Source: Paenibacillus thiaminolyticus
Lineage (GTDB): Bacteria > Bacillota > Bacilli > Paenibacillales > Paenibacillaceae
Direction of reading: 5' to 3'
DNA: 64,000 nucleotides
Assembly: GCF_007066085.1 (NCBI RefSeq)
Contig: NZ_CP041405.1
Coordinates: 2,108,001 to 2,172,000, forward strand
Below are positions 1-64,000 of this stretch, piece after piece. Under the pieces are notes generated by a model. That model was given only the letters and a program-made list of their open reading frames with translations. It had not been told where the DNA came from and made no database searches. Both the position numbers and the translations under genes were made by a program. How positions within the stretch are numbered: the stretch's first letter is position 1; every line of letters begins with the position of its first letter.

Positions 1-713
1 GGAACCTGCGCCTTCGTCAAGTCAATGACCGTATCGCCGATGAAATGAGAGAGATTCGTCGGCTTCAGTTCCCAATAATCGCTGCCCAGGTGCGTATCGC
101 CGATGAACGCCGATTTGTTAAGCGTCTCCCGCTTCAGACCGCCTGACATCCCTCCCATCGGAGGCGGCGGCGGAACCGAGCCGGCGAAGGAGCCCGATTG
201 GCCATGGAAATCATTCTTCTTCGGCTCTTTTTTCGTATAATTCGTGCCAAATTGCTCATCGAACTTGCTGTCGAAATCATAGTCCGTCGGCGGCGGTGGC
301 GGTGGCGGCGGGGCCTGCGTATGGGAATCGTATCCCCAACCGTCCTCCTTCCAATCCTTCCGGCGATGACGCTCCCGGTCAGGGCGCGGATAATCCCGCT
401 TCTTGAACAGCATCCATACCCCGCCTACGATAAGGGCAAGCGGGAACAGCATTTTGAAGAAATCGCCCGGCGACATATAAATGTATCCCAGATTCGACAG
501 CAGGGAGTAGCCGCCGGCGCCAAGCAGAAGAATTCCCCACAAGGCGCCATGCAGGAGCGCATTCAAGCCAACGACGATCAGAATGACCGGCCAGAAGGTG
601 CGGAACATCTCCCCGATACTTATATCGATGTAGCCTAACTGGCTAAGCATAAAGAAAGCACCGAGCGCGATGAGCACCAGACCGCCGAACCATCGTCCAC
701 GATTATGTTGCAT
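1..713 (-). CDS. LiaF/YvqF-like four-helix membrane protein (3' end outside window)
   Basis: About 237 residues are visible before the window edge. The N-terminus has roughly four hydrophobic segments within residues 8-105, of the type found in small DUF5668/LiaF-like membrane proteins. A charged linker with two proline runs (about residues 135 and 180) follows, and then the beginning of a beta-rich domain (AFIGDTHLG, HFIGDTVIDL) like the cell-wall-active antibiotic response domain of LiaF/YvqF. LiaF proteins restrain the LiaRS envelope-stress system, but liaS and liaR would lie outside the window, so that role is inferred. The start is ATG at 713, preceded by GAGGGATGAAAC. An in-frame stop rules out the ATG at 720. 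The family call is fairly secure; the pathway is not. Confidence 0.75.
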   Translation of the reverse strand, partial: MQHNRGRWFGGLVLIALGAFFMLSQLGYIDISIGEMFRTFWPVILIVVGLNALLHGALWGILLLGAGGYSLLSNLGYIYMSPGDFFKMLFPLALIVGGVWMLFKKRDYPRPDRERHRRKDWKEDGWGYDSHTQAPPPPPPPPTDYDFDSKFDEQFGTNYTKKEPKKNDFHGQSGSFAGSVPPPPPMGGMSGGLKRETLNKSAFIGDTHLGSDYWELKPTNLSHFIGDTVIDLTKAQV

Positions 714-1012
714 GTTTCATCCCTCGCTTCTCTACCAAATGCGGCTCAAACTCATGCCGCTTCATGTATCTCTAGTGTAAGCGATGACTCGTCCGGGCGC
801 CAGCGGCGTGAGGTTGAAATCGGCCTCGGTCTCCAGACCGAGGGGCTGGAATCTGATTCCAGCTATTCGAACAAAGCCTGTTCCGTCTCCGGGCAGCCAT
901 AGCCGGAGGCAGTTGGGGCCAAGCAGGGGATGAGCATTGTGATTGACAATCATGTGATTCATGTATATGATGTGTATGTTAGACATGCACAGTTGATATT
1001 GATGGAGGTCCC
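714..1012. other. Intergenic region between divergent genes
   Basis: This stretch holds the GntR operon promoter and no convincing gene. A 74-codon minus frame at 762-986 has no ribosome binding site and no recognisable domain, so it is not called. The TA-rich part around 940-1000 contains several near-palindromic ATG/CAT-rich segments that could be operators for the GntR regulator. Confidence 0.5.
943..971 (+). promoter_or_regulatory. Sigma-A promoter of the GntR-ABC operon
   Basis: TTGACA at 943-948, a 17-bp spacer and TATGAT at 966-971 make a near-consensus vegetative promoter about 40 bp before the gntR start. The predicted transcript starts near 978. Regulators of this type usually repress their own operon, so an operator in this area is likely. 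Confidence 0.75.
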
Positions 1013-1393
1013 ATGAAAATTATTATTTCCAACGTATCCGATCCGCCGATTTATCAGCAAATCAAGGACCAGATCAAGGATGCCATCCTGTACGGCGAGC
1101 TGAAGGAGGGTGAATTGCTCCCCTCTATTCGGGCGCTGGCCAACGATCTGCATGTGAGCGTGCTGACGACGCGGAGAGTGTATGATGAACTGGAGTCCGA
1201 AGGATTTATTACAACAAGGCCGGGCAAAGGCTCCTTTGTTGCGAAGGAGAACCTGGAGCTCTTGCTGGAATCGAAGCGGCATATGGTTGAAGTCAAGCTG
1301 ACAGAAGCATGGACCACCGCCCGCGCGCTCGGAATCAGCAAGGAAGAACTCGTGGCCATGATGGAGATACTTTTCGAGGAGGAAGACCGATGA
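1013..1393 (+). CDS. GntR family (YtrA subfamily) transcriptional regulator
   Basis: This is a 126-residue protein with an N-terminal winged helix (PPIYQQIKDQIKDAI, then LPSIRALANDLHVSVLTTRR and the FITTRPGKGSFVA wing). Its C-terminal tail of about 55 residues is much shorter than the effector domains of FadR or HutC types. That architecture defines the YtrA subfamily, which typically represses adjacent ABC transporter genes responding to cell-wall antibiotics. The ATG lies only three bases after GGAGGT, a tight spacing, but there is no better start. The stop overlaps the next ATG (ATGA), showing translational coupling with the ATPase gene. The ligand is unknown. Confidence 0.9.
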   Translation: MKIIISNVSDPPIYQQIKDQIKDAILYGELKEGELLPSIRALANDLHVSVLTTRRVYDELESEGFITTRPGKGSFVAKENLELLLESKRHMVEVKLTEAWTTARALGISKEELVAMMEILFEEEDR

Positions 1394-2247
1394 ATTCAAT
1401 TTTGGAGGTCGCAGGGCTTCACAAGCAAATAGGCTCATTCCGCCTGGAGGATGTCAGCTTCTCTCTGCAGGAAGGCTGCATCACCGGGCTGGTTGGCATT
1501 AACGGGGCAGGCAAGACGACGACGATCAAAGCAATCCTCGGCTTGGTGCCGGCGGATGCCGGGAACATCGCCTTATTTGGCAAGGACATTGCCGCTTATG
1601 AGCGGGAGCTGAAAAACCGGATTGGCATCGTGATGGATGAGGGCTATTTTTATGAAGATTTGACTTTGCAGGAAATGAAGAGCATCATTGCACAGGCCTA
1701 TTCCCAATGGGATGAGGCCGCATTCAAGCAATACCTGTCACGCTTCAACCTGCAGCCCCGCCAAAAAATATCGACCTTGTCGAAAGGAATGCGCATGAAA
1801 TATGCGCTTGCCTTGGCGCTCTCCCATCAAGCCGAGCTGTTGATTATGGATGAGCCTACCAGCGGTCTGGACCCATTGGTGCGAAGCGAGCTGATGGATA
1901 TCCTGCTCGACTTTATGCAATCAGGCGGAAAATCCGTCTTCTTCTCCACCCATATCACGTCCGACCTGGACAAAGTGGCCGATGCGCTCATTTTCATGGA
2001 TAAGGGCAGAATCAGGTTCGTGGAGGATAAAGATGCATTGCTGGATTCGCATGCGGTCGTCAAGGGGGACAAGACGGCACTGAACGAGGAAACGAGGACC
2101 TTATTTTTGAGTCTGGATGAGACCCATTACGGCTTTACGGGCCTGACTGGCCACAAAATGGCCGTACGCCAAAAAATGAACAATGTACTTATTGAACGTC
2201 CGACGATCGAAGATGTGATGCTTGGTTATTTGAAGGGGGCAAAATAG
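1390..2247 (+). CDS. ABC transporter ATP-binding protein
   Basis: A 285-residue ATPase. Walker A is GINGAGKTTT (about residue 38), the signature region is LSKGMRMK, and Walker B with the D-loop is LLIMDEPTSGLDP, followed by the switch histidine in FFSTHI. The long C-terminal portion (about 75 residues after the nucleotide-binding core) is usual for ABC-2-type exporters. An upstream in-frame ATG at 1309 would add 27 residues of low-complexity sequence inside gntR; the ATG at 1390, which overlaps the gntR stop, fits family length and is preferred. It pairs with the permease directly downstream. The substrate is unknown; antibiotic or peptide efflux is inferred from the YtrA-type regulator. Confidence 0.92.
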   Translation: MNSILEVAGLHKQIGSFRLEDVSFSLQEGCITGLVGINGAGKTTTIKAILGLVPADAGNIALFGKDIAAYERELKNRIGIVMDEGYFYEDLTLQEMKSIIAQAYSQWDEAAFKQYLSRFNLQPRQKISTLSKGMRMKYALALALSHQAELLIMDEPTSGLDPLVRSELMDILLDFMQSGGKSVFFSTHITSDLDKVADALIFMDKGRIRFVEDKDALLDSHAVVKGDKTALNEETRTLFLSLDETHYGFTGLTGHKMAVRQKMNNVLIERPTIEDVMLGYLKGAK

Positions 2248-2892
2248 ATGCTGCTTCATCTTGTGAAAAAAGATTTTCTCCTGGCCAAAAAGCATTTAGC
2301 CTTCATGCTGGCGGTGGCCTTTGTACTGCCGGCTTTTATTTCCTCGAAGCTTCCTGTGTCCAGCAGCTTTTTGGCGTTTTTTATTACCTGGCTTTATTTT
2401 GTGTACCTGCTCTTCAACACCGTGTCGATGATGGAATATAAATTTAAGGGCGCTGCCTTGCTTTGCGCTACCCCCTATACTCGTCAAGCTTTGGTAAAAG
2501 CAAAATATTTGTTCATTTGCACACTCTTTGCCGGATGCTATTTGATTTATACGATAATGGCCCTAATACTGCCCTCGAACCTCGAATTATTGTCTGCGGC
2601 TTCGTTTGCCGGATCGTTTTTGCTCTTTTCCCTTATATTCGGGATTCTGCTGCCGTTCCAATATCATTTCGGTTACGAGAAATCCAAATATGTATTTATG
2701 TTTTTTGTTTTTCTCACGCCGTTTGTGTCGCCGTTCCTCGCTCGGATGGCGCATGATTCCCGCTTCAGTCTGAGCATTGATCTTCCTCTCCCGTCTGCCG
2801 TGCAAGCCTGGCTTCCCGCACTGCTCGGGTTGTTGATTGGATGGATGTCGATGCGCTTGTCGATAACCATCTATTCGCGGCAAAACCTGTAA
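2248..2892 (+). CDS. ABC-2 type transporter permease
   Basis: A 214-residue integral membrane protein with about six hydrophobic segments (for example residues 16-32, 37-56, 90-110, 117-135, 148-165 and 186-204). Its N-terminal amphipathic stretch MLLHLVKKDFLLAKKH is typical of ABC-2 permeases of this class. The start codon follows the ATPase stop directly (TAGATG), so the two proteins are probably made in a fixed ratio and assemble into a homodimeric or heterodimeric exporter. It is the last gene of the gntR operon and converges on a minus-strand gene. No substrate can be read from the sequence. Confidence 0.85.
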   Translation: MLLHLVKKDFLLAKKHLAFMLAVAFVLPAFISSKLPVSSSFLAFFITWLYFVYLLFNTVSMMEYKFKGAALLCATPYTRQALVKAKYLFICTLFAGCYLIYTIMALILPSNLELLSAASFAGSFLLFSLIFGILLPFQYHFGYEKSKYVFMFFVFLTPFVSPFLARMAHDSRFSLSIDLPLPSAVQAWLPALLGLLIGWMSMRLSITIYSRQNL

Positions 2893-2902
2893 TGACTTGG
2901 AT

Positions 2903-2930
2903 GCAAAAAAGACCGCCTTAGCGGCGGTCA
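2903..2930 (-). terminator. Intrinsic terminator between convergent genes
   Basis: A 7-bp GACCGCC/GGCGGTC stem with a 5-nt loop is followed on the minus strand by six T residues (A run at 2905-2910). It ends the 2984-3298 gene and may also stop the ABC operon from the other side. Confidence 0.8.
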
Positions 2931-2983
2931 TTGCATCTCTTAATAACAAGGGGACGATCCAGGCGCCCTCCATGGCAGCGCAA

Positions 2984-3298
2984 TTACAATTGCTCAGGCT
3001 GTCTTTTGGAGACACGGTTCGCTTGCGGCTTGTTCAGAGCGCTTGCAGCGCCTTCCGATTCAACCGCGAATTCCGTATCCGCAGCTTCGTTACCTGCTGC
3101 GAATTCCGTATCCGCAAACGCATTTCCTGCTGCAAATTCCTTGTTCGCAGCAGCATTTGTTGCTGCCATTCCTCCCGTTACTGCAGCCGCGTTTCTTGCT
3201 GCGACTCCCGTATCTGCAGCCGTGTTTTCTGCTGCAAATTCAGCGTCAACATATTTCGAATTCGCTGGGGACATTCTGTTCGCTTTGTTGTTTTTCAT
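2984..3298 (-). CDS. Alanine-rich 11-residue repeat protein, possibly gamma-type SASP-like
   Basis: A 104-residue protein whose centre (about residues 20-86) consists of six 11-residue repeats with consensus EFAAxNxAADT, one of them carrying an extra glycine. The repeats are also visible as a 33-bp DNA periodicity. The TEFA-type core recalls the TEFASET repeats of SspE, the gamma-type small acid-soluble spore protein, but the glutamine-rich linkers of SspE are missing. A spore storage role is therefore only a suggestion. An 11-residue alanine-rich repeat also resembles LEA-type desiccation proteins. ATG at 3298 follows AGGAGGTG at seven bases, an excellent start. The gene is monocistronic with its own terminator. 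Confidence 0.7.
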   Translation of the reverse strand: MKNNKANRMSPANSKYVDAEFAAENTAADTGVAARNAAAVTGGMAATNAAANKEFAAGNAFADTEFAAGNEAADTEFAVESEGAASALNKPQANRVSKRQPEQL

Positions 3299-3409
3299 CG
3301 CATTTCACCTCCTGGAGTGTTCGCCATCGTTGGCGAGCATGTCAAGGAAACGTCGTTTCCCACCACAAGTAGTATGCGATGGTCCGCCCGGCTTTATTCG
3401 CCTGGGAGG

Positions 3410-4306
3410 CTACTGCAGCAATTTAGGAATCGAGCCGGTTTTGAAAACGGCTTCGTTCAGTTGATTCAGCATATCCTCCGACACCTTGCCGCTGCCTTCC
3501 TGGATAAGCTGAACTTCCACTTCTTTCTTGCCCCACTGCTTATATACCTGCTTCGTTGTATGGAAATACAAGTCGATTTTATTTCCTTTAATTTTCGAAC
3601 CGATATCCGTCACGATGCCGTAGCCGTAGCCGGGAATATACAAGATGCTGCCCAGCGGAAAAACGGATAGATCGGCGGCGATCGTGGACACGTAATCTCT
3701 TCGCACCTTCACGCCGGAATAGGTGATTCCGTATTCCGGATGGCCCGGTTTTTTCCCGGTCGATTCCACCCCTGCCGTATAGCCCGTGGCGATGACCTTC
3801 ACGCTTTTGATCACCTGCTGCCTCCCCGGCGCCAGGTTGATGTCGGAATACGACGTCGAGGAAGTCGGAACCGCCTTGCGCGGCTCATTCGGCGCCGCTT
3901 GGTCCGGACGGGCCGGTGAATTGACATATACGATCGGAACCGGCGAAGACTGTTCGCTCCTTACATTGTATGCCCCGAGCGCGGTGAATCGGTTCCAGGC
4001 CATCGAATCTGAACCGTTCATCATCGGCTGATATGTGTCCTGCGGAAGGGTTGAGCCCCCCCATGCCAGCGCAGAAGCGGACAATCTTCCCTGCATGGCG
4101 GCAGACATCGGCCCTTGCGCCATCATGTTCGCATAGCGGTACGGATAGGCCTCGGCCGCTCCTCGGTCTGGTGCACACGCAATGGCCAGCATGCCCAGCA
4201 GAAGAATGGCCGCCAGTCGACGCCGCGAGCGCTTGGCGCGAGCGCCGGTTGACTGCATCCTCGAACGTTCTGTCCAATTTTGTTCCTTGTTCATTCCTGT
4301 CAACAT
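3410..4306 (-). CDS. Secreted 3D-domain protein (YuiC/Sps-like, putative murein-active)
   Basis: A 298-residue protein. The N-terminus is highly basic and is followed by a hydrophobic segment ([16 protein letters not shown], about residues 31-46), so it is exported; the cysteine there is not in a canonical lipobox. Residues about 190-285 form a 3D domain named after its conserved aspartates, seen here in [27 protein letters not shown] and [17 protein letters not shown]. 3D domains of MltA and YuiC type act on peptidoglycan, as lytic transglycosylase-like enzymes or stationary-phase factors. ATG at 4306 has GGGAGGGG seven bases upstream. The middle of the protein is low-complexity and not recognised. 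Confidence 0.85.
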
Positions 4307-4367
4307 ATGGTTACCCCTCCCTTAGTGGGAAGGATGTCCACGGATGATTTTTTTTATGCACCATCGA

Positions 4368-4401
4368 CAAAAAAAGAACACCCTCCGCAAGGAAGGCGTT
4401 C
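4368..4401 (-). terminator. Intrinsic terminator of the envelope cluster
   Basis: On the minus strand a 10-11 bp stem (GAACGCCTTCC pairing with GGAGGGTGTTC, including G-U pairs) is followed by seven T residues. It lies just after the SEDS gene stop and before the 3D-domain gene. Confidence 0.85.
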
Positions 4402-4424
4402 TTTCGACAACAGCCAGCGCAGCT

Positions 4425-5594
4425 CTATTTATGCTCCAATAGGGCAGGTTCAACAGACAAATGGCCGCCAACATCCAGGATCACGTCATCCTTATGAATA
4501 TGGACGCTCAGCACCAGCCCGATCGATACCATATTCACCAACAACGAGCTGCCGCCGTAGCTGATGAACGGCAGCGACAGGCCGGTTAACGGAACCAGAC
4601 CAATGTGCATGCCGATATTGACGAAAATTTGAAAGACCAGCATCCCGGCAAGTCCGATAACGAGATAGGATCCTGCCAGGTCGCGGCTCTCGCGTGCGAT
4701 AAGCGTCATACGGTAAATAAGAAGAAAATAAAGCAGCAGCAGCACCGAGGACCCTAAAAAGCCGTATTTCTCGCCAATGACGACATAAATGGAATCCGAA
4801 TACGCGTACGGAATGTAGCCGCGGTCGATATAGAATCCCGAATCGCCCCGCAATCCGCCCGAGCCAATCGCATGCATGGCATTGTTGACATGCCATGATT
4901 TATCGGGATCGCTAGCGGGATCGAGGAAGGTCTGAATCCTCGACATTTGATGCGGCTTGACCAGCTTGGCCAGCAAATCGTGATCCGCATAATACAACCA
5001 GCATATCGTCGCGATCCCCACCGCAATCGTGCCAAGCAGCACCACCATATAGGAGGTGCGAATGTTGCCCATCCATAGCATGGCGAGCAGGACGCCGATG
5101 AAGACAAGCGCCGTGCCAAGATCGGGCTGCTTCATAATGATGAACGTCGGGACGAAGAACACGGCCCCGATCGGCAGCAGATCCGGTACGAGACGGAGCG
5201 TCCGGCCCGACCGCTTATGCAGCAGATCGGCAGCCACCAATACTGCGGCTATTTTACTCAACTCGGAAGGCTGAAGCTGGAAGCTGCCGATACTCAGCCA
5301 CCGCACCGCTCCGTTGATATTCTCTCCAACGAACATCACGAGCAGCAGGAGAGCAAGTCCGATTCCGTATAACACGTAGGCAACGGCGCCCATAAGCATG
5401 GTATAATCGAACACCGCAACAAGCAGCGTCGGAATCGTGAATACGGCGAACAAGACGATGTTGTTCACATATAAGCCGTCCAGCTTGGTGCCGGCAGTAG
5501 CTCCATGCACGGCTATCGTCCCAATGACAATAAGCGCGAGCATGAGGATGACGATCGGTCTATCCATTTTTTTAAGCTTGCGAATATAGATCAT
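4425..5594 (-). CDS. FtsW/RodA/SpoVE (SEDS) family glycosyltransferase-like protein
   Basis: About 389 residues with ten or so hydrophobic helices. SEDS landmarks are visible: the segment ENINGAVRWLSIGSFQLQPSE (near residue 90), DLGTALVF, the loop containing HAIGSGGLRGDSGFYI, and the C-terminal GLVPLTGLSLPFISYGGSS, which is highly conserved in the family. SEDS proteins polymerise lipid II together with a class B PBP at the membrane. The loop before SDSIYVVIGEKYGF differs from standard RodA, so it may be a paralogue rather than the elongasome enzyme. ATG at 5594 has AGAGG five bases upstream; the GTG at 5600 lies inside that site and is less likely. It is the last gene of the envelope cluster, 63 bp after the LCP gene. 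Confidence 0.88.
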   Translation of the reverse strand: MIYIRKLKKMDRPIVILMLALIVIGTIAVHGATAGTKLDGLYVNNIVLFAVFTIPTLLVAVFDYTMLMGAVAYVLYGIGLALLLLVMFVGENINGAVRWLSIGSFQLQPSELSKIAAVLVAADLLHKRSGRTLRLVPDLLPIGAVFFVPTFIIMKQPDLGTALVFIGVLLAMLWMGNIRTSYMVVLLGTIAVGIATICWLYYADHDLLAKLVKPHQMSRIQTFLDPASDPDKSWHVNNAMHAIGSGGLRGDSGFYIDRGYIPYAYSDSIYVVIGEKYGFLGSSVLLLLYFLLIYRMTLIARESRDLAGSYLVIGLAGMLVFQIFVNIGMHIGLVPLTGLSLPFISYGGSSLLVNMVSIGLVLSVHIHKDDVILDVGGHLSVEPALLEHK

Positions 5595-5657
5595 ATCCAC
5601 CTCTTGCCATTCAATAAGTTAAAGCGATTAAACTTACATCGCAGACTCAGACGCTCG

Positions 5658-6629
5658 CTATCCCTTTAACTCCGGATTTAACAATTCCGCGGAAGGCACC
5701 TCCGGATCGAGCCAATTGTCAATCAGCTCCCGCGCATAGTCGAGATCCTCTTCATTCAGGATGAGATACCAGATATTATCCATGATTTTCCCTTCTCCAT
5801 CCAATGAATAGCTGGTGAAGGTGGGGAGGCTGTCCTTCAATAACATCATCTTCGCCAAGCCAATCATATCACTGGGCAAAATATCGGTCTCCAGATTGTC
5901 GCCGGCAATCTCCAGAAGCTCCGGAAGATGGCTGATCTTGTCAAGCTGTACCATTCGCTTCATGAGAGCTTGCAAAAAGATACGGTTGCGCTCCATCCGG
6001 TTCATGTCCGAGTCTTCGCGATAACGAACATAGTTCAATGCTTCCAGTCCGGTATAGATCGGCTTGTTCGCTTCGATCAGGAATTTGTCATGATACTGGC
6101 TGCGATTCTGGATGTTTTCCGTGATCGGCAACTCGACGCCGTCCAGCGCATCGACGACATCCCTGAATCCTTTAAAGTTGATGGCCGCGTAATGATTGAC
6201 CGAATGCTGGAGCAGCTGTTCCACGCTCTCCACGCTCATTTTGGCGCCTCCGAAGGCATAAGCATGGGCGATCTTGTCTTGCTTGTCCTTGCCCACGATC
6301 TCTGCGTATGAATCCCTCGGGATGGACAGGAGCAGAATCCGGTTATCCTTCGGCCTCACGACGGTATAGAGCATTGAATCGGAGCGCCCGACCTCCTTGT
6401 CGCGCTGATCGATTCCGAGCAGCAGCAGCGAGAACGGATCATCGTCAATACCTATTATATCCTTCGTATCATAAAGCGGTTTGTATGTCCGATCAAGTGA
6501 TTTCTCCACCTTATCCGACAGGAACATATCGAAGGCGAATACGGCTAGCTGCTTGCGAAAGAGAAAGCCCCCGATAAGCACAAGGCCTGCAGCAAGCACA
6601 ATAATCGCCCACTTTTTATTGAATTTCAT
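5658..6629 (-). CDS. LytR-CpsA-Psr (LCP) family cell wall glycopolymer ligase
   Basis: A 323-residue protein with a single N-terminal membrane anchor (residues 7-24) and an extracellular LCP domain (about residues 65-240). Conserved elements are FSLLLLGIDQR, GRSDSMLYTVV, LLSIPRDSYAEI, INFKGFRDVVDALDGV and LNYVRYREDSDMNRMERN; the arginines and aspartates in these bind the polyprenyl-pyrophosphate substrate in known members. LCP enzymes transfer teichoic acids or other glycopolymers to peptidoglycan. The start overlaps the end of the upstream lipoprotein gene by 14 bp, with GGGAGAG seven bases before ATG. Being next to a SEDS protein, it probably works in the same envelope programme. Confidence 0.92.
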   Translation of the reverse strand: MKFNKKWAIIVLAAGLVLIGGFLFRKQLAVFAFDMFLSDKVEKSLDRTYKPLYDTKDIIGIDDDPFSLLLLGIDQRDKEVGRSDSMLYTVVRPKDNRILLLSIPRDSYAEIVGKDKQDKIAHAYAFGGAKMSVESVEQLLQHSVNHYAAINFKGFRDVVDALDGVELPITENIQNRSQYHDKFLIEANKPIYTGLEALNYVRYREDSDMNRMERNRIFLQALMKRMVQLDKISHLPELLEIAGDNLETDILPSDMIGLAKMMLLKDSLPTFTSYSLDGEGKIMDNIWYLILNEEDLDYARELIDNWLDPEVPSAELLNPELKG

Positions 6630-7158
6630 CGTCCATCTCTCCCAAACTCATTTGGCCGCGGTATGCTGTTTTTCTCCACAGTTCGATGCCATCGTCTTTC
6701 CACACATAGACATCCATGCCCTTTTCTCCGCCGCCCAGAGCCCAGCCAAGCACAATATCGGGATAGCCGTCCTGATTAAGATCGGCGAGCCCTGCGTAAT
6801 CCAGGCCGTGGCCGAACCCCTTCGTATCCCATACGACCCGCCATGCTTCATCCTCCCGCTTCAGCAAGGCCGCCTTCTGCACCTTCTCGTCTTCAATATT
6901 CGCTTCATATACGACGACGACCTCATCATTGCCGTCCCCGTCCACATCCCCGACCGAGATGCCGTTGCCCTCCTCGCCGAGAGCCGGAATCAACAACCTG
7001 GAGAAGCCCGGAAGATCGCTTAACACAAGGCCGCTGCGCTGATGGGGTTCGGGTCGTGGAGGCTGAACCAGATCGGCCGGGGCGGAAGGCATGCTGCATC
7101 CGCCTATCCACAGCAAGGAAGCCGCTGCGAGCACTCCCCATCTCCGTATATCTCTCAT
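6616..7158 (-). CDS. FG-GAP/VCBS repeat lipoprotein
   Basis: A 180-residue protein with a lipoprotein signal (LLWIGGCS, cysteine at about residue 21). Two calcium-binding FG-GAP/VCBS loops are visible, SVGDVDGDGNDEVVVVYE and LADLNQDGYPDIVLGWA, each forming a propeller-type blade. Such repeats usually mediate extracellular protein or ligand contacts. Two blades are too few for a full beta-propeller, so the fold may be partial or oligomeric. It is cotranslated with the LCP gene through a 14-bp overlap and sits directly after a two-component kinase, which suggests an accessory or sensory role at the cell surface. The precise function is unknown. Confidence 0.82.
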   Translation of the reverse strand: MRDIRRWGVLAAASLLWIGGCSMPSAPADLVQPPRPEPHQRSGLVLSDLPGFSRLLIPALGEEGNGISVGDVDGDGNDEVVVVYEANIEDEKVQKAALLKREDEAWRVVWDTKGFGHGLDYAGLADLNQDGYPDIVLGWALGGGEKGMDVYVWKDDGIELWRKTAYRGQMSLGEMDDEIQ

Positions 7159-7199
7159 TGCATCCCCTTCTCTGCCTGTCTTCCACTCTAGTGTATTGG

Positions 7200-7234
7200 T
7201 TCATAACCAAGAATAGGTTATGAAAAGGTTAAAA
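7200..7234 (-). promoter_or_regulatory. Possible response-regulator direct repeat with adjacent inverted repeat
   Basis: On the minus strand TTAACC and ATAACC occur with an 11-bp period, the geometry of PhoP-type boxes, immediately after the kinase stop codon. A perfect 9-bp inverted repeat TTCATAACC/GGTTATGAA (7200-7224) overlaps it. There is no T run, so it is not an obvious terminator. It would control the lipoprotein, LCP and SEDS genes. Confidence 0.35.
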
Positions 7235-8629
7235 TTAGCTCATCTGCCGCCGCGGAAGGAACACCTGAACCTTCGTTCCCCGTCCCGGCTCGCTCTCTAC
7301 CTTCAAATGTCCGCCATGCAGCTTGACGATCTCGTGGCAGATGGACAAGCCCAGTCCGCTCCCTGCTCCGCTAGTGTTTCCTTTATAAAATTTGTGCAGG
7401 ACATTTCCGAGATCCTCCTCAGGTATTCCCGCTCCGGTATCCTCGACCGTAAGAATAACGTATTCCTTGAGCGCCTCTGTGCGCACAGTGACATTCCCGC
7501 CCGGCGGTGTGAACTTCATCGCATTATCCAACAGATTGATAAGCACCTGCTTCAAGCGATTGGCATCCGCATCGATGACAGGCACGGCATCTCCCGCCCT
7601 GACTTCCAGATCGAGTCCCAGTCTGGAGGCTCTCGGGGCCAGTTGTGTTCCGACATGCCGCAGCAGCTCCAGAAGCTGTACCGGGCCGCGGGACAGCGTG
7701 ATCTTTCCATTCGCCAGCTTGGAGAAATCGAGCAGTTCATCAACTAACTCGGTCAATCTGTCGCTTTCCGATTCAATCACATCCAATCCCTCTTCCAGCA
7801 AATCCTTGCTGTCGCCCTCAGCTGACTTCAACGTCACCGCCCATCCTTTAATGGACGTTAACGGGGTTCGAATCTCATGGGATACCGAGGAAATGAATTC
7901 ATTTTTGAGCTGATCGCTTCGCTGCAACCGGGATGCCATTGTATTTAACGTGTCTGCCAAGGCCCCCAATTCGTCCTTGTACCGCTTTCCTGCTCTTGCC
8001 GAGAGATCGCCCTCCGCCATCTGATCCGCAGCCAGCTTCAGCTCCTGAATCGATCCGGTAATCGTCCGCGACAGGAATAGGCTGACTACGGCCACAATGG
8101 CGACGACAAGCAGGCCAGCCGCAATACATAAAGCAGCAATCCAGCGAATGGTGGCAATCGTGCTTGTCAAGGAGGCCACATACCTGACGACCCCCACCGT
8201 CTTGCCGTCCGTCACCAATGGGTAGGATACCGCCAGCAAGGACTCGCCGGAGGAGGCCGATGTCCCCCGCCAGATGCCCATCGCTCCGTCGCGGGCCTCC
8301 CGGACATCCGGATAATCAATCCTGCTTCCGATAGCCTGGACGTTGACATTATCCTGAAGCAGCTGTCCCGAGGCATCAATAATTTGCACCTGTGCCGTCG
8401 TATTTTGGGAAAATCCCCGCAGCAGCCGCTCCGATTGCTCAGCCACATCCTGCCCCGAGAAATATTGCTGAAAAAAAGCGGCCGAAATTTCCGCTTGATT
8501 CACCAGGATGCGCCTGACGCTGTAATGGTAATAGTAATCCACGGACGCAATCAGGAACACTTCCAATATCGAGACCGTAATAAGGATGACCGCCAAGTAG
8601 CTGCCTACTAATCTTTGTCGGATTCCCAC
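7235..8629 (-). CDS. HAMP-domain sensor histidine kinase
   Basis: About 464 residues. A first membrane helix (near residue 10-27), an extracellular sensor region of about 130 residues and a second helix (near 155-180) are followed by a HAMP domain. The dimerisation and phosphoacceptor helix contains SSVSHEIRTPLTSIKGW (H box). The ATPase domain follows, with LINLLDNAMKF (N box), DTGAGIPEE (G1) and GSGLGLSICHEIVKLHGG (G2). The start is uncertain: the frame is open to ATG at 8680 inside the regulator gene, but GTG at 8629, eleven bases after AAGGA and just behind the regulator stop, gives normal spacing. It pairs with the upstream OmpR-type regulator, in PhoPR/ResDE style. Confidence 0.9.
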   Translation of the reverse strand: MGIRQRLVGSYLAVILITVSILEVFLIASVDYYYHYSVRRILVNQAEISAAFFQQYFSGQDVAEQSERLLRGFSQNTTAQVQIIDASGQLLQDNVNVQAIGSRIDYPDVREARDGAMGIWRGTSASSGESLLAVSYPLVTDGKTVGVVRYVASLTSTIATIRWIAALCIAAGLLVVAIVAVVSLFLSRTITGSIQELKLAADQMAEGDLSARAGKRYKDELGALADTLNTMASRLQRSDQLKNEFISSVSHEIRTPLTSIKGWAVTLKSAEGDSKDLLEEGLDVIESESDRLTELVDELLDFSKLANGKITLSRGPVQLLELLRHVGTQLAPRASRLGLDLEVRAGDAVPVIDADANRLKQVLINLLDNAMKFTPPGGNVTVRTEALKEYVILTVEDTGAGIPEEDLGNVLHKFYKGNTSGAGSGLGLSICHEIVKLHGGHLKVESEPGRGTKVQVFLPRRQMS

Positions 8630-8633
8630 AATG

Positions 8634-9338
8634 TCATTCGTCCTTTCTCCAGCGGTACCCGGTTCCCCATACGGTCTCAATCCGCTGCGGCTTCGAGCAA
8701 TCGTCTTCGAGCTTCTCCCTTAACTTCCGAACATGCACATCTACCGTCTTCGGATCGCCGACGAAGTCCTCTCCCCAGACCAGGTTCAACAGCTCGTCCC
8801 GGGATAAAGCTTTATCGGGATGCTCCATAAAGACTTTTACCATCAGATATTCCTTCGGCGTCAAGCCGATCACATCATCCTGCTTGAACAGTCTGTTCGC
8901 ATCAAGGTCGAGCCGGAACGGGCCGGATTCCACGATCTGTCGCGCAGGTGCGGCTGCTTGCCGGGTCCGGCGAAGCACGGTGCGGATTCTGGCGACAAGC
9001 TCCAGCGGATTGAACGGCTTGACGATATAGTCGTCGGCGCCGAGTTCAAGGCCCTTGATCTTATCCAGATCTTGTCCACGCGCCGTGAGAAAAATAATGA
9101 CAATATCAGGGTCAATCTCTCTCATCCGCTCGCATACAACAAAGCCATCGGTATCAGGGAGCATAATGTCCAGAACTACCGCATCCGGGCGGGTTGCCGC
9201 AAATCGATGGAGCGCCGCCTCTCCTTGCGCCGCCTCCGCTACCTGGAACCCGTTCCGTTCCAAATTAATCGTGATAAACCGTCTAATATTATTATCGTCT
9301 TCAACGACGAGCACTTGATTGCTGCAGGAAGTATTCAT
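8634..9338 (-). CDS. OmpR/PhoB-family response regulator
   Basis: A 234-residue regulator. The receiver domain (residues about 8-120) shows the acidic pair in VVEDDNNIRRF, the phosphoacceptor aspartate in AVVLDIMLPDTDGF, a threonine in IFLTARGQDLDKI and the lysine in DDYIVKPFNPLEL. The winged-helix effector domain ends in TVWGTGYRWRK and contains LTPKEYLMVKVFMEHPDKALSRDELL. ATG at 9338 has AAGGAGG five bases upstream and is preferred over the ATG at 9359, which lies before that site. It is the first gene of a minus-strand set that continues through kinase, FG-GAP lipoprotein, LCP and SEDS genes, so cell-envelope control is inferred. Confidence 0.93.
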   Translation of the reverse strand: MNTSCSNQVLVVEDDNNIRRFITINLERNGFQVAEAAQGEAALHRFAATRPDAVVLDIMLPDTDGFVVCERMREIDPDIVIIFLTARGQDLDKIKGLELGADDYIVKPFNPLELVARIRTVLRRTRQAAAPARQIVESGPFRLDLDANRLFKQDDVIGLTPKEYLMVKVFMEHPDKALSRDELLNLVWGEDFVGDPKTVDVHVRKLREKLEDDCSKPQRIETVWGTGYRWRKDE

Positions 9339-9542
9339 TGCTGCCTCCTTCACTCCCATTCATGCATCGATACGGGAGAATCATTAACTTCTAACAGGCC
9401 GCCGGCGCGCCGGCAAGCAGACTGGGCGTCCATTTCCAGCTTTGAGCTTTATCTTCTATTATAACGGGTGAAGGGACGATTCCGCGATCCCTCCCTTTTT
9501 CCAGCTCGCCGCAGCTGGCCTAGACCAGATCGGATGAATGGC

Positions 9543-9590
9543 AAAAAGCCCGAGAAGCCACCCGCGTTCAAGACGCAGACCGCTTCTCGG
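9543..9590 (-). terminator. Intrinsic terminator of the ammonium transporter gene
   Basis: The minus strand has CCGAGAAGC pairing with GCTTCTCGG, a small secondary hairpin in the loop, and then GCTTTTTG. It lies just after the amt stop codon. Confidence 0.75.
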
Positions 9591-9613
9591 ACCTTTCCTC
9601 CCAGACCGCATTC

Positions 9614-11074
9614 CTATCTTCTCAGAACAACCGGCTTCGCTGGCGAATGGCCGATCGGCTGAGGCACCGGGGAGCGTGCGTGGCGGTGATGCTGCGAATC
9701 GTCAAGCTGGCCCATCTGCTCCGGGTAGCCGTATTCGCCATGCTCGCTCAGATCGAGACCTATCACTTCCTGCTCCTCTCGTACTCTCAGGCCCGAGAAT
9801 TGCTTGATGGCATACAACAGGACATAGGAAGCGAGGAAGGCAAACGCACCGGCTGCCGCGATTCCGTAGGCCTGCACCCCCAACTGATGGAAGCTGCCCG
9901 TATCGAGAAGACCTCCGGTTCCGACGCCTGCCTTGGCCGCCAGTTCCGTCGTCGCGAAAATTCCGTTCGAGAGCGTGCCCCAGATTCCGGCCATCCCATG
10001 GACGGACAATGCGTAAATCGGGTCGTCAATGCGCAGCTTATCGAACAACTTCGCACTATAGAAGACCAGTACCCCGGCGACAAGACCGATAAGCACCGCC
10101 GCCCATGGTTCCACAAAAGCGCAAGAGGCGGTAATGGCGACCAGCCCGGCCAACGTACCGTTCAATATCGTCGGAATGTCCGCTTTCCCATTCATGATCC
10201 AGCTGATCGCGAGCGCCGCTACCGCACCGGCGCCGGCACCCAATTGCGTATTCATCGCCACGTAACCGAAGAAGCCGTCATCTACAGCCAACGTGCTGCC
10301 CGCATTGAAGCCGAACCAGCCGATCCAGAGAATAAGCACGCCAAGCGTAGTGTAGACCTGATTATGTCCCTTCATCTCCCCGGAAGCTCCCTGGCCGGCA
10401 AAGCGCCCGAGCCGCGGCTTGAGCAGCAGGGTCGCCGCCAACGCCGCCATCGCGCCCGTCAAGTGAACGACGGTCGAGCCGGCGAAATCCTGCTTCCCAT
10501 GCTCCGCCAGCCAGCCGCCGCCCCAGATCCAGTGCGCCACGACCGGATAAATGACAGCCGTGAACAAGACGGTGAACACCACATAGACGGACAGCTTCGC
10601 CCGCTCAGCGAAGCCCCCCCACGCAATCGACAGCGCTACGGCCGCGAAGGCGAACTGGAAGGTGAAGAATACGAACGGGGGCAGGCCGTCAGCACTCTGC
10701 GGGTTGAAAAAGAAATCCCCCCAGCCGATAAATCCGTTGCCGCCGCTCCCGAAAATGAGGCCATAGCCGACAGCCCAATAGACCAGCGAGCACAATCCGA
10801 CCGTGAACACCGTCTTGCCTGCGATATGGCCCGCATTCTTCATGCGGGTCGATCCCGACTCCAGCAGAATGAATCCCGCCTGCATGAAGAGGACCAGAAC
10901 GGCCGACAGCATGACCCAGAGCGCATTCATCCCTGTGTTCAGCATCTCGGCGGACGGACCGTCCGCTGCCGATGCCGCAACCGGTATAGTTAACCCCCAG
11001 CCGATCCCGAAAAGCATAGCCATTGTCCATCGTCCCCATCGAATCGTGTTGCGTCTTGATTGGATGCTCTGCAT
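9614..11074 (-). CDS. amt: Ammonium transporter (Amt/MEP/Rh family)
   Basis: About 486 residues. An N-terminal export signal ending near ASAADGPS is followed by eleven predicted membrane helices. Family hallmarks include FMQAGFILLESGSTRMKN, the twin-histidine region (VVHLTGAMAALAA and DPIYALSVHGMAGIWGT), and GWFGFNAGS. Amt proteins form trimers that move ammonium across the membrane. The C-terminus is a histidine-rich tail (DDSQHHRHARSP) after the usual regulatory segment ending in EHGEYGYPE. ATG at 11074 has GGGAG eight bases upstream; a GTG at 11083 overlaps that site. No PII (glnB/glnK) gene is adjacent in this window. Two GlnR/TnrA boxes and a good promoter lie upstream. Confidence 0.95.
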   Translation of the reverse strand: MQSIQSRRNTIRWGRWTMAMLFGIGWGLTIPVAASAADGPSAEMLNTGMNALWVMLSAVLVLFMQAGFILLESGSTRMKNAGHIAGKTVFTVGLCSLVYWAVGYGLIFGSGGNGFIGWGDFFFNPQSADGLPPFVFFTFQFAFAAVALSIAWGGFAERAKLSVYVVFTVLFTAVIYPVVAHWIWGGGWLAEHGKQDFAGSTVVHLTGAMAALAATLLLKPRLGRFAGQGASGEMKGHNQVYTTLGVLILWIGWFGFNAGSTLAVDDGFFGYVAMNTQLGAGAGAVAALAISWIMNGKADIPTILNGTLAGLVAITASCAFVEPWAAVLIGLVAGVLVFYSAKLFDKLRIDDPIYALSVHGMAGIWGTLSNGIFATTELAAKAGVGTGGLLDTGSFHQLGVQAYGIAAAGAFAFLASYVLLYAIKQFSGLRVREEQEVIGLDLSEHGEYGYPEQMGQLDDSQHHRHARSPVPQPIGHSPAKPVVLRR

Positions 11075-11093
11075 AATCTCCACTCCCTTTTTG

Positions 11094-11110
11094 TGTCAGA
11101 TAACATAACA
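11094..11110 (-). promoter_or_regulatory. GlnR/TnrA box, proximal (downstream of the amt promoter)
   Basis: TGTCA, seven bases, TAACA is a perfect match to TGTNAN7TNACA on either strand. Its centre is about 24 bp downstream of the predicted amt transcription start and 20 bp before the start codon, where binding would be expected to repress. Confidence 0.8.
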
Positions 11111-11132
11111 CAAATTTGATTTATTATTGGTG

Positions 11133-11161
11133 ATTATAGGGGTGAGATCGCCTTATTTCAA
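11133..11161 (-). promoter_or_regulatory. Sigma-A promoter of amt
   Basis: On the minus strand TTGAAA (11156-11161), a 17-bp spacer and a perfect TATAAT (11133-11138) predict transcription from about 11126. The promoter lies between the two GlnR/TnrA boxes. Confidence 0.82.
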
Positions 11162-11198
11162 TGGGTTTTCAAGATAATGTATATTTTTCTGCAATTAA

Positions 11199-11215
11199 TG
11201 TAAATGATTCTTACA
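11199..11215 (-). promoter_or_regulatory. GlnR/TnrA box, distal (upstream of the amt promoter)
   Basis: TGTAA, seven bases, TTACA matches TGTNAN7TNACA perfectly. The centre lies about 81 bp upstream of the predicted start and 105 bp from the proximal box, a spacing near ten helical turns. This is a position where an activator would act. Confidence 0.8.
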
Positions 11216-11247
11216 CAAACACTTCACTTTCTATGTCAGGTTTATAG

Positions 11248-11282
11248 CAAAATACCGCAGGGGATACTTCCCCCCACGGTAT
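11248..11282 (-). terminator. Intrinsic terminator of the M1 peptidase gene
   Basis: On the minus strand an ATACCG...CGGTAT stem extended by a GGGG/CCCC pairing is followed by TTTT. It lies just after the peptidase stop codon at 11300. Confidence 0.75.
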
Positions 11283-11299
11283 GGATGCCGATTTCGATG

Positions 11300-13516
11300 T
11301 TATTGGAATACTTGGGAAATCGGATTTTCAGTAAATTTCTCTTTATAGATCGTGCCGTCCTGCTTGAATACTTTATACTGTTGGAAATTCTGCGTCGGGA
11401 ACAGCGTGCTGAAGCCGGCCATTGGCAAAAAGGCCTCTGCCGCCTTGTCATTGACATGATCATCCGTCCAGAAATAATGCACCACGAGCCGGTTCTTGTT
11501 GTACGGATGAACCGTGCCGTAAGCGCCATAGAGACCGCGCTTGCTCATGACTTCCTTCCACGGGAAGCCGGATTGCGCCGACTTCTCGACGAGTTGAGGC
11601 TTCATCGCTTGCACGAATGCGTTCTTCGACGAATTGCCAATCGCGATAACATTGCTCTTTGCCAGCGTCGTCTCCATATTCTTCTTGACCGCCTGCCGCT
11701 CCGTCAACACCGTAGCCTTCAAGCCCGACATATCCAGCATATTAAGGAGGCTGTCCTTCACGATCTCCTGCTGCGCCGCGGCTTCCGGGCTTACGGCATC
11801 GCTCAGCACGATCGCGAGCGGCTCGCCATGCAGCGTCTTGGACATGATGCGAACCATCGATTGTTGCGGAAGATCCGGATGCTGCCCAAGTATGCCGTCG
11901 TACAATTGGGTCATCGTCGTCCGGTTGAAGTTCGCCTTCTCCGCTTCGGTCAACCGGAATTCAGGCTTGAGCTCATAATTCGGCTTGTTCAGATTATCAT
12001 CCATCCGCTGGCGAATCTCGGTCCCGAACTGATCCTCTACCGTCTGCAGCAGCCCTTCCACCGTCGCGTTCCGGTAAGCGTAGCGATCATAATACGCCTT
12101 CATGAACGCATCGAACTTGGCTTGCCCCACCGTACGGTACAGCTCATAGATGGCCAGACGGCCTTTTTTGTAGAATACGGCATCGGGAGAGTCGCCCACA
12201 TTGTCATTCGTCGAGTTAATCGTTTCTTCCAGCGGAAATTCATCCATCCGCACGCCGTCGAAGCCGGCCATCTTATTGCCCTGCTCTTCATAGAAATAAG
12301 CCATGGCGAAGTCGGCGAAGCCTTCATCAAGGAACGATTCATGCTCCGAATCATTGCCGATGATGGAATGGAACCATTGATGCGCAATCTCGTGCACGAA
12401 GGCTGTTTTACTTTCCGGATCGTCCTGCGCACTGACCAGCCCCATCTGAATGAGTCTGGAGAATTCAACAGCGACGCCCTCGACATGGGATTCCACAATG
12501 CGGAATTCCGGATAATCGTAAGGACCGAACTTCTCACTGAAGAAGGTAATCGCCTTGAACGCCTGATCGATATATTGGTTAATGATGTCCGTCTTCTTCG
12601 GATCATTGTCGTCATTGTAATAATAATATTCCACGGTCAAGCCGTTCACCGTCTTGCTCGCCTTATGGTACTTGGGACTGGCGAAGAAGACCAGCTCCCG
12701 GGTGTTGTCGGCCTGGGCCGTGACCGTTTTGCGTCCAGGCTCTGCCACCGCCTCGGACAACTGGCCCGGCATCGCCACTTGAAGCTTATCCGGAACATTC
12801 AGGCTGACGCTATAATCAGCCATATCATAATAATCGGATTCGAACGTCTTGCTGTACGGCTTCTTCGCCCAAGTATGCGTCTTCCCGTCATAGACCGACA
12901 TGACCGGGAACCAATGCGCGCCGTTCACAATGTCTTTGTAATAGGACAGCCTCTGCATGCCGAACGGAATTTTCGTCTTGAACTCCAGCTCCAGCGTGAC
13001 CGCTTCCCCTTCCTTCAACGCCTTCGCCAACAGAACCGTCAGCGCCTGATTTTCGTTCTTGAAGTCGAGCGTCTGCCCCGTGCTCGCATCCTTCACGCTA
13101 ATCATATCAATTCCGCCAAGGAAGTCCTCCGGCTTCTTATCGGGATTATCCTTCGCAATCTGCTCATTGTTCCGTTCGAACATGCTCGGCTGGGTCTCCT
13201 TCGAGCGGTTCGCGTCGGCGAACAGGCGGAAGACGACATCATGCAGCTGGTCGGATGACGTATTGCGGTAGGTTACCTTCTGCTTGCCGGTAATCGTCAT
13301 CTTCTCGGTGTCCAGCTTCGCCTGAATATCATATTGAACCTGTGCGGCGGCTTCGCGCTTTGTCTGTCCCGCTGCGGAAGCATTCTGAGCCGCGCCCGGC
13401 TTGGCGCTCTCCTGGGCATAGGCAGTGCCTGTCCCAGCCAGAGGAGCCGCCAGCATCGTGAAGGCCATCGCTGCCGCCAAGGTCGTATGCAGCAGTTGGC
13501 GTCCTGTCATTTTCAT
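11300..13516 (-). CDS. M1 family metallopeptidase (exported)
   Basis: About 738 residues with a signal peptide (MKMTGRQLLHTTLAAAMAF onward, ending near AYAQE). The gluzincin zinc site is clear: VHEIAHQWFHS with the third ligand glutamate in SFLDEGFADFAM, the HExxH-x18-E spacing of M1 enzymes. The substrate-anchoring GxMEN motif is replaced by GVAVEFSRL, common in divergent bacterial M1 proteins, so aminopeptidase specificity is uncertain. The C-terminal part ends with a conserved-looking region without a named domain. ATG at 13516 has AAGGAG about ten bases upstream; the frame is open to 13651 but the extra 45 residues lack a site and would bury the signal peptide. Confidence 0.9.
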   Translation of the reverse strand: MKMTGRQLLHTTLAAAMAFTMLAAPLAGTGTAYAQESAKPGAAQNASAAGQTKREAAAQVQYDIQAKLDTEKMTITGKQKVTYRNTSSDQLHDVVFRLFADANRSKETQPSMFERNNEQIAKDNPDKKPEDFLGGIDMISVKDASTGQTLDFKNENQALTVLLAKALKEGEAVTLELEFKTKIPFGMQRLSYYKDIVNGAHWFPVMSVYDGKTHTWAKKPYSKTFESDYYDMADYSVSLNVPDKLQVAMPGQLSEAVAEPGRKTVTAQADNTRELVFFASPKYHKASKTVNGLTVEYYYYNDDNDPKKTDIINQYIDQAFKAITFFSEKFGPYDYPEFRIVESHVEGVAVEFSRLIQMGLVSAQDDPESKTAFVHEIAHQWFHSIIGNDSEHESFLDEGFADFAMAYFYEEQGNKMAGFDGVRMDEFPLEETINSTNDNVGDSPDAVFYKKGRLAIYELYRTVGQAKFDAFMKAYYDRYAYRNATVEGLLQTVEDQFGTEIRQRMDDNLNKPNYELKPEFRLTEAEKANFNRTTMTQLYDGILGQHPDLPQQSMVRIMSKTLHGEPLAIVLSDAVSPEAAAQQEIVKDSLLNMLDMSGLKATVLTERQAVKKNMETTLAKSNVIAIGNSSKNAFVQAMKPQLVEKSAQSGFPWKEVMSKRGLYGAYGTVHPYNKNRLVVHYFWTDDHVNDKAAEAFLPMAGFSTLFPTQNFQQYKVFKQDGTIYKEKFTENPISQVFQ

Positions 13517-14045
13517 AAATTCCCCACTCCTTTTATCCTTGCTGGTAAGTCTTGCTGTTACTCTTATTGTAACGGAGACAAGAAGCGGCGTGCCAGTGAT
13601 TTCCCTTATCGAAAACTTACAAACTTGCAACCCAACCGCCGCTCTTTTCATCTTGTCATGCTATAACGAAACAAGATTCGGGATTTTATGAGCAAGCAAA
13701 AAATGATCCTCCAGACGGGATCCTTTCACGCACGAAAAGCTTATTTTTCTACTCTAAGCCGAATTACCACTAAGTTTTTAAAATGTTGTTTCTCCAGAAG
13801 TTCCAGACCCAAACCACCGCAATCTATAACCTTCTCTATACCGTTGGCGGGCTTTTTCGATGAATGAATCATTTTCAAAATGTATATATCCAGCTAAGTA
13901 TAATGCCTTTAAGTAGCGACATCCGGTTTCAGTTCCGTTTCTATACCGGGGATCTGCATGGAGCGTCCCTCATCACGATGAATCGGGCTCCGAGGAAGTT
14001 GAACAGGGCGAAGCTCCTGCACTGTCAACAAGACCCCAAAGAACA
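13517..14045. other. Gene-free stretch between M1 peptidase and thrS
   Basis: Short frames on both strands (for example 13864-14175 plus, 13909-14106 minus) lack ribosome binding sites and known domains. A weak hairpin followed by six T residues on the minus strand sits near 13698-13722 (GGATC/GATCC). It might be a leftover terminator. Nothing else is seen. Confidence 0.4.
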
Positions 14046-14048
14046 ACA

Positions 14049-14076
14049 GAAGACGCCTGTCAGCGACAGACGTCTT
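14049..14076 (-). terminator. Putative terminator of thrS
   Basis: A GAAGACGTCTGTC/GACAGGCGTCTTC hairpin (one G-U pair) lies on the minus strand about 75 bp after the thrS stop, followed by a moderately T-rich stretch (TGTTGTTCTTTG). Confidence 0.6.
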
Positions 14077-14150
14077 CATTACTTCATATTCGTGATCACT
14101 CGGCACGTGAAGCTTCGGCTTCGTCCTCGTGCTGGCGGCCGTGCAGGTTA

Positions 14151-16106
14151 CTATTCCTTCGGCTCCGCAATATAGCGCGTTCGAATCTCTTCCTGCATCA
14201 AGCTAATAAGCTCCGCGAGCGGCTTCATGCCCAGATCGCCTTCTCCGCGCTTGCGGACGGAGACGGCGCCTTCATTCTTCTCATTCTCGCCGACGACGAG
14301 CATGTAAGGCATTTTCTCCAGCTGCGCTTCACGGATTTTGTAGCCGAGCTTCTCGTTCCGCACATCGGCCTCTGCGCGAATGCCCGCATCCAGCAGCTTC
14401 TCGGTTACTTCCTTGGCATACGCCTCATACGTCGGCGATACCGGAAGCACCTTGGCCTGGACCGGCGACAGCCAGAGCGGCAGCGCGCCAGCGAAGTTCT
14501 CCAGCAGGAACGCCGTCATGCGCTCCATCGTGCTGATGATGCCGCGGTGAATGACGACCGGGCGATGCTTCTGCCCGTCATCTCCGACATACTCAAGCTG
14601 GAAGCGCTCCGGTAGCAGGAAGTCCAGCTGCGCGGTGCCCAGCGTCTCTTCCTTGCCGAGCGCCGTCTTGATCTGTACGTCGACCTTCGGACCGTAGAAT
14701 GCGGCTTCCCCTTCGGCCTCGAAGAACGGAAGGCCCAACTCTTCGACCACTTCGCGGAGCATGCGCTGGGACATTTCCCACATCGCATCGTCCGGGAAAT
14801 ACTTCTCGGTATCCTGCGGATCCCGGTAGGACAAGCGGAAGCGGTATTCCTTGATGCCGAAGTCTTCGTATACTTTGCGCAGCAGCGTAATGACGCGTGC
14901 GAATTCTTCCTTGATCTGATCCGGGCGGCAGAAAATATGAGCGTCGTTCAACGTCATCGCCCGCACGCGATGTAGCCCCGTCAAGGCGCCGGACATCTCA
15001 TAGCGGTGCATCATGCCGAGTTCCGCAATCCGGACCGGTAAGTCCCGGTAGCTGCGCATCTCGCTCTTGTACACCATCATATGATGCGGGCAGTTCATCG
15101 GACGAAGCACGAGCTCTTCATTGTCCAACTCCATCTTCGGGAACATATCTTCCTGGTAATGTTCCCAGTGCCCCGACGTCTTATACAGCTCGACGTTGGC
15201 CAACACCGGCGTATAGACGTGGCTGTAGCCGAGGCGCTCTTCCATATCGACGATATAGCGCTCCAATGTGCGGCGCAGCGTCGCCCCGTTCGGCAGCCAG
15301 ATCGGCAGCCCCTGACCGACTTCCCGGGAGAAGGTGAACATTTTCAGTTCTTTGCCCAGCTTGCGGTGATCCCGTTTTTTCGCTTCCTCCAGGAAATGCA
15401 AGTATTCATCCAACTGCGCCTTCTTCGCGAAGGCAGTGCCGTAAATCCGCTGCAGCATCTGGTTGTCCGAATTACCGCGCCAATAAGCGCCGGCAAGGCT
15501 AAGCAGCTTGAATACCTTGATTTTGCCGGTCGAAGGAACATGCGGCCCCCGGCACAGATCGAAGAACTCGCCCTGATCATAGATGGTGATCACCGAATCC
15601 TCCGGCAGATCGCGAATCAGATCAAGCTTCAATTCGTCGCCAATCTCCTCATAGATCGCCAACGCCTCTTCCCGGGAGACGACGCGGCGTGTAATCGGCA
15701 GATTTTCCCCGATAATCCGTGTCATTTCCTTCTCGATCTTCGGCAGATCCTCCGGCGTCAACGAAATATCGAGATCGATATCATAATAGAATCCGTCCTC
15801 GATGACCGGACCAATGCCCAGCTTCACATTCGCGGCCTTATAGAGCCGCTTAATCGCCTGGGCCATCAGATGGGCGGCGCTGTGGCGCATCACTTCCAGC
15901 CCTTCCTCCGAATCTGCCGTTACGATCGCCACCTTGGCGTCATGCTCAAGCGGCGTCCCCAGATCGACCATTTCGCCGTCCAATTTACCTGCCAGCGCGT
16001 TCTTTTTCAAGCCGCTGCTGATGGAACCGGCTACTTCCTCCAATGTTGTGCCCTGCGCATACTCCCGTACGGAGCCGTCGGGCAGAGTTACTTTGACCAT
16101 AGACAT
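14151..16106 (-). CDS. thrS: Threonyl-tRNA synthetase
   Basis: A 651-residue class II synthetase that charges tRNA-Thr. The order is TGS domain (residues 1-65, [11 protein letters not shown]), the second additional editing domain with [15 protein letters not shown] and the later zinc-site-like motif, the catalytic core (motif 2 in [23 protein letters not shown] split over the core; motif 3 in [15 protein letters not shown]) and the C-terminal anticodon-binding domain ([15 protein letters not shown]). Conserved zinc ligands are evident in [13 protein letters not shown] at 16106 has AGGAGGT eight bases upstream; the frame continues to 16226 but that would run into the leader terminator. It is preceded by a T-box leader and by ytxC, as in B. 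subtilis. Confidence 0.97.
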
Positions 16107-16186
16107 GATGCTGGACCTCCTCATTTCATCTGTTGCGCTGCGATATCGATATGCAACATCCGTGCGGCCCCAGCGGGCCCGCGAGT

Positions 16187-16540
16187 AACAAAAAACACTC
16201 GTCCCTGGAAAGGGACGAGTGTTCAAATACGCAGTTAACCCGTGGTTCCACCCTCATTCAACCGGCAGCGTCCGCACGCTCGCATCACCGCATAACGGTT
16301 CCCTGCGATCGGTCTGTCCGGTTCTTGAGCATTCGGTAACGGGAATGATTCGTTGAGCGATACTGTCCGAAGAGCCGCATGTCCGGCTTCCGGGGTTCCT
16401 GCCCAATGCTCCGAAGGGGTCAATCGGCGCGGCCTCCGAAGGGACTTGCAGCCAAGGTCCCTCTCTCTGGGCGGTTCCATCTCGCCATCGTTGTCTTCGT
16501 CACAGCATGTTGCATCGCGACTGATATCGCATTTTTGATT
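16187..16540 (-). promoter_or_regulatory. T-box riboswitch leader of thrS
   Basis: The T-box core GGGTGGAACCACG lies at 16241-16253 on the minus strand. It is followed by a 13-bp stem terminator with a long T run (16187-16223). Upstream is a roughly 280-nt structured region with the AGAGAG element expected near stem I. A possible threonine specifier ACC lies at 16394-16396, but it is followed by C rather than the usual purine, so this is tentative. Uncharged tRNA-Thr would favour the antiterminator and allow thrS transcription. Confidence 0.92.
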
Positions 16541-16547
16541 ATGCCAT

Positions 16548-16576
16548 ATTATATGGCATTTTCGGCGGGAGGTCAA
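16548..16576 (-). promoter_or_regulatory. Promoter of the thrS leader, with palindrome on the -10 box
   Basis: On the minus strand TTGACC (16571-16576), a 17-bp spacer and TATAAT (16548-16553) form a strong promoter. A perfect inverted repeat ATGCCATAT-T-ATATGGCAT (16541-16559) covers the -10 box. The promoter lies just downstream of the ytxC stop. Confidence 0.8.
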
Positions 16577-16595
16577 GCTGGAGCCCTGCCATTCC

Positions 16596-17513
16596 TCAAA
16601 AATCAGGCGCCGTCTCCTGCTTCTGCCAGAGCAGCGTTTGACAGGCGTTGCAGCGGACACAGACATGGACCCGCGATTCGAAAATTTGCTGAATCGTCTT
16701 GATGACCTGCGAATCCGGCTCGCGGGTATGAATGACGATATTTTGCGGAGAGACATTGATGAGCGTGCTCACAATCATGTCCTCCATCTCCATATCGCAA
16801 TCGACCATTTCCACGATCATGCCGTCCATGACATGCTTCGGCTCCAACGGCTGCAGTTCCTCATCCAGCAAGGTAAAATCATGGCCTCCGCTATGCATCA
16901 GATGTGCCAGCGGCACCTTCGTTTCCTGAATATAGACAAAATATTTCAACAGCGCGATAAATTCCTGGTATTGCCGTTCGAGCACAAATTCATCCACGGC
17001 ATAATCGACGACTTCCTGGAGCTCGGCCATATAAGGCTGAAGCCGGAAGCGGATGAATCCGTCCAGATGAAGGCAAGCATGCTCCTCCAAATAACTGCGG
17101 ATAGCCCGCATCACCTTCTTTTTGCGGCGCCGCCGCGCTTCCTGGCCACCGGTATCGTCACCGCCGCTCAATAACAGCAGACAGTAATCTTCGATTTTGA
17201 CGCATTCTTCCGGCTCATAGCTCGTATACTTCTGAATCAAGGCCCGCAGAAGCTGCTCTTCTTTGGCGGACAAAATGAATTCGGCCAACGCGCGGGCACT
17301 TCGATTCCACACTTCGGCGCCATGTCGCGCCAGTTGAAATTCCGGCAGCACTCCGCTGCATGCAATGGAGCTCAGCTGTTCACCGAACGTGACATCCAAT
17401 TGGACAATCGTCTGTTCTTTATGTAAATCACCCAGCTCCTGCTGCAGCAATTTGCTTACAGACAAAACCTCTTCCCGTGACGCATTGGGAAGCGTTAACG
17501 TGAACAGTTCCAT
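16596..17513 (-). CDS. ytxC: YtxC family sporulation protein
   Basis: A 305-residue soluble protein recognised as YtxC by its general sequence and by its place directly upstream of thrS, the same order as in Bacillus. Characteristic stretches include YLEEHACLHLDGFIRFRL, YAVDEFVLERQYQEFIALLKYFV and the C-terminal Cys pair in VCVRCNACQTLLW. YtxC is annotated as a sporulation protein of unknown biochemical function; the C-terminal cysteines might bind metal, which is inference. ATG at 17513 is preceded by AAGGAG. It is followed by the thrS leader promoter, so thrS can be transcribed independently. Confidence 0.85.
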   Translation of the reverse strand: MELFTLTLPNASREEVLSVSKLLQQELGDLHKEQTIVQLDVTFGEQLSSIACSGVLPEFQLARHGAEVWNRSARALAEFILSAKEEQLLRALIQKYTSYEPEECVKIEDYCLLLLSGGDDTGGQEARRRRKKKVMRAIRSYLEEHACLHLDGFIRFRLQPYMAELQEVVDYAVDEFVLERQYQEFIALLKYFVYIQETKVPLAHLMHSGGHDFTLLDEELQPLEPKHVMDGMIVEMVDCDMEMEDMIVSTLINVSPQNIVIHTREPDSQVIKTIQQIFESRVHVCVRCNACQTLLWQKQETAPDF

Positions 17514-17779
17514 ACGCCCACTCCTTTCTGTTCCTTATTCAGTATATGGGGCTGAAGAAACAGATATACGAAGCGGGTTCTGGAAATGAAGGAGAACCGG
17601 ACAAGCACGGGAGAGTTGTTCAGACAAGCTGGTAAGATACGTCAGACAAGGTTCCGGTGAGGATCAAAGCTCTGCTGTGAGCGGCCCGTTAAAAAAAGCT
17701 CGCTTGGCGTGGTGAATTGAGGTATTGCGTATATGACCATACGTATGATGATTTAGGTGTGAAATATGTATGTAGTAAC
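17514..17779. other. Gene-free region upstream of ytxC
   Basis: No gene or clear promoter motif is seen. The stretch contains near-repeats of CAGACAAG (about 17614 and 17642) and grades into the repeat array that starts near 17780. Confidence 0.35.
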
Positions 17780-17930
17780 ACGGGCGTGATTCAGGCGGTG
17801 AGCGATCATTCGTAAGATGAGCGTGCAGGTGATTCGTGTGTGTTTCGGGCATGACATACGATGATTGGCGTGTGATTCATACGTGATTCGAGCATGATTC
17901 GCGTGATTCATTCGGTATGCGGTGATTCAT
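17780..17930. repeat. Degenerate GTGATTC short repeat array
   Basis: GTGATTC or ATGATTC occurs at 17786, 17829, 17872, 17883, 17894, 17903 and 17922, often as GTGATTCATACG or followed by ATGAGCGTG. Spacing is irregular (9-43 bp). No promoter, hairpin terminator or mobile element explains it. A minus-strand frame over it is not a convincing gene. Confidence 0.55.
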
Positions 17931-18007
17931 ACGATGAGCGTGCCAGGGATACGTGCAGGGGATACGTGAGGACTTATCTCTCAGTAGAAAAATTTTATCT
18001 GATCGAA

Positions 18008-18530
18008 GTGCCTGAAAACTGCACAATGAAATGTCTATCCGATAGGCGAAGTCCTCAAAACTGCACGGTTTCTCAAGACACGTTGATTCAGTAGGCAAAA
18101 TCCTGCACAAATACAGCAATTCGATAGGGACAACTTCACCTGAAAGGGAATCCTGTAAAACTGCAGCAATTTCACCCGCTTCTCTTCGACTTAGCTCAAA
18201 AGGGCCTAAAATGATGTAGCTGTGCAGCAATTCCTCGAAATGCGGACTCATTGAGCCGAAATTCCTGTAAAATAGCAGCAATTCCCTCCACACATTAAAA
18301 CCCAGGACATTATGATGTCTCCAGAAGGCGATGACGCTCTGAATGCCAAGTTTCGATTAGGTAATCACCCCTCCGAAAAAAACAGGGGTTTTCCAACAGC
18401 CTGAGAAAGGCAGGAATTTCTATCAATTTCCACTTATGCAGAGCTGGGAATGGAGAATTCCTGTACTTTTGCATCATTCCCCTAAATTCTGTCTGTGAGA
18501 AAAAGGTAATCCTGTAGTGTTCCAGGATTC
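18008..18530. repeat. Array of degenerate CCTGTAAAACTGCAGCAATT motif units, about 50-nt period
   Basis: The core motif CCTGtAAAActGCAgcAATt recurs at 18011, 18053, 18102, 18152, 18205 (with an insertion), 18264, 18460 and 18511. The first six are spaced 42, 49, 50, 53 and 59 nt. Linkers share short elements such as CGATAGG (18041, 18122). The frames across the array give protein-like repeats but have no ribosome binding sites. The gap at 18300-18455 holds a weak hairpin (CCCCT/AGGGG near 18368-18388). Confidence 0.6.
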
Positions 18531-18633
18531 TACACACTCAAGCCCGATCACCCTCCACTACATAACCGGGCCGGGATACGTTCCTGCTCATATCGCGCGT
18601 AACTCCCCGTCATATCGCGAGTCCTCTCCCTGT

Positions 18634-19455
18634 TCACGAATCGGAATCAGAAAGTGTACGATGCTTCTCCATCCATATTGTCGCGTAATCGACAATATCT
18701 CGAACAGGAAGGAGCAAGGCGGTTGCATTCGCGACCTTTCCGACTCGGACATGATTCGTATCCCGCGCGAAATCTGCTCCAATCGCATCGAAATCGCTTG
18801 AATCTAAATCCACTTCCGTGTATTCAACCCAAGCCTTCTTATTACCTTGCATAATGGGAGCTTTCGCAATCATCTCCTTCTTGCGCTCATAATTGGCCCT
18901 GTATTCAGCCAAATGAATGGATGTATTATTGCCGTGACCGACCCCTAATAATAATATCCACCCATCAAGTTCATACAGACGAGCGATCGGCGATTGCTCG
19001 CCCAAGCCGTACGCCAGACTATGATTAGCTGTAATATACACTCGGTTGGCGCCCCAGGCAGCGAAGGAAAGCTGAGGATGACTGCTTCGGATGACGCCTC
19101 TTTGCTTGCGGAACACCTCCGGTATAGTCCCCATGTCCCAGCAAGGAGTAAAATCATGATCAAAAGCAGGCATTTGCTCCCGAATATCCTTCCACCAAGA
19201 TTCTCGCACAGGCGGATTGCACCATGTCGAGGGATCAGACAAGTCCGGCGTGTGCGTTGGCATGACAAGCGTTCCTTGTTCTCCCAACTGTTCCTCTAAA
19301 GCAAATATGACTGACATGGCTCCTCCTACCATCCAACCGCCTAAGGATTTCATAGAGGAATGAAGAATCAAATTCATTCCTGATTGTACGCCCAGTTTCT
19401 CAAAGTCATTTTTCAATAGGGACGGTGTAATTAAATCTCCGCTGATTACTTCCAT
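18634..19455 (-). CDS. AAC(3)-family aminoglycoside N-acetyltransferase-like protein
   Basis: A 273-residue protein of the Antibiotic_NAT (AAC(3)/YokD) family. Characteristic segments are LILHSSMKSLGGWMVGGA (near residue 30), LVMPTHTPDLSDPSTW, the HPQLSFAAWG block with its preceding SS, and ILLLGVGHGNNTSIHLAEY, which carries the residues that hold acetyl-CoA and the antibiotic in known members. The family acetylates the 3-amino group of aminoglycosides, but chromosomal Bacillales members such as YokD often have unknown or weak activity, so resistance cannot be inferred from the sequence. The ribosome binding site is weak (AAGGCGG). Upstream and downstream are repeats, so it is probably monocistronic. 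Confidence 0.88.
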   Translation of the reverse strand: MEVISGDLITPSLLKNDFEKLGVQSGMNLILHSSMKSLGGWMVGGAMSVIFALEEQLGEQGTLVMPTHTPDLSDPSTWCNPPVRESWWKDIREQMPAFDHDFTPCWDMGTIPEVFRKQRGVIRSSHPQLSFAAWGANRVYITANHSLAYGLGEQSPIARLYELDGWILLLGVGHGNNTSIHLAEYRANYERKKEMIAKAPIMQGNKKAWVEYTEVDLDSSDFDAIGADFARDTNHVRVGKVANATALLLPVRDIVDYATIWMEKHRTLSDSDS

Positions 19456-19632
19456 ATGTTCATTCCGCCTTATCTTATGTCGTCATGTTCAAAACGAGCC
19501 ATCATCCGTCTTATTCCCCTGCTCACATTTTGAATGAATATTTAAAACTCTTGAAGCAGATATTTGATTTGTTTAAAGGATTTACGAGGCATTAACTAGT
19601 ATTTTTTACCGTTTTGAAGATGAAGCATTTCA

Positions 19633-19697
19633 TGTACAGTTATGGTTATGTCCGTATAATAGAAGAAGGAGCGGCCTTTTGCCAGGCCGCTTTTTTG
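19633..19697 (+). promoter_or_regulatory. Promoter followed at once by a terminator-like hairpin
   Basis: TATAAT at 19655-19660 has a poor -35 (TGTACA at 19633-19638, 16-bp spacer). Only about ten bases downstream lies GCGGCC-TTTTGCCA-GGCCGC followed by TTTTTT (19671-19696), an intrinsic terminator. It is an attenuator candidate for the response regulator operon that starts at 19736. Confidence 0.5.
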
Positions 19698-19735
19698 TGC
19701 GAGTAATGATAACGACACCCCAGAAGGAGGACGCG

Positions 19736-20413
19736 ATGAATATTCTAGTTGTCGATGACGAACAGAGCATCTTGAACCTCATCCGTCTCAATCTCGAGAT
19801 TGAAGGCTACACGGTACACACGGCCGCAAGCGGCCAAGCCGCGCACGAACAATGGCAGGCGCAACAGATAGATTTGATTATTCTTGATGTTATGCTTCCC
19901 GATACAGATGGTTATCAATTGCTGCGCGAGTTCCGCAACAGCAACTCAGACGTTCCCGTCATCATGCTGACCGCCAAAGGACAAATCAACGACAAGCTGC
20001 TGGGACTGCAATTAGGCGCGGATGATTACCTCGTCAAGCCGTTCCACAGCACCGAGCTGCTGCTACGAATCAAGGTTATCGAAAGACGGATGAAAAAACA
20101 AGAGCAGACGAACTCCGGATCCGGCATCATGCATTGCGGACCTTTTCATGTCGAACCGGAAAAGCGCGCGATAGTTGTGAACGGACAGGAAATTACGCTA
20201 ACGTATCGAGAGTATGAGCTGCTTCTGCTGTTATTAACCAATAAGCAGCGCATCTTCACTCGCGATGATCTCCTTATGAAGGTGTGGAAGCTTGATTATC
20301 CGGAAAATACGAGAGCAGTCGATATTATGATACAGCGCCTCCGCAAAAAGCTAGGAAAAGAAGGAGAGCGAATCAAAACCATTTACGGCGTCGGATACAA
20401 AATAGATTGTTGA
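19736..20413 (+). CDS. OmpR-family response regulator of the organophosphate transporter locus
   Basis: A 225-residue regulator. The receiver shows VVDDEQSILNLIRLNLE, phosphoacceptor aspartate in LIILDVMLPDTDGY, IMLTAKGQ and the lysine in DDYLVKPFHSTELL. The winged-helix domain has LTYREYELLLLLLTNKQRIFTRDDLL and ends KTIYGVGYKI. ATG at 19736 is five bases after AGAAGGAGG. The frame extends to 19679, inside the leader hairpin, and is rejected there. It is followed by its kinase (34-bp gap), then a membrane protein, binding protein and transporter, all on the same strand. The regulator probably controls the transporter in response to an external phosphorylated metabolite. Confidence 0.93.
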   Translation: MNILVVDDEQSILNLIRLNLEIEGYTVHTAASGQAAHEQWQAQQIDLIILDVMLPDTDGYQLLREFRNSNSDVPVIMLTAKGQINDKLLGLQLGADDYLVKPFHSTELLLRIKVIERRMKKQEQTNSGSGIMHCGPFHVEPEKRAIVVNGQEITLTYREYELLLLLLTNKQRIFTRDDLLMKVWKLDYPENTRAVDIMIQRLRKKLGKEGERIKTIYGVGYKIDC

Positions 20414-20447
20414 TTTGCACGGCCATTTTGAACAAGGTGGACAACCC

Positions 20448-21887
20448 ATGACTTTACAGAAACGCTTTCACTTGGCACTTCTTGCCCTATTCATTCCCGT
20501 CATGCTTTTTCTCTATATCGTGCTTGATATTTCTTTGCAGAATAATGTTTATCACTCCGCAGTCAATTCGCTGCAAAAGCTAAGCATAGAAGCTCAGATC
20601 TACACGATCAACTATGTGGAACGCGAACAACAAGGAAAACCAGACGTCACGCTTCAAAAAGGCGCGCCGCTCATTGCCTCATATCTGTCCAAGCGCATGG
20701 GTGTTCGTGTCCAGCTCATTAACGCGCATCATCTTGTCCTAGCTGATACCGAGCGAGGAGCGTTGTCTTATGTGAATCAGGATATGGAACAAGCGATGCT
20801 TGGCAATAAGTCCTATATGATTCAAAAGGCCTCTCCTTCTCCCTTGCTGCTGTTCTCTAGCCCAATCTACGTCGACAATCAAGTCATCGGATTAATTCGA
20901 TTCCTCCAGCCCTTGGAGGAAGAATCGCAGCTGCTCAAGCGAATGAAGGTCACCTTCGCGGTCGCTTGCTTGCTTATTCTCGCTGCCGCCGTGTTGATTG
21001 CGAATCGCTTCGCCAAGTCGCTAAGCAAACCGATCGAACAGCTTCGAGATATGGCGAAGAAGCTTGCCAACGGCCATTACGGCAGCCGTATCGAACTAAG
21101 CGGTTATGAGGAAATAAGTCAGCTGGCGCATTCCTTGCATGCAATGGCCGATGCAATCGAGCTTCACATCAAGCAGCTAAGCCGGGAGAAGGACAAGCAG
21201 CGCGATTTCCTGGATCGAGTCACTCATGAGCTGAAGACGCCTCTGACCGCGATTATGGGATATTCGAACCTAATTCCACGGCTGAAGGATCCGAAGGATG
21301 TTCAAGAAAGCCTGCGCCATATTTCCGTGGAAAGCGAGCGCATGCTTACACTTGTCGAGGAACTGCTCAGCCAATCCAAGTATGGTGACAGCCCGTTCTC
21401 GGTTTCTCCTACCATATGCGATATCGCGGCGATTGCGGGCGAAGCCGTCTATATCATGCAGCCACGACTCGACAAATACCAGATTCGGCTGTACAACGAG
21501 CTAGTAACTACGATGGTTGTCGCAGATCCGGATAAGACGAAGCAGATTTTCCTAAACCTGCTCGATAACGCAATCAAATATAGCGATGCATCCGAACTAG
21601 TGATTCAACAGACATCAAGCGATGATGCAGAGCGAATTACGATCCGGGACGATGGAATCGGCATAAGCCATTCACTCATTGCACGGTTCGACAGTTCTTC
21701 ATCGGACACAGCCCTAACATCGGACGCAGGCAATGGCTTCGGATTGCTCATATGCAAGCAGCTGATGGCCCTGCAAGGAGGAGAAATGTCCATACAATCC
21801 AAGGATGGGATCGGAACGACGATCACGCTCCAATTCCGCTCGCCGGCAGCATTGGATACACATCCCCTGCCAACATGCTCGAAATAA
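20448..21887 (+). CDS. HAMP-domain sensor histidine kinase
   Basis: A 479-residue kinase. The N-terminal helix (residues 7-28) and a second helix (about 163-183) bracket an extracellular sensor domain of about 135 residues. HAMP follows (about 185-240). The H box is DRVTHELKTPLTAIMGYS, the N box LNLLDNAIKYSD, G1 DDGIGIS and G2 GNGFGLLICKQLMALQGG. ATG at 20448 has AAGGTGG seven bases upstream; the frame is open from 20415 but without a site. The short sensor loop may work through the extracellular binding protein encoded two genes downstream, as HptA does with HptS and PgtC with PgtB in other bacteria. Confidence 0.92.
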   Translation: MTLQKRFHLALLALFIPVMLFLYIVLDISLQNNVYHSAVNSLQKLSIEAQIYTINYVEREQQGKPDVTLQKGAPLIASYLSKRMGVRVQLINAHHLVLADTERGALSYVNQDMEQAMLGNKSYMIQKASPSPLLLFSSPIYVDNQVIGLIRFLQPLEEESQLLKRMKVTFAVACLLILAAAVLIANRFAKSLSKPIEQLRDMAKKLANGHYGSRIELSGYEEISQLAHSLHAMADAIELHIKQLSREKDKQRDFLDRVTHELKTPLTAIMGYSNLIPRLKDPKDVQESLRHISVESERMLTLVEELLSQSKYGDSPFSVSPTICDIAAIAGEAVYIMQPRLDKYQIRLYNELVTTMVVADPDKTKQIFLNLLDNAIKYSDASELVIQQTSSDDAERITIRDDGIGISHSLIARFDSSSSDTALTSDAGNGFGLLICKQLMALQGGEMSIQSKDGIGTTITLQFRSPAALDTHPLPTCSK

Positions 21888-21960
21888 TACATTTATGAAA
21901 CAATTACGAAGAGATTATGAAATGATGATTGTTTATGCTGAGCAAGGAGAGTAATGCAGA

Positions 21961-22779
21961 ATGAACAAGCTTATATGGAGTGCCTTTCTTTTTACGGGAA
22001 TCATTCTATTGCTGTCTGTTGCCGGCTTCTTCCTGAATGAGCAGGTCTATCAGAAGGTCGGCATTATCAACGATAAGCATGAAGTATTGCGAAAAGTAAG
22101 CGATTCCCTTCCTGTTCAAGCAACAATTTCTCATCAGAAATGGGGATCTTTGCATGTCAATGACGAGGTAAGTCTGCACGCGTTCGTATCCTATGTGGAT
22201 CGGATCAAGCAGGAGTATGAACCGAAGCTGTCTACGGATACCGACAGTGAACAGGCCATTCTCTCGGGACGCATCCAATATTTGAACGGAAGCGAGCAGA
22301 CCTTTGAGCTTGGCAGCACCTTTACCCTAGGCAAATGGTCTTACGGCCCTGGACATGAGACTCCTCTGCTGTCTGCCCTGGAGACTCAGCTGCAAAGTCT
22401 TTATTATACGCCCGAGCATTTCGCACAATTCATACGAACTGCAAAGGGGCTCACTTTCCGCTCTGACGGCGTACAAGGAAATTTGCCTGATCATGAAAAG
22501 GGTTACTTGGTGTCCAGCATTCAACAAGCATTGGAAATCAAAGATCTGGTCGAAATTAAGCAATTGTTGCTCCGCAAGCAGAAGCCGCTCGGCTCTATTA
22601 CTGCATACAAGGAGGACAAGGAGCTGAACAATGACCGCAGCAATATCCTGCATATTGTCGTGTATTCCGACTATGTCGTCATGCAGTATATGGGCGATGA
22701 CAACGGAAATTCGATCTATTTGCAGGCAGGCTTGGAGAAGCTGCTTCATGGAAAGAACGCAAAGGCGGATATAAGATGA
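21961..22779 (+). CDS. Single-anchor extracytoplasmic protein (possibly DUF3919)
   Basis: A 272-residue protein with one N-terminal membrane segment (residues 4-26) and an extracytoplasmic domain with no motif I recognise with certainty. From memory, DUF3919 proteins sit beside organophosphate transporter and two-component genes in Bacilli, which fits the position here, but I could not confirm membership. The stop overlaps the start of the binding-protein gene by four bases (ATGA), so the two are cotranslated and probably act together, plausibly as parts of the signal-input complex. An AAGGAGAG site precedes the ATG, although spacing is long. Confidence 0.75.
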   Translation: MNKLIWSAFLFTGIILLLSVAGFFLNEQVYQKVGIINDKHEVLRKVSDSLPVQATISHQKWGSLHVNDEVSLHAFVSYVDRIKQEYEPKLSTDTDSEQAILSGRIQYLNGSEQTFELGSTFTLGKWSYGPGHETPLLSALETQLQSLYYTPEHFAQFIRTAKGLTFRSDGVQGNLPDHEKGYLVSSIQQALEIKDLVEIKQLLLRKQKPLGSITAYKEDKELNNDRSNILHIVVYSDYVVMQYMGDDNGNSIYLQAGLEKLLHGKNAKADIR

Positions 22780-23819
22780 CACGATTACTCTACCTATTAC
22801 TATTCGTCTGTCTAGTTACGCAGGCAGGCTGTTCCAATGATCATCATGCCATTACTGTGGATGAGCATGGTACGCCCGACTTGAAAGGGCGCCATCTCGT
22901 TGTATACGTGGCCGCTCGTGAAGAAGTCGGCAGTGCATTACTGTCCTCCTTCTGTCAACAAACAGGATGTACGTACGAATACATTCGGCTGTCGACAGAG
23001 GAGATATTGCGCCGCGTGTCGCAAGAATCATCGAAGCCGCAAGCGGATCTCGTCATTGGCGGAACGATCGATGCGCACATGACGATGAAGGAAGAGGATC
23101 TATCCTCCCCGATTCGCAGCGCCAATATGGATCTTATCCCTTTCCCGTTCAGGGATGAGGACGGGTATTGGGCTGGTTACGAAGTGGAGCAGTTATCCAT
23201 TGCGGTTAATCGCGAACGCTGGAATCAAGAATTTGCGCCGCTCGGGTTGAAGTTCCCTGCAACGTGGGAAGACCTGCTTGATCCAGCATATCGCGGCAAG
23301 CTCGTCATGCCAGATCCGAATTATTCAGGAACCGCGTACACGTTTATCGCCTCGTTATACGATGCATGGGGCGAGCAGAGAACTACCGATTATTTGCGGC
23401 AGTTGAACCCCAATATCGGTCTGCTTACTGTAAACGGCTTCATGCCGGCACAATACGTCAGCTCGGGCGAGTATGCAATCGGTATCAACTTTCTGGGAGA
23501 TCAGCGCAAGCTGCGCGAGGCCGGGTTCGATATCGTGAGCAGCGTTCCGATCAAAGCGAGCCTATTCGTCAATGGCATATCGAAAATTCGGAACGGGCCC
23601 AATGAGGCCGCTGCAGACTGGTTCATCAACTACAGCTTGTCACAAGAGGCTGCAGCTGTCTTGGAACGAGTGTCTTACGGCACCCCGACCGTTCACGAGA
23701 ACAAGCAGGATGCAGCGAATTCCGCTGTCTTACCTGTACACAGTTCCATGCGTAGGCATGAACAAATCATTGACCTTTGGAACAGAATGCGTGCGGACAA
23801 AAAAGGTCAAGGAGAATGA
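22776..23819 (+). CDS. Extracellular solute-binding protein (PgtC/HptA-like sensor candidate)
   Basis: A 347-residue exported protein. The signal region has a cysteine at about residue 19 (LVTQAGCSN), so it is probably a lipoprotein although the -3 position (Q) is not canonical. The body matches iron/phosphoglycerate-type class binding proteins: LVVYVAAREEVGSALLSSF near residue 40, ADLVIGGTIDA, WEDLLDPAYRGKLVMPDPNYSGTAY and a C-terminal helical part. There is no ABC permease or ATPase nearby, so it is unlikely to feed an importer. Its neighbours, a kinase and an organophosphate antiporter, argue for a ligand-sensing role like PgtC or HptA. It overlaps the upstream gene by four bases. Confidence 0.85.
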   Translation: MTRLLYLLLFVCLVTQAGCSNDHHAITVDEHGTPDLKGRHLVVYVAAREEVGSALLSSFCQQTGCTYEYIRLSTEEILRRVSQESSKPQADLVIGGTIDAHMTMKEEDLSSPIRSANMDLIPFPFRDEDGYWAGYEVEQLSIAVNRERWNQEFAPLGLKFPATWEDLLDPAYRGKLVMPDPNYSGTAYTFIASLYDAWGEQRTTDYLRQLNPNIGLLTVNGFMPAQYVSSGEYAIGINFLGDQRKLREAGFDIVSSVPIKASLFVNGISKIRNGPNEAAADWFINYSLSQEAAAVLERVSYGTPTVHENKQDAANSAVLPVHSSMRRHEQIIDLWNRMRADKKGQGE

Positions 23820-23822
23820 AGA

Positions 23823-25166
23823 ATGTTAGGTTGGTTGAAAAAAGCTCCCGCCATACCTCGATTGCCGGAGCACATGATCGCGAAGATGTACCGAATTTTC
23901 CGTATGCGTACATTAATCGGTATTTTTATCGGTTACGCAGGCTACTACTTAGTACGCAGCAACTTTACGTTGTCCACACCATATTTGAAGAGTGAGTTCG
24001 GGTTCACCCCTTCTCAAATCGGTATGTTGAGCGCGGCACTTGCCGTTACCTACGGAATAAGCAAATTCTTCATGGGAAATTTGGCGGATAAAGCCCATAC
24101 GCAGCGATTTATCGCTGTTGGATTGTTCTTGTCTGCCGTCGTTAACCTTATCTTAGGATCTACTTCCTCGTTCGGTCTCATCTTCATGATGCTTGTCGTG
24201 AACGGGGTGTTTCAAGGCATGGGCGCTCCTCCTTGCAGTATCGTACTGGCGAACTGGTTCTCGAAGAAAGAGCGCGGTACGTATATGGGAATCTGGAATA
24301 CGTCCCATAATATCGGCGGAGGCATTATCGCGCCAATCGTCGGTGTTGCATTAGGGATTCTAGGCTCGGCTTACTGGCAAACCGGAATTTTCGTCGTTCC
24401 CTCGATTATGGCCATGATTATTGCCATTTTCGTATGGTTCTGCGGCAAGGATACTCCGCAATCGGTTGGTCTGCCGCCAATCGATGAATATCGCAACGAT
24501 TATGACGATGTGGAACGCAATCCAGACGGCGACAAGCTGTCCATGAAAGAAATCTTGATCAAATATGTACTTAAAAACAAATTCATCTGGTACCTGTGCT
24601 TGGCGAACGTATTCGTGTACTTCATTCGCTTCGGCGTTTTGAACTGGGTACCATTATACTTGACGGAAGAAAAAGGCTTCACGCAATCGCAGTATCACGT
24701 TGCATTTGCTGTATTCGAATGGGCAGCCATTCTGAGCTCGCTCGTCGTCGGTGTGCTTAGCGACAAGTTGTTCAAAGGCAACCGGATGCCGCTCTGTATT
24801 ATCAGCATGGTCGGCGTCGTGTTGGCTACGCTCGTGTATTGGCAGTCTGCGAACGTCCTCGTAATTACTATCGCCGTATCCATTATCGGCTGTCTCATCT
24901 ATGTACCGCAGTTCCTGATTGGCCTTAGCGCAATCGACTTCGTACCGAAGTTCGCTGTAGGTACCACGGTTGGTATGACTGGTTTGTTCGCTTACTTGTT
25001 CGGTAACTTGACTGCAAGCGCACTCGTTGGGTTTATCGTCGAATCCTCCGGTTGGAACGGTTGCTTCCTGTTGCTTCTCGCGAGTGGCGTACTGGCCGCA
25101 CTCTTCCTGACGCTGATTCAGATCGGTCGCAAGAAGAAGCTGGCTAACGCTGCGAACCAAGCGTAA
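23823..25166 (+). CDS. OPA-family organophosphate:phosphate antiporter (UhpT/PgtP/GlpT-like)
   Basis: A 447-residue MFS protein of the organophosphate:phosphate antiporter family with twelve predicted helices. Family features are GYAGYYLVRSNFTLSTPYL (helix 1, with the substrate-phosphate-binding arginine), LGSTSSFGLIFMML, WFSKKERGTYMGIWNTSHNIGG (after helix 4) and FIRFGVLNWVPLYL (helix 7, second arginine). Such proteins exchange sugar phosphates, phosphoglycerate or glycerol-3-phosphate for inorganic phosphate. The sequence does not decide the substrate. ATG at 23823 has AAGGAG eight bases upstream, inside the end of the binding-protein gene. A strong terminator follows, closing the five-gene operon. 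Confidence 0.9.
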   Translation: MLGWLKKAPAIPRLPEHMIAKMYRIFRMRTLIGIFIGYAGYYLVRSNFTLSTPYLKSEFGFTPSQIGMLSAALAVTYGISKFFMGNLADKAHTQRFIAVGLFLSAVVNLILGSTSSFGLIFMMLVVNGVFQGMGAPPCSIVLANWFSKKERGTYMGIWNTSHNIGGGIIAPIVGVALGILGSAYWQTGIFVVPSIMAMIIAIFVWFCGKDTPQSVGLPPIDEYRNDYDDVERNPDGDKLSMKEILIKYVLKNKFIWYLCLANVFVYFIRFGVLNWVPLYLTEEKGFTQSQYHVAFAVFEWAAILSSLVVGVLSDKLFKGNRMPLCIISMVGVVLATLVYWQSANVLVITIAVSIIGCLIYVPQFLIGLSAIDFVPKFAVGTTVGMTGLFAYLFGNLTASALVGFIVESSGWNGCFLLLLASGVLAALFLTLIQIGRKKKLANAANQA

Positions 25167-25195
25167 GTCGCAGCAGGATATAAATGATAAAAAAT

Positions 25196-25247
25196 AACCC
25201 TCTGATGTCACGCTGCCAAGGCTGGGCATCAGAGGGTTTCCTATTTA
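25196..25247 (+). terminator. Intrinsic terminator of the organophosphate locus
   Basis: A perfect 12-bp stem (AACCCTCTGATG/CATCAGAGGGTT) with a 19-nt loop is followed by TTCCTATTTATT. It follows the transporter stop by about 30 bp. Confidence 0.85.
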
Positions 25248-25344
25248 TTCAACCTTGCGGAAGGTCAAGAAGAACATGTGCTAACGCCTGTGCATACTGT
25301 AGCGTAACGATATATGTCAATCCTAATAAGAGAGGGAGAGATCC

Positions 25345-25782
25345 GTGACTACCTATAGAGCATTCGGTCCATTTTTGCCTTTTCCAATCCCAACGCCAGG
25401 CGGGACGCCTGGAATTCCTTCGGCACCAGGGGGAGGGCCTTTCACACCTGGAATTCCTTCCGCACCAGGTGTAGGGCCTGGAGCAGGATTGCCTCCAGGC
25501 ATTACGCCGCCACCGCCTCAATTGCTGAGTTCGTTTCAGCAGCTATCGCAGTCCCCGTATCAAGTGCAAAGCTTTCTATACCAGTATCCGGCCCAAGGCG
25601 TCACAACATTTGCTGCAGGCTGCCAGAACCGATGGACGCTAATTGTCACTCGTACCTTCAATGTTTTTCTTATGTATATCACATCTGCTAACCCATTTGG
25701 TTTTACACAGGGCTTCATATTTCCGACGTATTCGTTTGGAAGCTTTCCTTCATCCGCAATTTTATGGTATACCTGTTTCTAA
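25345..25782 (+). CDS. Pro/Gly-rich protein of unknown function
   Basis: A 145-residue protein starting with GTG at 25345 behind GGGAG (six bases). Residues about 8-60 are rich in proline and glycine, with repeated TPGIPSAPG blocks (FTPGIPSAPGVGPG, GGTPGIPSAPGGGP). The rest (about 60-145) is hydrophobic and aromatic with several cysteines (AGCQNRW, ending WYTCF) but no recognised domain. It could be an exported spore-surface or cell-surface protein; that is a guess from composition. It stands alone between two terminators and ends 220 bp before the convergent mqnC gene. Confidence 0.55.
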   Translation: MTTYRAFGPFLPFPIPTPGGTPGIPSAPGGGPFTPGIPSAPGVGPGAGLPPGITPPPPQLLSSFQQLSQSPYQVQSFLYQYPAQGVTTFAAGCQNRWTLIVTRTFNVFLMYITSANPFGFTQGFIFPTYSFGSFPSSAILWYTCF

Positions 25783-25918
25783 AGCATGGTATGCGGTGGA
25801 CGACCTTACGAGGACTAAAAAGGGACACCATACAAGCGATGCTTGTTCCTGCTGCCATGAACCTCAAAAAAATGGCGGCCTGGCTCTGGAAGACCGGTCA
25901 CCCATCTGATAATAAACA

Positions 25919-25956
25919 TAAAAGAACTCCCGCGGTACAGTTTTTTCGCGGGAGTT
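25919..25956 (-). terminator. Intrinsic terminator of mqnC
   Basis: The minus strand has AACTCCCGCG pairing perfectly with CGCGGGAGTT and then CTTTTATG. A second small inverted repeat CCGGCG-TT-CGCCGG is at about 25975, nearer the gene. Confidence 0.85.
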
Positions 25957-26005
25957 GGTCAACACTCTGGAACCGGCGTTCGCCGGTCCTTCACTGTCGC
26001 CAGAA

Positions 26006-27151
26006 TTAATTCTGCATGACGAAATCGCGATCCACCTTCACGTTCTCATCGTCGAACATCTTCAAAATATTGTACTTCGTGTCCCGCTGCGCCGGAATTT
26101 TGCCGGCCTCGCGGATAAGCTGCAGCGTACTGCTGATGTTGACCTTATGCGTCGTCCCTGCCGCGGAGACGACATTCTCCTCGATCATCGTGCTGCCGAA
26201 GTCATTGCAGCCGTAGCTCAGCGTCTTCTTGCCGACTTCCGGCCCCATCGTTACCCAGGACGCCTGGAAGTTCGGGATATTATCAAGGAAGATGCGGCTG
26301 ATCGCCAGCGTCTTCAAATATTCCTCCGGACTGACCGGCTCTGCCTTCATATTCGTATTCTCCGATTGGAATGTCCATGGAATGAAGGCAAGGAAGCCCT
26401 TGGACGGATACTTGTTCTCCAGGCACTCGTCCTGCGCGATGCGTACCCGCTCCAGATGAAGAGCGCGCTCCTCTAGCAGCTCGCCGAAGCCGACGACCAT
26501 CGTCGCGGTCGTGTTCATGCCGACCTTGTGCGCGGTCTGCATGACATCCATCCAATCGCGCCAGGAGCCTTTGAGGCGGCTGATTTTGCGGCGGGTGCGA
26601 TCGTCCAGTATCTCCGCGCCGCCCCCCGGCAAGGAGTCAAGTCCCGCCTCGTGAATCGCGCGCACCACTTCCTCCAGCGACAGTCCGTCCGATACTTCCT
26701 TCATCTTCAATATTTCCGCCGGTGAGAAGGAATGCATGATAATGCTAGGGAAGCGCTCCTTAATCGCTGTGAGCAGATTCGTATAATAGCTGAACGGAAG
26801 CTCCGGATTCGTCCCGCCCTGCATCAAAATCTCCGTACCGCCGACATCGATCGTTTCCTGAATCTTCTGGAAGATGACTTCGTCCGGAAGCACGTAGCCT
26901 TCTTTGGAACCCGGGGCACGGTAGAACGCGCAGAACCGGCAGTACGTATCGCAGATATTCGTATAATTCACATTGCGTCCGATGACGAACGTAGCGAGCG
27001 GTTCAGGATGCCATTTCAACATGATCTGGTTGGCGACATGCCCGATCTTCTCTACCTGATCGGACGCGAATAACGTCACGCACTCATCCGTGTCGATACG
27101 TTCACCGCGCAGCGCTTTATCCAAAATGCGATCAATCGGTGACATCGTCAC
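26006..27151 (-). CDS. mqnC: Cyclic dehypoxanthinyl futalosine synthase (menaquinone synthesis)
   Basis: A radical-SAM enzyme of about 381 residues that cyclises dehypoxanthine futalosine in the futalosine route to menaquinone. The iron-sulfur motif is CDTYCRFC (near residue 72), followed by FYRAPGSKEGY, ILMQGGTNPELPFSYY, DSLPGGGAEIL and GNTTATMVVGFGE-like MNTTATMVVGFGE blocks. SPIDRILDKALRGERI is a typical N-terminus of the family. GTG at 27151, seven bases after AGGA, is preferred; ATG at 27145 is also possible. The frame runs up to 27298 but the extra residues are not family-like. Presence of mqnC indicates the futalosine pathway rather than the MenFDHCEB route, unless both exist elsewhere. 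Confidence 0.93.
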   Translation of the reverse strand: MTMSPIDRILDKALRGERIDTDECVTLFASDQVEKIGHVANQIMLKWHPEPLATFVIGRNVNYTNICDTYCRFCAFYRAPGSKEGYVLPDEVIFQKIQETIDVGGTEILMQGGTNPELPFSYYTNLLTAIKERFPSIIMHSFSPAEILKMKEVSDGLSLEEVVRAIHEAGLDSLPGGGAEILDDRTRRKISRLKGSWRDWMDVMQTAHKVGMNTTATMVVGFGELLEERALHLERVRIAQDECLENKYPSKGFLAFIPWTFQSENTNMKAEPVSPEEYLKTLAISRIFLDNIPNFQASWVTMGPEVGKKTLSYGCNDFGSTMIEENVVSAAGTTHKVNISSTLQLIREAGKIPAQRDTKYNILKMFDDENVKVDRDFVMQN

Positions 27152-27337
27152 AGTCACTTCCTCTCTCAAAAGTTGCATGCTGTATGAGCGTACATGCAGC
27201 ACGAAGCGGATGCATCCAGCAGGATGCTCCTCTATTCGCAAGTCATTCGATATCAGCTCCCGACATGCGGCCGTTGCCCGATAGAGCACTTTGGCCATTC
27301 ATGTCAATGACTTCATAATCGTACCACAATTATGGGC

Positions 27338-27405
27338 GAAAAAACAGCACCCTCTCCAGCGAAAGCAGGCGCACAACATGGCCGGATCTTACCGCTGAAG
27401 AGGGC
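27338..27405 (-). terminator. Intrinsic terminator of the met operon
   Basis: A long minus-strand hairpin (GCCCTCTTCAGCG pairing with CGCTGGAGAGGGT, with a mismatch) is followed by GCTGTTTTTTCG. It lies downstream of the metC stop at 27450. Confidence 0.75.
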
Positions 27406-27449
27406 ATAATGCCGTATATATAAGGAAAAATGAAGAAGCGAGCGCCCGG

Positions 27450-28634
27450 CTAGCGGTTCAACGCTTGATCCAGATCCTGGAGCAGATCGTCGATATGCTC
27501 CAGTCCGGCCGAGAACCGCAGCAACCCGTCCGTGATGCCGCGCTCCAGCCGAACCTGTCCCGGCATCGAGGCATGCGACATCATCGCCGGATAGGACAGG
27601 ATGCTTTCCACCGCGCCGAGGCTGACCGCGACCAGCGGAAGCTTCACCTGGTTCAGCACCCGCTTCGCCCGTTCGCCGGAGCCGACATCGAACGAGACGA
27701 CCGCGCCATAGCCCGCGGACTGCTTCTCGTGAACGGTGCGGCGCGGATGATCCGCCAGGCCGGGATAATAGACCCGGCTGATGTCGCTTCGTTCCTGCAG
27801 CCAGGCCGCCAAGCGGCGGGCGCTCTGCTCGCTGTGGCTCATCCGTGCCCCCAACGTCTTCATTCCGCGCATGAGCAGCCAGCTGTCCTGCACGCCAAGC
27901 ACCGTGCCAAGGCCGTTCTGAAGCTGCTTGATGCGCGCGCCCAGCTCCTCGGTCGCCGTCACAATCAGACCGGCCAGCACGTCGCTGTGTCCGCTCAGGA
28001 ACTTCGTCGCGCTGTGGAGCACAATGTCCACCCCGTGGGCGATCGGCAGCTGATGATACGGCGTCATGAACGTGTTGTCCAGGAGCGTCAGCAAGCCGTG
28101 CTCCTTCGCCCAGCCGCATACCTCCGCAATGTCGGTAATTTTGAGGGTCGGGTTGGACGGTGTCTCCATATAGACCGCCTTCGTATTCGGACGCAGCGCT
28201 GCCTTCACCTGATCGATATCGGTCATGTCGACGAAGGTCGATTCGATCTTAAGCCGGTTCAGAATCGTCGTCAGCAGACGGTAGGTTCCACCGTATACAT
28301 CCTCGGTTACGATAATATGATCGCCTGCGGAGAAGAGCAGGAAGGCGGAGGAGATCGCCGCCATCCCAGAAGCGAACGCGTATCCGTTCGTTCCCCCTTC
28401 CAGCACGGCGATATGATCCTCCAAGGCCTGCCGGGTCGGATTGCCCGAGCGCGAGTAATCGAATTCCGGCGGGTCGTAAATATCGTGATGATGGAACGTC
28501 GTCGCCTGATAAATCGGCACGCTAGACGCGCCCGTCGTCTTGTCGCTTTCCCCGCCGAAATGAATCAGCTTCGTTGTAAAATCGAGCGCCTGTCCTTGCT
28601 TCAACTCCGGCTTCTCTTTGTCTGATTCGCTCAT
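27450..28634 (-). CDS. metC: Cystathionine beta-lyase
   Basis: A 394-residue PLP enzyme of the Cys/Met metabolism family that cleaves cystathionine to homocysteine. It has GASSVPIYQATTFHHHDI, YSRSGNPTRQALE, ASGMAAISSAF, DNTFMTPYHQLP and the PLP lysine in HSATKFLSGHSDV. The SSVPIY and HHHDIYDPP segments resemble B. subtilis MetC more than MetI. It starts at ATG 28634 and overlaps the metI stop by four bases. It is the last gene of the S-box-controlled metA-metI-metC operon, in the same order as the B. subtilis metI-metC pair. Confidence 0.93.
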   Translation of the reverse strand: MSESDKEKPELKQGQALDFTTKLIHFGGESDKTTGASSVPIYQATTFHHHDIYDPPEFDYSRSGNPTRQALEDHIAVLEGGTNGYAFASGMAAISSAFLLFSAGDHIIVTEDVYGGTYRLLTTILNRLKIESTFVDMTDIDQVKAALRPNTKAVYMETPSNPTLKITDIAEVCGWAKEHGLLTLLDNTFMTPYHQLPIAHGVDIVLHSATKFLSGHSDVLAGLIVTATEELGARIKQLQNGLGTVLGVQDSWLLMRGMKTLGARMSHSEQSARRLAAWLQERSDISRVYYPGLADHPRRTVHEKQSAGYGAVVSFDVGSGERAKRVLNQVKLPLVAVSLGAVESILSYPAMMSHASMPGQVRLERGITDGLLRFSAGLEHIDDLLQDLDQALNR

Positions 28635-29815
28635 CCCTGCTCCACCTCCAACCGGGCAGCTTCCAGCGCTTGCGCCAGATCTTCGATCAGGTCGTCGACA
28701 TGCTCAATGCCGACGGAGAAGCGCAGCAGCCGATCGTCCACCCCGATCCGGTCCCGAATCTCCGCCGGGATATCGGCGTGAGTCTGCACCGCCGGATAGG
28801 TCATCAGCGACTCGACGCCGCCCAGGCTCTCCGCGAACGCGATCAGCTTCAGATGGCGCAGAATCGGATCGACATAGCGCGCATTCTTCAAGCGGAAGGA
28901 GAAGATGCCGGTGTTGCCGGAAGACTGGCGACGTTGAATCTCGCAGCCCGGATGATCGGCCAGACCGGGATAATAGACCGCTTCGACAGCCGGGTGCTCC
29001 AGCAGCCATTCCGCGAGGCGGGTCGCATTGTATTCATGACGCTCCATCCGCAGCGCCAGTGTCTTCATGCCCCGCATCAGCTGGTACGAATCCGACGGGC
29101 TCAGCACAGCGCCGATCGAGTTGTGGAGGAAAGCCATCTCCTCCGACAACTCGCTGCCCTTGGTCACGATAAGACCCGCCAGCACATCGTTGTGGCCGCC
29201 GAGATACTTCGTCGCACTATGTACGACAATGTCCGCTCCAAGCTCCAGAGGACGCTGGAAGAATGGCGTCAGCAGCGTATTGTCCACAATCGTCAGCAGG
29301 CCGTGCTTATTCGCCCAGGCCGCCACCCGCTCAATATCCGTAATCATCATCAGCGGATTGGTCGGCGTCTCGATGAAGACCGCCTTCGTCTGCGGCGTGC
29401 GGGACGACTCCAGCGCATCCAGATCATTCGTGTCGACATAGGTTGCGGTGACCCCGCAGCGGGACCATATCCGCTCCAGCAGACGGTACGTCCCGCCGTA
29501 CAGATCGAGCGACACGATCAGATGATCGCCTTGCCCGAATTTGGCGAACACCGTCTGTATCGCGGCCATGCCCGAGCTGCAGGCGAAGCCGGCATCGCCC
29601 TGCTCTAGGGCGGCTGCCGCTTCCTCCAGCACCGTGCGCGTCGGATTCTTCGTCCGGATATAATCGAAGCCCGTGCTCTGTCCCAATCTCGGATGACGAT
29701 AGGCGGTAGCCTGGTAAATCGGATAATTAACGGATCCTGTGGCCGGATCGTTAACCGACCCGATCTGAGCAAGACGGCTTTCTATGCGGTAATCGGCTTC
29801 GTTGCGCTCCACCAT
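28631..29815 (-). CDS. metI: Cystathionine gamma-synthase / O-acetylhomoserine thiolyase
   Basis: A 394-residue PLP enzyme. It resembles B. subtilis MetI: NYPIYQATAYRHPRLGQSTG, FDYIRTKNPTR, SSGMAAIQTVFAKF, ETPTNPLMMITDI and the PLP lysine in HSATKYLGGHNDVLAG. It joins cysteine (or sulfide) with an activated homoserine, giving cystathionine or homocysteine. The adjacent metA carries a glutamate that favours acetyl-CoA, so the partner substrate is probably O-acetylhomoserine. ATG at 29815 shares one base with the metA stop (TAATG), showing translational coupling. Confidence 0.93.
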   Translation of the reverse strand: MVERNEADYRIESRLAQIGSVNDPATGSVNYPIYQATAYRHPRLGQSTGFDYIRTKNPTRTVLEEAAAALEQGDAGFACSSGMAAIQTVFAKFGQGDHLIVSLDLYGGTYRLLERIWSRCGVTATYVDTNDLDALESSRTPQTKAVFIETPTNPLMMITDIERVAAWANKHGLLTIVDNTLLTPFFQRPLELGADIVVHSATKYLGGHNDVLAGLIVTKGSELSEEMAFLHNSIGAVLSPSDSYQLMRGMKTLALRMERHEYNATRLAEWLLEHPAVEAVYYPGLADHPGCEIQRRQSSGNTGIFSFRLKNARYVDPILRHLKLIAFAESLGGVESLMTYPAVQTHADIPAEIRDRIGVDDRLLRFSVGIEHVDDLIEDLAQALEAARLEVEQG

Positions 29816-30756
29816 TATGCGTTGGCCCCTTCCTTACGCAATACGGCTCTGCCCAGTTCGTACGGCGTTTCCTGATAGACATAGTAGTTCAGCCAGTTCG
29901 AGAACAACAGATTGGCGTGCGCGCGCCACGACGAACGCGGCTGGCGTGACGGATCGTTGTTCGGGAAGTAATTGACCGGCAGCTCCATCTCCATCCCTTT
30001 GGCGGTATCCCGATCATATTCCCATTTCAACGTGCATGGGTCGTACTCGGAATGACCTGTCACGAAGATATGCTTTCCGTCCCGCGTGGCCGCGAGATAT
30101 ACGCCCGCCTCATCTGACTCGGCGAGAATATCCAGCTCCGGGACGCGTTCCACGTCCTCGCGGCGAACCTCCGTATGCCGGGACTGAGGCACGAGGAACA
30201 CGTCATCGAAGCCTCGCGTCAGCTTCACATTGTCCAAGGTCGTACAATGCGGATACACGCCGAAAATTTTGCGTTCGAGCGGATATTTCGGAATGCCGTA
30301 ATGGAAGTATAATCCAGCCTGGGAAGCCCAGCAAATATGGAACGTGGACGTCACATTTGCGGAAGACCATTCCATAATGCGGCATAGCTCGCTCCAATAG
30401 GTCACTTCCTCGAAGTCCATCTGTTCAACCGGCGCCCCCGTAATAATCATGCCGTCGAATTGCTGTTCCTCGATTTCATCGAATGTCTTATAGAATGCAG
30501 ATAAATGTTCAGCGGATGTATTTTTGGACGTGTGCGTCGCTGGATGAAGCAGCGTCACATCCACTTGCAGCGGCGTATTGCCAATGAGTCGCAGCAGTTG
30601 CGTCTCGGTCGTTTCTTTCGTCGGCATCAGATTCAGGATGACAATTCGCAAGGGACGGATATCTTGGTGATACGCGCGGGTTTCGTCCATCACGAATATA
30701 TTCTCCTGAAACAATATTTCTTTGGCCGGCAAATGATCGGGAATCTTAATCGGCAT
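29815..30756 (-). CDS. metA: Homoserine O-acetyltransferase (MetA type)
   Basis: A 313-residue enzyme of the MetA family, the first committed step to methionine. The catalytic cysteine C142 is in [10 protein letters not shown], and the His/Glu pair is H235 and E237 in TGHSEYDP. Residue 111 is glutamate (APVEQMDF); in this family Glu111 selects acetyl-CoA and Gly111 selects succinyl-CoA, so an acetyltransferase is predicted despite the usual name homoserine succinyltransferase. ATG at 30756 has AAGGAGG eight bases upstream. The frame is open to 30855, but that overlaps the riboswitch terminator. It heads the S-box operon. Confidence 0.94.
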
Positions 30757-30816
30757 GACGCTCTCCTCCTTCATAAAATCCATCATAGATTGGTTGTCGC
30801 TTGCGGTATGAGGGTA

Positions 30817-31025
30817 CAAAAAAACCTTTCCCGACATTCGAGAAAGGTTATGCATAGCCTAAATCATGCGCCTCTCTCATCTGTCAGCAGCAGTCTTCTG
30901 ACCGCTACCGCAAGAATTAGCACCGTGCGCGCCGCAGATACGTCCTTAACATGCAAGAACGGTTCTGCGCATCTGCCGGTTGCCGGGTTTCATCGGGCTT
31001 GTCCCTCCACCTGCTCTTGATAAGA
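30817..31025 (-). promoter_or_regulatory. SAM-I (S-box) riboswitch with terminator
   Basis: On the minus strand the leader has the S-box sequence CTTATCAAGAGCAGGTGGAG, then GATGAAACCCGGCAACC, GGTGCTAATTC and GACAGATGAGAGAG, the conserved SAM-I blocks in order (aptamer about 30871-31025). A terminator with AACCTTTC/GAAAGGTT and seven T residues is at 30817-30849. When SAM is abundant, metA-metI-metC is shut off. Confidence 0.95.
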
Positions 31026-31180
31026 TTGCTAACATTGCATATTCGATTGCAGTCCTGTGAAGCCGAATAGGACTTTGTAATAATTTAAAGCTAAGTCAAG
31101 CAATAAGTCAAGAGGAAAATCACCTTTTGCTCCTTCCCGCATATCGTATTCCATGCACGTTGCAGCAAGCCGATTTTTTC

Positions 31181-31210
31181 TTGAAAAAAGGACGTGCCGA
31201 GCGGTATACT
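31181..31210 (+). promoter_or_regulatory. Promoter of corA
   Basis: TTGAAA (31181-31186), an 18-bp spacer and TATACT (31205-31210) form a probable promoter about 320 bp before corA. It is the only good match in the region upstream of corA. Confidence 0.6.
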
Positions 31211-31216
31211 AAACTG

Positions 31217-31530
31217 GTGCTTGAGCGGCACTGTTGTCATAAAGCGTTCGAAGATTATCGTAAATCATTTCAATTGGGGTGAATTTCGGATGGATGGCGA
31301 CCCGAGGCAATGCCGAGGTACGAACGGACAACCGAATAAGGCGATTCGGCGGGACCCCGTGCAGCTTGACGGCTGTCGCGTTCTGTCATTATGCCCATCC
31401 CCGAGCATCATGCGCGATTAGCTGCCGTGCCCTGGGGTGAACGGCCCTCATCTGCATCTTCCCTGCGCGAATCGTCTGAACAGACGAAGCAAGCTGCCGC
31501 ATCCGACATGCGGCCGAAGGGGAGAGAGCA
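31217..31530 (+). other. Long corA 5' leader of unknown type
   Basis: About 310 nt of GC-rich sequence separates the promoter from corA. It contains GGGGTGAATT (31277) and CGACCCGA (31298-31305), also found in ydaO-type c-di-AMP riboswitches, but the remaining ydaO blocks are not present. Two late hairpins (TCGTCTG/CAGACGA and GCCGCAT/ATGCGGC) lack T runs. No long gene fits here. It may be an unclassified cis-acting RNA. Confidence 0.4.
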
Positions 31531-32466
31531 ATGAAAATCCGTCTAGTTAACGAAGGCGTCTTTACGCCGGTGGATGACATACAGATGACACTGACTCCGC
31601 CGGAGAGCGGCTTCTATTGGTTAGATGCCGATCTTGAAGATTTGGTCGAGCTGCAGCCTTTGTTCTCCATTCATGATCTCGCGGTCGAGGACTGCATGAG
31701 CGAGGAAGAGCAGCGGCCCAAAATCGAAATCTATGAAAATCATTATTTCATCGTTCTGAACAGCATCCGGTTCGACGATGAGGAAATATTCCTGCGGGCC
31801 TTGAACATATTCCTCGGCAAGCACTACATCATCACCGTCACGAAGCAGAAAATCAATGAATTGCGGATGGTCAAGCCGATGCTGTGGGAGCAGCAGGTAA
31901 GCGCGGCCGACCGCATGCTGTACCACTTAATCGATATCTTGGTGGATAATTACTTCTCGGTAGCCGATCGAATCGAAGCCAAGATTGACACCTTGGAGGA
32001 AGAGCTGATCGTCAGCGCCAAGAAAGCCCATTTGAACGCGATCATCAGTCTTCGCAGCGAGATTCTGTGGCTGAAGAAAGGGCTGGCCCCGCAAAAAGAA
32101 GTACTGATCGTCCTGTACCGGAAGGATCTCCGGCTGATCGATGACGATCTGCAGAAGTACTTCCGGGATATCTATGAAAATGCGGTCAAAGTCTCCGAGA
32201 CGTTCGAGACATTCCGCGACCTGATGGGCAACTTGCGGGAATCGTATCAGCTCAGCATCGCCAACCGCGCGAATGATATTATGCGCGTATTTACCGCGAT
32301 TACGACGATCTTCATGCCGCTGACGCTTATTACCGGCATTTACGGCATGAACTTTGAGTTTATACCATTCATGTCATGGGGATACGGGTCGATCTATATT
32401 ATCGGCTTTATGCTCATACTCGGGGCCCTGATGTTCTACCTGTTCCGCAAAAAAGACTGGATCTAA
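31531..32466 (+). CDS. corA: CorA-family divalent cation transporter
   Basis: A 311-residue CorA/MRS2-family protein. A large N-terminal cytoplasmic domain (residues 1-240, funnel helices with IDTLEEELI) is followed by the signature YGMNFEFIP (near residue 273, after ITTIFMPLTLITGI) and the last helix. The C-terminus FYLFRKKDWI is basic, as in functional pentameric channels. It moves magnesium, or cobalt and nickel, by membrane potential. ATG at 31531 is preceded by GGGGAGAGAG. It has its own promoter and a long leader, so control by ion or nucleotide sensing in the RNA is plausible. Confidence 0.93.
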   Translation: MKIRLVNEGVFTPVDDIQMTLTPPESGFYWLDADLEDLVELQPLFSIHDLAVEDCMSEEEQRPKIEIYENHYFIVLNSIRFDDEEIFLRALNIFLGKHYIITVTKQKINELRMVKPMLWEQQVSAADRMLYHLIDILVDNYFSVADRIEAKIDTLEEELIVSAKKAHLNAIISLRSEILWLKKGLAPQKEVLIVLYRKDLRLIDDDLQKYFRDIYENAVKVSETFETFRDLMGNLRESYQLSIANRANDIMRVFTAITTIFMPLTLITGIYGMNFEFIPFMSWGYGSIYIIGFMLILGALMFYLFRKKDWI

Positions 32467-32511
32467 ACAGATTCCGAAATCCGTCCTTATACACATACGC
32501 ACGATAAAGCG

Positions 32512-32546
32512 CAAGCCCGCCTCCCGCTCCAAGGGATGCGGGCTTG
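32512..32546. terminator. Probable shared terminator of corA and the HRDC gene
   Basis: A 9-bp CAAGCCCGC/GCGGGCTTG stem with a 17-nt loop lies between the convergent genes. U tracts are weak on both sides (TTGTTCATGC on the plus strand), so termination is inferred from position. Confidence 0.55.
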
Positions 32547-32563
32547 TTCATGCTTCCCTCGGA

Positions 32564-33625
32564 TTAACCCGCCTTCGCCTGCCGCGCCTCCCGGTTCTTC
32601 CGTCTGCGGTGCAGAAGCCGGAGGAGGCGAATTCGTTCATAATTGGTCTGGAGCTCGGGAGCCGGCAGCTCCAGCGCCGCTTCGCCGAATGCCTTAATAT
32701 AGATCGGCTTGATGTACTCGTCCCCCAGTTCAATGAGGGCGGACTCGACCGCTTCGCGCTCGACGGGAGGCATGGAAGCCAACTCCTCCTCGGCCAGCCC
32801 TTCGATCGCGCCGCCTTCCTTCGTAATCTTCTCGATGCGCATAATTAATTCGCGCCGATCCACCTGCAGCCGATCCATCAGCTGCTCGATCCCCATCCCT
32901 TGCTGCAGCCCTTCCATCAACAGACGGCGCTCCGATATTTTGGCCAGTTCATTTGCCTGCTTCGCTTCCCATTCCGCATAGACCCATCTGGCGAATTCAG
33001 GTTCGCTCACGGCGTCCGCCACCCAATCCAGCGGGAAATCCGTCGTGCGGGCATACTGCTTCGCGATCTGAATAATCTCTTCGCCGAAGTCACGGACCTT
33101 CACGACGCCGAAGCCGGGTATCTGCTCCAACTCCTCCAACTGCTGCGGCAAATAGGCGCTGACCATGCGAAGCATCCGGTTCGACGCAATCCAGTAAGGA
33201 GCGCGTCTGAGCCTCGTGGCCGCTTCCCTGCGCCATTGGGCCAGCCGATCGTACACTTCCGCATTCGGATGGAGATCGGCATAGCAGGCGATCCACTCCT
33301 GCTGCTCCCGCATGCGGCGCTCATGAATGTCCACCTCCGGAACGAAGCCGAGCGACAGCCGGTAGCCTGCGCTCATGAGCCGTGCCATGCCCCGCCGCAG
33401 CGATGCCCGCATCTCGGCCCAATCGCCGCCTTCGAACCAGATCTCCGGCTCTGCTCCTTCGGCCTCCCACAGCACCATCCATTGGCCCTGCTCCTCGCCT
33501 GCCGTCAGGAGCCCGAAGGGAGCCGTGTACGAGTCTTCCTTCCGCTTGCCGCCACGCTTCAGGCGCTTCTCGCTCCCCTCCTCCTCCATGCCTCGCTCCA
33601 ATCGCACCATCCATACAACCTGCAT
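32564..33625 (-). CDS. HRDC-domain protein
   Basis: A 353-residue protein. Residues about 130-200 carry an HRDC helical domain (REAATRLRRAPYWIASNRMLRMVSAYLP..., LEQIPGFGVVKVRDFGEEII), which in RecQ and RNase D binds nucleic acid. The N-terminal 90 residues resemble no enzyme I recognise, and there is no helicase or exonuclease domain. A second helical part (about 240-300, MERLQVDRRELIMRIEKITKEGG-like) may bind DNA. ATG at 33625 follows AAGGAGG. A 75-nt terminated transcript is predicted just upstream. The function is unknown. Confidence 0.85.
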   Translation of the reverse strand: MQVVWMVRLERGMEEEGSEKRLKRGGKRKEDSYTAPFGLLTAGEEQGQWMVLWEAEGAEPEIWFEGGDWAEMRASLRRGMARLMSAGYRLSLGFVPEVDIHERRMREQQEWIACYADLHPNAEVYDRLAQWRREAATRLRRAPYWIASNRMLRMVSAYLPQQLEELEQIPGFGVVKVRDFGEEIIQIAKQYARTTDFPLDWVADAVSEPEFARWVYAEWEAKQANELAKISERRLLMEGLQQGMGIEQLMDRLQVDRRELIMRIEKITKEGGAIEGLAEEELASMPPVEREAVESALIELGDEYIKPIYIKAFGEAALELPAPELQTNYERIRLLRLLHRRRKNREARQAKAG

Positions 33626-33671
33626 GATCTACCTTCCTCCTTCTCGCTTCTCAATGCCACCCATACCTAAA

Positions 33672-33750
33672 GGCATAAAAAAGAAAGCACCTCTTCCCAT
33701 GCGGCTTGCGCATCATGAAGAGGTGCTTCCTCGTCCTAGTTATGAGTTTA
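33672..33750 (-). ncRNA. Putative short terminated RNA or attenuator upstream of the HRDC gene
   Basis: A promoter on the minus strand starts transcription near 33750. Within about 20 bases a very strong hairpin follows (GCACCTCTTC/GAAGAGGTGC, with an inner ATGCG/CGCAT stem, 33687-33726) and then a T-rich tract. A transcript of about 75 nt is predicted. It could be a small RNA or an attenuator for the HRDC gene. Confidence 0.5.
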
Positions 33751-33756
33751 TATTAG

Positions 33757-33784
33757 ATTATAGCATGATTGCAGAATCTGTCAA
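33757..33784 (-). promoter_or_regulatory. Consensus promoter of the terminated leader
   Basis: On the minus strand TTGACA (33779-33784), a 16-bp spacer and TATAAT (33757-33762) match the sigma-A consensus exactly. It drives the short terminated RNA before the HRDC gene. Confidence 0.75.
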
Positions 33785-33851
33785 TTAATTATGGCCTTTT
33801 CGCGAGCGTGCGGTATAATGATAGCGTTACCGATACAAGGAGGCTCGTCCC

Positions 33852-34148
33852 ATGAGTGCACATGAACTCGATTTTTTGGCCGATCACACCGAAGCGACAT
33901 CCACGAGGTTCGTTACGTTCATCGGCGGCAGCATGCGCCGCTTCGATCTCGCGCTAACCGCGACCACCCGCTTCTATGGCAAGACGCTCGTCACCGATCT
34001 GCAGAGCGGCCTGACCGCCATTCTCGGACAGGACGATCTGGAGGAGGAAGGCTATCTTGAGCACTTCTACCGGTTAACGGATGAAGAGGCCGCCGATCTC
34101 CGCCAATTCCTGTCCCTCGTCGTCGGCGCGGCGCATTTTACCGACTGA
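33852..34148 (+). CDS. Small conserved protein, DUF3055-like
   Basis: A 98-residue soluble protein. It resembles from memory the DUF3055 family of Firmicutes, where TRFVTFIGG, RRFDLALT, FYGKTLVTDLQSG and ILGQDDLEEEGYLEHFY-like segments occur, but I cannot confirm this. There is no signal peptide or membrane segment. ATG at 33852 has AAGGAGG eight bases upstream, and a TATAAT is found about 40 bp earlier. It is divergent from the HRDC gene and converges on the glycosidase gene. The function is unknown. Confidence 0.75.
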   Translation: MSAHELDFLADHTEATSTRFVTFIGGSMRRFDLALTATTRFYGKTLVTDLQSGLTAILGQDDLEEEGYLEHFYRLTDEEAADLRQFLSLVVGAAHFTD

Positions 34149-34177
34149 TTCGGATTCTGCGATGGCCGGGCACGAGC

Positions 34178-35347
34178 TTACTCGGAGAACCAGAGCACAT
34201 TGCTCAGCTCCCGTCCCGGTCTGGTCACGACCCTGCCGTTGGCGATCAACCCGGAGGAAGCGCCGCCGTCCAGATTCATCGCTTGCACGGCGCCCATCTT
34301 CTTCCATATTTCTGCCCACTGCTTCATCGTCGCGGATGGAACCGTCGCCAACAGTATCGATCCGTCGGGCAGGATGCCGATTCCGCTCCGCATCGCCGAC
34401 TTGGACAATATTTTGTCCTCTTTGAATCCTTCCGCCCGCGGATTCAATGCCACCTTGCCATCCTTCACGAGCCGCGGGCCGCCGCCCAGCGCCACCTGCA
34501 CGTCGTCCCAATCGATCGGACGGCCCAGCCGATCCGTGTAACGAATCGACATCGAGACTTGATCCCCGACATGGAACCGATCGGCCATCGACTTCTCCGT
34601 CCCCGTGAACACAAGCACATATCCGTCCTTCGGGATGGCCACGTTGCGGCCCGCCGTCACCTTCTTCACGACGCCGCCGCGAACGACGACGACCCGGCCA
34701 TAGGCGAAGCCAAGCGAATTGCCGCGCAGCGGCGTGTACAATACGGCCGCGCTGCCGTCCCGCTTCGGCGTCCGATTGACGAAATAGGCATACCATGACG
34801 AAGTGCGTTCGGTGGCCGCGTTCGTCACTTGACCGCTAATCTCGATGCGCAGGCTGTCCATTACGGCCCGCCCGTCCTGACGGAAGCCGATGGCCGTGCC
34901 GTAATTGCTTGTATGCTCGACCCGCCCGCGATTGATAATGGTGCCATACGGCTCGGGCCGGCCGCCATACGCCTCGAAGTACGTCCCGTTCACCGCCGCT
35001 TTGGCCCCGGTCCGCTTCGCGGTGCGGGTCATCGTCGCGGTCGTGCCGAAGCGGTCCTTGCCGAAGGAGACATGCGGCTGCATTCCTTTCGGCACGCGCA
35101 CGGTCGTCACGCGGAAGATTTTGCCGCCGAGGGAGACCCGCTTCACCGAAGTGCTCACCTTCTTCACGGGCTTGCCTGCCGCGACGACGACGCCTGGCGC
35201 CGGGGAGCGGCCTTCATGCACGTCCGCTCCCGGCGTCCATGCCCATAACAGGCCGAATGCGATCAGGCCCGCAAGGCAGCAACGCCATCGGCTGGCACGG
35301 CGTTCGGAAGGAGCCCGGCATACATTGTCCTGATTCAACTCTCTCAT
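34178..35347 (-). CDS. Exported phosphodiester glycosidase (NAGPA-domain) protein
   Basis: A 389-residue protein with an N-terminal hydrophobic segment (CCLAGLIAFGLLWAW, about residues 23-37) that acts as a signal or anchor. The catalytic-type domain (about residues 100-385) shows AAVNGTYFEAYGGRPEPYGTI-like blocks (A-VNGTYFE), DVQVALGGGPRLVKDG, RSGIGILPDGSILLATV and AMNLDGGASSGLI, the NAGPA/DUF2233 signature. Members hydrolyse phosphodiester-linked sugars; in Gram-positives they are thought to act on wall glycopolymers. ATG at 35347 is directly preceded by GGGGGA, a poor spacing, and TTG at 35338 has a better one. It ends just before the DUF3055-like gene. Confidence 0.88.
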   Translation of the reverse strand: MRELNQDNVCRAPSERRASRWRCCLAGLIAFGLLWAWTPGADVHEGRSPAPGVVVAAGKPVKKVSTSVKRVSLGGKIFRVTTVRVPKGMQPHVSFGKDRFGTTATMTRTAKRTGAKAAVNGTYFEAYGGRPEPYGTIINRGRVEHTSNYGTAIGFRQDGRAVMDSLRIEISGQVTNAATERTSSWYAYFVNRTPKRDGSAAVLYTPLRGNSLGFAYGRVVVVRGGVVKKVTAGRNVAIPKDGYVLVFTGTEKSMADRFHVGDQVSMSIRYTDRLGRPIDWDDVQVALGGGPRLVKDGKVALNPRAEGFKEDKILSKSAMRSGIGILPDGSILLATVPSATMKQWAEIWKKMGAVQAMNLDGGASSGLIANGRVVTRPGRELSNVLWFSE

Positions 35348-35361
35348 TCCCCCAACAATTC

Positions 35362-35411
35362 GACCCTATCTCTCCCCATGAAGGATTGCCGGATACAGGG
35401 AGGATAGGGTC
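35362..35411. repeat. Inverted repeat between the exonuclease and glycosidase genes
   Basis: GACCCTATC (35362-35370) and GATAGGGTC (35403-35411) form a 9-bp stem, extended by TCTCCCC/GGGAGG. It has no long T run on either side. It might end the exonuclease transcript. Confidence 0.4.
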
Positions 35412-35470
35412 TTCTAGTCATTCGATGCGTATCTCGATATATACTGTATCGGCAGCGGAAAGCCAGATCG

Positions 35471-36373
35471 TTAGGCCGTCTCGATCAGACGAAGAATGCT
35501 TGTCATCTCAAGCTGCTCGAACATGGCCGCGACCGCATCCCGCTGCGGTTGGAACATACATTGACCGGCTGCGCACACGACCGGCGCGTCGCAATGGATC
35601 CGCGCCAGCCGCCGCGACAGATGGAGCATCTCCAGATCCGTCTCGATCTTGGTGCGGACGCCTGCCGGAAGCGCGCTCATATTGGCAAGAATTCCGTCTA
35701 TCGACGAATATTGCTGAATTAGCTTGAGGGCCGTCTTCTCGCCGATTCCGCGGACGCCCGGATAGTTGTCCGACGGATCGCCCATCAGTCCCTTCACGTC
35801 GATAATCTGCTCCGGTGTAAGCTGCTTCTCTTCCATCAGAGTCTCAGGGCAATAGACGGCATAATTGCCTTGTCCCTTCTTCATGATGACGACGCGGGTC
35901 CGTTCATGCACCAATTGAAGCATGTCATGGTCGCCTGTCAATACATATACTTCCATCTCATCCCGGAACAGCCGCGACAGCGTGCCGATGCAATCATCGG
36001 CCTCGTAGCCTTCGGCGGACACATTCGGAATCTGGAAGCTGTCCATGACGTCGCGGATTAATTGAAACTGCGGCACCAGATCGTCGGGGCATTCGGCCCG
36101 GTTCGCCTTATATTGATCGAACTGCTCCGCCCGGAACGTCTTGCTCCCCAGGTCCCAGCAGCAGGCGATATGCGTCGGCTCGAACCGCTTGACCGCATCC
36201 CAGAAATAACGCATGAATCCATAGATTGCATTCGTCGGCGTGCCGTCCTTCATGCGGCGGATCGACCCGCCGTATGCGGTGGCGTAATACGCGCGGAAGA
36301 GCAGAGCCATCCCGTCTACCAGCAGCATGCGCGGCTCGGCCGGTTCGGACATCGTGTCCGTATCCCACATCAT
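35471..36373 (-). CDS. ypcP: 5'-3' exonuclease (YpcP-like)
   Basis: A 300-residue protein of the FEN-like 5'-3' exonuclease family, equal to the N-terminal domain of DNA polymerase I without the polymerase. Metal-binding acidic residues are visible in MLLVDGMALLFRAYY, ACCWDLGSKTFR, AEGYEADDCIGTLS, VYVLTGDHDMLQL and DVKGLMGDPSDNYPGV; the helix-hairpin-helix GVRGIGEKTALKLI follows. Free-standing YpcP-type proteins in Bacillus are thought to remove RNA primers in parallel with Pol I. ATG at 36373 follows GGGGGACATGA. It is probably monocistronic. Confidence 0.93.
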   Translation of the reverse strand: MMWDTDTMSEPAEPRMLLVDGMALLFRAYYATAYGGSIRRMKDGTPTNAIYGFMRYFWDAVKRFEPTHIACCWDLGSKTFRAEQFDQYKANRAECPDDLVPQFQLIRDVMDSFQIPNVSAEGYEADDCIGTLSRLFRDEMEVYVLTGDHDMLQLVHERTRVVIMKKGQGNYAVYCPETLMEEKQLTPEQIIDVKGLMGDPSDNYPGVRGIGEKTALKLIQQYSSIDGILANMSALPAGVRTKIETDLEMLHLSRRLARIHCDAPVVCAAGQCMFQPQRDAVAAMFEQLEMTSILRLIETA

Positions 36374-36526
36374 TCATGTCCCCCATTCCTAACTTTTCAT
36401 GACAGAATTTCTATTTTTCTATTCTGCTGACACTGCTATCCATTATAGCATACATAGACTTCCGCTAGTGCCCCACGGCCCAAGCTGGCAAGCTGGCCGG
36501 AGCACTGCAAGCCATGCTCATCGAAG

Positions 36527-36592
36527 CTGTCAGCCATTCCCGCGGGATCTGTCAGCCATTTCCGCCGGAGCTGTCAGTCGTGCTTGGCCGCA
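36527..36592. repeat. Three-copy 22-bp tandem repeat
   Basis: CTGTCAGCCATT begins at 36527 and 36549 and a partial copy CTGTCAGTCG at 36571, exact 22-bp steps. The array lies directly after the ArsC-like gene stop and includes its last codons. Confidence 0.6.
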
Positions 36593-36948
36593 GTCGTCCA
36601 CATATCGCGGTAGTTGTCTTCACGGAAGCCGACCGTGACCCGCTTCCCGTCCGTAACGACAGGACGCTTAATGAGCTTGCCGTTCGAGGCAAGCAGCTTG
36701 ATCTGCTCCTCACGGCTCATCTGAGGCAGCTTGTCCTTCAGCTTCAGTTCCTTATAGACTTCCCCGCTCGTATTGAACCACTTTTTCAGCTCCAGGCCGC
36801 TCCGCTCAATCATCTCCTCCAGCTCCCGCTCGCTCGGCGGCTGTTCCACGATCGGCACCAGATCCAGCTCGAGCCCCTGCTCCTTCAGCCATTGAATCGC
36901 TTTGCGGCATGTGCCGCATTTGGCATATTGATAGACCGTTACCTTCAC
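36574..36948 (-). CDS. ArsC/Spx-family protein (YusI-like)
   Basis: A 124-residue thioredoxin-fold protein of the arsenate reductase (ArsC) family. The redox motif is CGTCRKA (near residue 10), followed by the family signature NTSGEVYKELKLKDKL and GKLIKRPVV with the conserved arginine. Proteins of this group include Spx, MgsR and YusI; the CxxC and the C-terminal GFRED are more YusI-like than Spx. GTG at 36948, nine bases after AAGGAG, gives the usual family length; the frame from 36978 adds ten residues. The precise role is unknown. The gene ends inside a 22-bp tandem repeat. Confidence 0.85.
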   Translation of the reverse strand: MKVTVYQYAKCGTCRKAIQWLKEQGLELDLVPIVEQPPSERELEEMIERSGLELKKWFNTSGEVYKELKLKDKLPQMSREEQIKLLASNGKLIKRPVVTDGKRVTVGFREDNYRDMWTTAAKHD

Positions 36949-37079
36949 TTGCTCCAACTCCTTCCTTGTCCGTTCCACTTAGTGCAAGCCCGCGCTTGCC
37001 GTTGTGCCTACTGTCCTGTCCGTTCTCCTTGGGCGAATCGCGGCGTCAGCGTCCCGGCGCCACGTTGGCTCAGTAACCG

Positions 37080-38063
37080 TCACTGCTGCTGCCCACGCAA
37101 CAGGCGCTCCCGCAGCGCCAGCAGATCATCCGGCAGCGGAGCCGTGAAATGCATCGGCTCCCCTGTCATCGGGTGCTTGAACCGCAGCTCGGCCGCATGC
37201 AGCGCATGCCGGGTCAGCGGCTCCAGCGTTCCAGCGAGCCATGGCGAGGCCGCCTGCCCGACGCCGTAGAACTTGTCCCCCAGCAGGGGGCATCCCATAT
37301 GCTTCATATGGACGCGAATCTGATGCGTCCGCCCCGTCTCCAAGCGGCAGGATACGAGGGACGCTTCCTCTCCGTACGTCTCCAGCACCCGGTAATGGGT
37401 AATCGAATCATAGCCGTCCTCCGTCACGACACGCAAATGAGGCTCCGTCTTGTCCCGGTCAATCGGAGCCCGGATCGTGCCCTCCTGCGGCGAAGGGACG
37501 CCGTAGACGAACGCCTCATACCCTTTCCAGATGTCATCCGTCTGCATCTGATCCGCCAGCTGATGATGGGCATGGCCATGCTTCGCGACGATGAGCAGGC
37601 CGGAGGTCTCCTGATCGAGCCGGTTAGCCGGCCGGAATCGGGTCAGCTCCCCCTTGGCGCGCCAGTAGTGCACAACCCCGTTCGCCAGCGTCCCTTCCGG
37701 GTATCCCTTCGTCGGATGGACGACGATCCCCGCTGGCTTGTTCAGCACCAGAATATCGTCGTCTTCGTACACGATATCAATCGGGATCGGCTCGGGCGGT
37801 ATCGATTCAACCGTCTCCTCCTCGATCCGGACATGAACGACATCTCCCGCATGGAGACGCTCTCGTACACTAAGCGGCCTGCCGCTTCGCTCCGTCAGCC
37901 CATTCACCGTAATGGCCGCTTCCATCGTCTTCAGCCGGGTCAGCAGTCGGCGCGACAGATTCAGACGCGAGCGCAGCACGGCCCGCAGTTGAATCCCTTC
38001 GTCGCCTTCCGGAACAACATATTCGAGCTCCGCGGCAAGCTTCCGTCCGTTAGGCTCCGTCAT
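37080..38063 (-). CDS. RluA-family pseudouridine synthase
   Basis: A 327-residue RNA pseudouridine synthase. An S4 RNA-binding domain (about residues 25-90, SRRLLTRLKTMEAAITVNG) precedes the catalytic domain. The catalytic aspartate is in RPANRLDQETSGLLIVAK (RluA-type RLD). Other blocks are VLNKPAGIVVHPTKG and LETGRTHQIRVHMKHMGCPLLGD. Target uridine, in 23S rRNA or tRNA, cannot be told. ATG at 38063 lies inside the end of the adenosyltransferase gene (14-bp overlap) with a weak ribosome binding site, so coupling is likely. The frame is open to 38150 but without support. Confidence 0.92.
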   Translation of the reverse strand: MTEPNGRKLAAELEYVVPEGDEGIQLRAVLRSRLNLSRRLLTRLKTMEAAITVNGLTERSGRPLSVRERLHAGDVVHVRIEEETVESIPPEPIPIDIVYEDDDILVLNKPAGIVVHPTKGYPEGTLANGVVHYWRAKGELTRFRPANRLDQETSGLLIVAKHGHAHHQLADQMQTDDIWKGYEAFVYGVPSPQEGTIRAPIDRDKTEPHLRVVTEDGYDSITHYRVLETYGEEASLVSCRLETGRTHQIRVHMKHMGCPLLGDKFYGVGQAASPWLAGTLEPLTRHALHAAELRFKHPMTGEPMHFTAPLPDDLLALRERLLRGQQQ

Positions 38064-38640
38064 GACGGGATCTGCGGCGGAAGACTTCCGCGCTCCGCAC
38101 ATATTCTTCATCCGGAACCGAAGCAATCGCATTGGCCCGGCGGGCGGCAACGAAGAAGTAATCCGAGAGCCGATTCACATATTTCATCACTTGCGTGTGC
38201 ACTGTTTCTTCCCGGGCCAGCGTCACGAGACGGCGTTCGGCGCGGCGGCATACCGTCCGGCACACATGAAGCGCCGAAGCGGCTTCGCTGCCTCCCGGCA
38301 AAATGAACTTCCGGATCGCTTCGGTGTGCGCATTATGCTCGTCGATCCAGGCTTCCAGACGTTCCACCTGCTCCGCGTGCACCTTATAGACAACCTCGCC
38401 CTGCTTCTTCTCCGCATAGGCGACATCCGATCCGCAGTCGAACACTTCCTGCTGGATCTCGATCAGTTGGTTGCGGAGTTCCTCATAAGCATCTCCCTGG
38501 CAGCATGCCGCCGCCCAGCCTATGAACGAATTCAATTCATCGAGTTCCCCATAGGCATCCACCCGCAAATGATCCTTAGACACCCGGCCCCCGATAAGCG
38601 ATGTCGTTCCTTCGTCCCCTGTCCGCGTATATATTCTCAT
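38050..38640 (-). CDS. Cob(I)alamin adenosyltransferase, PduO type
   Basis: A 196-residue PduO-type ATP:cob(I)alamin adenosyltransferase. The ATP-binding N-terminus is IYTRTGDEGTTSLIGG, with SKDHLRVDAYGELDELNSFIG, FILPGGSEAASALHVCRTVCRRAERRL and YVNRLSDYFFVAARRAN following, all family blocks. It makes adenosylcobalamin. The C-terminus ends in a basic tail that overlaps the pseudouridine synthase start. The upstream gene is a CobU-like kinase, so a small cobalamin-salvage set is plausible. Confidence 0.95.
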   Translation of the reverse strand: MRIYTRTGDEGTTSLIGGRVSKDHLRVDAYGELDELNSFIGWAAACCQGDAYEELRNQLIEIQQEVFDCGSDVAYAEKKQGEVVYKVHAEQVERLEAWIDEHNAHTEAIRKFILPGGSEAASALHVCRTVCRRAERRLVTLAREETVHTQVMKYVNRLSDYFFVAARRANAIASVPDEEYVRSAEVFRRRSRHDGA

Positions 38641-38723
38641 ATGTCTTCCTCCCTATGTTAAGTGCTGACGCCGCGCGGTGCAGCATATCATCCATATCCG
38701 GCTCGGCAGCCGCCGGGACTGCA

Positions 38724-39299
38724 TTATCCTCTGAACCTCCTGGCCGATACCTCCTCCGGCATCCCTGCCTCGAGCCGGAACCACTGATGACTGCGGCGCG
38801 CAAGATCCCGATTGAGAGCCGCATGCTCGATAATATAGCTCTGTTCCTTCGGATCCGTGAACGGCGTATAAGCCGGAGGATCGTTCGTAATCAGGAACAG
38901 CTTCCCCTGAAAAGCAAACAAGGCCTCCTGCAGCCGCTTGCGGGCGGCAACGATCTCCTCTATATATATGGCGTCATATTCTTCATTATCGCCTTCCGGA
39001 CGCTTCTTCCACAGCTGTGCGTGGACGCCTGCGAGATAGGAGGTGATGCTATCCACGACCACGACCCTCCGTTCCGCGCGGAACAGATTGGATTCTTCGT
39101 TAATCCGATGCAGAAGTCCCGGCAGCTCTTCTCCCGCCTGCAGATGCTGCCACCGGCAACGGGAAGAATCGGGCATACCATCGGGAAGGCTTGTATGTAA
39201 CGTCGACAGGTACAGACCTTCACGGCCGAATCCTGACGCATAGGACAACGCGAACGAAGTCTTCCCGCTGCCATGGCCTCCGGTAATCCCGATAATCAC
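38724..39299 (-). CDS. CobU-like adenosylcobinamide kinase/guanylyltransferase family protein
   Basis: A 191-residue P-loop protein. The P-loop is GITGGHGSGKTSFALSYA, like the GGxRSGKS of CobU/CobP, and VVVVDSITSYLAGVHA resembles the CobU Walker B region, while the guanylylation histidine block is not clearly present. The bifunctional CobU role in cobalamin assembly is therefore only suggested by the neighbouring PduO-type gene. GTG at 39299, eight bases after GGAGG, is preferred over the ATG at 39314. It is 83 bp upstream of the adenosyltransferase. Confidence 0.7.
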   Translation of the reverse strand: MIIGITGGHGSGKTSFALSYASGFGREGLYLSTLHTSLPDGMPDSSRCRWQHLQAGEELPGLLHRINEESNLFRAERRVVVVDSITSYLAGVHAQLWKKRPEGDNEEYDAIYIEEIVAARKRLQEALFAFQGKLFLITNDPPAYTPFTDPKEQSYIIEHAALNRDLARRSHQWFRLEAGMPEEVSARRFRG

Positions 39300-39337
39300 A
39301 CTGACTCCCTCCATCCGTCCGCATCATCTGCCGGCAT

Positions 39338-39886
39338 TCACTTCGCTTCCTCCATCAGCTTCAAGATCTGGATGGAGCGCTCCTCATTCGGCGTGCGAAC
39401 CGGAATCGCGACGAACAAGCCCTTCTCCTTGATGCCGAGCTTGTTCAGAAGCGGCAGCTTCTCAGCCGGAAGTGCATATAGATGCTTTTCTTGATGCTCG
39501 ATATAGCCCTTTTCCGCTTTTTCCAGCACCATGCCGTCAAAATAGCCTTCTTCATATTTGTCCTTGTCGAAATAAGCATCCAACGGAATATGGCCGCCTT
39601 GCTTGCTCATCGACTTCACATCTTCCTCGGGCACCACATGCACGCCATTATCGCCCGCTGCATATTCGACAAATAATTTCTGCAAATTGTACATCGGCGA
39701 CGCGAACACGTCTACTGTGAATTGCCCTTCCAATTTCTGACTCAATTCCGTCTTCAGCGCCTCGGTCAATTCGGATGGCACCGTTGTCGTCGACATCATG
39801 AACACGGATATGTCCGCTTTGGACCCGCAGCCTCCCAGCACGAGCGCCAGTGCGAGCACCATCCCCATCCATCCCCATTTCCGCAC
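39338..39886 (-). CDS. Lipoprotein of unknown function
   Basis: A 182-residue lipoprotein: basic start, hydrophobic helix and LVLGGCGS with cysteine near residue 20. The mature part begins SKADISVFMMSTTTVPSELTE and looks like a small periplasmic-type domain with a conserved-looking TEALKTELSQKLEGQF and QILKLMEEAK end. I do not recognise the family. GTG at 39886 has GGGG about eight bases upstream; the frame goes on to 39931 without a site. It lies just upstream of the cobalamin genes on the same strand (38 bp), possibly cotranscribed. Confidence 0.75.
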   Translation of the reverse strand: MRKWGWMGMVLALALVLGGCGSKADISVFMMSTTTVPSELTEALKTELSQKLEGQFTVDVFASPMYNLQKLFVEYAAGDNGVHVVPEEDVKSMSKQGGHIPLDAYFDKDKYEEGYFDGMVLEKAEKGYIEHQEKHLYALPAEKLPLLNKLGIKEKGLFVAIPVRTPNEERSIQILKLMEEAK

Positions 39887-39950
39887 GATGTATTCCCCTT
39901 TCTCCAGCATGTCTATCCGTCTATCACCCACTATATCACAAACGGCATAA

Positions 39951-39979
39951 GCAAAAAAAGAAGACCCCGCAGGGTCTTC
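39951..39979 (-). terminator. Intrinsic terminator of the Spo0E-like gene
   Basis: On the minus strand GAAGACCC-TGCG-GGGTCTTC is followed by seven T residues, seven bases after the stop codon. Confidence 0.9.
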
Positions 39980-39985
39980 GGTATG

Positions 39986-40249
39986 CTAAGTTCGCTTGCC
40001 GAGCGATTTCATGTACTCGTTAATCTTCAGGTCCAGCATGCTGCTGATTTCAATCATGCTTTCAGCCGTAAATGACTGCTCTTCTTGAAACATCTGCTCC
40101 ATTTGCTTACGCAAAATCCTTATCTCCTGTTCCAGAGCAAGCATTTTGGACGAAACGTTTCTTGTTTTGCCCGACCATTTGGGATGAGATCCGTCTTCTC
40201 TCAGTAAACTACGTGAATACGTCGTCAAGGTGTAGTCCGAACAAAACAA
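39986..40249 (-). CDS. Spo0E-like sporulation phosphatase family protein
   Basis: An 87-residue protein. Its last 50 residues match the Spo0E family helical hairpin, LEQEIRILRKQMEQMFQEE then ESMIEISSMLDLKINEYMKS, with the SxxLD core that dephosphorylates Spo0A~P. The N-terminal 35 residues are extra compared with short family members. The start is TTG at 40249, behind AAGGAGG by seven bases, clearly better than the internal ATG at 40144. Its own terminator follows. Spo0E proteins delay sporulation. Confidence in the family is good, though the usual SQELD is SSMLD here. Confidence 0.8.
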   Translation of the reverse strand: MFCSDYTLTTYSRSLLREDGSHPKWSGKTRNVSSKMLALEQEIRILRKQMEQMFQEEQSFTAESMIEISSMLDLKINEYMKSLGKRT

Positions 40250-40395
40250 GCCCTTTCCTCCTTTCGCAGCTGGATCCTCGAAGCGCCATCATCGTCCATC
40301 TGTTCCATTTGATAGGACAATAAAGCGAGACATGTTATATTATACCAGATGAAGGAAAAGAAAACTAGTTCATTTTAGTTCAATTTGAATTTTTT

Positions 40396-41604
40396 TCACA
40401 TTTCCTGCTTAATTTTGTCGAGGAAACGCCCCATTCGATCCAGCGCTTCGTTCAACTGCGCTACCGACGTTGCATAGGAGCAGCGGATGAAGCCTTCCCC
40501 CCCTAAGCCGAATACGTCTCCTGGGACCGCCGCCACCTTCGCCTCGAACAGAAGGCGATGCGCGAATTCCTCGGAAGTAAGCCCTGTCGATTGAATCGAA
40601 GGGAAGGCATAGAAGGCGCCCTGCGGCTCGTGGCAGTCAAGCCCGATGTCGCGCAGCCCCTTGACGATAAGACGCCGCCGCTGATTGTAAGACTCGACCA
40701 TATGATCCTTCTCTTCATGCCCGTGCTTCAATGCCTCCAACGCAGCGATCTGACCCATAATCGGGGCGCACATGACCGTATACTGATGGATTTTGAGCAT
40801 TGCCGAAATGAGGTCCTTGTGGCCGCATGCATAGCCCATGCGCCAGCCAGTCATCGCGAACGCCTTCGAAAAGCCGCTTACCAGAATCGTTCGCTCCTTC
40901 ATCCCCGGCACGGACGAGAAGCTGACATGCTTCTGATCGTAGGTCAGTTCGGCGTAGATCTCGTCGGAAATGACAATAAGATCGTTCTCCTCCACGATCT
41001 TCGCGATCGGCAGCCAGTCTTCATAGGTCATGATGCCGCCTGTCGGGTTGCTCGGATAACAGAGAATGAGGACCTTCGACTTCGGCGTAATTTGCGCCTG
41101 CAGCCCTTCGGCGGTGAGCTTGAACCCATCCCTCGCGAACGTCTCGATTCCGACCGGAACCCCGCCGCCGATCGAGACAATCGGCGAGTACGAGATATAG
41201 CTCGGCTCGGGTATAAGAATCTCATCGCCTGGAGCGACCAGCGTCCGCAGCGCCAGATCGATCGCTTCCGAGCCGCCAACCGTTACAATAATTTCATCGG
41301 CAGGATCATACGCAACTTTGAATGAATCATCCAAATATTTTGCAATTTCCTCCCGCAGCTCCGGCATTCCCGCGTTGGACGTATATTTGGTGCGTCCCCG
41401 CTCCAATGAATAGACGCAGGCTTCACGCACATGCCAAGGCGTGCAGAAATCCGGCTCCCCCACCCCTAGGGTGATAATATCCTTGCTGGATACCGCCATA
41501 TCGAAGAACCGGCGGATACCGGAAGGCGGAATATCCCGGACCAGCGGATTAATATATTGATGCATGGAACGATTCGTCCCCAGCTTCTCCTCTTCCTTAA
41601 TCAT
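40396..41604 (-). CDS. Class I/II PLP aminotransferase (PatA/YugH-like)
   Basis: A 402-residue fold-type I aminotransferase. Blocks are LGVGEPDFCTPWHV, YTSNAGMPELREEIAKYL, CYPSNPTGG, ISDEIYAELTYD, the PLP lysine in SGFSKAFAMTGWRMGYACG and FAMTGWRMGY with the conserved arginine near the C-terminus (RCSYATS). It resembles B. subtilis PatA/YugH-type aromatic or alanine aminotransferases; the substrate is unknown. ATG at 41604 follows AGAGGTGA by six bases. The Lrp-type regulator yugG homologue is immediately upstream (13 bp), the same pair as in B. subtilis. Confidence 0.92.
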   Translation of the reverse strand: MIKEEEKLGTNRSMHQYINPLVRDIPPSGIRRFFDMAVSSKDIITLGVGEPDFCTPWHVREACVYSLERGRTKYTSNAGMPELREEIAKYLDDSFKVAYDPADEIIVTVGGSEAIDLALRTLVAPGDEILIPEPSYISYSPIVSIGGGVPVGIETFARDGFKLTAEGLQAQITPKSKVLILCYPSNPTGGIMTYEDWLPIAKIVEENDLIVISDEIYAELTYDQKHVSFSSVPGMKERTILVSGFSKAFAMTGWRMGYACGHKDLISAMLKIHQYTVMCAPIMGQIAALEALKHGHEEKDHMVESYNQRRRLIVKGLRDIGLDCHEPQGAFYAFPSIQSTGLTSEEFAHRLLFEAKVAAVPGDVFGLGGEGFIRCSYATSVAQLNEALDRMGRFLDKIKQEM

Positions 41605-41617
41605 GACCTGTCACCTC

Positions 41618-42118
41618 TCACGGGGTTACGACGAGACGTTGATCGCCTTCGCGCTCTTCATAGATGATGCCGTCTTGCTTATATTTTTTGAGAATGAAAT
41701 GCGTCTTGGTCGACAGCACCGATTCGATCGGCGACAGCTTATCCGAGACGAACGACGCCACCTCGCGCAAGCTTTTGCCTTGAACCTCGACCTGCAGATC
41801 ATAGGAACCCGACATAAGGTAGACCGCCTTGACCTGCGGGAACAGATAGATCCGTTCGGCGATCCCTTCAAAGCCGCGGCCGCGCTCCGGCGTAATCTGG
41901 ACTTCAATCAGAGCCGTAACCATCTCGTCATCGACTTTGCTCCAGTTCACGACCGTCGAATATTTGACAATAACATGCTTTCGTTCCATTTCAGCGATCG
42001 CCGATTGAACCTCTTCCACCTGAACCCCCAGCATCGTGGCGATTAGGTCCGGGGAACGGCGGGCGTCCTCTTTCAGCAATTTGAGTATTTCAATATCAAG
42101 CGAGCTTAAATCTGTCAT
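41618..42118 (-). CDS. Lrp/AsnC-family transcriptional regulator (YugG-like)
   Basis: A 166-residue regulator, the length of B. subtilis YugG. The N-terminal helix-turn-helix is LDIEILKLLKEDARRSPDLIATMLGVQVEEVQSAIAEMERK and the C-terminal RAM-type ligand domain follows (TALIEVQITPERGRGFEGIAERI, YDLQVEVQGKSLREVASFV). ATG at 42118, eight bases after GGGAGG, is preferred over the ATG at 42124. It probably controls the adjacent aminotransferase gene (yugH homologue) by sensing an amino acid. Confidence 0.92.
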   Translation of the reverse strand: MTDLSSLDIEILKLLKEDARRSPDLIATMLGVQVEEVQSAIAEMERKHVIVKYSTVVNWSKVDDEMVTALIEVQITPERGRGFEGIAERIYLFPQVKAVYLMSGSYDLQVEVQGKSLREVASFVSDKLSPIESVLSTKTHFILKKYKQDGIIYEEREGDQRLVVTP

Positions 42119-42246
42119 TCCCATTGCCTCCCTCGACGTGCCTTGCAAATCAGCCGATATATTATTTGATATTTCAATATGATACACCTTTTTGCTGATC
42201 CACACCAGCACAAACATATGTCAGGCGCGGTTGCCAGAACACACGA

Positions 42247-42280
42247 CAGCCGCCCTTCCATAGAATCGGAAAAGCGGCTG
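42247..42280 (-). terminator. Possible terminator of the cotF-like gene
   Basis: CAGCCGC pairs with GCGGCTG (42247-42253 with 42274-42280), extended by CCTTCC/GGAAAA-like pairing, 11 bp past the coat gene stop. The T run is missing on the minus strand. Confidence 0.45.
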
Positions 42281-42291
42281 ATAGCGGCGTG

Positions 42292-42744
42292 CTAGGATAG
42301 ATAATCGGAGTAGCGGCTGCTTCCGGACGACTGCGTCTGGTACGAGCCTTGCTGCTGTTGCTGCGGCTGGTACGGGGCTTGCTGCTGATATCCGCCCTGC
42401 CCGTAGTACCCCGCGCCGTAGCTCTGCTGTGCTTGCAGCTTCTGCTGGACGAACTGGTTCGCCTTCTGCATCGCCTGCTCATGATTGCGCAGCTGCTTGT
42501 TGACTTCATCCCGCAGTGCCGGGGAGGCGACGGAATACATGTTCTGCTGCTGCATCAGGTTGAAGAGCTGGCCTTGCATCTGCAGGGTGCTGTGTGTCAG
42601 GTCGGTGAACATCTGGCGAACGGTTGGACAAGCCGCTTCCGTTACGCCGGTCGCATATTCTCTTGAGGTGCGCTTCAAGTCATTGAGAATCGTATGTAAC
42701 AAATCTTTCTCGGGCATGAACCCGCTCATCGAAGTGCCGTTCAT
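42292..42744 (-). CDS. CotF-family spore coat protein
   Basis: A 150-residue protein of the CotF/coat family. The body (residues 1-105) is a helical bundle with MPEKDLLHTILNDLKRTSREYATG and PTVRQMFTDLTHSTLQMQGQLFNLMQQ, and the tail is glutamine- and tyrosine-rich (YGAGYYGQGGYQQQ, then QQQQQG), as in spore coat proteins. ATG at 42744, eight bases after AGGAGG, is preferred; the ATG at 42750 lies two bases from the site. It is followed by a shorter coat-type gene on the same strand, so they may form one sporulation operon. Confidence 0.88.
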   Translation of the reverse strand: MNGTSMSGFMPEKDLLHTILNDLKRTSREYATGVTEAACPTVRQMFTDLTHSTLQMQGQLFNLMQQQNMYSVASPALRDEVNKQLRNHEQAMQKANQFVQQKLQAQQSYGAGYYGQGGYQQQAPYQPQQQQQGSYQTQSSGSSRYSDYLS

Positions 42745-42769
42745 GGTCATAACCTCCTGTCGATCCTTA

Positions 42770-43036
42770 TTATTGGGACTGGGTCTGCTGCTGAGAATGG
42801 GCCGGCGCAATCTGGGCATGCTGCTGCAGCGATTGCACCAACAGGTTCATATGCTGCTGATGAGCTGACACCATCTGGACCAGCGTCTGCTGGATTGCGG
42901 CATTGTTCGTGCTCGCCGCCGTCGCCGCGCATTGCTTCAGCAGCAAGTCTTCATTGGAAATGGAATCTACGATATATTCCAATTCTTTCGCAGATAGCGG
43001 CTTCATCGAAAGATGGGTTTGTTGTCCGTATGGCAT
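42770..43036 (-). CDS. Small CotF-like coat protein
   Basis: An 88-residue helical, glutamine-rich protein with the CotF-type segment LSAKELEYIVDSISNEDLLLKQCAATAA, followed by a repeat-poor tail QHAQIAPAHSQQQTQSQ. It lies 25 bp upstream of the larger coat gene. The AGGAG is about twelve bases from ATG, an inefficient spacing. Only a coat-associated role is inferred from family and neighbour. Confidence 0.75.
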   Translation of the reverse strand: MPYGQQTHLSMKPLSAKELEYIVDSISNEDLLLKQCAATAASTNNAAIQQTLVQMVSAHQQHMNLLVQSLQQHAQIAPAHSQQQTQSQ

Positions 43037-43343
43037 AGTTGGTTTCTGCTCCTTTCAAACGTGAAATGGTTGGTAATCATTTGTATTATGACTCTCTGGC
43101 GGAGAAAATATGTAAATCGAATTCGTAGAGCATGTCCGCAGCTGGAACGAGCCCAGGATGAGCGGGAAGGAGTCGGAAGGAAGCTTCCGGCCTAGTCAAA
43201 AGGGGCTGGAGAAGGGGACTCGGGCCGGTTGTTCCCCTGTCCTGGCCCGAGCAGGCGAAATAGGTTGGGAAGGCGGCATGCCGCCCGTCAACTCCGGAAT
43301 TCGTAACGAATTCCAGCGGGCAATCCGGTTCCAGAGCGGCTCG
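43037..43343. other. Intergenic region with palindromes
   Basis: No gene is supported. It carries a perfect 14-bp palindrome GGCGGCATGCCGCC (43272-43285) and an 8-bp inverted repeat GGAATTCG-TAA-CGAATTCC (43296-43314), just after the MFS gene stop. They may terminate the MFS transcript, although no T run follows. Confidence 0.45.
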
Positions 43344-44546
43344 CTACTGCTTCACTCCCTGCTTCACAAGCCGCTGCATGAACAAGGCGCTGAGAATGGG
43401 CACGCTTCCGGTAACGGCCAGGAAACCGACAATAGCACCTTGCCCGCTCCGCCAGCTGACGAGTGCAATAAAAGCCGCGATCCCCAGCAGCCTTCCGGTC
43501 AGCAAGCCGAATTCGCGGACGACGGTCAGTTCCACCCGCTGCTTGACCGACTCCTCGTCCCGGCCCATAATATCGAAAGTGGAGGAGGTCATCGGCACGA
43601 TGAACAACGGGGAGAATAGAGATGTGATAACGCCGAAGAGGATGAGCATTGCATAGTTCACTTGGAAAAACAGAGGGACAATGGCCGCCGCCATCGCCAC
43701 GGTTCCCGCGATCATGCCTGCGGCACGATAAGAAGCGCGGTACAGCCGGCCCGCAAAGTAGAAGCTGACCAGCGCGACAGCCGAAGTAATGAGCGTGTAG
43801 TTGCCCAGCTTCAACTCGTTGGTGGTCGTGATATAGACGACGAGCCCGACCAGGAAGTAGTATACGCCTTCACGCACTCCCTGGGCGGCCAGTGCCGGCA
43901 GGGCGGCACGCCATGGGCTTCGCTTCGGCTTCCAGGCCGTAAACGGCAGCGACCAGCGGTACGCCCCTTCCGGCGGCCGCCGATGCAGCCAGAAGCTGAA
44001 TATGCCTGCGGTGACGAACACGATCAGCGAAGCCGTAAAAATCAGCGTATACCCCCGATCTCCTCCCAGGCCGGAGATGAGCAACCCGGATACCCACGGG
44101 GCGAGCATGGCGCAGCAAGACCCGATAAAGCCCGTCCAGCCGTTGAACAAATCGCGATTGGACGCATTTGTGATTTCAAAGTAAATCACATTGTACGCCA
44201 GCCAGAAGGCTCCGCTGGCGGTTCCGAGGACCAAGCCGAGCGGGAAAATGTACTGCACCGCGGCCTTATCGAGCCATAGAACCGCCGCGTAAAATATGGC
44301 GGACAAGCCGATGCCAAGCCGAAGGCAATTCATTTTATTGCCTTCCTTCACCCATTTTCCGGCAACATAGAACATGATGGTCATAGCCGCCTGTTGAGTA
44401 AAAGTAAACCAGCCGATAAAGGCGAATTCCGATTTCATCTTCCATAAAAAAACATTGACGAACGTCCCGGACAGGGCGTTCGCCAACGAAAATAGACCGA
44501 ATACGACCAAGAGCAACAAAGACTGGCCGTCAAGACGCGCTTTCAC
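43344..44546 (-). CDS. MFS transporter
   Basis: A 400-residue protein with twelve hydrophobic helices (for example LLLLVVFGLFSLANAL, AMTIMFYVAGKW, YIFPLGLVLGTASGAFWLAYNVIYFEI). The loop RDLFNGWTGFIGSCCAMLAP and the mid-loop RRPPEGAYRWSLPF mark an MFS permease of the YqgE type in Bacillus. The substrate is unknown. GTG at 44546 has GGGGAGGG nine bases upstream. It is alone, flanked by the coat genes and a zinc-ribbon gene. Confidence 0.85.
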   Translation of the reverse strand: MKARLDGQSLLLLVVFGLFSLANALSGTFVNVFLWKMKSEFAFIGWFTFTQQAAMTIMFYVAGKWVKEGNKMNCLRLGIGLSAIFYAAVLWLDKAAVQYIFPLGLVLGTASGAFWLAYNVIYFEITNASNRDLFNGWTGFIGSCCAMLAPWVSGLLISGLGGDRGYTLIFTASLIVFVTAGIFSFWLHRRPPEGAYRWSLPFTAWKPKRSPWRAALPALAAQGVREGVYYFLVGLVVYITTTNELKLGNYTLITSAVALVSFYFAGRLYRASYRAAGMIAGTVAMAAAIVPLFFQVNYAMLILFGVITSLFSPLFIVPMTSSTFDIMGRDEESVKQRVELTVVREFGLLTGRLLGIAAFIALVSWRSGQGAIVGFLAVTGSVPILSALFMQRLVKQGVKQ

Positions 44547-44628
44547 GAAGGTGAACCCTCCCCGCTTTCAGAGCTGGTAGCCATATGGTTACAGCTTTTA
44601 ACTTGCCCCAAAGCAGGCGTCTTATTTA

Positions 44629-45162
44629 TTAAGCTTTCGCATTTCTCACATTTTCCATCAGCGCTTCGCGATAAGGGGCCGTCAATATTTTGGATACCTG
44701 GAAGCAGGATGTGCACACATAGACGTTCAACTCGAACGGCGGCTGAAGCAATGGCGCCGCCAGCGCTTCCGGCTGGGCAGGCTTGAAGCCCGATCCGGAT
44801 ACCGTCTCCGTCCCGGTAAGCAGCATATATTCACGGCAGTGCGGGCATTCCGGCACTTCCTCCTGGCTGTGCAGGACCTGATCCACGCCTTCCTGGTATC
44901 GAAGCGTGTCCGTATCGCTGTACAGCACGCCTCCATCATCCCAACCGAAGTTGGACCAGCCCTTCTCTTCCGACTCTCCGGCTTCTTCCCGCTCCCCGGA
45001 CGCGGTCACTTCGTCTTCTTCCATCTCCAGCCCGACATTGAGCGTGCGGTAATTGTTCAACTCATTATGGCAATGCGGACATTCTTCCTCCGGGCCCAGT
45101 TCCTCGTCCCACACAATTTCCGTATCGCACCAAGGACATATTGTTTTGCCGGTCTCGCTCAT
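44629..45162 (-). CDS. Zinc-ribbon-like protein of unknown function
   Basis: A 177-residue acidic protein with four CxxC pairs: ICPWCDTE and ECPHCHNEL near the N-terminus, and ECPHCREYM and VCTSCFQV in the C-terminal half. The pairs form two zinc-ribbon sites. The middle is rich in glutamate. I do not recognise the family. ATG at 45162 follows AAAGGAGTGG; the frame runs back to 45267 through the small membrane-peptide gene and is not used there. Between it and the DUF350 gene is the 27-residue peptide gene. Confidence 0.75.
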   Translation of the reverse strand: MSETGKTICPWCDTEIVWDEELGPEEECPHCHNELNNYRTLNVGLEMEEDEVTASGEREEAGESEEKGWSNFGWDDGGVLYSDTDTLRYQEGVDQVLHSQEEVPECPHCREYMLLTGTETVSGSGFKPAQPEALAAPLLQPPFELNVYVCTSCFQVSKILTAPYREALMENVRNAKA

Positions 45163-45194
45163 CGGCTTCCACTCCTTTTGTATGTTACACGAGA

Positions 45195-45278
45195 TCATCC
45201 CATATTCTTCCAATAAATAATCCCGATAATGAAAAAAATCGCAGCCAGCGCAAACAGCGCGCCCCATAAATACTTCAT
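45195..45278 (-). CDS. 27-residue single-helix membrane peptide
   Basis: A 28-codon frame with GGGGAGGG six bases before its ATG at 45278. The peptide starts MKYLWGALFALAAIFF, continues with an all-hydrophobic helix through residue 21 and ends with WKNMG. It lies between the DUF350 gene and the zinc-ribbon gene, which starts 33 bp after its stop. No family is recognised. The strong ribosome binding site and the membrane-helix composition support a real gene, but conservation is untested. Confidence 0.5.
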   Translation of the reverse strand: MKYLWGALFALAAIFFIIGIIYWKNMG

Positions 45279-45327
45279 TCCGTATCCCTCCCCGACGTCA
45301 TGGAGATCAACCCGGCGCCGGGCGGCA

Positions 45328-45747
45328 TCACTTGATGCTCGCCCCGATAATATAGGACAGTGAAATGGAAATAATCATCGCCAACAGTCCGACCGCCCGG
45401 TTATCCTTTTCGATCTCTTCATCCAGCCGGAAATAAGGCATCAAGAAGCCGAATAAAAAGTAGGCGGCAAGCAACAGCACGTATCCGAACGCAGCCCACA
45501 TCAAGGACGCATACAAGGAATCCCTGGCCACGATTCCGAAGCGGAAAATATTGCATATCCCGAATATTTTACCGGACGTGGCCATGGCAACGCTGAGATT
45601 CCCCTTGCGGATCTCATCCCAGCACTTGTATTTCGTCACAAGCTCGAAAATGGACAGCAGCAGCACTAAAGCCAGCACGGCTACGGAAAAATAAGCAATC
45701 ATGGATACATAGGGATTGCTTAGCCATTGTTCAATCATGACTTCCAC
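45328..45747 (-). CDS. DUF350-family membrane protein (YshE-like)
   Basis: A 139-residue protein with four hydrophobic helices (about residues 12-35, 56-75, 82-101 and 118-136). It corresponds to DUF350/YshE, the gene that follows mutS2 in B. subtilis, and the position here matches. Typical segments are KYKCWDEIRKGNLSVAMATSGKIFGI and NRAVGLLAMIISISLSYIIG. GTG at 45747 with AAGGGGG at six bases is preferred to ATG at 45738. The function is unknown. Confidence 0.88.
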   Translation of the reverse strand: MEVMIEQWLSNPYVSMIAYFSVAVLALVLLLSIFELVTKYKCWDEIRKGNLSVAMATSGKIFGICNIFRFGIVARDSLYASLMWAAFGYVLLLAAYFLFGFLMPYFRLDEEIEKDNRAVGLLAMIISISLSYIIGASIK

Positions 45748-45775
45748 GGTGCTCCCCCTTTGGTCTCAAGATATT

Positions 45776-48133
45776 TTACTTCAACTCAGCCACAGTCACT
45801 CCCGTACCGCCCTCTCCGAAGCTGCCGATACGGAAGCTCTTGACGTGCTTGTGCTTGCGTAAAAATTCCTGAATTCCGGAACGAAGGACGCCGGTTCCTT
45901 TGCCGTGAATAATAAAGACCTGCCCCAGATTGCCAAGCAGCGCCTCGTCGAGGAAGCGGTCGACCTCCATCAACGCTTCTTCCAGGTTCGCCCCCCGAAG
46001 ATCGAGCTCCGATCGGACCGATTCCCCCCGGGTCCGCTTCACGTTGGCTCCCGACTGCACGGGCTTCGCGGCGGACTTCGCCGAGGAGAGAAGCTCCAGA
46101 TCGTCGAGCGGCACCTTCATCTTCATAATGCCGAGCTGCACGACGGCTTCCTCTCCGGCCAGCTCAACGACGCTGCCCTTTTGATTGAGGCTGTACACTC
46201 TGACGTCATCCCCCGCTTCAATGCGGCGGACCGGCTTCGCGTCCCGCTTCGGCTTCGCTGCCAGCTTGGCCTCGGGCGCGGCCTCATCCAACCGCTTCCG
46301 CGCTTCCGTCAGCATATGCTCCTTGACCTGAACTCCTTCCATCGCCAGCTGCCGCAGCTCGCCGATAATCTCCTGGGCTTCGCGGCGGGCCTTGTCCACG
46401 ATGGCGCGCGCCTTCTCTTCGGCTTGCTCCTGCCGCTTCTCCCGCTCGGCCTCCTGCTTCTCCAGCTCCCGGGTCAGCTTCTGCCGCATCGCTTCCAGCT
46501 CCATGCGCAGCTTCGATGCCGTCTCCCGCTCCGCTTCGGCCTTCAGCCGATTATCCTCCAGCGACGCGATCATCGTCTCGACGCGCATATCCTCTTCCGT
46601 CACTTCTCCGCGCGCATGATCGATAATCGGCTTCGGCAGCCCAAGCCGCTCCGCAATCGCGAACGCATTGCTTCGGCCCGGAACGCCGACCAGCAACCGA
46701 TAGGTCGGGCGCAGCGTCTGCACATCGAATTCCATGCTGGCGTTAATAACGCCTTTGCGCTCATAGGCATACGCCTTCAATTCGCTGTAATGCGTCGTCG
46801 CGACCATCCGGCAGCCCAGCCGGTGAATATGCTCCAGAATGGCAATCGCCAAGGCAGAACCTTCGGCCGGGTCGGTACCTGCTCCCACCTCATCCAACAG
46901 CACGAGGCTCTTCGGCGTCATTTGCTTCAAAATCCGAATAATATTGGTCAAATGGCTGGAGAACGTGCTCAAGCTCTGCTCAATGCTCTGTTCATCGCCA
47001 ATATCGGCATAGATCGCATCGAATACGCACATCTGGCTTCCATCCTCCGCCGGAATGAACAGCCCCGACATCGCCATCAGGTTCAACAGGCCGATGGTCT
47101 TCAAGGTGACCGTCTTACCGCCAGTATTCGGACCGGTGACCAGGATCGAGGTATAGGAATTGCCCAATTCCACATCGATCGGCACGACCTGATCGGCAGG
47201 AATCAACGGATGACGTGCCTTCCACAGCTTCAGGAAGCCGCGGTCATTCATCCGTGGCAGCGAAGCCTTCATTTCCCGCGCGAGGCGGGCCTTGGCGAAC
47301 ATGAAGTCCAGCGTCTCCACTGCCCCCGTATCGTACTCCAACACATCCGCAAGCAGGCCGACCTGCTCGGTCAGACGGGACAAAATGCGCTCGATCTCCC
47401 GCTCCTCCCGCAGCTTCGTCTCGCGCAGCTTATTGTTCATCGCCACGATCGCCTCCGGCTCGATGAACAGCGTCGCTCCCGAACCGGATTGATCATGGAC
47501 GATGCCGCCGTAATGACTTCGGTACTCCTGCTTCACCGGAATCACATACCGGTCATTGCGGATCGTAATCAGCTGCTCCTGCAGCATTTTGGCCGCGTTC
47601 GAAGAGCGAATCATCGCCTCCAGCTTCTCCCGGATGCGCGTCTCCCCGATACGAAGCTCACGCCGGACAGAAGCCAGCTCGAAGCTGGCCTGGTCGAGAA
47701 TCTCGCCCTGCTCGTCGATGCATTGGCGGATGTCCTCCTCCAGCTGCTTCTGATCGCTGATCGTCTCCGCCAGATCCTGCAATAGCGGGATCGCTTCTTC
47801 CTCATGCACGGCGGCAATATGGCGCTTCGTTCGCCGCGCCGCGAACAGCAGCGCTGAAATATCCCACAGCTCGGTGGAGCTGAGCATCGCTTGAATCCGC
47901 GCCCGCTTCAACGCTCCCCGAATATCCTTCACCCCCGCCAGCGGCGGGCCGCCCTTGAGGCGCTCGACCGTCATCGCTTCGTCAGTCGCCTGCAGACGGA
48001 GCTTCACTTCCTCCAAGTCCGAGCTCGGCCTCAGATTCAGCGCGGCCTGCTCGCCCAGCCCGGTCGCCGCATGGTTGGCGAGGGAAGCTAGTATTTTATG
48101 GTAATCCATCGTATTTAATATTTTTGAATCCAC
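45776..48133 (-). CDS. mutS2: Endonuclease MutS2
   Basis: A 785-residue protein. MutS core with P-loop GPNTGGKTVTLKTIGLL (near residue 335) and Walker B LVLLDEVGAGTDPAEG, coiled-coil between about 510 and 620, and a C-terminal Smr domain (LDLRGANLEEALMEVDRFLD, IHGKGTGVLRSGIQEFL) that gives nuclease activity. MutS2 suppresses recombination and in B. subtilis also rescues collided ribosomes. Start: GTG at 48133, giving DSKILNTMDYHKIL at the family position, though the ribosome binding site is eleven bases away. It is placed as in B. subtilis after cvpA, with polX missing and two plus-strand genes inserted between. Confidence 0.95.
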   Translation of the reverse strand: MDSKILNTMDYHKILASLANHAATGLGEQAALNLRPSSDLEEVKLRLQATDEAMTVERLKGGPPLAGVKDIRGALKRARIQAMLSSTELWDISALLFAARRTKRHIAAVHEEEAIPLLQDLAETISDQKQLEEDIRQCIDEQGEILDQASFELASVRRELRIGETRIREKLEAMIRSSNAAKMLQEQLITIRNDRYVIPVKQEYRSHYGGIVHDQSGSGATLFIEPEAIVAMNNKLRETKLREEREIERILSRLTEQVGLLADVLEYDTGAVETLDFMFAKARLAREMKASLPRMNDRGFLKLWKARHPLIPADQVVPIDVELGNSYTSILVTGPNTGGKTVTLKTIGLLNLMAMSGLFIPAEDGSQMCVFDAIYADIGDEQSIEQSLSTFSSHLTNIIRILKQMTPKSLVLLDEVGAGTDPAEGSALAIAILEHIHRLGCRMVATTHYSELKAYAYERKGVINASMEFDVQTLRPTYRLLVGVPGRSNAFAIAERLGLPKPIIDHARGEVTEEDMRVETMIASLEDNRLKAEAERETASKLRMELEAMRQKLTRELEKQEAEREKRQEQAEEKARAIVDKARREAQEIIGELRQLAMEGVQVKEHMLTEARKRLDEAAPEAKLAAKPKRDAKPVRRIEAGDDVRVYSLNQKGSVVELAGEEAVVQLGIMKMKVPLDDLELLSSAKSAAKPVQSGANVKRTRGESVRSELDLRGANLEEALMEVDRFLDEALLGNLGQVFIIHGKGTGVLRSGIQEFLRKHKHVKSFRIGSFGEGGTGVTVAELK

Positions 48134-48284
48134 AACAAGTTCGACTCCTCTCGGTGTCCATTATAACGAAACTCGTTTTTGATAGCTATGATGTCTGAAC
48201 CTGCCACTAATGTTTATCGAGGAAAAGGTTACACTAATTGTTGCACAACCTACACCCTTTCAAACGAGTAAAGGAGGAAAGTCC

Positions 48285-48638
48285 ATGAATTTTCTCGGCC
48301 ATGTCGTTCGATTTATCGTCGCGGCAATTGTATTGATGGTCACGGGCTGGATTGTGCCGGCGTTTTCCGTAGGCGGCTTCTGGAGTGCCCTGATCCTGGC
48401 CTTGGTGATCGCATTATTCGGCTGGATTGTCGAAGGCATCTTCGGCAAAAAAGTTACGCCGTTCGGACGCGGAATTGTCGGCTTTCTGGCCAGCGCCTTG
48501 GTCATATATGTAGCCCAATTTTTCGTCGGCGGCGTATCGGTTAGCATTCTGGGCGCCATTCTGGCCGCGCTCGTTATCGGGTTGATCGACTTGTTCATCC
48601 CGATTGCGACTCCATTCGAAGCCGGTAAAGAATCGTAA
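48285..48638 (+). CDS. Four-helix membrane protein (phage-holin-4-2/YvlD-like)
   Basis: A 117-residue integral membrane protein with four hydrophobic segments (about residues 8-25, 30-55, 66-87 and 93-110) and little else, in the style of the PF04020 holin-like family (YvlD). FIVAAIVLMVTGWIVPAFSVGGFWSALILALV is typical for such proteins. There are no phage genes nearby, so it is not evidence for a prophage. ATG at 48285 has AAAGGAGG seven bases upstream; the frame begins at 48210 without a site. It and the next gene are the only plus-strand genes between cvpA and mutS2. Confidence 0.7.
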   Translation: MNFLGHVVRFIVAAIVLMVTGWIVPAFSVGGFWSALILALVIALFGWIVEGIFGKKVTPFGRGIVGFLASALVIYVAQFFVGGVSVSILGAILAALVIGLIDLFIPIATPFEAGKES

Positions 48639-48775
48639 CCCGGACTGCAGTCCTTTTCCAAGTCCATACTCTCCCCCTCATCACCGTCATGCCATCATTA
48701 GCGGAATTCCTTGTCTGAACAGGCTTGGCAATCCGCCAATGCATCCGCTACACTGGACTGATAAGGGGGATGAGC

Positions 48776-49147
48776 ATGAGACGCAGCAGGCTATGGACGA
48801 TAGGAGTCACCATTTTGCTGAGCCTTGGGTTGACCGCATGCGGTGGATCGCGAACGGATACACCAGCGGCCGCAACCGAAGCCGCGGATGCCGAATTGGT
48901 CATCACCGCGACCAACTACCAGTTCGATCAGCCGGAATACCATATCAAGGCGGGCGAGTCCGTTCGCATCATATTGGAATCTAAAGGCAATCACGGCCTT
49001 CAGGTGAAGGAACTGGGCCTGAAGCTGGACCCGAACCAGACCGAGCAAGTCATCACTCCCGACAAGCCGGGTACTTATGAATTCTTCTGCACCATCATGT
49101 GCGGGCCGGGCCACAAGGACATGCACGCGAAGCTGATCGTCGATTAG
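48776..49147 (+). CDS. CuA-like cupredoxin lipoprotein
   Basis: A 123-residue lipoprotein (LTAC, cysteine 22). The mature domain is a cupredoxin fold with CuA ligands: H73 in GNHGL, and C105, C109, H113 and M116 in CTIMCGPGHKDM, the same spacing as the CuA loop CxxxCGxxHxxM of cytochrome oxidase subunit II. There is no transmembrane helix pair or haem partner nearby, so it is probably an electron-transfer or copper-handling protein rather than oxidase subunit II. ATG at 48776, six bases after AAGGGGG, is preferred. A strong terminator follows. Confidence 0.88.
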   Translation: MRRSRLWTIGVTILLSLGLTACGGSRTDTPAAATEAADAELVITATNYQFDQPEYHIKAGESVRIILESKGNHGLQVKELGLKLDPNQTEQVITPDKPGTYEFFCTIMCGPGHKDMHAKLIVD

Positions 49148-49174
49148 CGTACCTGCCTGGCCAGACAGACAGAG

Positions 49175-49210
49175 GCCGCCGTTCTGCCCTTCGGGGAGAC
49201 GGCGGCTTTT
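49175..49210. terminator. Bidirectional intrinsic terminator
   Basis: GCCGCCGT/ACGGCGGC (stem 49175-49182 with 49199-49206, with further pairing inside) is followed by TTTTGC on the plus strand. It separates the cupredoxin gene from the convergent cvpA gene. Confidence 0.85.
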
Positions 49211-49259
49211 GCATGCAGCGCGCTTGCTTCGCTCGGAGGCTGCGGGCACCGTAGCCCAA

Positions 49260-49871
49260 TTACAGCCATTGCGCCCAAGTGACTGCCTGTGCCATCGCAT
49301 CGGGTATCCATGCCCCGGTCCATTCCATCCAGACCGATGCTGCCGCCCAATCGCGGACAGCGCCGGCCGGCCAAGCCCGGAGCAGCACGTACATGATGCA
49401 CCAGAGGAAAGCGAATTGCACCAATCCCAAAAGGGCGCCGACCAGCCGATCCACGGCGCGCACCGGCTTCGCAGCGGTCAGCTTCTGGATCGCGAACCGA
49501 ATGAGCCACAGCCCCGCCATCGCGAAGGTGAACAGCAGAATGAACGCGACAACCGAATGCACCGTGTCCATCAAGGTTGGAGAGAGGGACGATATTGTCC
49601 CGCCCGTTCCTGCGCCGTTCCCCGAATTGGGAGAGAACAGCCGCCGGCGCACCCAGGGTACGAAATCTTCGTAATACCGCGAAGCGACAATGAACGACGC
49701 GATGCATCCAATGAGGGACAGAAGCTGAGATTTCATTCCCCGCCATGCTCCCCATGCTACCGATGCCACACCTGCCGCCGCCACGAAATAGTCCAACCCG
49801 TTCCATGCGGCAAATGCATTCGCGATACCGCCCCACAGTCTATCCAAAAATTCCAAGATGTCTGTATCCAT
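49260..49871 (-). CDS. CvpA-family membrane protein
   Basis: A 203-residue protein with four hydrophobic segments (about residues 25-40, 48-63, 105-130 and 150-166), the arrangement of CvpA/YshB. LDYFVAAAGVASVAWGAWRGMKSQLLSLIG and AVDRLVGALLGLVQFAFLWCIMYVLL correspond to the conserved CvpA regions. CvpA was first described for colicin V production and is now linked to envelope stress and cell division. ATG at 49871 follows AAGGAAGC. The gene follows zapA as in B. subtilis. Confidence 0.88.
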   Translation of the reverse strand: MDTDILEFLDRLWGGIANAFAAWNGLDYFVAAAGVASVAWGAWRGMKSQLLSLIGCIASFIVASRYYEDFVPWVRRRLFSPNSGNGAGTGGTISSLSPTLMDTVHSVVAFILLFTFAMAGLWLIRFAIQKLTAAKPVRAVDRLVGALLGLVQFAFLWCIMYVLLRAWPAGAVRDWAAASVWMEWTGAWIPDAMAQAVTWAQWL

Positions 49872-49894
49872 ATTTGCTTCCTTTTATCCGTATG

Positions 49895-49920
49895 TGTTCA
49901 AAAAGGCCGCTTTTTGAACA
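49895..49920. repeat. Inverted repeat TGTTCAAAAAG-GCCG-CTTTTTGAACA
   Basis: A perfect 11-bp inverted repeat with a 4-bp loop between cvpA and zapA. A near-identical 18-bp segment (TTCAAAAAGNCCGCTTTT) occurs at 53071-53088, on the other side of zapA. It may end the zapA transcript. Confidence 0.55.
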
Positions 49921-49926
49921 TCCCTT

Positions 49927-52900
49927 TTAATTATCGGCCTGCTCTATCAATTCCAACCATTCATTGAACTCGCTCTGCAGCTTCTGATACTCGTCCTTCA
50001 GCTGCAGGTAAGCCTCTTGCGTCTCCTTGGCCTGCTGCCGCTCCATATCGCGCTCTACCTGCGACAGCCGGAATTGATGGGACAGCAGCTCGAATTGTTC
50101 CTGAATCTGCTTCAGCTCTTCAAGCTGCTCCTGGCCGCTCTGCTCAGCCGCCTGCAGGTTGCGCAGCTCGGCTTCCGCCTCCTTCAGGCGCAGCTGCAGC
50201 TCATCCCGTTCTTCGTTCCAGCCCTTGAATGCCAAGGACCAATCCTGCTCCTGCTCTGCCCACTCGTCGGCCTGAGCCTGCCAAGCGGCTTCGGTCCGCG
50301 TCCATTCCTGCTCCCGAGCCTGGAATTGCTGGAAATGCTCCTGCCACTGCTGCTCGCGCTGCTCCCACTTCTGCTCCAGTTCCTGCCAGTGGGATTCGCG
50401 AGCCTGCAGCTTGCCCTGCCATTCCGTCTCCAGCCGGCTGTATTCCTCTTGCCACTGGGTGGTCTGCTCCTGCGCTTCCATCAGTTCGCGCCGGACCGCT
50501 TCGATCGAAGCCGCAGCCTCCTGCTGGGCAGCCTGCACGGTCTCGGCAGCAGACTTCCAATTGAGCGCCTCCGCTTCAAGCTGCCGGTTCTTCTCCTCCA
50601 GCTCGGCGACTAGCTCATCATAGGTCTGCTGCTCCTGCGCTTCCTTCGCGCGCCATGCGCTGCACTCCGCTTCATGCTGCTCCCGCAAGGCAGCGATGGC
50701 CAGCTCGCTCTGCTCGCGCCAGGCATCCCGCTCGGCCTGGAACTGATCTTCTAGCTCCCGCTTGCAGCTCGCGAGCTCCGCTTCCCGCTCTTCGGCCGCC
50801 TGCTTCCGCCAAGCTTCGAGCAGCGCTTCGCGCTCCTCCGCCTGCCCCAGCAATTCGCGTTCGCGATCTTCCGCCTGCTGCAGCATCTCCATCGCGTCGG
50901 ACAGCGACTGCTGCAGCTCGGCTGTATTCGCATGGGCCTCGTCGCGAACCCGCATCAGGCGCTCCATCTCCACCTGGCGGGCGCGATCCAGCTCTTCCGC
51001 CCGGCTAAGCCGGCCCTCCAGCTGCTGAATGCGCGCCGCCGCTTGCGCCAGCTTCGCATCCGCTTCCTCGCGCAGCGCCTGCTCCTCGGCCAACGCTTCC
51101 GCATGCTCTTCCGCGGTCTCGTTCGCCTTCGCTTCCGCTGCTTCACGCAGCGCTCTCTCCTCGGACAGCGCCTTCACATGCTCCTTCGCGGCCTCGTTCG
51201 CCTTCGCTTCGGTCGCTTGACGCAGCGCTCTTTCCTCGGACAGCGCCTTCGCATGCTCTTCCACGGCCTCGTTCGCCTTCGCTTCCGCCGCCTCGCGCAG
51301 CGCTCTCTCCTCGGACAGCGCCTTCACATGCTCCTTCGCGGCCTCGTTCGCCTTCGCTTCGGTCGCTTGACGCAGCGCTCTTTCCTCGGACAGCGCCTTC
51401 GCATGCTCTTCCACGGCCTCGTTCGCCTTCGCTTCCGCCGCCTCGCGCAGCGCTCTCTCCTCGGACAGCGCCTTCGCGTGTTCTTCCGCGGCCTCAAGCT
51501 GCAGACTTGTCATCGCATCCACATCTTCCGCATGGCGATGATGCACCTTTTCCAGTTCCTCCGCATGAGCCGCTTGAAGACGATTCAGCTTGTTCTGCCA
51601 TTCACCGCTGGTCTGCTCCAGCTCCTCTTGATGCGCTTCAAGCCATTGCTCCCGCTCGGCCTCATGCGCGGTGTGCAAGCGCTCGATCTCCGCTTGAAGC
51701 TTCTCCAGCTCCGCTGCCGCCAGTTCCTCCGCTTCGCGCTTCGCCTGCTCCAGCGAAGAGGCATGCTGCTCGGCCCAAGCTTCGCGCTCCGCCTCCAGCT
51801 TCTCCTCGGCTTGCTTCAATTGGAGCTCATGCGCCGACTTCACGGCGGACAACTGTTCCTGCTGCTGCTCCTTCGTCTGTTCCATGCGTTTATGGAAGCT
51901 CCGTTCCAAATGCTGCCGCTCTGCTGCCGCCTTCTGACGCACTTCCTGTAGGGCCGCCTCATATTGCTCCGTCTGCTCGCTCAAGCGACGGTTCAACTCT
52001 TCATCATGCAGCCGCGCCTGTTCGGCGAGCTGCTGCTGCGCCTGCTCTTCCCGCTGGCGCGCCCGTTCTTCCGCTTCCGCTGCCTGCGCCGCCAACTGCC
52101 CTTCCCAAGCGGCAGTCTGCTCGGCAAGCTGCTCCTCCCAGATCGTAGCTGTCTCCTCGGCAAGCTGCTCTGCCGCCGCGATTTTTACTTTCCATTCCGC
52201 TTCCTGAGCAGCCAGCTTGGTCTGCAAGCTCTTCGCCTGAGCGGCCAGCTTCTCGTTCCAGCTGCGCTCCTGTTCGGACAGCTTCTGCTTCATCTGCTGT
52301 TCGTGCTTGGCGGCCGCTTGCTCCTTCTCCGTCACGGCCTGCTTCCACTTGCCCTCCAGCTCCTGCAGCTTGCGCTTCGCCTCTTGTTCGCGGGCCGCGG
52401 CGGACTGCGCGCTGCGTTCCGCCTCCTTCAACTGCTGGCTCAGCTTCTGAAGACGTTCATCGGCCTGCTTCTTCTGTTCCGACAGCTGCTGATTCGACTC
52501 CTTCAGCTTGGCCGACTCCGCGCGCAGACCCGCTGTCTGCTTCTCGGTGTTCTCCTTCTCCGCCGTCAACGCCTGCTGGAGCTGCTTAATCTGCGCTCCT
52601 GTCTCTTTCCGCAAATCCTCAAGCGCCCGTGCCGAGTGCGACTTGACCCGTTCCAGCTCCCGGGTCAGCTCCAGGCCGGCCTGTTCCTGCTCCTGCAGTG
52701 ACTGGCTGATCCGCACATGTTCATCCTGTATTTTCTGCACTTCTTCCGCAATATGCACGGCCGCAAGGACCGCAATGCGCGTCGTATCCAGTCTGGAATT
52801 GACATCCGAGATAGTACGCATACGCTCATCTACCATGGCGGCAATGTTTCTCATGTATTCCTTGCTCGTCGTTCCTATCAATTTATACTGCGTTCCATAT

Positions 52901-52941
52901 ATGTCAACCGTGACCCGATGCTTATTGTCCGGAGTGGTCAT
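49927..52941 (-). CDS. zapA: ZapA cell-division protein with a giant coiled-coil extension
   Basis: A 1004-residue protein. Residues about 5-80 are a ZapA domain (KHRVTVDIYGTQYKLIGTTS, MRNIAAMVDERMRTI, DTTRIAVLAAVHIAEE), which binds FtsZ and stabilises the Z ring. Then about 900 residues of coiled coil rich in Glu, Ala, Lys, Gln and Trp follow, ending in a conserved-looking EDEYQKLQSEFNEWLELIEQADN-like tail. Ordinary ZapA proteins are about 85-110 residues. The coil includes 25-residue repeats (EEHAKALSEERALR, AEAKANEA), see the separate repeat. ATG at 52941 has AAGGAGG eight bases upstream. Its place after pheT and before cvpA is the conserved zapA position; rnhC is absent. Confidence 0.9.
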   Translation of the reverse strand: MTTPDNKHRVTVDIYGTQYKLIGTTSKEYMRNIAAMVDERMRTISDVNSRLDTTRIAVLAAVHIAEEVQKIQDEHVRISQSLQEQEQAGLELTRELERVKSHSARALEDLRKETGAQIKQLQQALTAEKENTEKQTAGLRAESAKLKESNQQLSEQKKQADERLQKLSQQLKEAERSAQSAAAREQEAKRKLQELEGKWKQAVTEKEQAAAKHEQQMKQKLSEQERSWNEKLAAQAKSLQTKLAAQEAEWKVKIAAAEQLAEETATIWEEQLAEQTAAWEGQLAAQAAEAEERARQREEQAQQQLAEQARLHDEELNRRLSEQTEQYEAALQEVRQKAAAERQHLERSFHKRMEQTKEQQQEQLSAVKSAHELQLKQAEEKLEAEREAWAEQHASSLEQAKREAEELAAAELEKLQAEIERLHTAHEAEREQWLEAHQEELEQTSGEWQNKLNRLQAAHAEELEKVHHRHAEDVDAMTSLQLEAAEEHAKALSEERALREAAEAKANEAVEEHAKALSEERALRQATEAKANEAAKEHVKALSEERALREAAEAKANEAVEEHAKALSEERALRQATEAKANEAAKEHVKALSEERALREAAEAKANETAEEHAEALAEEQALREEADAKLAQAAARIQQLEGRLSRAEELDRARQVEMERLMRVRDEAHANTAELQQSLSDAMEMLQQAEDRERELLGQAEEREALLEAWRKQAAEEREAELASCKRELEDQFQAERDAWREQSELAIAALREQHEAECSAWRAKEAQEQQTYDELVAELEEKNRQLEAEALNWKSAAETVQAAQQEAAASIEAVRRELMEAQEQTTQWQEEYSRLETEWQGKLQARESHWQELEQKWEQREQQWQEHFQQFQAREQEWTRTEAAWQAQADEWAEQEQDWSLAFKGWNEERDELQLRLKEAEAELRNLQAAEQSGQEQLEELKQIQEQFELLSHQFRLSQVERDMERQQAKETQEAYLQLKDEYQKLQSEFNEWLELIEQADN
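51151..51475 (-). repeat. Perfect 150-bp tandem duplication inside the zapA coiled coil
   Basis: The sequence from 51151 to 51300 is repeated exactly from 51301 to 51450 and continues for about 25 further bases. The unit contains two 75-bp modules coding for 25-residue repeats that alternate between two variants. It encodes about residues 490-597. Confidence 0.92.
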
Positions 52942-53078
52942 CCTAGCGTCCTCCTTGCCTTCATGTCGCCCTGGCTTCCTGATGCTGCCAAGCGCTGACA
53001 ATAGCTATACTTCCTTCCCTATTAGGTTCGGCATGACAAGCTTCATTTCCTTCTCCGATTCTATAGGTTGTTCAAAAA

Positions 53079-53217
53079 GTCCGCTTTTGATCACGCAGTA
53101 ACTCAAGCGAGAAACTCGACATCGAATCTTGCACTCATTCTCTGGAGACAAACAAAAACGCTTCGGCCTCTCCGTGAGAGAAATGCGTTCCTGCGAGATG
53201 ATGATATAAAAGCGGAC
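53079..53217. repeat. Small element with terminal inverted repeats (MITE-like)
   Basis: GTCCGCTTTT (53079-53088) and AAAAGCGGAC (53208-53217) are perfect 10-bp inverted repeats bounding about 139 bp. An inner imperfect hairpin lies near 53154-53195. It sits between zapA and pheT, with no coding capacity. Confidence 0.5.
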
Positions 53218-53255
53218 TGCCCGCTCCTCCATTAGACCAGAGGACGGCAATCCGC
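53205..53255 (-). terminator. Terminator of pheT
   Basis: On the minus strand GCGGATTGCCGTCCTC pairs with GAGGAGCGGGCAGTCCGC (mismatched), followed by TTTTATATC. It lies 16 bp after the pheT stop and overlaps the end of the inverted-repeat element. Confidence 0.7.
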
Positions 53256-53270
53256 TTCCATCATTTCGTT

Positions 53271-55709
53271 CTATTTGCGGAGCTCCGCTTCGAATCCGGC
53301 TTCCAGCGCGGACACGACACGTCCGTGAATCTCCGTAATCTCTTCGTCGGTGAATGTCCGCTCCGGATGACGATACGTGAGCGAGATCGCTACGCTCTTC
53401 TTGTCCTCCGCAATCCGATCCCCGGTATAGACATCGAATACGCGGACCGACTCCAGCCATTCTCCCGCCGCATCCTTTGCCGTCTGGACGAGTTCGCCGA
53501 CAGCCGTGCCGCGATCGACGACGACCGCGATGTCGCGATCAACCGCAGGGAAGCGAGGCAGCGTCTTGTAGACGATATCCGCAGAAGCCGCTTCAATCAA
53601 CGGCTTGAGATGAATTTCCGCGACATAGGTGTCGCCCAGATCTTTGGCCCGCTGCACCTCCGGATGCAATTGGCCGATGATGCCAAGCCGATGCTCTTCC
53701 CCGTTCGCCTGGAGATACATCGTCGCCGCTCGGCCCGGGTGCAAGCCTTGCGGCCGGTTCGCTTCATAGCGGATCTGTCCTTCAAGTCCGAAATGCGCCG
53801 CCAAGCTGTCGACAATCCCCTTCACATCATAGAAGTCGACCGCTTCCGCCGCGATATTCCATTGCGGCGCGCGGCGCGCGCCCGCCAACAGCAGGCCAAG
53901 CACCGGCTCGACCTGAGGAATCTCGGTCAGCGTTTCCTGCGGTGTCATGTACAAGCTGCCCAACTCGAAAATCTGAATGTTATCCGATTTGCGGTTCCGG
54001 TTGTATGCCGCGACATCGAGCATGCTCGGCAGCAGGCTCGTGCGGAGCACGCTGCGCTCCTCGCTCATCGGCATGAGCAGCTTGACCGGAACGGCATCCG
54101 CCGCGATTGCAGGGAACAGCTTCGCTTCCGCCGGATGCGTGAACGAATAAGTGACCGTCTCATGCAGGCCGTTGTCCGTCAGCAGATGGCGGATGGCGCG
54201 GCGTATCCGCTGCGCCTTCGTCAGATGGCCCGGTGTCGTCACCCCTTCGATCGCCGTCGTCGGAATGTGGTTATAGCCATAGATGCGGGCAACCTCTTCA
54301 ATCAGGTCGACATCGCGCGTAATATCGCCGCGGCGTCCCGGCACCGTCACATGGAATATGTCACCGGACTGTTCCGATTCGAGGCCGAGCCGGTCGAGAA
54401 TCGCCTTCACGTCATGCGCTTGAAGCGCGGTGCCAAGCAGACGGTTCGTCCGCTCCAGCGTCAGCGTGACGACCGGACGCTCATGCCGCTGCGCGACCGC
54501 TTCGACGATGCCTGCAGAGACCGTGCCGTTCGCCAATTGGCGAATCAATTCGGCCGCGCGGTTCAAGGCCGGGATAACCGCTTCCGGGTTCGCTTCCTTC
54601 TCGAAGCGGAGCGACGCTTCAGAGCGAAGTCCGAGCTGGCGGGATGTTCTGCGCACGACGCTGCCTCCGAAATGAGCGGATTCCAGCAAAATTTTGACCG
54701 TCCGCTCCGTTACCTCTGAATTTTCGCCGCCCATCACGCCTGCCAGCGCAACCGGCTTCGTTCCGTCCGTAATGAGCAGCATGTGCGGCTCCAGCTTCCG
54801 TTCCTGCCCGTCCAGCGTCACAAGGGTCTCGTCTTCGCGCGCATAGCGGACTTCGATCGTCCCCTCGTTCAGCTGATCGGCATCGAACGCATGCAGCGGC
54901 TGCCCATATTCCAGCATGACAAAATTCGTCACGTCAACGATATTGTTGATCGGACGCACGCCCGCCGCCAACAACCGGTTCTGCAGCCACAGCGGGGACG
55001 GCTGAATCGTTACATTGCGGATATAGCGGGCCGCATAATGGGAGCAGCCGTCCGCTGCGCTAATGCTGACGCGGATCGCATCCGAAGCCTGCGAAGCGTC
55101 CTCCTGGACCTGCGTCTCCGGCAGGCGAAGCGGGCGCTCGAGCAGAGCGGACGTCTCATACGCTACGCCCAGCATACTCAGGCAATCCGAGCGGTTCGGC
55201 GTCAGATCCAGCTCCAGCACATGGTCGTTCAGACCGAGCACATCCGCGATCGGCGTTCCGACTTCGGTGCTCTCCGGCAGGACGAGGATCCCTTCCTGCA
55301 TTTCCTTCGGCAGCAGCTTGTCGTTCATGGCCAACTCCTTCGCCGAGCAGATCATGCCCTGCGACTCGACGCCGCGCAGCTTTGCCTTCTTGATTTTCAT
55401 GCCGTCCGGCATGACCGTCCCGATCAGCGCGACAGGTACTTTTTGGCCAGCGTCCACATTTTTGGCTCCGCATACGATTTGCAGCATTTCACCTGTTCCG
55501 GCATCCACCTGGCACACGTTCAGCTTGTCCGCATCCGGATGCTTCTCCTTGGACTTGACGTAACCGACAACGATGCCGTTTACTCCTTTGTTGCGATTTT
55601 CTATGACATCAATCTCGATGCCGGCTTGCGTCATCCGCGCCGCCAACTCCTCGGCGGTCACGCCGGTCACATCGATATATTCCGATAACCATTGGTAGGA
55701 TACGTTCAT
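53271..55709 (-). CDS. pheT: Phenylalanyl-tRNA synthetase beta subunit
   Basis: An 812-residue beta subunit. An N-terminal tRNA-binding (EMAP-like) domain (about residues 39-150, VGYVKSKEKHPDADKLNVCQVDAG) is followed by B3/4 (HYAARYIRNVTI), B5 and a ferredoxin-like anticodon domain at the C-terminus (LPRFPAVDRDIAVVVD, ISLTYRHPERTFTDEEI). ATG at 55709 has AAGGAAG upstream. It pairs with PheS as the alpha2-beta2 enzyme that charges tRNA-Phe, and is cotranscribed 42 bp after pheS from the T-box promoter. Confidence 0.97.
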   Translation of the reverse strand: MNVSYQWLSEYIDVTGVTAEELAARMTQAGIEIDVIENRNKGVNGIVVGYVKSKEKHPDADKLNVCQVDAGTGEMLQIVCGAKNVDAGQKVPVALIGTVMPDGMKIKKAKLRGVESQGMICSAKELAMNDKLLPKEMQEGILVLPESTEVGTPIADVLGLNDHVLELDLTPNRSDCLSMLGVAYETSALLERPLRLPETQVQEDASQASDAIRVSISAADGCSHYAARYIRNVTIQPSPLWLQNRLLAAGVRPINNIVDVTNFVMLEYGQPLHAFDADQLNEGTIEVRYAREDETLVTLDGQERKLEPHMLLITDGTKPVALAGVMGGENSEVTERTVKILLESAHFGGSVVRRTSRQLGLRSEASLRFEKEANPEAVIPALNRAAELIRQLANGTVSAGIVEAVAQRHERPVVTLTLERTNRLLGTALQAHDVKAILDRLGLESEQSGDIFHVTVPGRRGDITRDVDLIEEVARIYGYNHIPTTAIEGVTTPGHLTKAQRIRRAIRHLLTDNGLHETVTYSFTHPAEAKLFPAIAADAVPVKLLMPMSEERSVLRTSLLPSMLDVAAYNRNRKSDNIQIFELGSLYMTPQETLTEIPQVEPVLGLLLAGARRAPQWNIAAEAVDFYDVKGIVDSLAAHFGLEGQIRYEANRPQGLHPGRAATMYLQANGEEHRLGIIGQLHPEVQRAKDLGDTYVAEIHLKPLIEAASADIVYKTLPRFPAVDRDIAVVVDRGTAVGELVQTAKDAAGEWLESVRVFDVYTGDRIAEDKKSVAISLTYRHPERTFTDEEITEIHGRVVSALEAGFEAELRK

Positions 55710-55751
55710 GGCCGTTCTCTTCCTTTCCTGTGAGAAGTAGTCCCTTCCGGC

Positions 55752-56786
55752 TTACATGCGAGCAAATTGCTGCAAGAACCGCAGGTCGTTCGTATAGAAA
55801 TGGCGGATATCATCCACTCCGTACTTGAGCATGGCAATCCGTTCTACACCCATGCCGAAAGCGAATCCGGTGTACTTCTCCGGATCGTAGCCGCTCATTT
55901 CCAACACGCGCGGATGAACCATCCCTGCTCCCAAAATCTCAATCCAGCCGGTCTGCTTGCAGATACGGCAGCCGCTGCCGCCGCATTTCACGCAGGTGAC
56001 ATCGACCTCCGTGCTTGGCTCGGTGAACGGGAAGAAGCTCGGGCGGAGCCGGATCTGCATATGCGAGCCGAACATTTCGCGCATGAACTGAAGGAGCGTG
56101 CCCTTCAGATCGCTCATTCGGATGTTGTCGCCGATAACAAGCCCCTCGATCTGATGGAACATGAACGAATGTGTCGCATCGTCATCGTCGCGGCGGTATA
56201 CCCGGCCCGGACAAATGATTTTGACCGGCACCTCGCCCTTCATCTTCTCCATCGTGCGCACCTGAACCGGCGACGTCTGCGTCCGCATCAGCAGCTCCTC
56301 CGTAATATAGAAGGAATCCTGCATATCGCGGGCCGGATGATCCTTCGGCAGGTTCAACGCCTCGAAGTTGTAGTAATCATGCTCGACCTCCGGTCCTTCC
56401 GCGACCGTATATCCCATGCCGATGAAGATGTCTTCAATCTCTTGAATAACCTTTTGCAGCGGGTGTGCCGCCCCTTGCCCCATCGGGCGTCCCGGCAACG
56501 TCACGTCAATCGTCTCCGCTTGAAGACGGCGTTCCGTCTCTTCGCGCTGGAATGCCTCCTGCTTCTCTTCGATATACTGTTCGATGGCTCCGCGCACTTC
56601 ATTCGCCACCTGGCCGATCAGCGGACGCTCTTCCGCGCTCAGGCCGCCCATGCCACGCAATATTTCAGTAAGCGCCCCTTTTTTGCCAAGAAATTTGACG
56701 CGCAGCTCGTTCAAATTGTTCGCATCTTTTACTTGCTGCAGCTTCTCCAGCGCTTCGGCGCGCAACGCCTGCAAACGCTCTTTCAT
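55752..56786 (-). CDS. pheS: Phenylalanyl-tRNA synthetase alpha subunit
   Basis: A 344-residue class II alpha subunit. Class II motifs are visible as [14 protein letters not shown], motif 2 [25 protein letters not shown] and motif 3 in [18 protein letters not shown] zinc-type cluster [16 protein letters not shown] is present. It activates phenylalanine. ATG at 56786 has GGGAGG eight bases upstream; the frame extends to 56894 but that part is inside the leader terminator. Followed by pheT. Confidence 0.97.
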
Positions 56787-56844
56787 GGTGTCAACCTCCC
56801 TTTGGTTTTCCAATTCAAATACGTGTTCAAAAAGAAACCTCTCA

Positions 56845-57160
56845 AAATAAAAAAGCCTTCTCTGTCTCAAGGGACGAGAAGGCCGTGGTACCACCCTTAT
56901 TAGACATCACGCGCTTCGGCATGGCCGGGGCCGCGAGCTGTCTCACTTGATACGACGATAACGGGTCGTTCGCCGGGAGCCTCTACTGGCACAGGCTATG
57001 CCTGCCGTTCAAGGCCCTGCTCCGGAGTGAATTTCGGCAGTCCATGTCTTCAGACGCGCTCTCAGTCGGCGGCGCATCCTCCCTGGGAAGCGGTGCTGCG
57101 TACTTGTCTCCATCTAGGCAGTTCCATCGATACATGTGTTAACGATAAGCAATACGTTAC
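56845..57160 (-). promoter_or_regulatory. T-box riboswitch leader of pheST
   Basis: The core GGGTGGTACCACG lies at 56884-56896 on the minus strand, followed by GCCTTCT/AGAAGGC and a T run (56845-56883). The specifier loop GAAATTCAC contains the phenylalanine codon TTC at 57029-57031, followed by A, as usual for specifiers. Uncharged tRNA-Phe would allow pheST transcription. Confidence 0.94.
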
Positions 57161-57169
57161 ATTTCATGT

Positions 57170-57198
57170 ATTATAGTCAACGCGCCGCTGTTTTGCAA
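57170..57198 (-). promoter_or_regulatory. Promoter of the pheS leader
   Basis: On the minus strand TTGCAA (57193-57198), a 17-bp spacer and a perfect TATAAT (57170-57175) predict a start near 57163, at the beginning of the T-box leader. Confidence 0.8.
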
Positions 57199-57370
57199 GT
57201 CTAATTCACGGAGTTGATTGCGCCCGATACATGCTTGATTCCTGACGGCCCCACAACAGGACATCACAGCTATTTTCTCCCTCCTCTTCCCGCTCAGCCG
57301 TCAGGCTGCCATTTTTCTTCATAACGCCATGTCCACCTGATATCTATAGAAAAGAACGCCCTATTTTTAT

Positions 57371-57435
57371 TATGACGTATTATATTAAAAATATGCGATT
57401 ATATATTACACATCATTTATTTATTGTGATATACT
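57371..57435 (+). promoter_or_regulatory. Two CcpN-type operator matches at the gapB promoter
   Basis: TGTGATATACT at 57425-57435 is a perfect match to the CcpN consensus TRTGHYATAYW and overlaps a -10 (TATACT, 57430-57435). TATGACGTATT at 57371-57381 matches with one mismatch. A possible -35 is TTACAC near 57406. CcpN represses gapB, pckA and sr1 under glycolytic conditions in B. subtilis. No ccpN gene is in this window. Confidence 0.6.
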
Positions 57436-57488
57436 GTATCATGAAAATGAAACCAATTATGTATCCACTCTGAAGGAGGAATTCGACT

Positions 57489-58529
57489 ATGGCATTACCT
57501 GTTGCCATCAACGGCATGGGCCGCATCGGCCGTCTCGTGCTGCGCCGCGCTATGGATGAAGCGCATTCGCCGTTCGCCATCCGGGCCGTGAACACTCTTT
57601 ATCCCGCCGCCACCATCGCGCATCTGCTCAAGTACGACTCCATTCACGGAAAATGGAACGCGAACATCGCCGCTGAAGGCAATACACTCCTTATTAATGA
57701 TACGCCCATACAGGTAGTGGCAGAAGCCGATCCGGCCCGGCTGCCCTGGCAGTCGCTCGGCATTCATACCGTCATCGATGCAACCGGCAAATTCACGGAT
57801 CGCCCTGGCGCTTCCAAACATATCGAAGCCGGCGCGGAAAAAGTCATCATCACCGCTCCAGGCAAGGATCTCGACTTGACGATCGTGATGGGCGTCAACG
57901 AGCAGATGTACGACGATGAGAACCATCACCTCGTCTCGGCCGCATCCTGCACCACGAACTGCCTCGCGCCGCTGCTTCATCTGCTTGATCGCTCGTTCGG
58001 CGTCGAATCGGGCTGGATGACCACCATTCATTCCTACACCAATGATCAGAAGCATCTCGATAATCCGCATAAAGATTTGCGCCGCGCGCGGGCATGCACG
58101 CAGTCCATCGTTCCGACGACCACTGGTGTAGGCAAGGCGCTGGCCGGCATTCTGCCGCATCTGGCGACCTCGGTGCAAGGCATCTCGGTGCGTGTGCCGA
58201 CGCCGGATGTCTCGCTCGTCGACTTGACGGCCGAAGTGAAAACATCCGTAACCGCAGATGATGTCCGGCTCGCCTTCCTTCATGCGATCCGCGACGGACA
58301 TGATCGTTATCTCGAATGGTGCGACGAGCCGCTCGTCTCCACCGACTTCATCGGCAACGACAAATCCGCCGTCGTCGACGGGATGTCACTTATCGCCCAT
58401 GATCATCACATTAAACTTCTCGCCTGGTATGACAACGAATGGGGTTATGCGGCCCGGGTCGTCGACTTGGCCCGCCACGTTGCACTGGAGGGAGTGAGAG
58501 GCTCATGCAAAACGGCAGCTGCCCGGTAA
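57489..58529 (+). CDS. gapB: Glyceraldehyde-3-phosphate dehydrogenase, gluconeogenic GapB type
   Basis: A 346-residue type I GAPDH. The Rossmann loop is NGMGRIGRLVLRR, the catalytic cysteine is C154 in SAASCTTNCLAP, and the histidine lies in the TTIHSYTNDQ block. In the NAD-binding region the usual GapA aspartate is missing (AVNTLYPAATIAHLLKYDSIHG), a change typical of NADP-using, gluconeogenic GapB. ATG at 57489 has AAGGAGG about nine bases upstream. It starts an overlapping operon with an SR1P-like gene and ppdK, and its promoter carries CcpN-type operators. Confidence 0.93.
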   Translation: MALPVAINGMGRIGRLVLRRAMDEAHSPFAIRAVNTLYPAATIAHLLKYDSIHGKWNANIAAEGNTLLINDTPIQVVAEADPARLPWQSLGIHTVIDATGKFTDRPGASKHIEAGAEKVIITAPGKDLDLTIVMGVNEQMYDDENHHLVSAASCTTNCLAPLLHLLDRSFGVESGWMTTIHSYTNDQKHLDNPHKDLRRARACTQSIVPTTTGVGKALAGILPHLATSVQGISVRVPTPDVSLVDLTAEVKTSVTADDVRLAFLHAIRDGHDRYLEWCDEPLVSTDFIGNDKSAVVDGMSLIAHDHHIKLLAWYDNEWGYAARVVDLARHVALEGVRGSCKTAAAR

Positions 58530-58669
58530 TGCTGGGCGCCATTCTGTGCGAACGCTGCGGAACCCTTTTGGAGGAAATCGATACAGAGAAAGTGATCGTG
58601 TACTATCATCGGTGCAACGACTGCGCCGTCTGTTCCACATTTGATAAAATCGGGGGCGAATCAGAATGA
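58505..58669 (+). CDS. SR1P-family GapA-binding small protein
   Basis: A 54-residue protein. From about residue 9 it matches the SR1P peptide of B. subtilis (39 residues, GTIVCQDCNEAIQYF... then EDEKVT): here LGAILCERCGTLLEEIDTEKV then VYYHRCNDCAVC. SR1P binds GapA and raises its activity. ATG at 58505 lies within the gapB end, twelve bases after GGAGGG; the alternative ATG at 58529 overlaps the gapB stop (TAATG) and matches the SR1P start better, but has no site. Its stop overlaps the ppdK start (ATGA). It sits in an operon with gapB, unlike the stand-alone SR1 of B. subtilis. Confidence 0.8.
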   Translation: MQNGSCPVMLGAILCERCGTLLEEIDTEKVIVYYHRCNDCAVCSTFDKIGGESE

Positions 58670-61344
58670 AGCCGACTTGGATCTGTCACTTCCGGCATGG
58701 CGATGCCGGCATGAAAGCGCTGTTGGGCGGAAAGGGAGCCAATCTCGCGGAGATGACGCGCATCGGGCTGCCCGTGCCGCCCGGCTTCACCATTACGACG
58801 GAAGCTTGCCGATCCTACTACGCGCTGAACCGGCTGCCTGACGGCCTGATGGACGAGGTAAGTTCCGCTCTGCAGGCCGTCGAGCTGATGCGCGGCCAGC
58901 GATTCGGGGACGCCCATGATCCGCTTCTCGTCTCCGTCCGCTCCGGTTCTGTGCATTCCATGCCCGGCATGATGGATACGATTCTCAATCTCGGACTGAA
59001 CGATGAGACCGTTCAAGGCCTCGCCTCTGCCACGGGCGACGAGCGCTTCGCTTATGATTGCTACCGCCGCCTCATCCATATGTTCGGCAATGTCGTGTCC
59101 GGCGTCGAATCAGGTGACTTCGAGCGCATCCTCGCCGAAGTCAAGGCGCATTGCGGGGCGCAGACGGACCAGTCCCTCTCCGCCGACGGCTTGCGGGAGG
59201 TTGTCCGGCGGTATAAGCATTATTTGGAGGAAGAAGCTGGCGCCCCGTTCCCGCAAGATGTCCACGTCCAGCTGCAGTTGGCCATCGAGGCCGTATTCCG
59301 CAGCTGGAACAATCACCGCGCGCAGGTGTACCGCAAGCTGCATCAGCTCTCCGATGACGAGGGCACGGCTGTCAACATCCAGTCGATGGTGTTCGGCAAC
59401 CGCGGCGCGGACAGCGGGACGGGCGTGCTCTTCACCCGTCATCCGTCGACTGGCGAGAAGATTTTGTTCGGCGAGTATTTGACCGATGCCCAGGGAGAGG
59501 ATGTCGTTGCCGGAACCCGGACGCCGCAGCCGATCGCCAAGATGGCCGAGGAAATGCCGGATCTGTACCGGCAGCTGACGGAAGCTGCCGATCAACTGGA
59601 GCGCCATTACCGCGACATGCAGGATATCGAGTTCACGGTTGAACGCGGCAAGCTGTTCATCCTGCAGACGCGGGCCGGCAAGCGCACGGCGCAAGCCGCC
59701 GTCGCCATCGCGGTCGCGCTCGTGCATGAAGGGCTGATCACGGCGCAGGAAGCGCTGCTGCGATTAGACGTCGCGCAGCTGGAGCATCTGCTGCACCCGT
59801 CCATTGCGCCCGATGCCGCGATCGACACCGTGGCGACCGGCCTGCCCGCCTCGCCGGGAGCCGCCTCCGGCCGCATCGTGCTTGATGCCGACGAGGCGGA
59901 GCGAATGGCCGCCGCCGGCGAGCGCGTCATTCTCGTCCGGCCGGAGACAACGCCGGAGGATATTCACGGCGTGCTCGTGGCGGAAGGCGTGCTGACGAGC
60001 CGGGGCGGCATGACGAGCCACGCGGCCGTCGTCGCCCGCAGCATGGGGAAGCCGTGTGTCTCCGGCTGCGAGGACGTCAGCTTCGACTTCACTCGCAATT
60101 GCATCGTGATCGGCGCGCGCACGTTCCTCGAAGGCGACCTGCTGTCGATCGACGGTGCGACAGGACGCGTCATCGCCGGAGCCGTGCCGCTCGTCGCCGC
60201 GGAGATGTCGGATGAATTCCAGCAGCTACTGGAATGGGCGGACCGCGAGCGCGAGCTGGGCGTCTACGCGAACGCGGATACGCCCGCGGACGCCGCGAAG
60301 GCGCGGGCCCTCGGGGCCGAAGGCATCGGACTGTGCCGGACGGAGCATATGTTCATGTCCCCGGAACGGCTATGCATCGTTCAGGAGATGATTCTGGCCG
60401 AATCGGAGGCGGAACGCCGGAAGGCGCTCGCACTGCTGCTGCCGCTGCAGCAGGAGGACTTTGAGGGCATTTTCGAGGCGATGGACGGTTATACGGTCAC
60501 GGTTCGGCTGTTGGATCCGCCGCTTCATGAGTTCCTGCCGAATCTGGAGGAGCTTGTCGTCCGGCAGACCGAGTGGAAAGCGACCGGCACTGGCACAGAG
60601 CGCGAACGGGACGATCTCGAGCGCCTGATCGCCAAGGTACGTGCCCTGCATGAGCTGAATCCGATGCTCGGCCAGCGCGGCTGCCGGCTCGGCATTCTGT
60701 TCCCGGAAATTTATGAGATGCAGGCGGAGGCGCTGTTCCTTGCCGCTTCCCGCATGCTGCGCCAAGGCGTGCGCGTGCAGCCGGACATCATGGTGCCGCT
60801 GATCGGCCACGCCGCCGAGCTGAAGCTGCTGCGCGAGCTCATCGAGCGCACGGCAGAGCGGGTGCTCGGCGCCGAGCGCCGCGGCTGCGCGTACCGCATC
60901 GGCACGATGATCGAGGTGCCGCGCGCGGCGCTGACAGCGGGCCAGATTGCGGAGCATGCCGATTTCTTCTCGTTCGGCACGAACGATCTGACGCAGATGA
61001 CGTTCGGCTGCAGCCGCGACGACGCGGAGGGCAAGTTCCTGGCCCACTACGTCGACCGCCGCGTGCTGGCGGCGAACCCGTTCCAGGTGCTCGACACGTC
61101 CGGCGTCGGCCAGTTGATTGAGCTGGCGGTGCAGCGCGGCCTCGCCGTCAATCCGCAGCTCAAGACCGGCATCTGCGGCGAGCACGGCGGCGAGCGGGAT
61201 TCGATCCTGTTCTGCCATGCGACGGGCCTCGATTATGTAAGCTGCTCAACGTACCGCGTCCCGCTCGCCCGCATCGCTGCCGCTCAGGCGAAGCTGCTTC
61301 TCGGAAGCCGGAACAAAGCTTCCGTGCATTCGATATCTGTGTAA
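58666..61344 (+). CDS. ppdK: Pyruvate, phosphate dikinase
   Basis: An 892-residue enzyme that converts pyruvate, ATP and phosphate to phosphoenolpyruvate, AMP and pyrophosphate. The order is an ATP-grasp N-terminal domain (LLGGKGANLAEMTRIGLPVPPGF), a swivelling domain with the phosphohistidine motif GGMTSHAAVVARSMGKPCVSG (near residue 450), and the PEP/pyruvate TIM-barrel with GICGEHGGER near the C-terminus. Its place in one operon with gapB supports gluconeogenic use. ATG at 58666 overlaps the SR1P-like stop. A hairpin follows the stop codon. Confidence 0.96.
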   Translation: MKPTWICHFRHGDAGMKALLGGKGANLAEMTRIGLPVPPGFTITTEACRSYYALNRLPDGLMDEVSSALQAVELMRGQRFGDAHDPLLVSVRSGSVHSMPGMMDTILNLGLNDETVQGLASATGDERFAYDCYRRLIHMFGNVVSGVESGDFERILAEVKAHCGAQTDQSLSADGLREVVRRYKHYLEEEAGAPFPQDVHVQLQLAIEAVFRSWNNHRAQVYRKLHQLSDDEGTAVNIQSMVFGNRGADSGTGVLFTRHPSTGEKILFGEYLTDAQGEDVVAGTRTPQPIAKMAEEMPDLYRQLTEAADQLERHYRDMQDIEFTVERGKLFILQTRAGKRTAQAAVAIAVALVHEGLITAQEALLRLDVAQLEHLLHPSIAPDAAIDTVATGLPASPGAASGRIVLDADEAERMAAAGERVILVRPETTPEDIHGVLVAEGVLTSRGGMTSHAAVVARSMGKPCVSGCEDVSFDFTRNCIVIGARTFLEGDLLSIDGATGRVIAGAVPLVAAEMSDEFQQLLEWADRERELGVYANADTPADAAKARALGAEGIGLCRTEHMFMSPERLCIVQEMILAESEAERRKALALLLPLQQEDFEGIFEAMDGYTVTVRLLDPPLHEFLPNLEELVVRQTEWKATGTGTERERDDLERLIAKVRALHELNPMLGQRGCRLGILFPEIYEMQAEALFLAASRMLRQGVRVQPDIMVPLIGHAAELKLLRELIERTAERVLGAERRGCAYRIGTMIEVPRAALTAGQIAEHADFFSFGTNDLTQMTFGCSRDDAEGKFLAHYVDRRVLAANPFQVLDTSGVGQLIELAVQRGLAVNPQLKTGICGEHGGERDSILFCHATGLDYVSCSTYRVPLARIAAAQAKLLLGSRNKASVHSISV

Positions 61345-61356
61345 CTTAGGTAGGGA

Positions 61357-61390
61357 GCAGGCTGTCGGAATCATTCCCGGCAGCCTGTCT
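61357..61390 (+). terminator. Probable terminator of the gapB-ppdK operon
   Basis: CAGGCTG (61358-61364) pairs with CAGCCTG (61381-61387), with an inner CGG/CCG pairing, 14 bases after the ppdK stop. The T run is short (TCTTAGCTT). Confidence 0.55.
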
Positions 61391-61507
61391 TAGCTTCCGT
61401 CATGAGGAGGTTATGAAGCGGGAAGGAGTCAATTCGCCCGTTGAACTCAAAGTGGCGAGTTTCGAAGGCGGGCTAAACCTAGAAGCGTTTCCTTGAAGCT
61501 GAACTGG

Positions 61508-61993
61508 CTATTCCGTAACCTCTACTTTCTTCGGGGGCGTATGAATTGCGTATGTTTTGCTTTTCCCGTCTATATTTACCGTAAACTCCGCAAGCGCCGA
61601 GACTTCATACATACCCGGTTGCTGAATCTTGTACGTGTAATTTTCTGAAATATACGCTTTGCCAGTCAAATTCCGAAGCTTGCCCCCATCCGTAACCGCG
61701 TAAGCGTTGATCTCCTTCCCAGTCCCATCCTTAATCGTATATACAAACAATTGCTCCCGACTGGTTATGGCCAGTTTTTGTTCCGCTTCCTGCTGTAATT
61801 CAGCTTTGATAGTAAATTCCTCGTTGATTCCCACTTTTTGCGGAAGCGAGATATGTGCTGAAAAGAGGCCTTCTTCCCTATTTTCCAATGTAATAGGATC
61901 TCCCCCTGTATCCGAGTCCGCAGATCGCTCCACATTCAAGGACTGACAACCGAGACATACAACAAGAACTATGGCAATCAACCATTTTTTCAA
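61508..61993 (-). CDS. Lipoprotein of unknown function
   Basis: A 161-residue lipoprotein (VVCLGCQS, cysteine near residue 16). The mature part is a single beta-rich domain (FTIKAELQQEAEQKLAITSREQ, YEVSALAEFTVNIDG). I recognise no family; the size and topology recall BsuPI-like intracellular inhibitors but nothing supports that. The start appears to be TTG at 61993, ten bases after AGGAGG. Base composition is visibly more AT-rich than neighbouring genes, as is the protease gene beside it. Confidence 0.7.
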   Translation of the reverse strand: MKKWLIAIVLVVCLGCQSLNVERSADSDTGGDPITLENREEGLFSAHISLPQKVGINEEFTIKAELQQEAEQKLAITSREQLFVYTIKDGTGKEINAYAVTDGGKLRNLTGKAYISENYTYKIQQPGMYEVSALAEFTVNIDGKSKTYAIHTPPKKVEVTE

Positions 61994-62176
61994 TTATTAT
62001 CCACCTCCTAAAACAACAGACGAACCAGCTTCGTTTTTGTTTCAGAAATAAATATTTTTCCTTTGTGGATTGATAAAGTAGCATGCACTTCATTATTGAA
62101 CATGAAAAAAAGCACATTAGCTTAGTCCCCATTTTTCAGGATATCTAACTATCCTAAGAAAGGAATGAATGGAGTT

Positions 62177-63559
62177 ATGAAACTCAGAAAATTGGTAAGT
62201 TTGATTTTTCTCGCCAGCTTCTTACTTTTCAGTTCAATCATTAGCGCCGCTGAAGATATAGCAGATAAATATGGTTGGATCACCATTAAAGGATCGATTT
62301 CAGATATCGCAGAAATCACTCAAAAAAACAATTTTAATAGAATACCCTATCCCTTGGAGTTGACCATCTCCCCTGATAACCTCACCAATAAACTTTTTTT
62401 GGAGAACTATGTTGAGAAGCAAAGAATCAAACAAGATTTTCCTGCCATTAAAAAGTTAATCGAAAATGAACCTGCCCAGTACTCAGGCCATTACTATAAT
62501 GCGGATAAGGGAACTGTAATCATCCAAATAACAGAGAACTTAGATTTCTTAAAAGCACAAGTTCGGAATTCCGTACAAAACTATGATAAAGTTCAGTTTG
62601 AAGTTACAAAATATTCTTGGGCTGAAATTGAAAATGCCAAGGAAATTATTATTCAAAATGTTGAACCAGGTACGGTTAGAGCACTCATCCCCGACGTGAA
62701 AAATAACAAGTTAATCATTGCATTCGATGAAGAAGCGCTCATAAATGAAGAAACTGTTTCCTCACTAATATCCCACCCGGAGATGCTTGAATTTACTACC
62801 ATGCCTGCTTCAGCACTTATTGCTGAAACAGATGATACGTCTTACGATTCTCCATTTCCAATCGGCTCCAAAATAGGCGGTGACTATGTCAAAAAAAATG
62901 AAAATGAATATGAGTACTATATATGTACAACAGGGTACTTTGGAGCTGATCAAAATGATCAAGAAGTCCTAGTCACAGCCGGCCATTGCCAAAACAAGCC
63001 AAGAATAAATACGGAGTGGTATCAACCTACATGGAAAACACCAACCATTGGAAGGTTTACTTTTAGAACCACTTCTGCCGTTGATGGAACGAACGGATAT
63101 ATTAAATTGCACTCAAGTTATAGCGGACGCCCAAGGGTACCGTACCCCTCTTCCTCGAATATGGCAATGATTACAGGGGTTTACACAAGCGATACACCGG
63201 GAGATACAATTTATTTTAGAGGTGCAAATAGCGGAACCACTACATCTGGTACAATTTCATACTCCAATGTTGATATTTATTGGGGAAAAGGTGGATATGG
63301 ATACAAACGTGCCGAGGTTCTTGCCACGGGATATTCTTCTATAGGAGGAGACAGTGGCGGGCCGCTCCTAACAAATTATTCTTATGATAATGATCTTACC
63401 GGATGGACTTTTGATTTGGCTGGAACCCACACAGGAGTGGTAACTCTAACGAGCACCGAAAGCCCTATTCCTCCTGGAACCTATAAAGTATATGAACCCA
63501 TTTGGACAACTTTTAATGATCTAAACCTTACGAGGATAAAAGTTATTGCTAAACCCTGA
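62177..63559 (+). CDS. Secreted trypsin-like (S1) serine peptidase
   Basis: A 460-residue exported protein. The signal peptide is MKLRKLVSLIFLASFLLFS onward, ending near ISAAE. A pro-region (residues about 25-215) precedes the protease: catalytic histidine in VTAGHCQNK, aspartate probably in SAVDGTNGYI, serine in SSIGGDSGGPLL. This is the alpha-lytic/chymotrypsin-type clan with a long N-terminal propeptide. ATG at 62177, with GGAG close before it, begins a good signal peptide; the ATG at 62165 leaves no room for a site. The gene is AT-rich against its surroundings, which may indicate transfer. The adjacent lipoprotein gene is divergent. Confidence 0.88.
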   Translation: MKLRKLVSLIFLASFLLFSSIISAAEDIADKYGWITIKGSISDIAEITQKNNFNRIPYPLELTISPDNLTNKLFLENYVEKQRIKQDFPAIKKLIENEPAQYSGHYYNADKGTVIIQITENLDFLKAQVRNSVQNYDKVQFEVTKYSWAEIENAKEIIIQNVEPGTVRALIPDVKNNKLIIAFDEEALINEETVSSLISHPEMLEFTTMPASALIAETDDTSYDSPFPIGSKIGGDYVKKNENEYEYYICTTGYFGADQNDQEVLVTAGHCQNKPRINTEWYQPTWKTPTIGRFTFRTTSAVDGTNGYIKLHSSYSGRPRVPYPSSSNMAMITGVYTSDTPGDTIYFRGANSGTTTSGTISYSNVDIYWGKGGYGYKRAEVLATGYSSIGGDSGGPLLTNYSYDNDLTGWTFDLAGTHTGVVTLTSTESPIPPGTYKVYEPIWTTFNDLNLTRIKVIAKP

Positions 63560-63816
63560 ATAGATACACTCCCCTTCTGACCGGATGGGAGAGTGCTGTT
63601 AAGGAGTTTATAGAATAGGCATTTCTCCCTTTTTCACAGAAAAAACCGATCTCCCTTCTCAAAAAACAACAGCGGCAATCGACCGCAAACTATCCTTTTA
63701 TCAGGAAGTGAAATTCCTCTTGTTTATTTCCTTTCAGGATGTGATACAATAAGCGCAATAGCGGCTTCATGCCGTCTATCTTTCATATTATTGAAAGGGT
63801 TGGGTGAGGGGCTACG
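63560..63816. other. Intergenic region before the permease gene
   Basis: A weak hairpin (CACTCCCC...GGGAGAGTG, 63567-63596) follows the protease. TACAAT at 63745-63750 may be a -10 with a poor -35. No purine riboswitch pattern was seen. Nothing else is supported. Confidence 0.4.
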
Positions 63817-64000
63817 ATGGAAAGCAGGTATTCGATTGGTCCACCAGGAAAGAAAGAGACCGTCGCATGCAAAGGAGAATGCTTCATCTAATCCAGCTGT
63901 CCGCCTGAATCCAAGCGATTGGCGGCGGGAGCTGTTAGCGGGAACCGTATCTTTTTTTGCGATCGTCTATATTATTATTGTCAATTCATCGATATTGGCG
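63817..64000 (+). CDS. NCS2-type purine permease, 5' end, with frame problem
   Basis: The last 67 codons in one frame (from about 63800) read RLNPSDWRRELLAGTVSFF, AIVYIIIVNSSILA, the usual N-terminus of guanine/hypoxanthine permeases of the NCS2 family. That frame has no ATG behind a ribosome binding site. The only ATG with a good site (GAGGGG, five bases, at 63817) is in another frame and stops after 24 codons (63889-63891). A frameshift near the AAAG-rich stretch at 63850, or a leader peptide, could explain it. The gene runs out of the window. Confidence 0.55.

Follow-up and report, generated by a model that had tools for sequence, protein, structure and literature searches.

In Bacillus subtilis, SR1P is a protein of 39 amino acids whose reading frame lies within the 205-nt small RNA SR1, and the available portions of PMC8152036 and PMC8464778 regard it as a product of that RNA. 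According to the same portion of PMC8152036, SR1P binds GapA and enhances the interaction of GapA with RNase J1, with Lys332 of GapA (in a pocket with helix 14) being decisive for SR1P binding; it also puts the number of SR1P homologues at 23 in 2012, all sharing their genomic location, and at 139 (unpublished) in 2021, all from Bacillales. CcpN occupies two sites at the B. subtilis sr1 promoter (PMC8464778, in the part available), and the known CcpN regulon takes in gapB and pckA in B. subtilis, along with ppdK, ccpN and fbp as predicted targets in Lactobacillales (PMC3616900, likewise in part).

Here we describe a stretch of 64,000 nucleotides from Paenibacillus thiaminolyticus (NZ_CP041405.1, positions 2,108,001 to 2,172,000; ‘the window’), in which the same kinds of gene are found behind CcpN-like boxes, yet, unlike in the known CcpN regulon, gapB, an SR1P gene (SR1P-A) and ppdK form a single string (Table 1). 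In the ORF list of the window the three genes share one strand and each overlaps the next: the end of SR1P-A and the start of ppdK have an ATGA in common (58666-58669), and SR1P-A, if it starts at the ATG at 58505, overlaps gapB by 25 nt. The ATGA/TAATG overlaps claimed by the first-pass annotation are thus real, its ‘TAATG’ junction referring to an alternative in-frame ATG at 58529 that would give a protein of 46 codons. From this layout we infer that the three genes would be read as one transcript.

Table 1. Features of the gapB-SR1P-A-ppdK locus (positions within the window)
Feature	Position	Strand	Description	Basis
Upstream CcpN-like box TATGACGTATT	57371..57381	+	one mismatch to the CcpN consensus used here	
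Predicted promoter	57407..57435	+	-35 TACACA, -10 TATACT, spacer 17	consensus scan
Second CcpN-like box TGTGATATACT	57425..57435	+	exact match to the CcpN consensus used here, covers predicted -10	
gapB	57489..58529	+	346 codons, GapB-type glyceraldehyde-3-phosphate dehydrogenase	PF00044 + PF02800 (Pfam)
SR1P-A	58505..58669	+	54 codons (46 from ATG 58529), four-cysteine small protein	PF13790, profile-profile, dN/dS
ppdK	58666..61344	+	892 codons, pyruvate phosphate dikinase	TIGR01828 + Pfam domains

The flanking enzymes are readily identified, with ppdK reaching 1297.7 bits against TIGR01828 (NCBIfam cut-off 843), and gapB scoring above the cut-off for TIGR01534 and, at 469.5 bits, under that of 546 for NF005830. 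GapB has the motifs VNTLYP and DNPHKD where the GapA of this genome has INDLTD and DLPHKD, differences that we take to mark NADP and NAD types, respectively. SR1P-A itself scores 23.1 bits (E 8.5e-5) against PF13790, under the Pfam gathering score of 26; profile-profile comparison by hhalign of eight operon-type sequences with 13 SR1P sequences from outside the family (one of which, L235, comes from a locus called SR1 by Rfam) gives 96.7%, with E 3.4e-10 over 34 columns. The proposed match of the 54-residue protein to SR1P, longer than its B. subtilis homologue, is borne out by this alignment, and on sequence grounds we regard its homology to SR1P from outside the Paenibacillaceae-type group as firm. 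The two cysteine pairs of PF13790 are present in sequences of the genus (C15, C18 and C40 in 16/16 aligned, C37 in 15/16), and the codons of SR1P-A are under purifying selection, dN/dS being about 0.23-0.25, with the gapB overlap excluded, in comparison with the two copies of the genus that have diverged furthest; the four closer ones show just 3-10 differing sites. A search for solved structures of SR1P matched none at E up to 1.

Two operator-like boxes, judged by the consensus used here, lie at the gapB promoter, at 57371 and 57425, as the first-pass annotation had it: one on the -10 and a second with a single mismatch. As at the B. subtilis sr1 promoter, one box stands upstream of the -35 and the other at the promoter core. 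The predicted promoter is weak by itself, because promoter-like sites in the region number two against a mean of 1.6 in shuffles, which is no excess. Likewise the consensus used here, TRTGHYATAYW, which we take to be that of the CcpN box, proves nothing as a pattern alone, since it matches the genome 89 times and a reversed control 129 times. Another pattern, TATGACGTMWT, has nine sites in the genome, three of them upstream of gapB, of a second SR1P gene (SR1P-B) and of pckA, the very loci from which it was derived, and seven in the reversed control; given this want of enrichment, the case for the boxes rests on the upstream regions of gapB in relatives.

There, the consensus occurs without mismatch in 15/66 regions of 250 bases (from relatives other than this genome, and mutually non-independent), where 40 shuffles gave 2.6 on average and never more than 5, and TGTGATATACT is identical in six relatives within the genus (L061-L063, L074-L076) and in L225. 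TATGACG, chosen among the commonest 7-mers (AT-rich 7-mers were equally common in the control), is found upstream of gapB in 25 of the 45 regions from relatives that were left after de-duplication, and in 0/45 reversed controls. In de-duplicated stretches of 450 bases upstream of SR1P genes that lack gapB, it occurs at 3/3 loci of the type followed by a ppdK-like gene, at 4/9 of those followed by ccpN, at 1/10 SR1P-ppdK loci, and at 8/21 without a neighbour recognised at that stage, a set that includes two of pckA type (L067 and L109); it is absent at the one locus beside divergent glpX only and at four tandem SR1P copies (0/1 and 0/4), with none in reversed controls. We infer that CcpN may be the protein that binds the gapB boxes, and CcpN-type control is likely to be common to the SR1P-A operon and B. 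subtilis SR1.

Elsewhere in the genome, ccpN is present at 5.36 Mb (L059:7731-8357, HTH_11 and two CBS stretches) and pckA at 5.67 Mb, the latter with a TGACGT-type box upstream, so that the check for these two genes proposed by the first-pass annotation gave the expected answer. Its claim that SR1P would appear exclusively alongside the gluconeogenic enzymes goes too far, since SR1P-B (PF13790, 27.2 bits, above the cut-off of 26) sits in the separate 5.36 Mb locus, transcribed away from a divergent glpX and ahead of a gene resembling the PPDK C-terminal domain, ccpN and yqfL (PDRP); as the genome encodes two SR1P copies, one of them may have another role. Upstream of SR1P-B are the same 11-mer as the upstream gapB box, TATGACGTATT, and TATGATATATA. 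PDRP (YqfL, PF03618) and PPDK are both encoded here, as in the known pair, with PDRP adjoining ccpN outside the ppdK operon. There are two GAPDH genes; gapA follows cggR near 4.06 Mb, and its product ends in AKKGL, an ending that GapB lacks.

The gene lying between SR1P-B and ccpN is a 313-codon ORF (L059:6648-7586) with 27% identity (E 5e-10) to part of the PPDK C-terminal domain, stopping before the domain end. We dropped it as a Pfam family member, there being no match at E 0.001; by its sequence it is perhaps a non-catalytic PPDK relative.

Nor is this wiring a peculiarity of one genome. Within the genus 15/19 genomes match the SR1P-A protein and 19/19 the profile, and across the family SR1P occurs in 104/394 genomes at 136 places, being present in 58 of the 62 genomes with gapB (E up to 1e-112) and in 46 of the other 332, a count that ignores phylogeny. 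For neighbours we tallied 135 places, omitting those of the window and of G010 (L035), adding a weak extra copy in L185, and dropping duplicate fetches of loci and the lesser SR1P pieces in L162 and L177. On the same strand, gapB directly precedes SR1P at 47 places, and at 77 SR1P is directly followed by a PEP-forming gene (ppdK, ppdK-like or pckA), the arrangements being gapB-SR1P-ppdK (33, including L211, whose gapB is merely a 114-base match), SR1P-ccpN (23), SR1P-ppdK (18), SR1P-ppdK-like (11), gapB-SR1P-pckA (10), SR1P-pckA (5), gapB-SR1P then a gene of no recognised type (4), and SR1P without any such neighbour (31, eight of them viewed with 1.5 kb per side only); 30 stretches held none of the seven genes sought.

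The gapB-SR1P-ppdK string is found in 8/19 genera sampled in the family, with ccpN on the same fetched stretch in 19/33 loci. In some relatives the string departs further from the known CcpN regulon by taking in ccpN, yqfL and glpX, and glpX-gapB-SR1P-ppdK-ccpN-PDRP runs uninterrupted in L157 (gapB in two pieces), L161, L163, L167 and L218. At 21 family gapB loci no recognisable SR1P adjoins gapB, and in ten of these pckA, ppdK or ccpN follows gapB directly; P. apiarius (L269) has a second gapB and then pckA with no SR1P between them. Among the 80 gapB-alignment matches listed, SR1P was seen in P. rigui (L270, pckA type) and P. abyssi (L272, ppdK type).

Synthesising these results, we lean towards a reading in which SR1P belongs to the gluconeogenic regulon of CcpN as the product of an operon gene, placed between gapB and ppdK and working without a recognisable SR1 RNA. 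On glucose, CcpN, from its gene at 5.36 Mb, would occupy both boxes, the one upstream of the -35 and the one covering the -10, and shut the promoter down; on a gluconeogenic carbon source the operon would be read, such that GapB and PPDK could drive the pathway upward, while SR1P-A might bind the idle glycolytic GapA and promote its interaction with RNase J1, as in B. subtilis. SR1P would then arrive as a product of the operon, with no need for the SR1 small RNA. This operon reading draws on gene order, homology, purifying selection, the boxes of relatives, a ccpN gene in the genome, the linkage seen throughout the family and the lack of a recognisable SR1 RNA; GapA as the partner of SR1P-A is suggested by analogy, and the AKKGL ending of GapA counts in its favour given the role of Lys332 reported in the available text of PMC8152036. 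Against it we count the Pfam score under the cut-off, the neighbourless places, the gapB loci devoid of SR1P, the box at a single gapB-less SR1P-ppdK locus in ten, and the second SR1P in the genome.

A rather improbable alternative is that SR1P-A assists PPDK, PEPCK or GapB, for example as a small metal-site adaptor, and not GapA, whose service might then fall to SR1P-B. That a PEP-forming gene downstream is the commonest neighbour, exceeding gapB upstream, would suit such a role, as would the fact that some genomes of the genus have two copies of SR1P; the C-terminal lysines retained in GapA argue against it, and so does the situation outside the family. SR1P occurs in at least 147/398 genomes drawn across the class, and the best 30 extra-family loci, viewed with 1.5 kb per side, had none of gapA, gapB, cggR, ppdK, ppdK-like, ccpN, PDRP or glpX, the genes sought (a set without pckA); among the 118 genomes listed with both, no SR1P lay within 6 kb of any match to the gapB query. 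The ‘gapA’ label given by tblastn to many Bacillaceae loci was set aside outside the family, the motif being of GapB type wherever readable (for instance in L273, L278-L285, L290, L292 and L295).

It seems very unlikely that the SR1P-A frame serves chiefly to couple translation to the gene downstream, or as its leader, with a product that matters little: it does overlap both neighbours, and a small SR1P ORF stands ahead of ppdK or pckA in many relatives, yet it is homologous to a free-standing protein, and its conserved cysteines and low dN/dS speak for a product that is kept. Least probable of all, in our estimation, is processing of the operon mRNA into an SR1-like base-pairing small RNA too diverged for Rfam. 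Sequence does not reveal RNA processing, and five weak matches to RF02376 exist in the family, none of them above the cut-off or at an SR1P place; on the other side, Rfam SR1 has no match in 56900-61600 of the window at E up to 1, and RF02376 exceeds its cut-off in 0/384 family genomes (our own included) under strict filters that a diverged SR1 RNA could escape, whereas it does match B. subtilis, the positive control, and L235. This marks the difference from B. subtilis, where the ORF belongs to the small RNA and not to a gapB-ppdK operon.

As to origin, we offer as a tentative and rather doubtful idea that SR1P arose in a gluconeogenic module glpX-gapB-SR1P-ppdK/pckA-ccpN-yqfL, which some members of the family retain almost complete, and that the SR1 of Bacillus came about when the ORF was transferred behind a separate CcpN promoter and acquired base-pairing; the direction could be the reverse, with the SR1 small RNA preceding the operon SR1P. 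If the operon did come first, SR1 would be a regulatory RNA descended from a gene of an operon, and the SR1P loci of the family would in any case form a natural series for the gain or loss of an ORF by a dual-function RNA. An SR1P without recognisable SR1 RNA also sets what the peptide does apart from what base-pairing does, making each testable alone. With SR1P apparently encoded in the very operon whose pathway it is presumed to serve, the ‘moonlighting’ of GapA in RNA decay may be linked, throughout a large family, to how gluconeogenic enzymes are supplied.

The first-pass annotation had supposed this wiring not to be described. In the literature searched we found nothing on SR1P with Paenibacillus, on ‘GapA-binding peptide’ or on SR1P with a dikinase, which agrees with it as far as it goes; novelty in print is unproven, because the 2012 SR1 conservation study lies outside that literature and the 139-homologue list could include Paenibacillus. 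The name, at least, is not new, since NCBI or UniRef already label proteins of relatives ‘GapA-binding peptide SR1P’. CcpN, gapB and Paenibacillus do occur together in the portion available of a paper on a division protein (PMC7028823).

Several further observations concern individual loci. Two tandem SR1P-like ORFs stand ahead of ccpN in L180, L185, L186 and L209, and a second match in G015 (E 0.003) was rejected as SR1P, its frame being, by eye, antisense to a valS-like gene. In L211 a gapB remnant (4292-4405) separates glpX from SR1P-ppdK, which looks like a loss of gapB with SR1P retained. In genus g5 (L120-L122, L133, L134, L136, L141, L142) SR1P has no gluconeogenic neighbours and shares common surroundings that include an opposite-strand gene, named by eye as antiporter-like. 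Within the window, a T-box leader lies upstream of pheS on the minus strand (56867-57125; 89.3 bits, Rfam gathering score 93), and a 464-codon ORF on the plus strand (62165-63559), with the trypsin-type motifs TAGHC and GGDSGGP read by eye, probably encodes a secreted serine protease.
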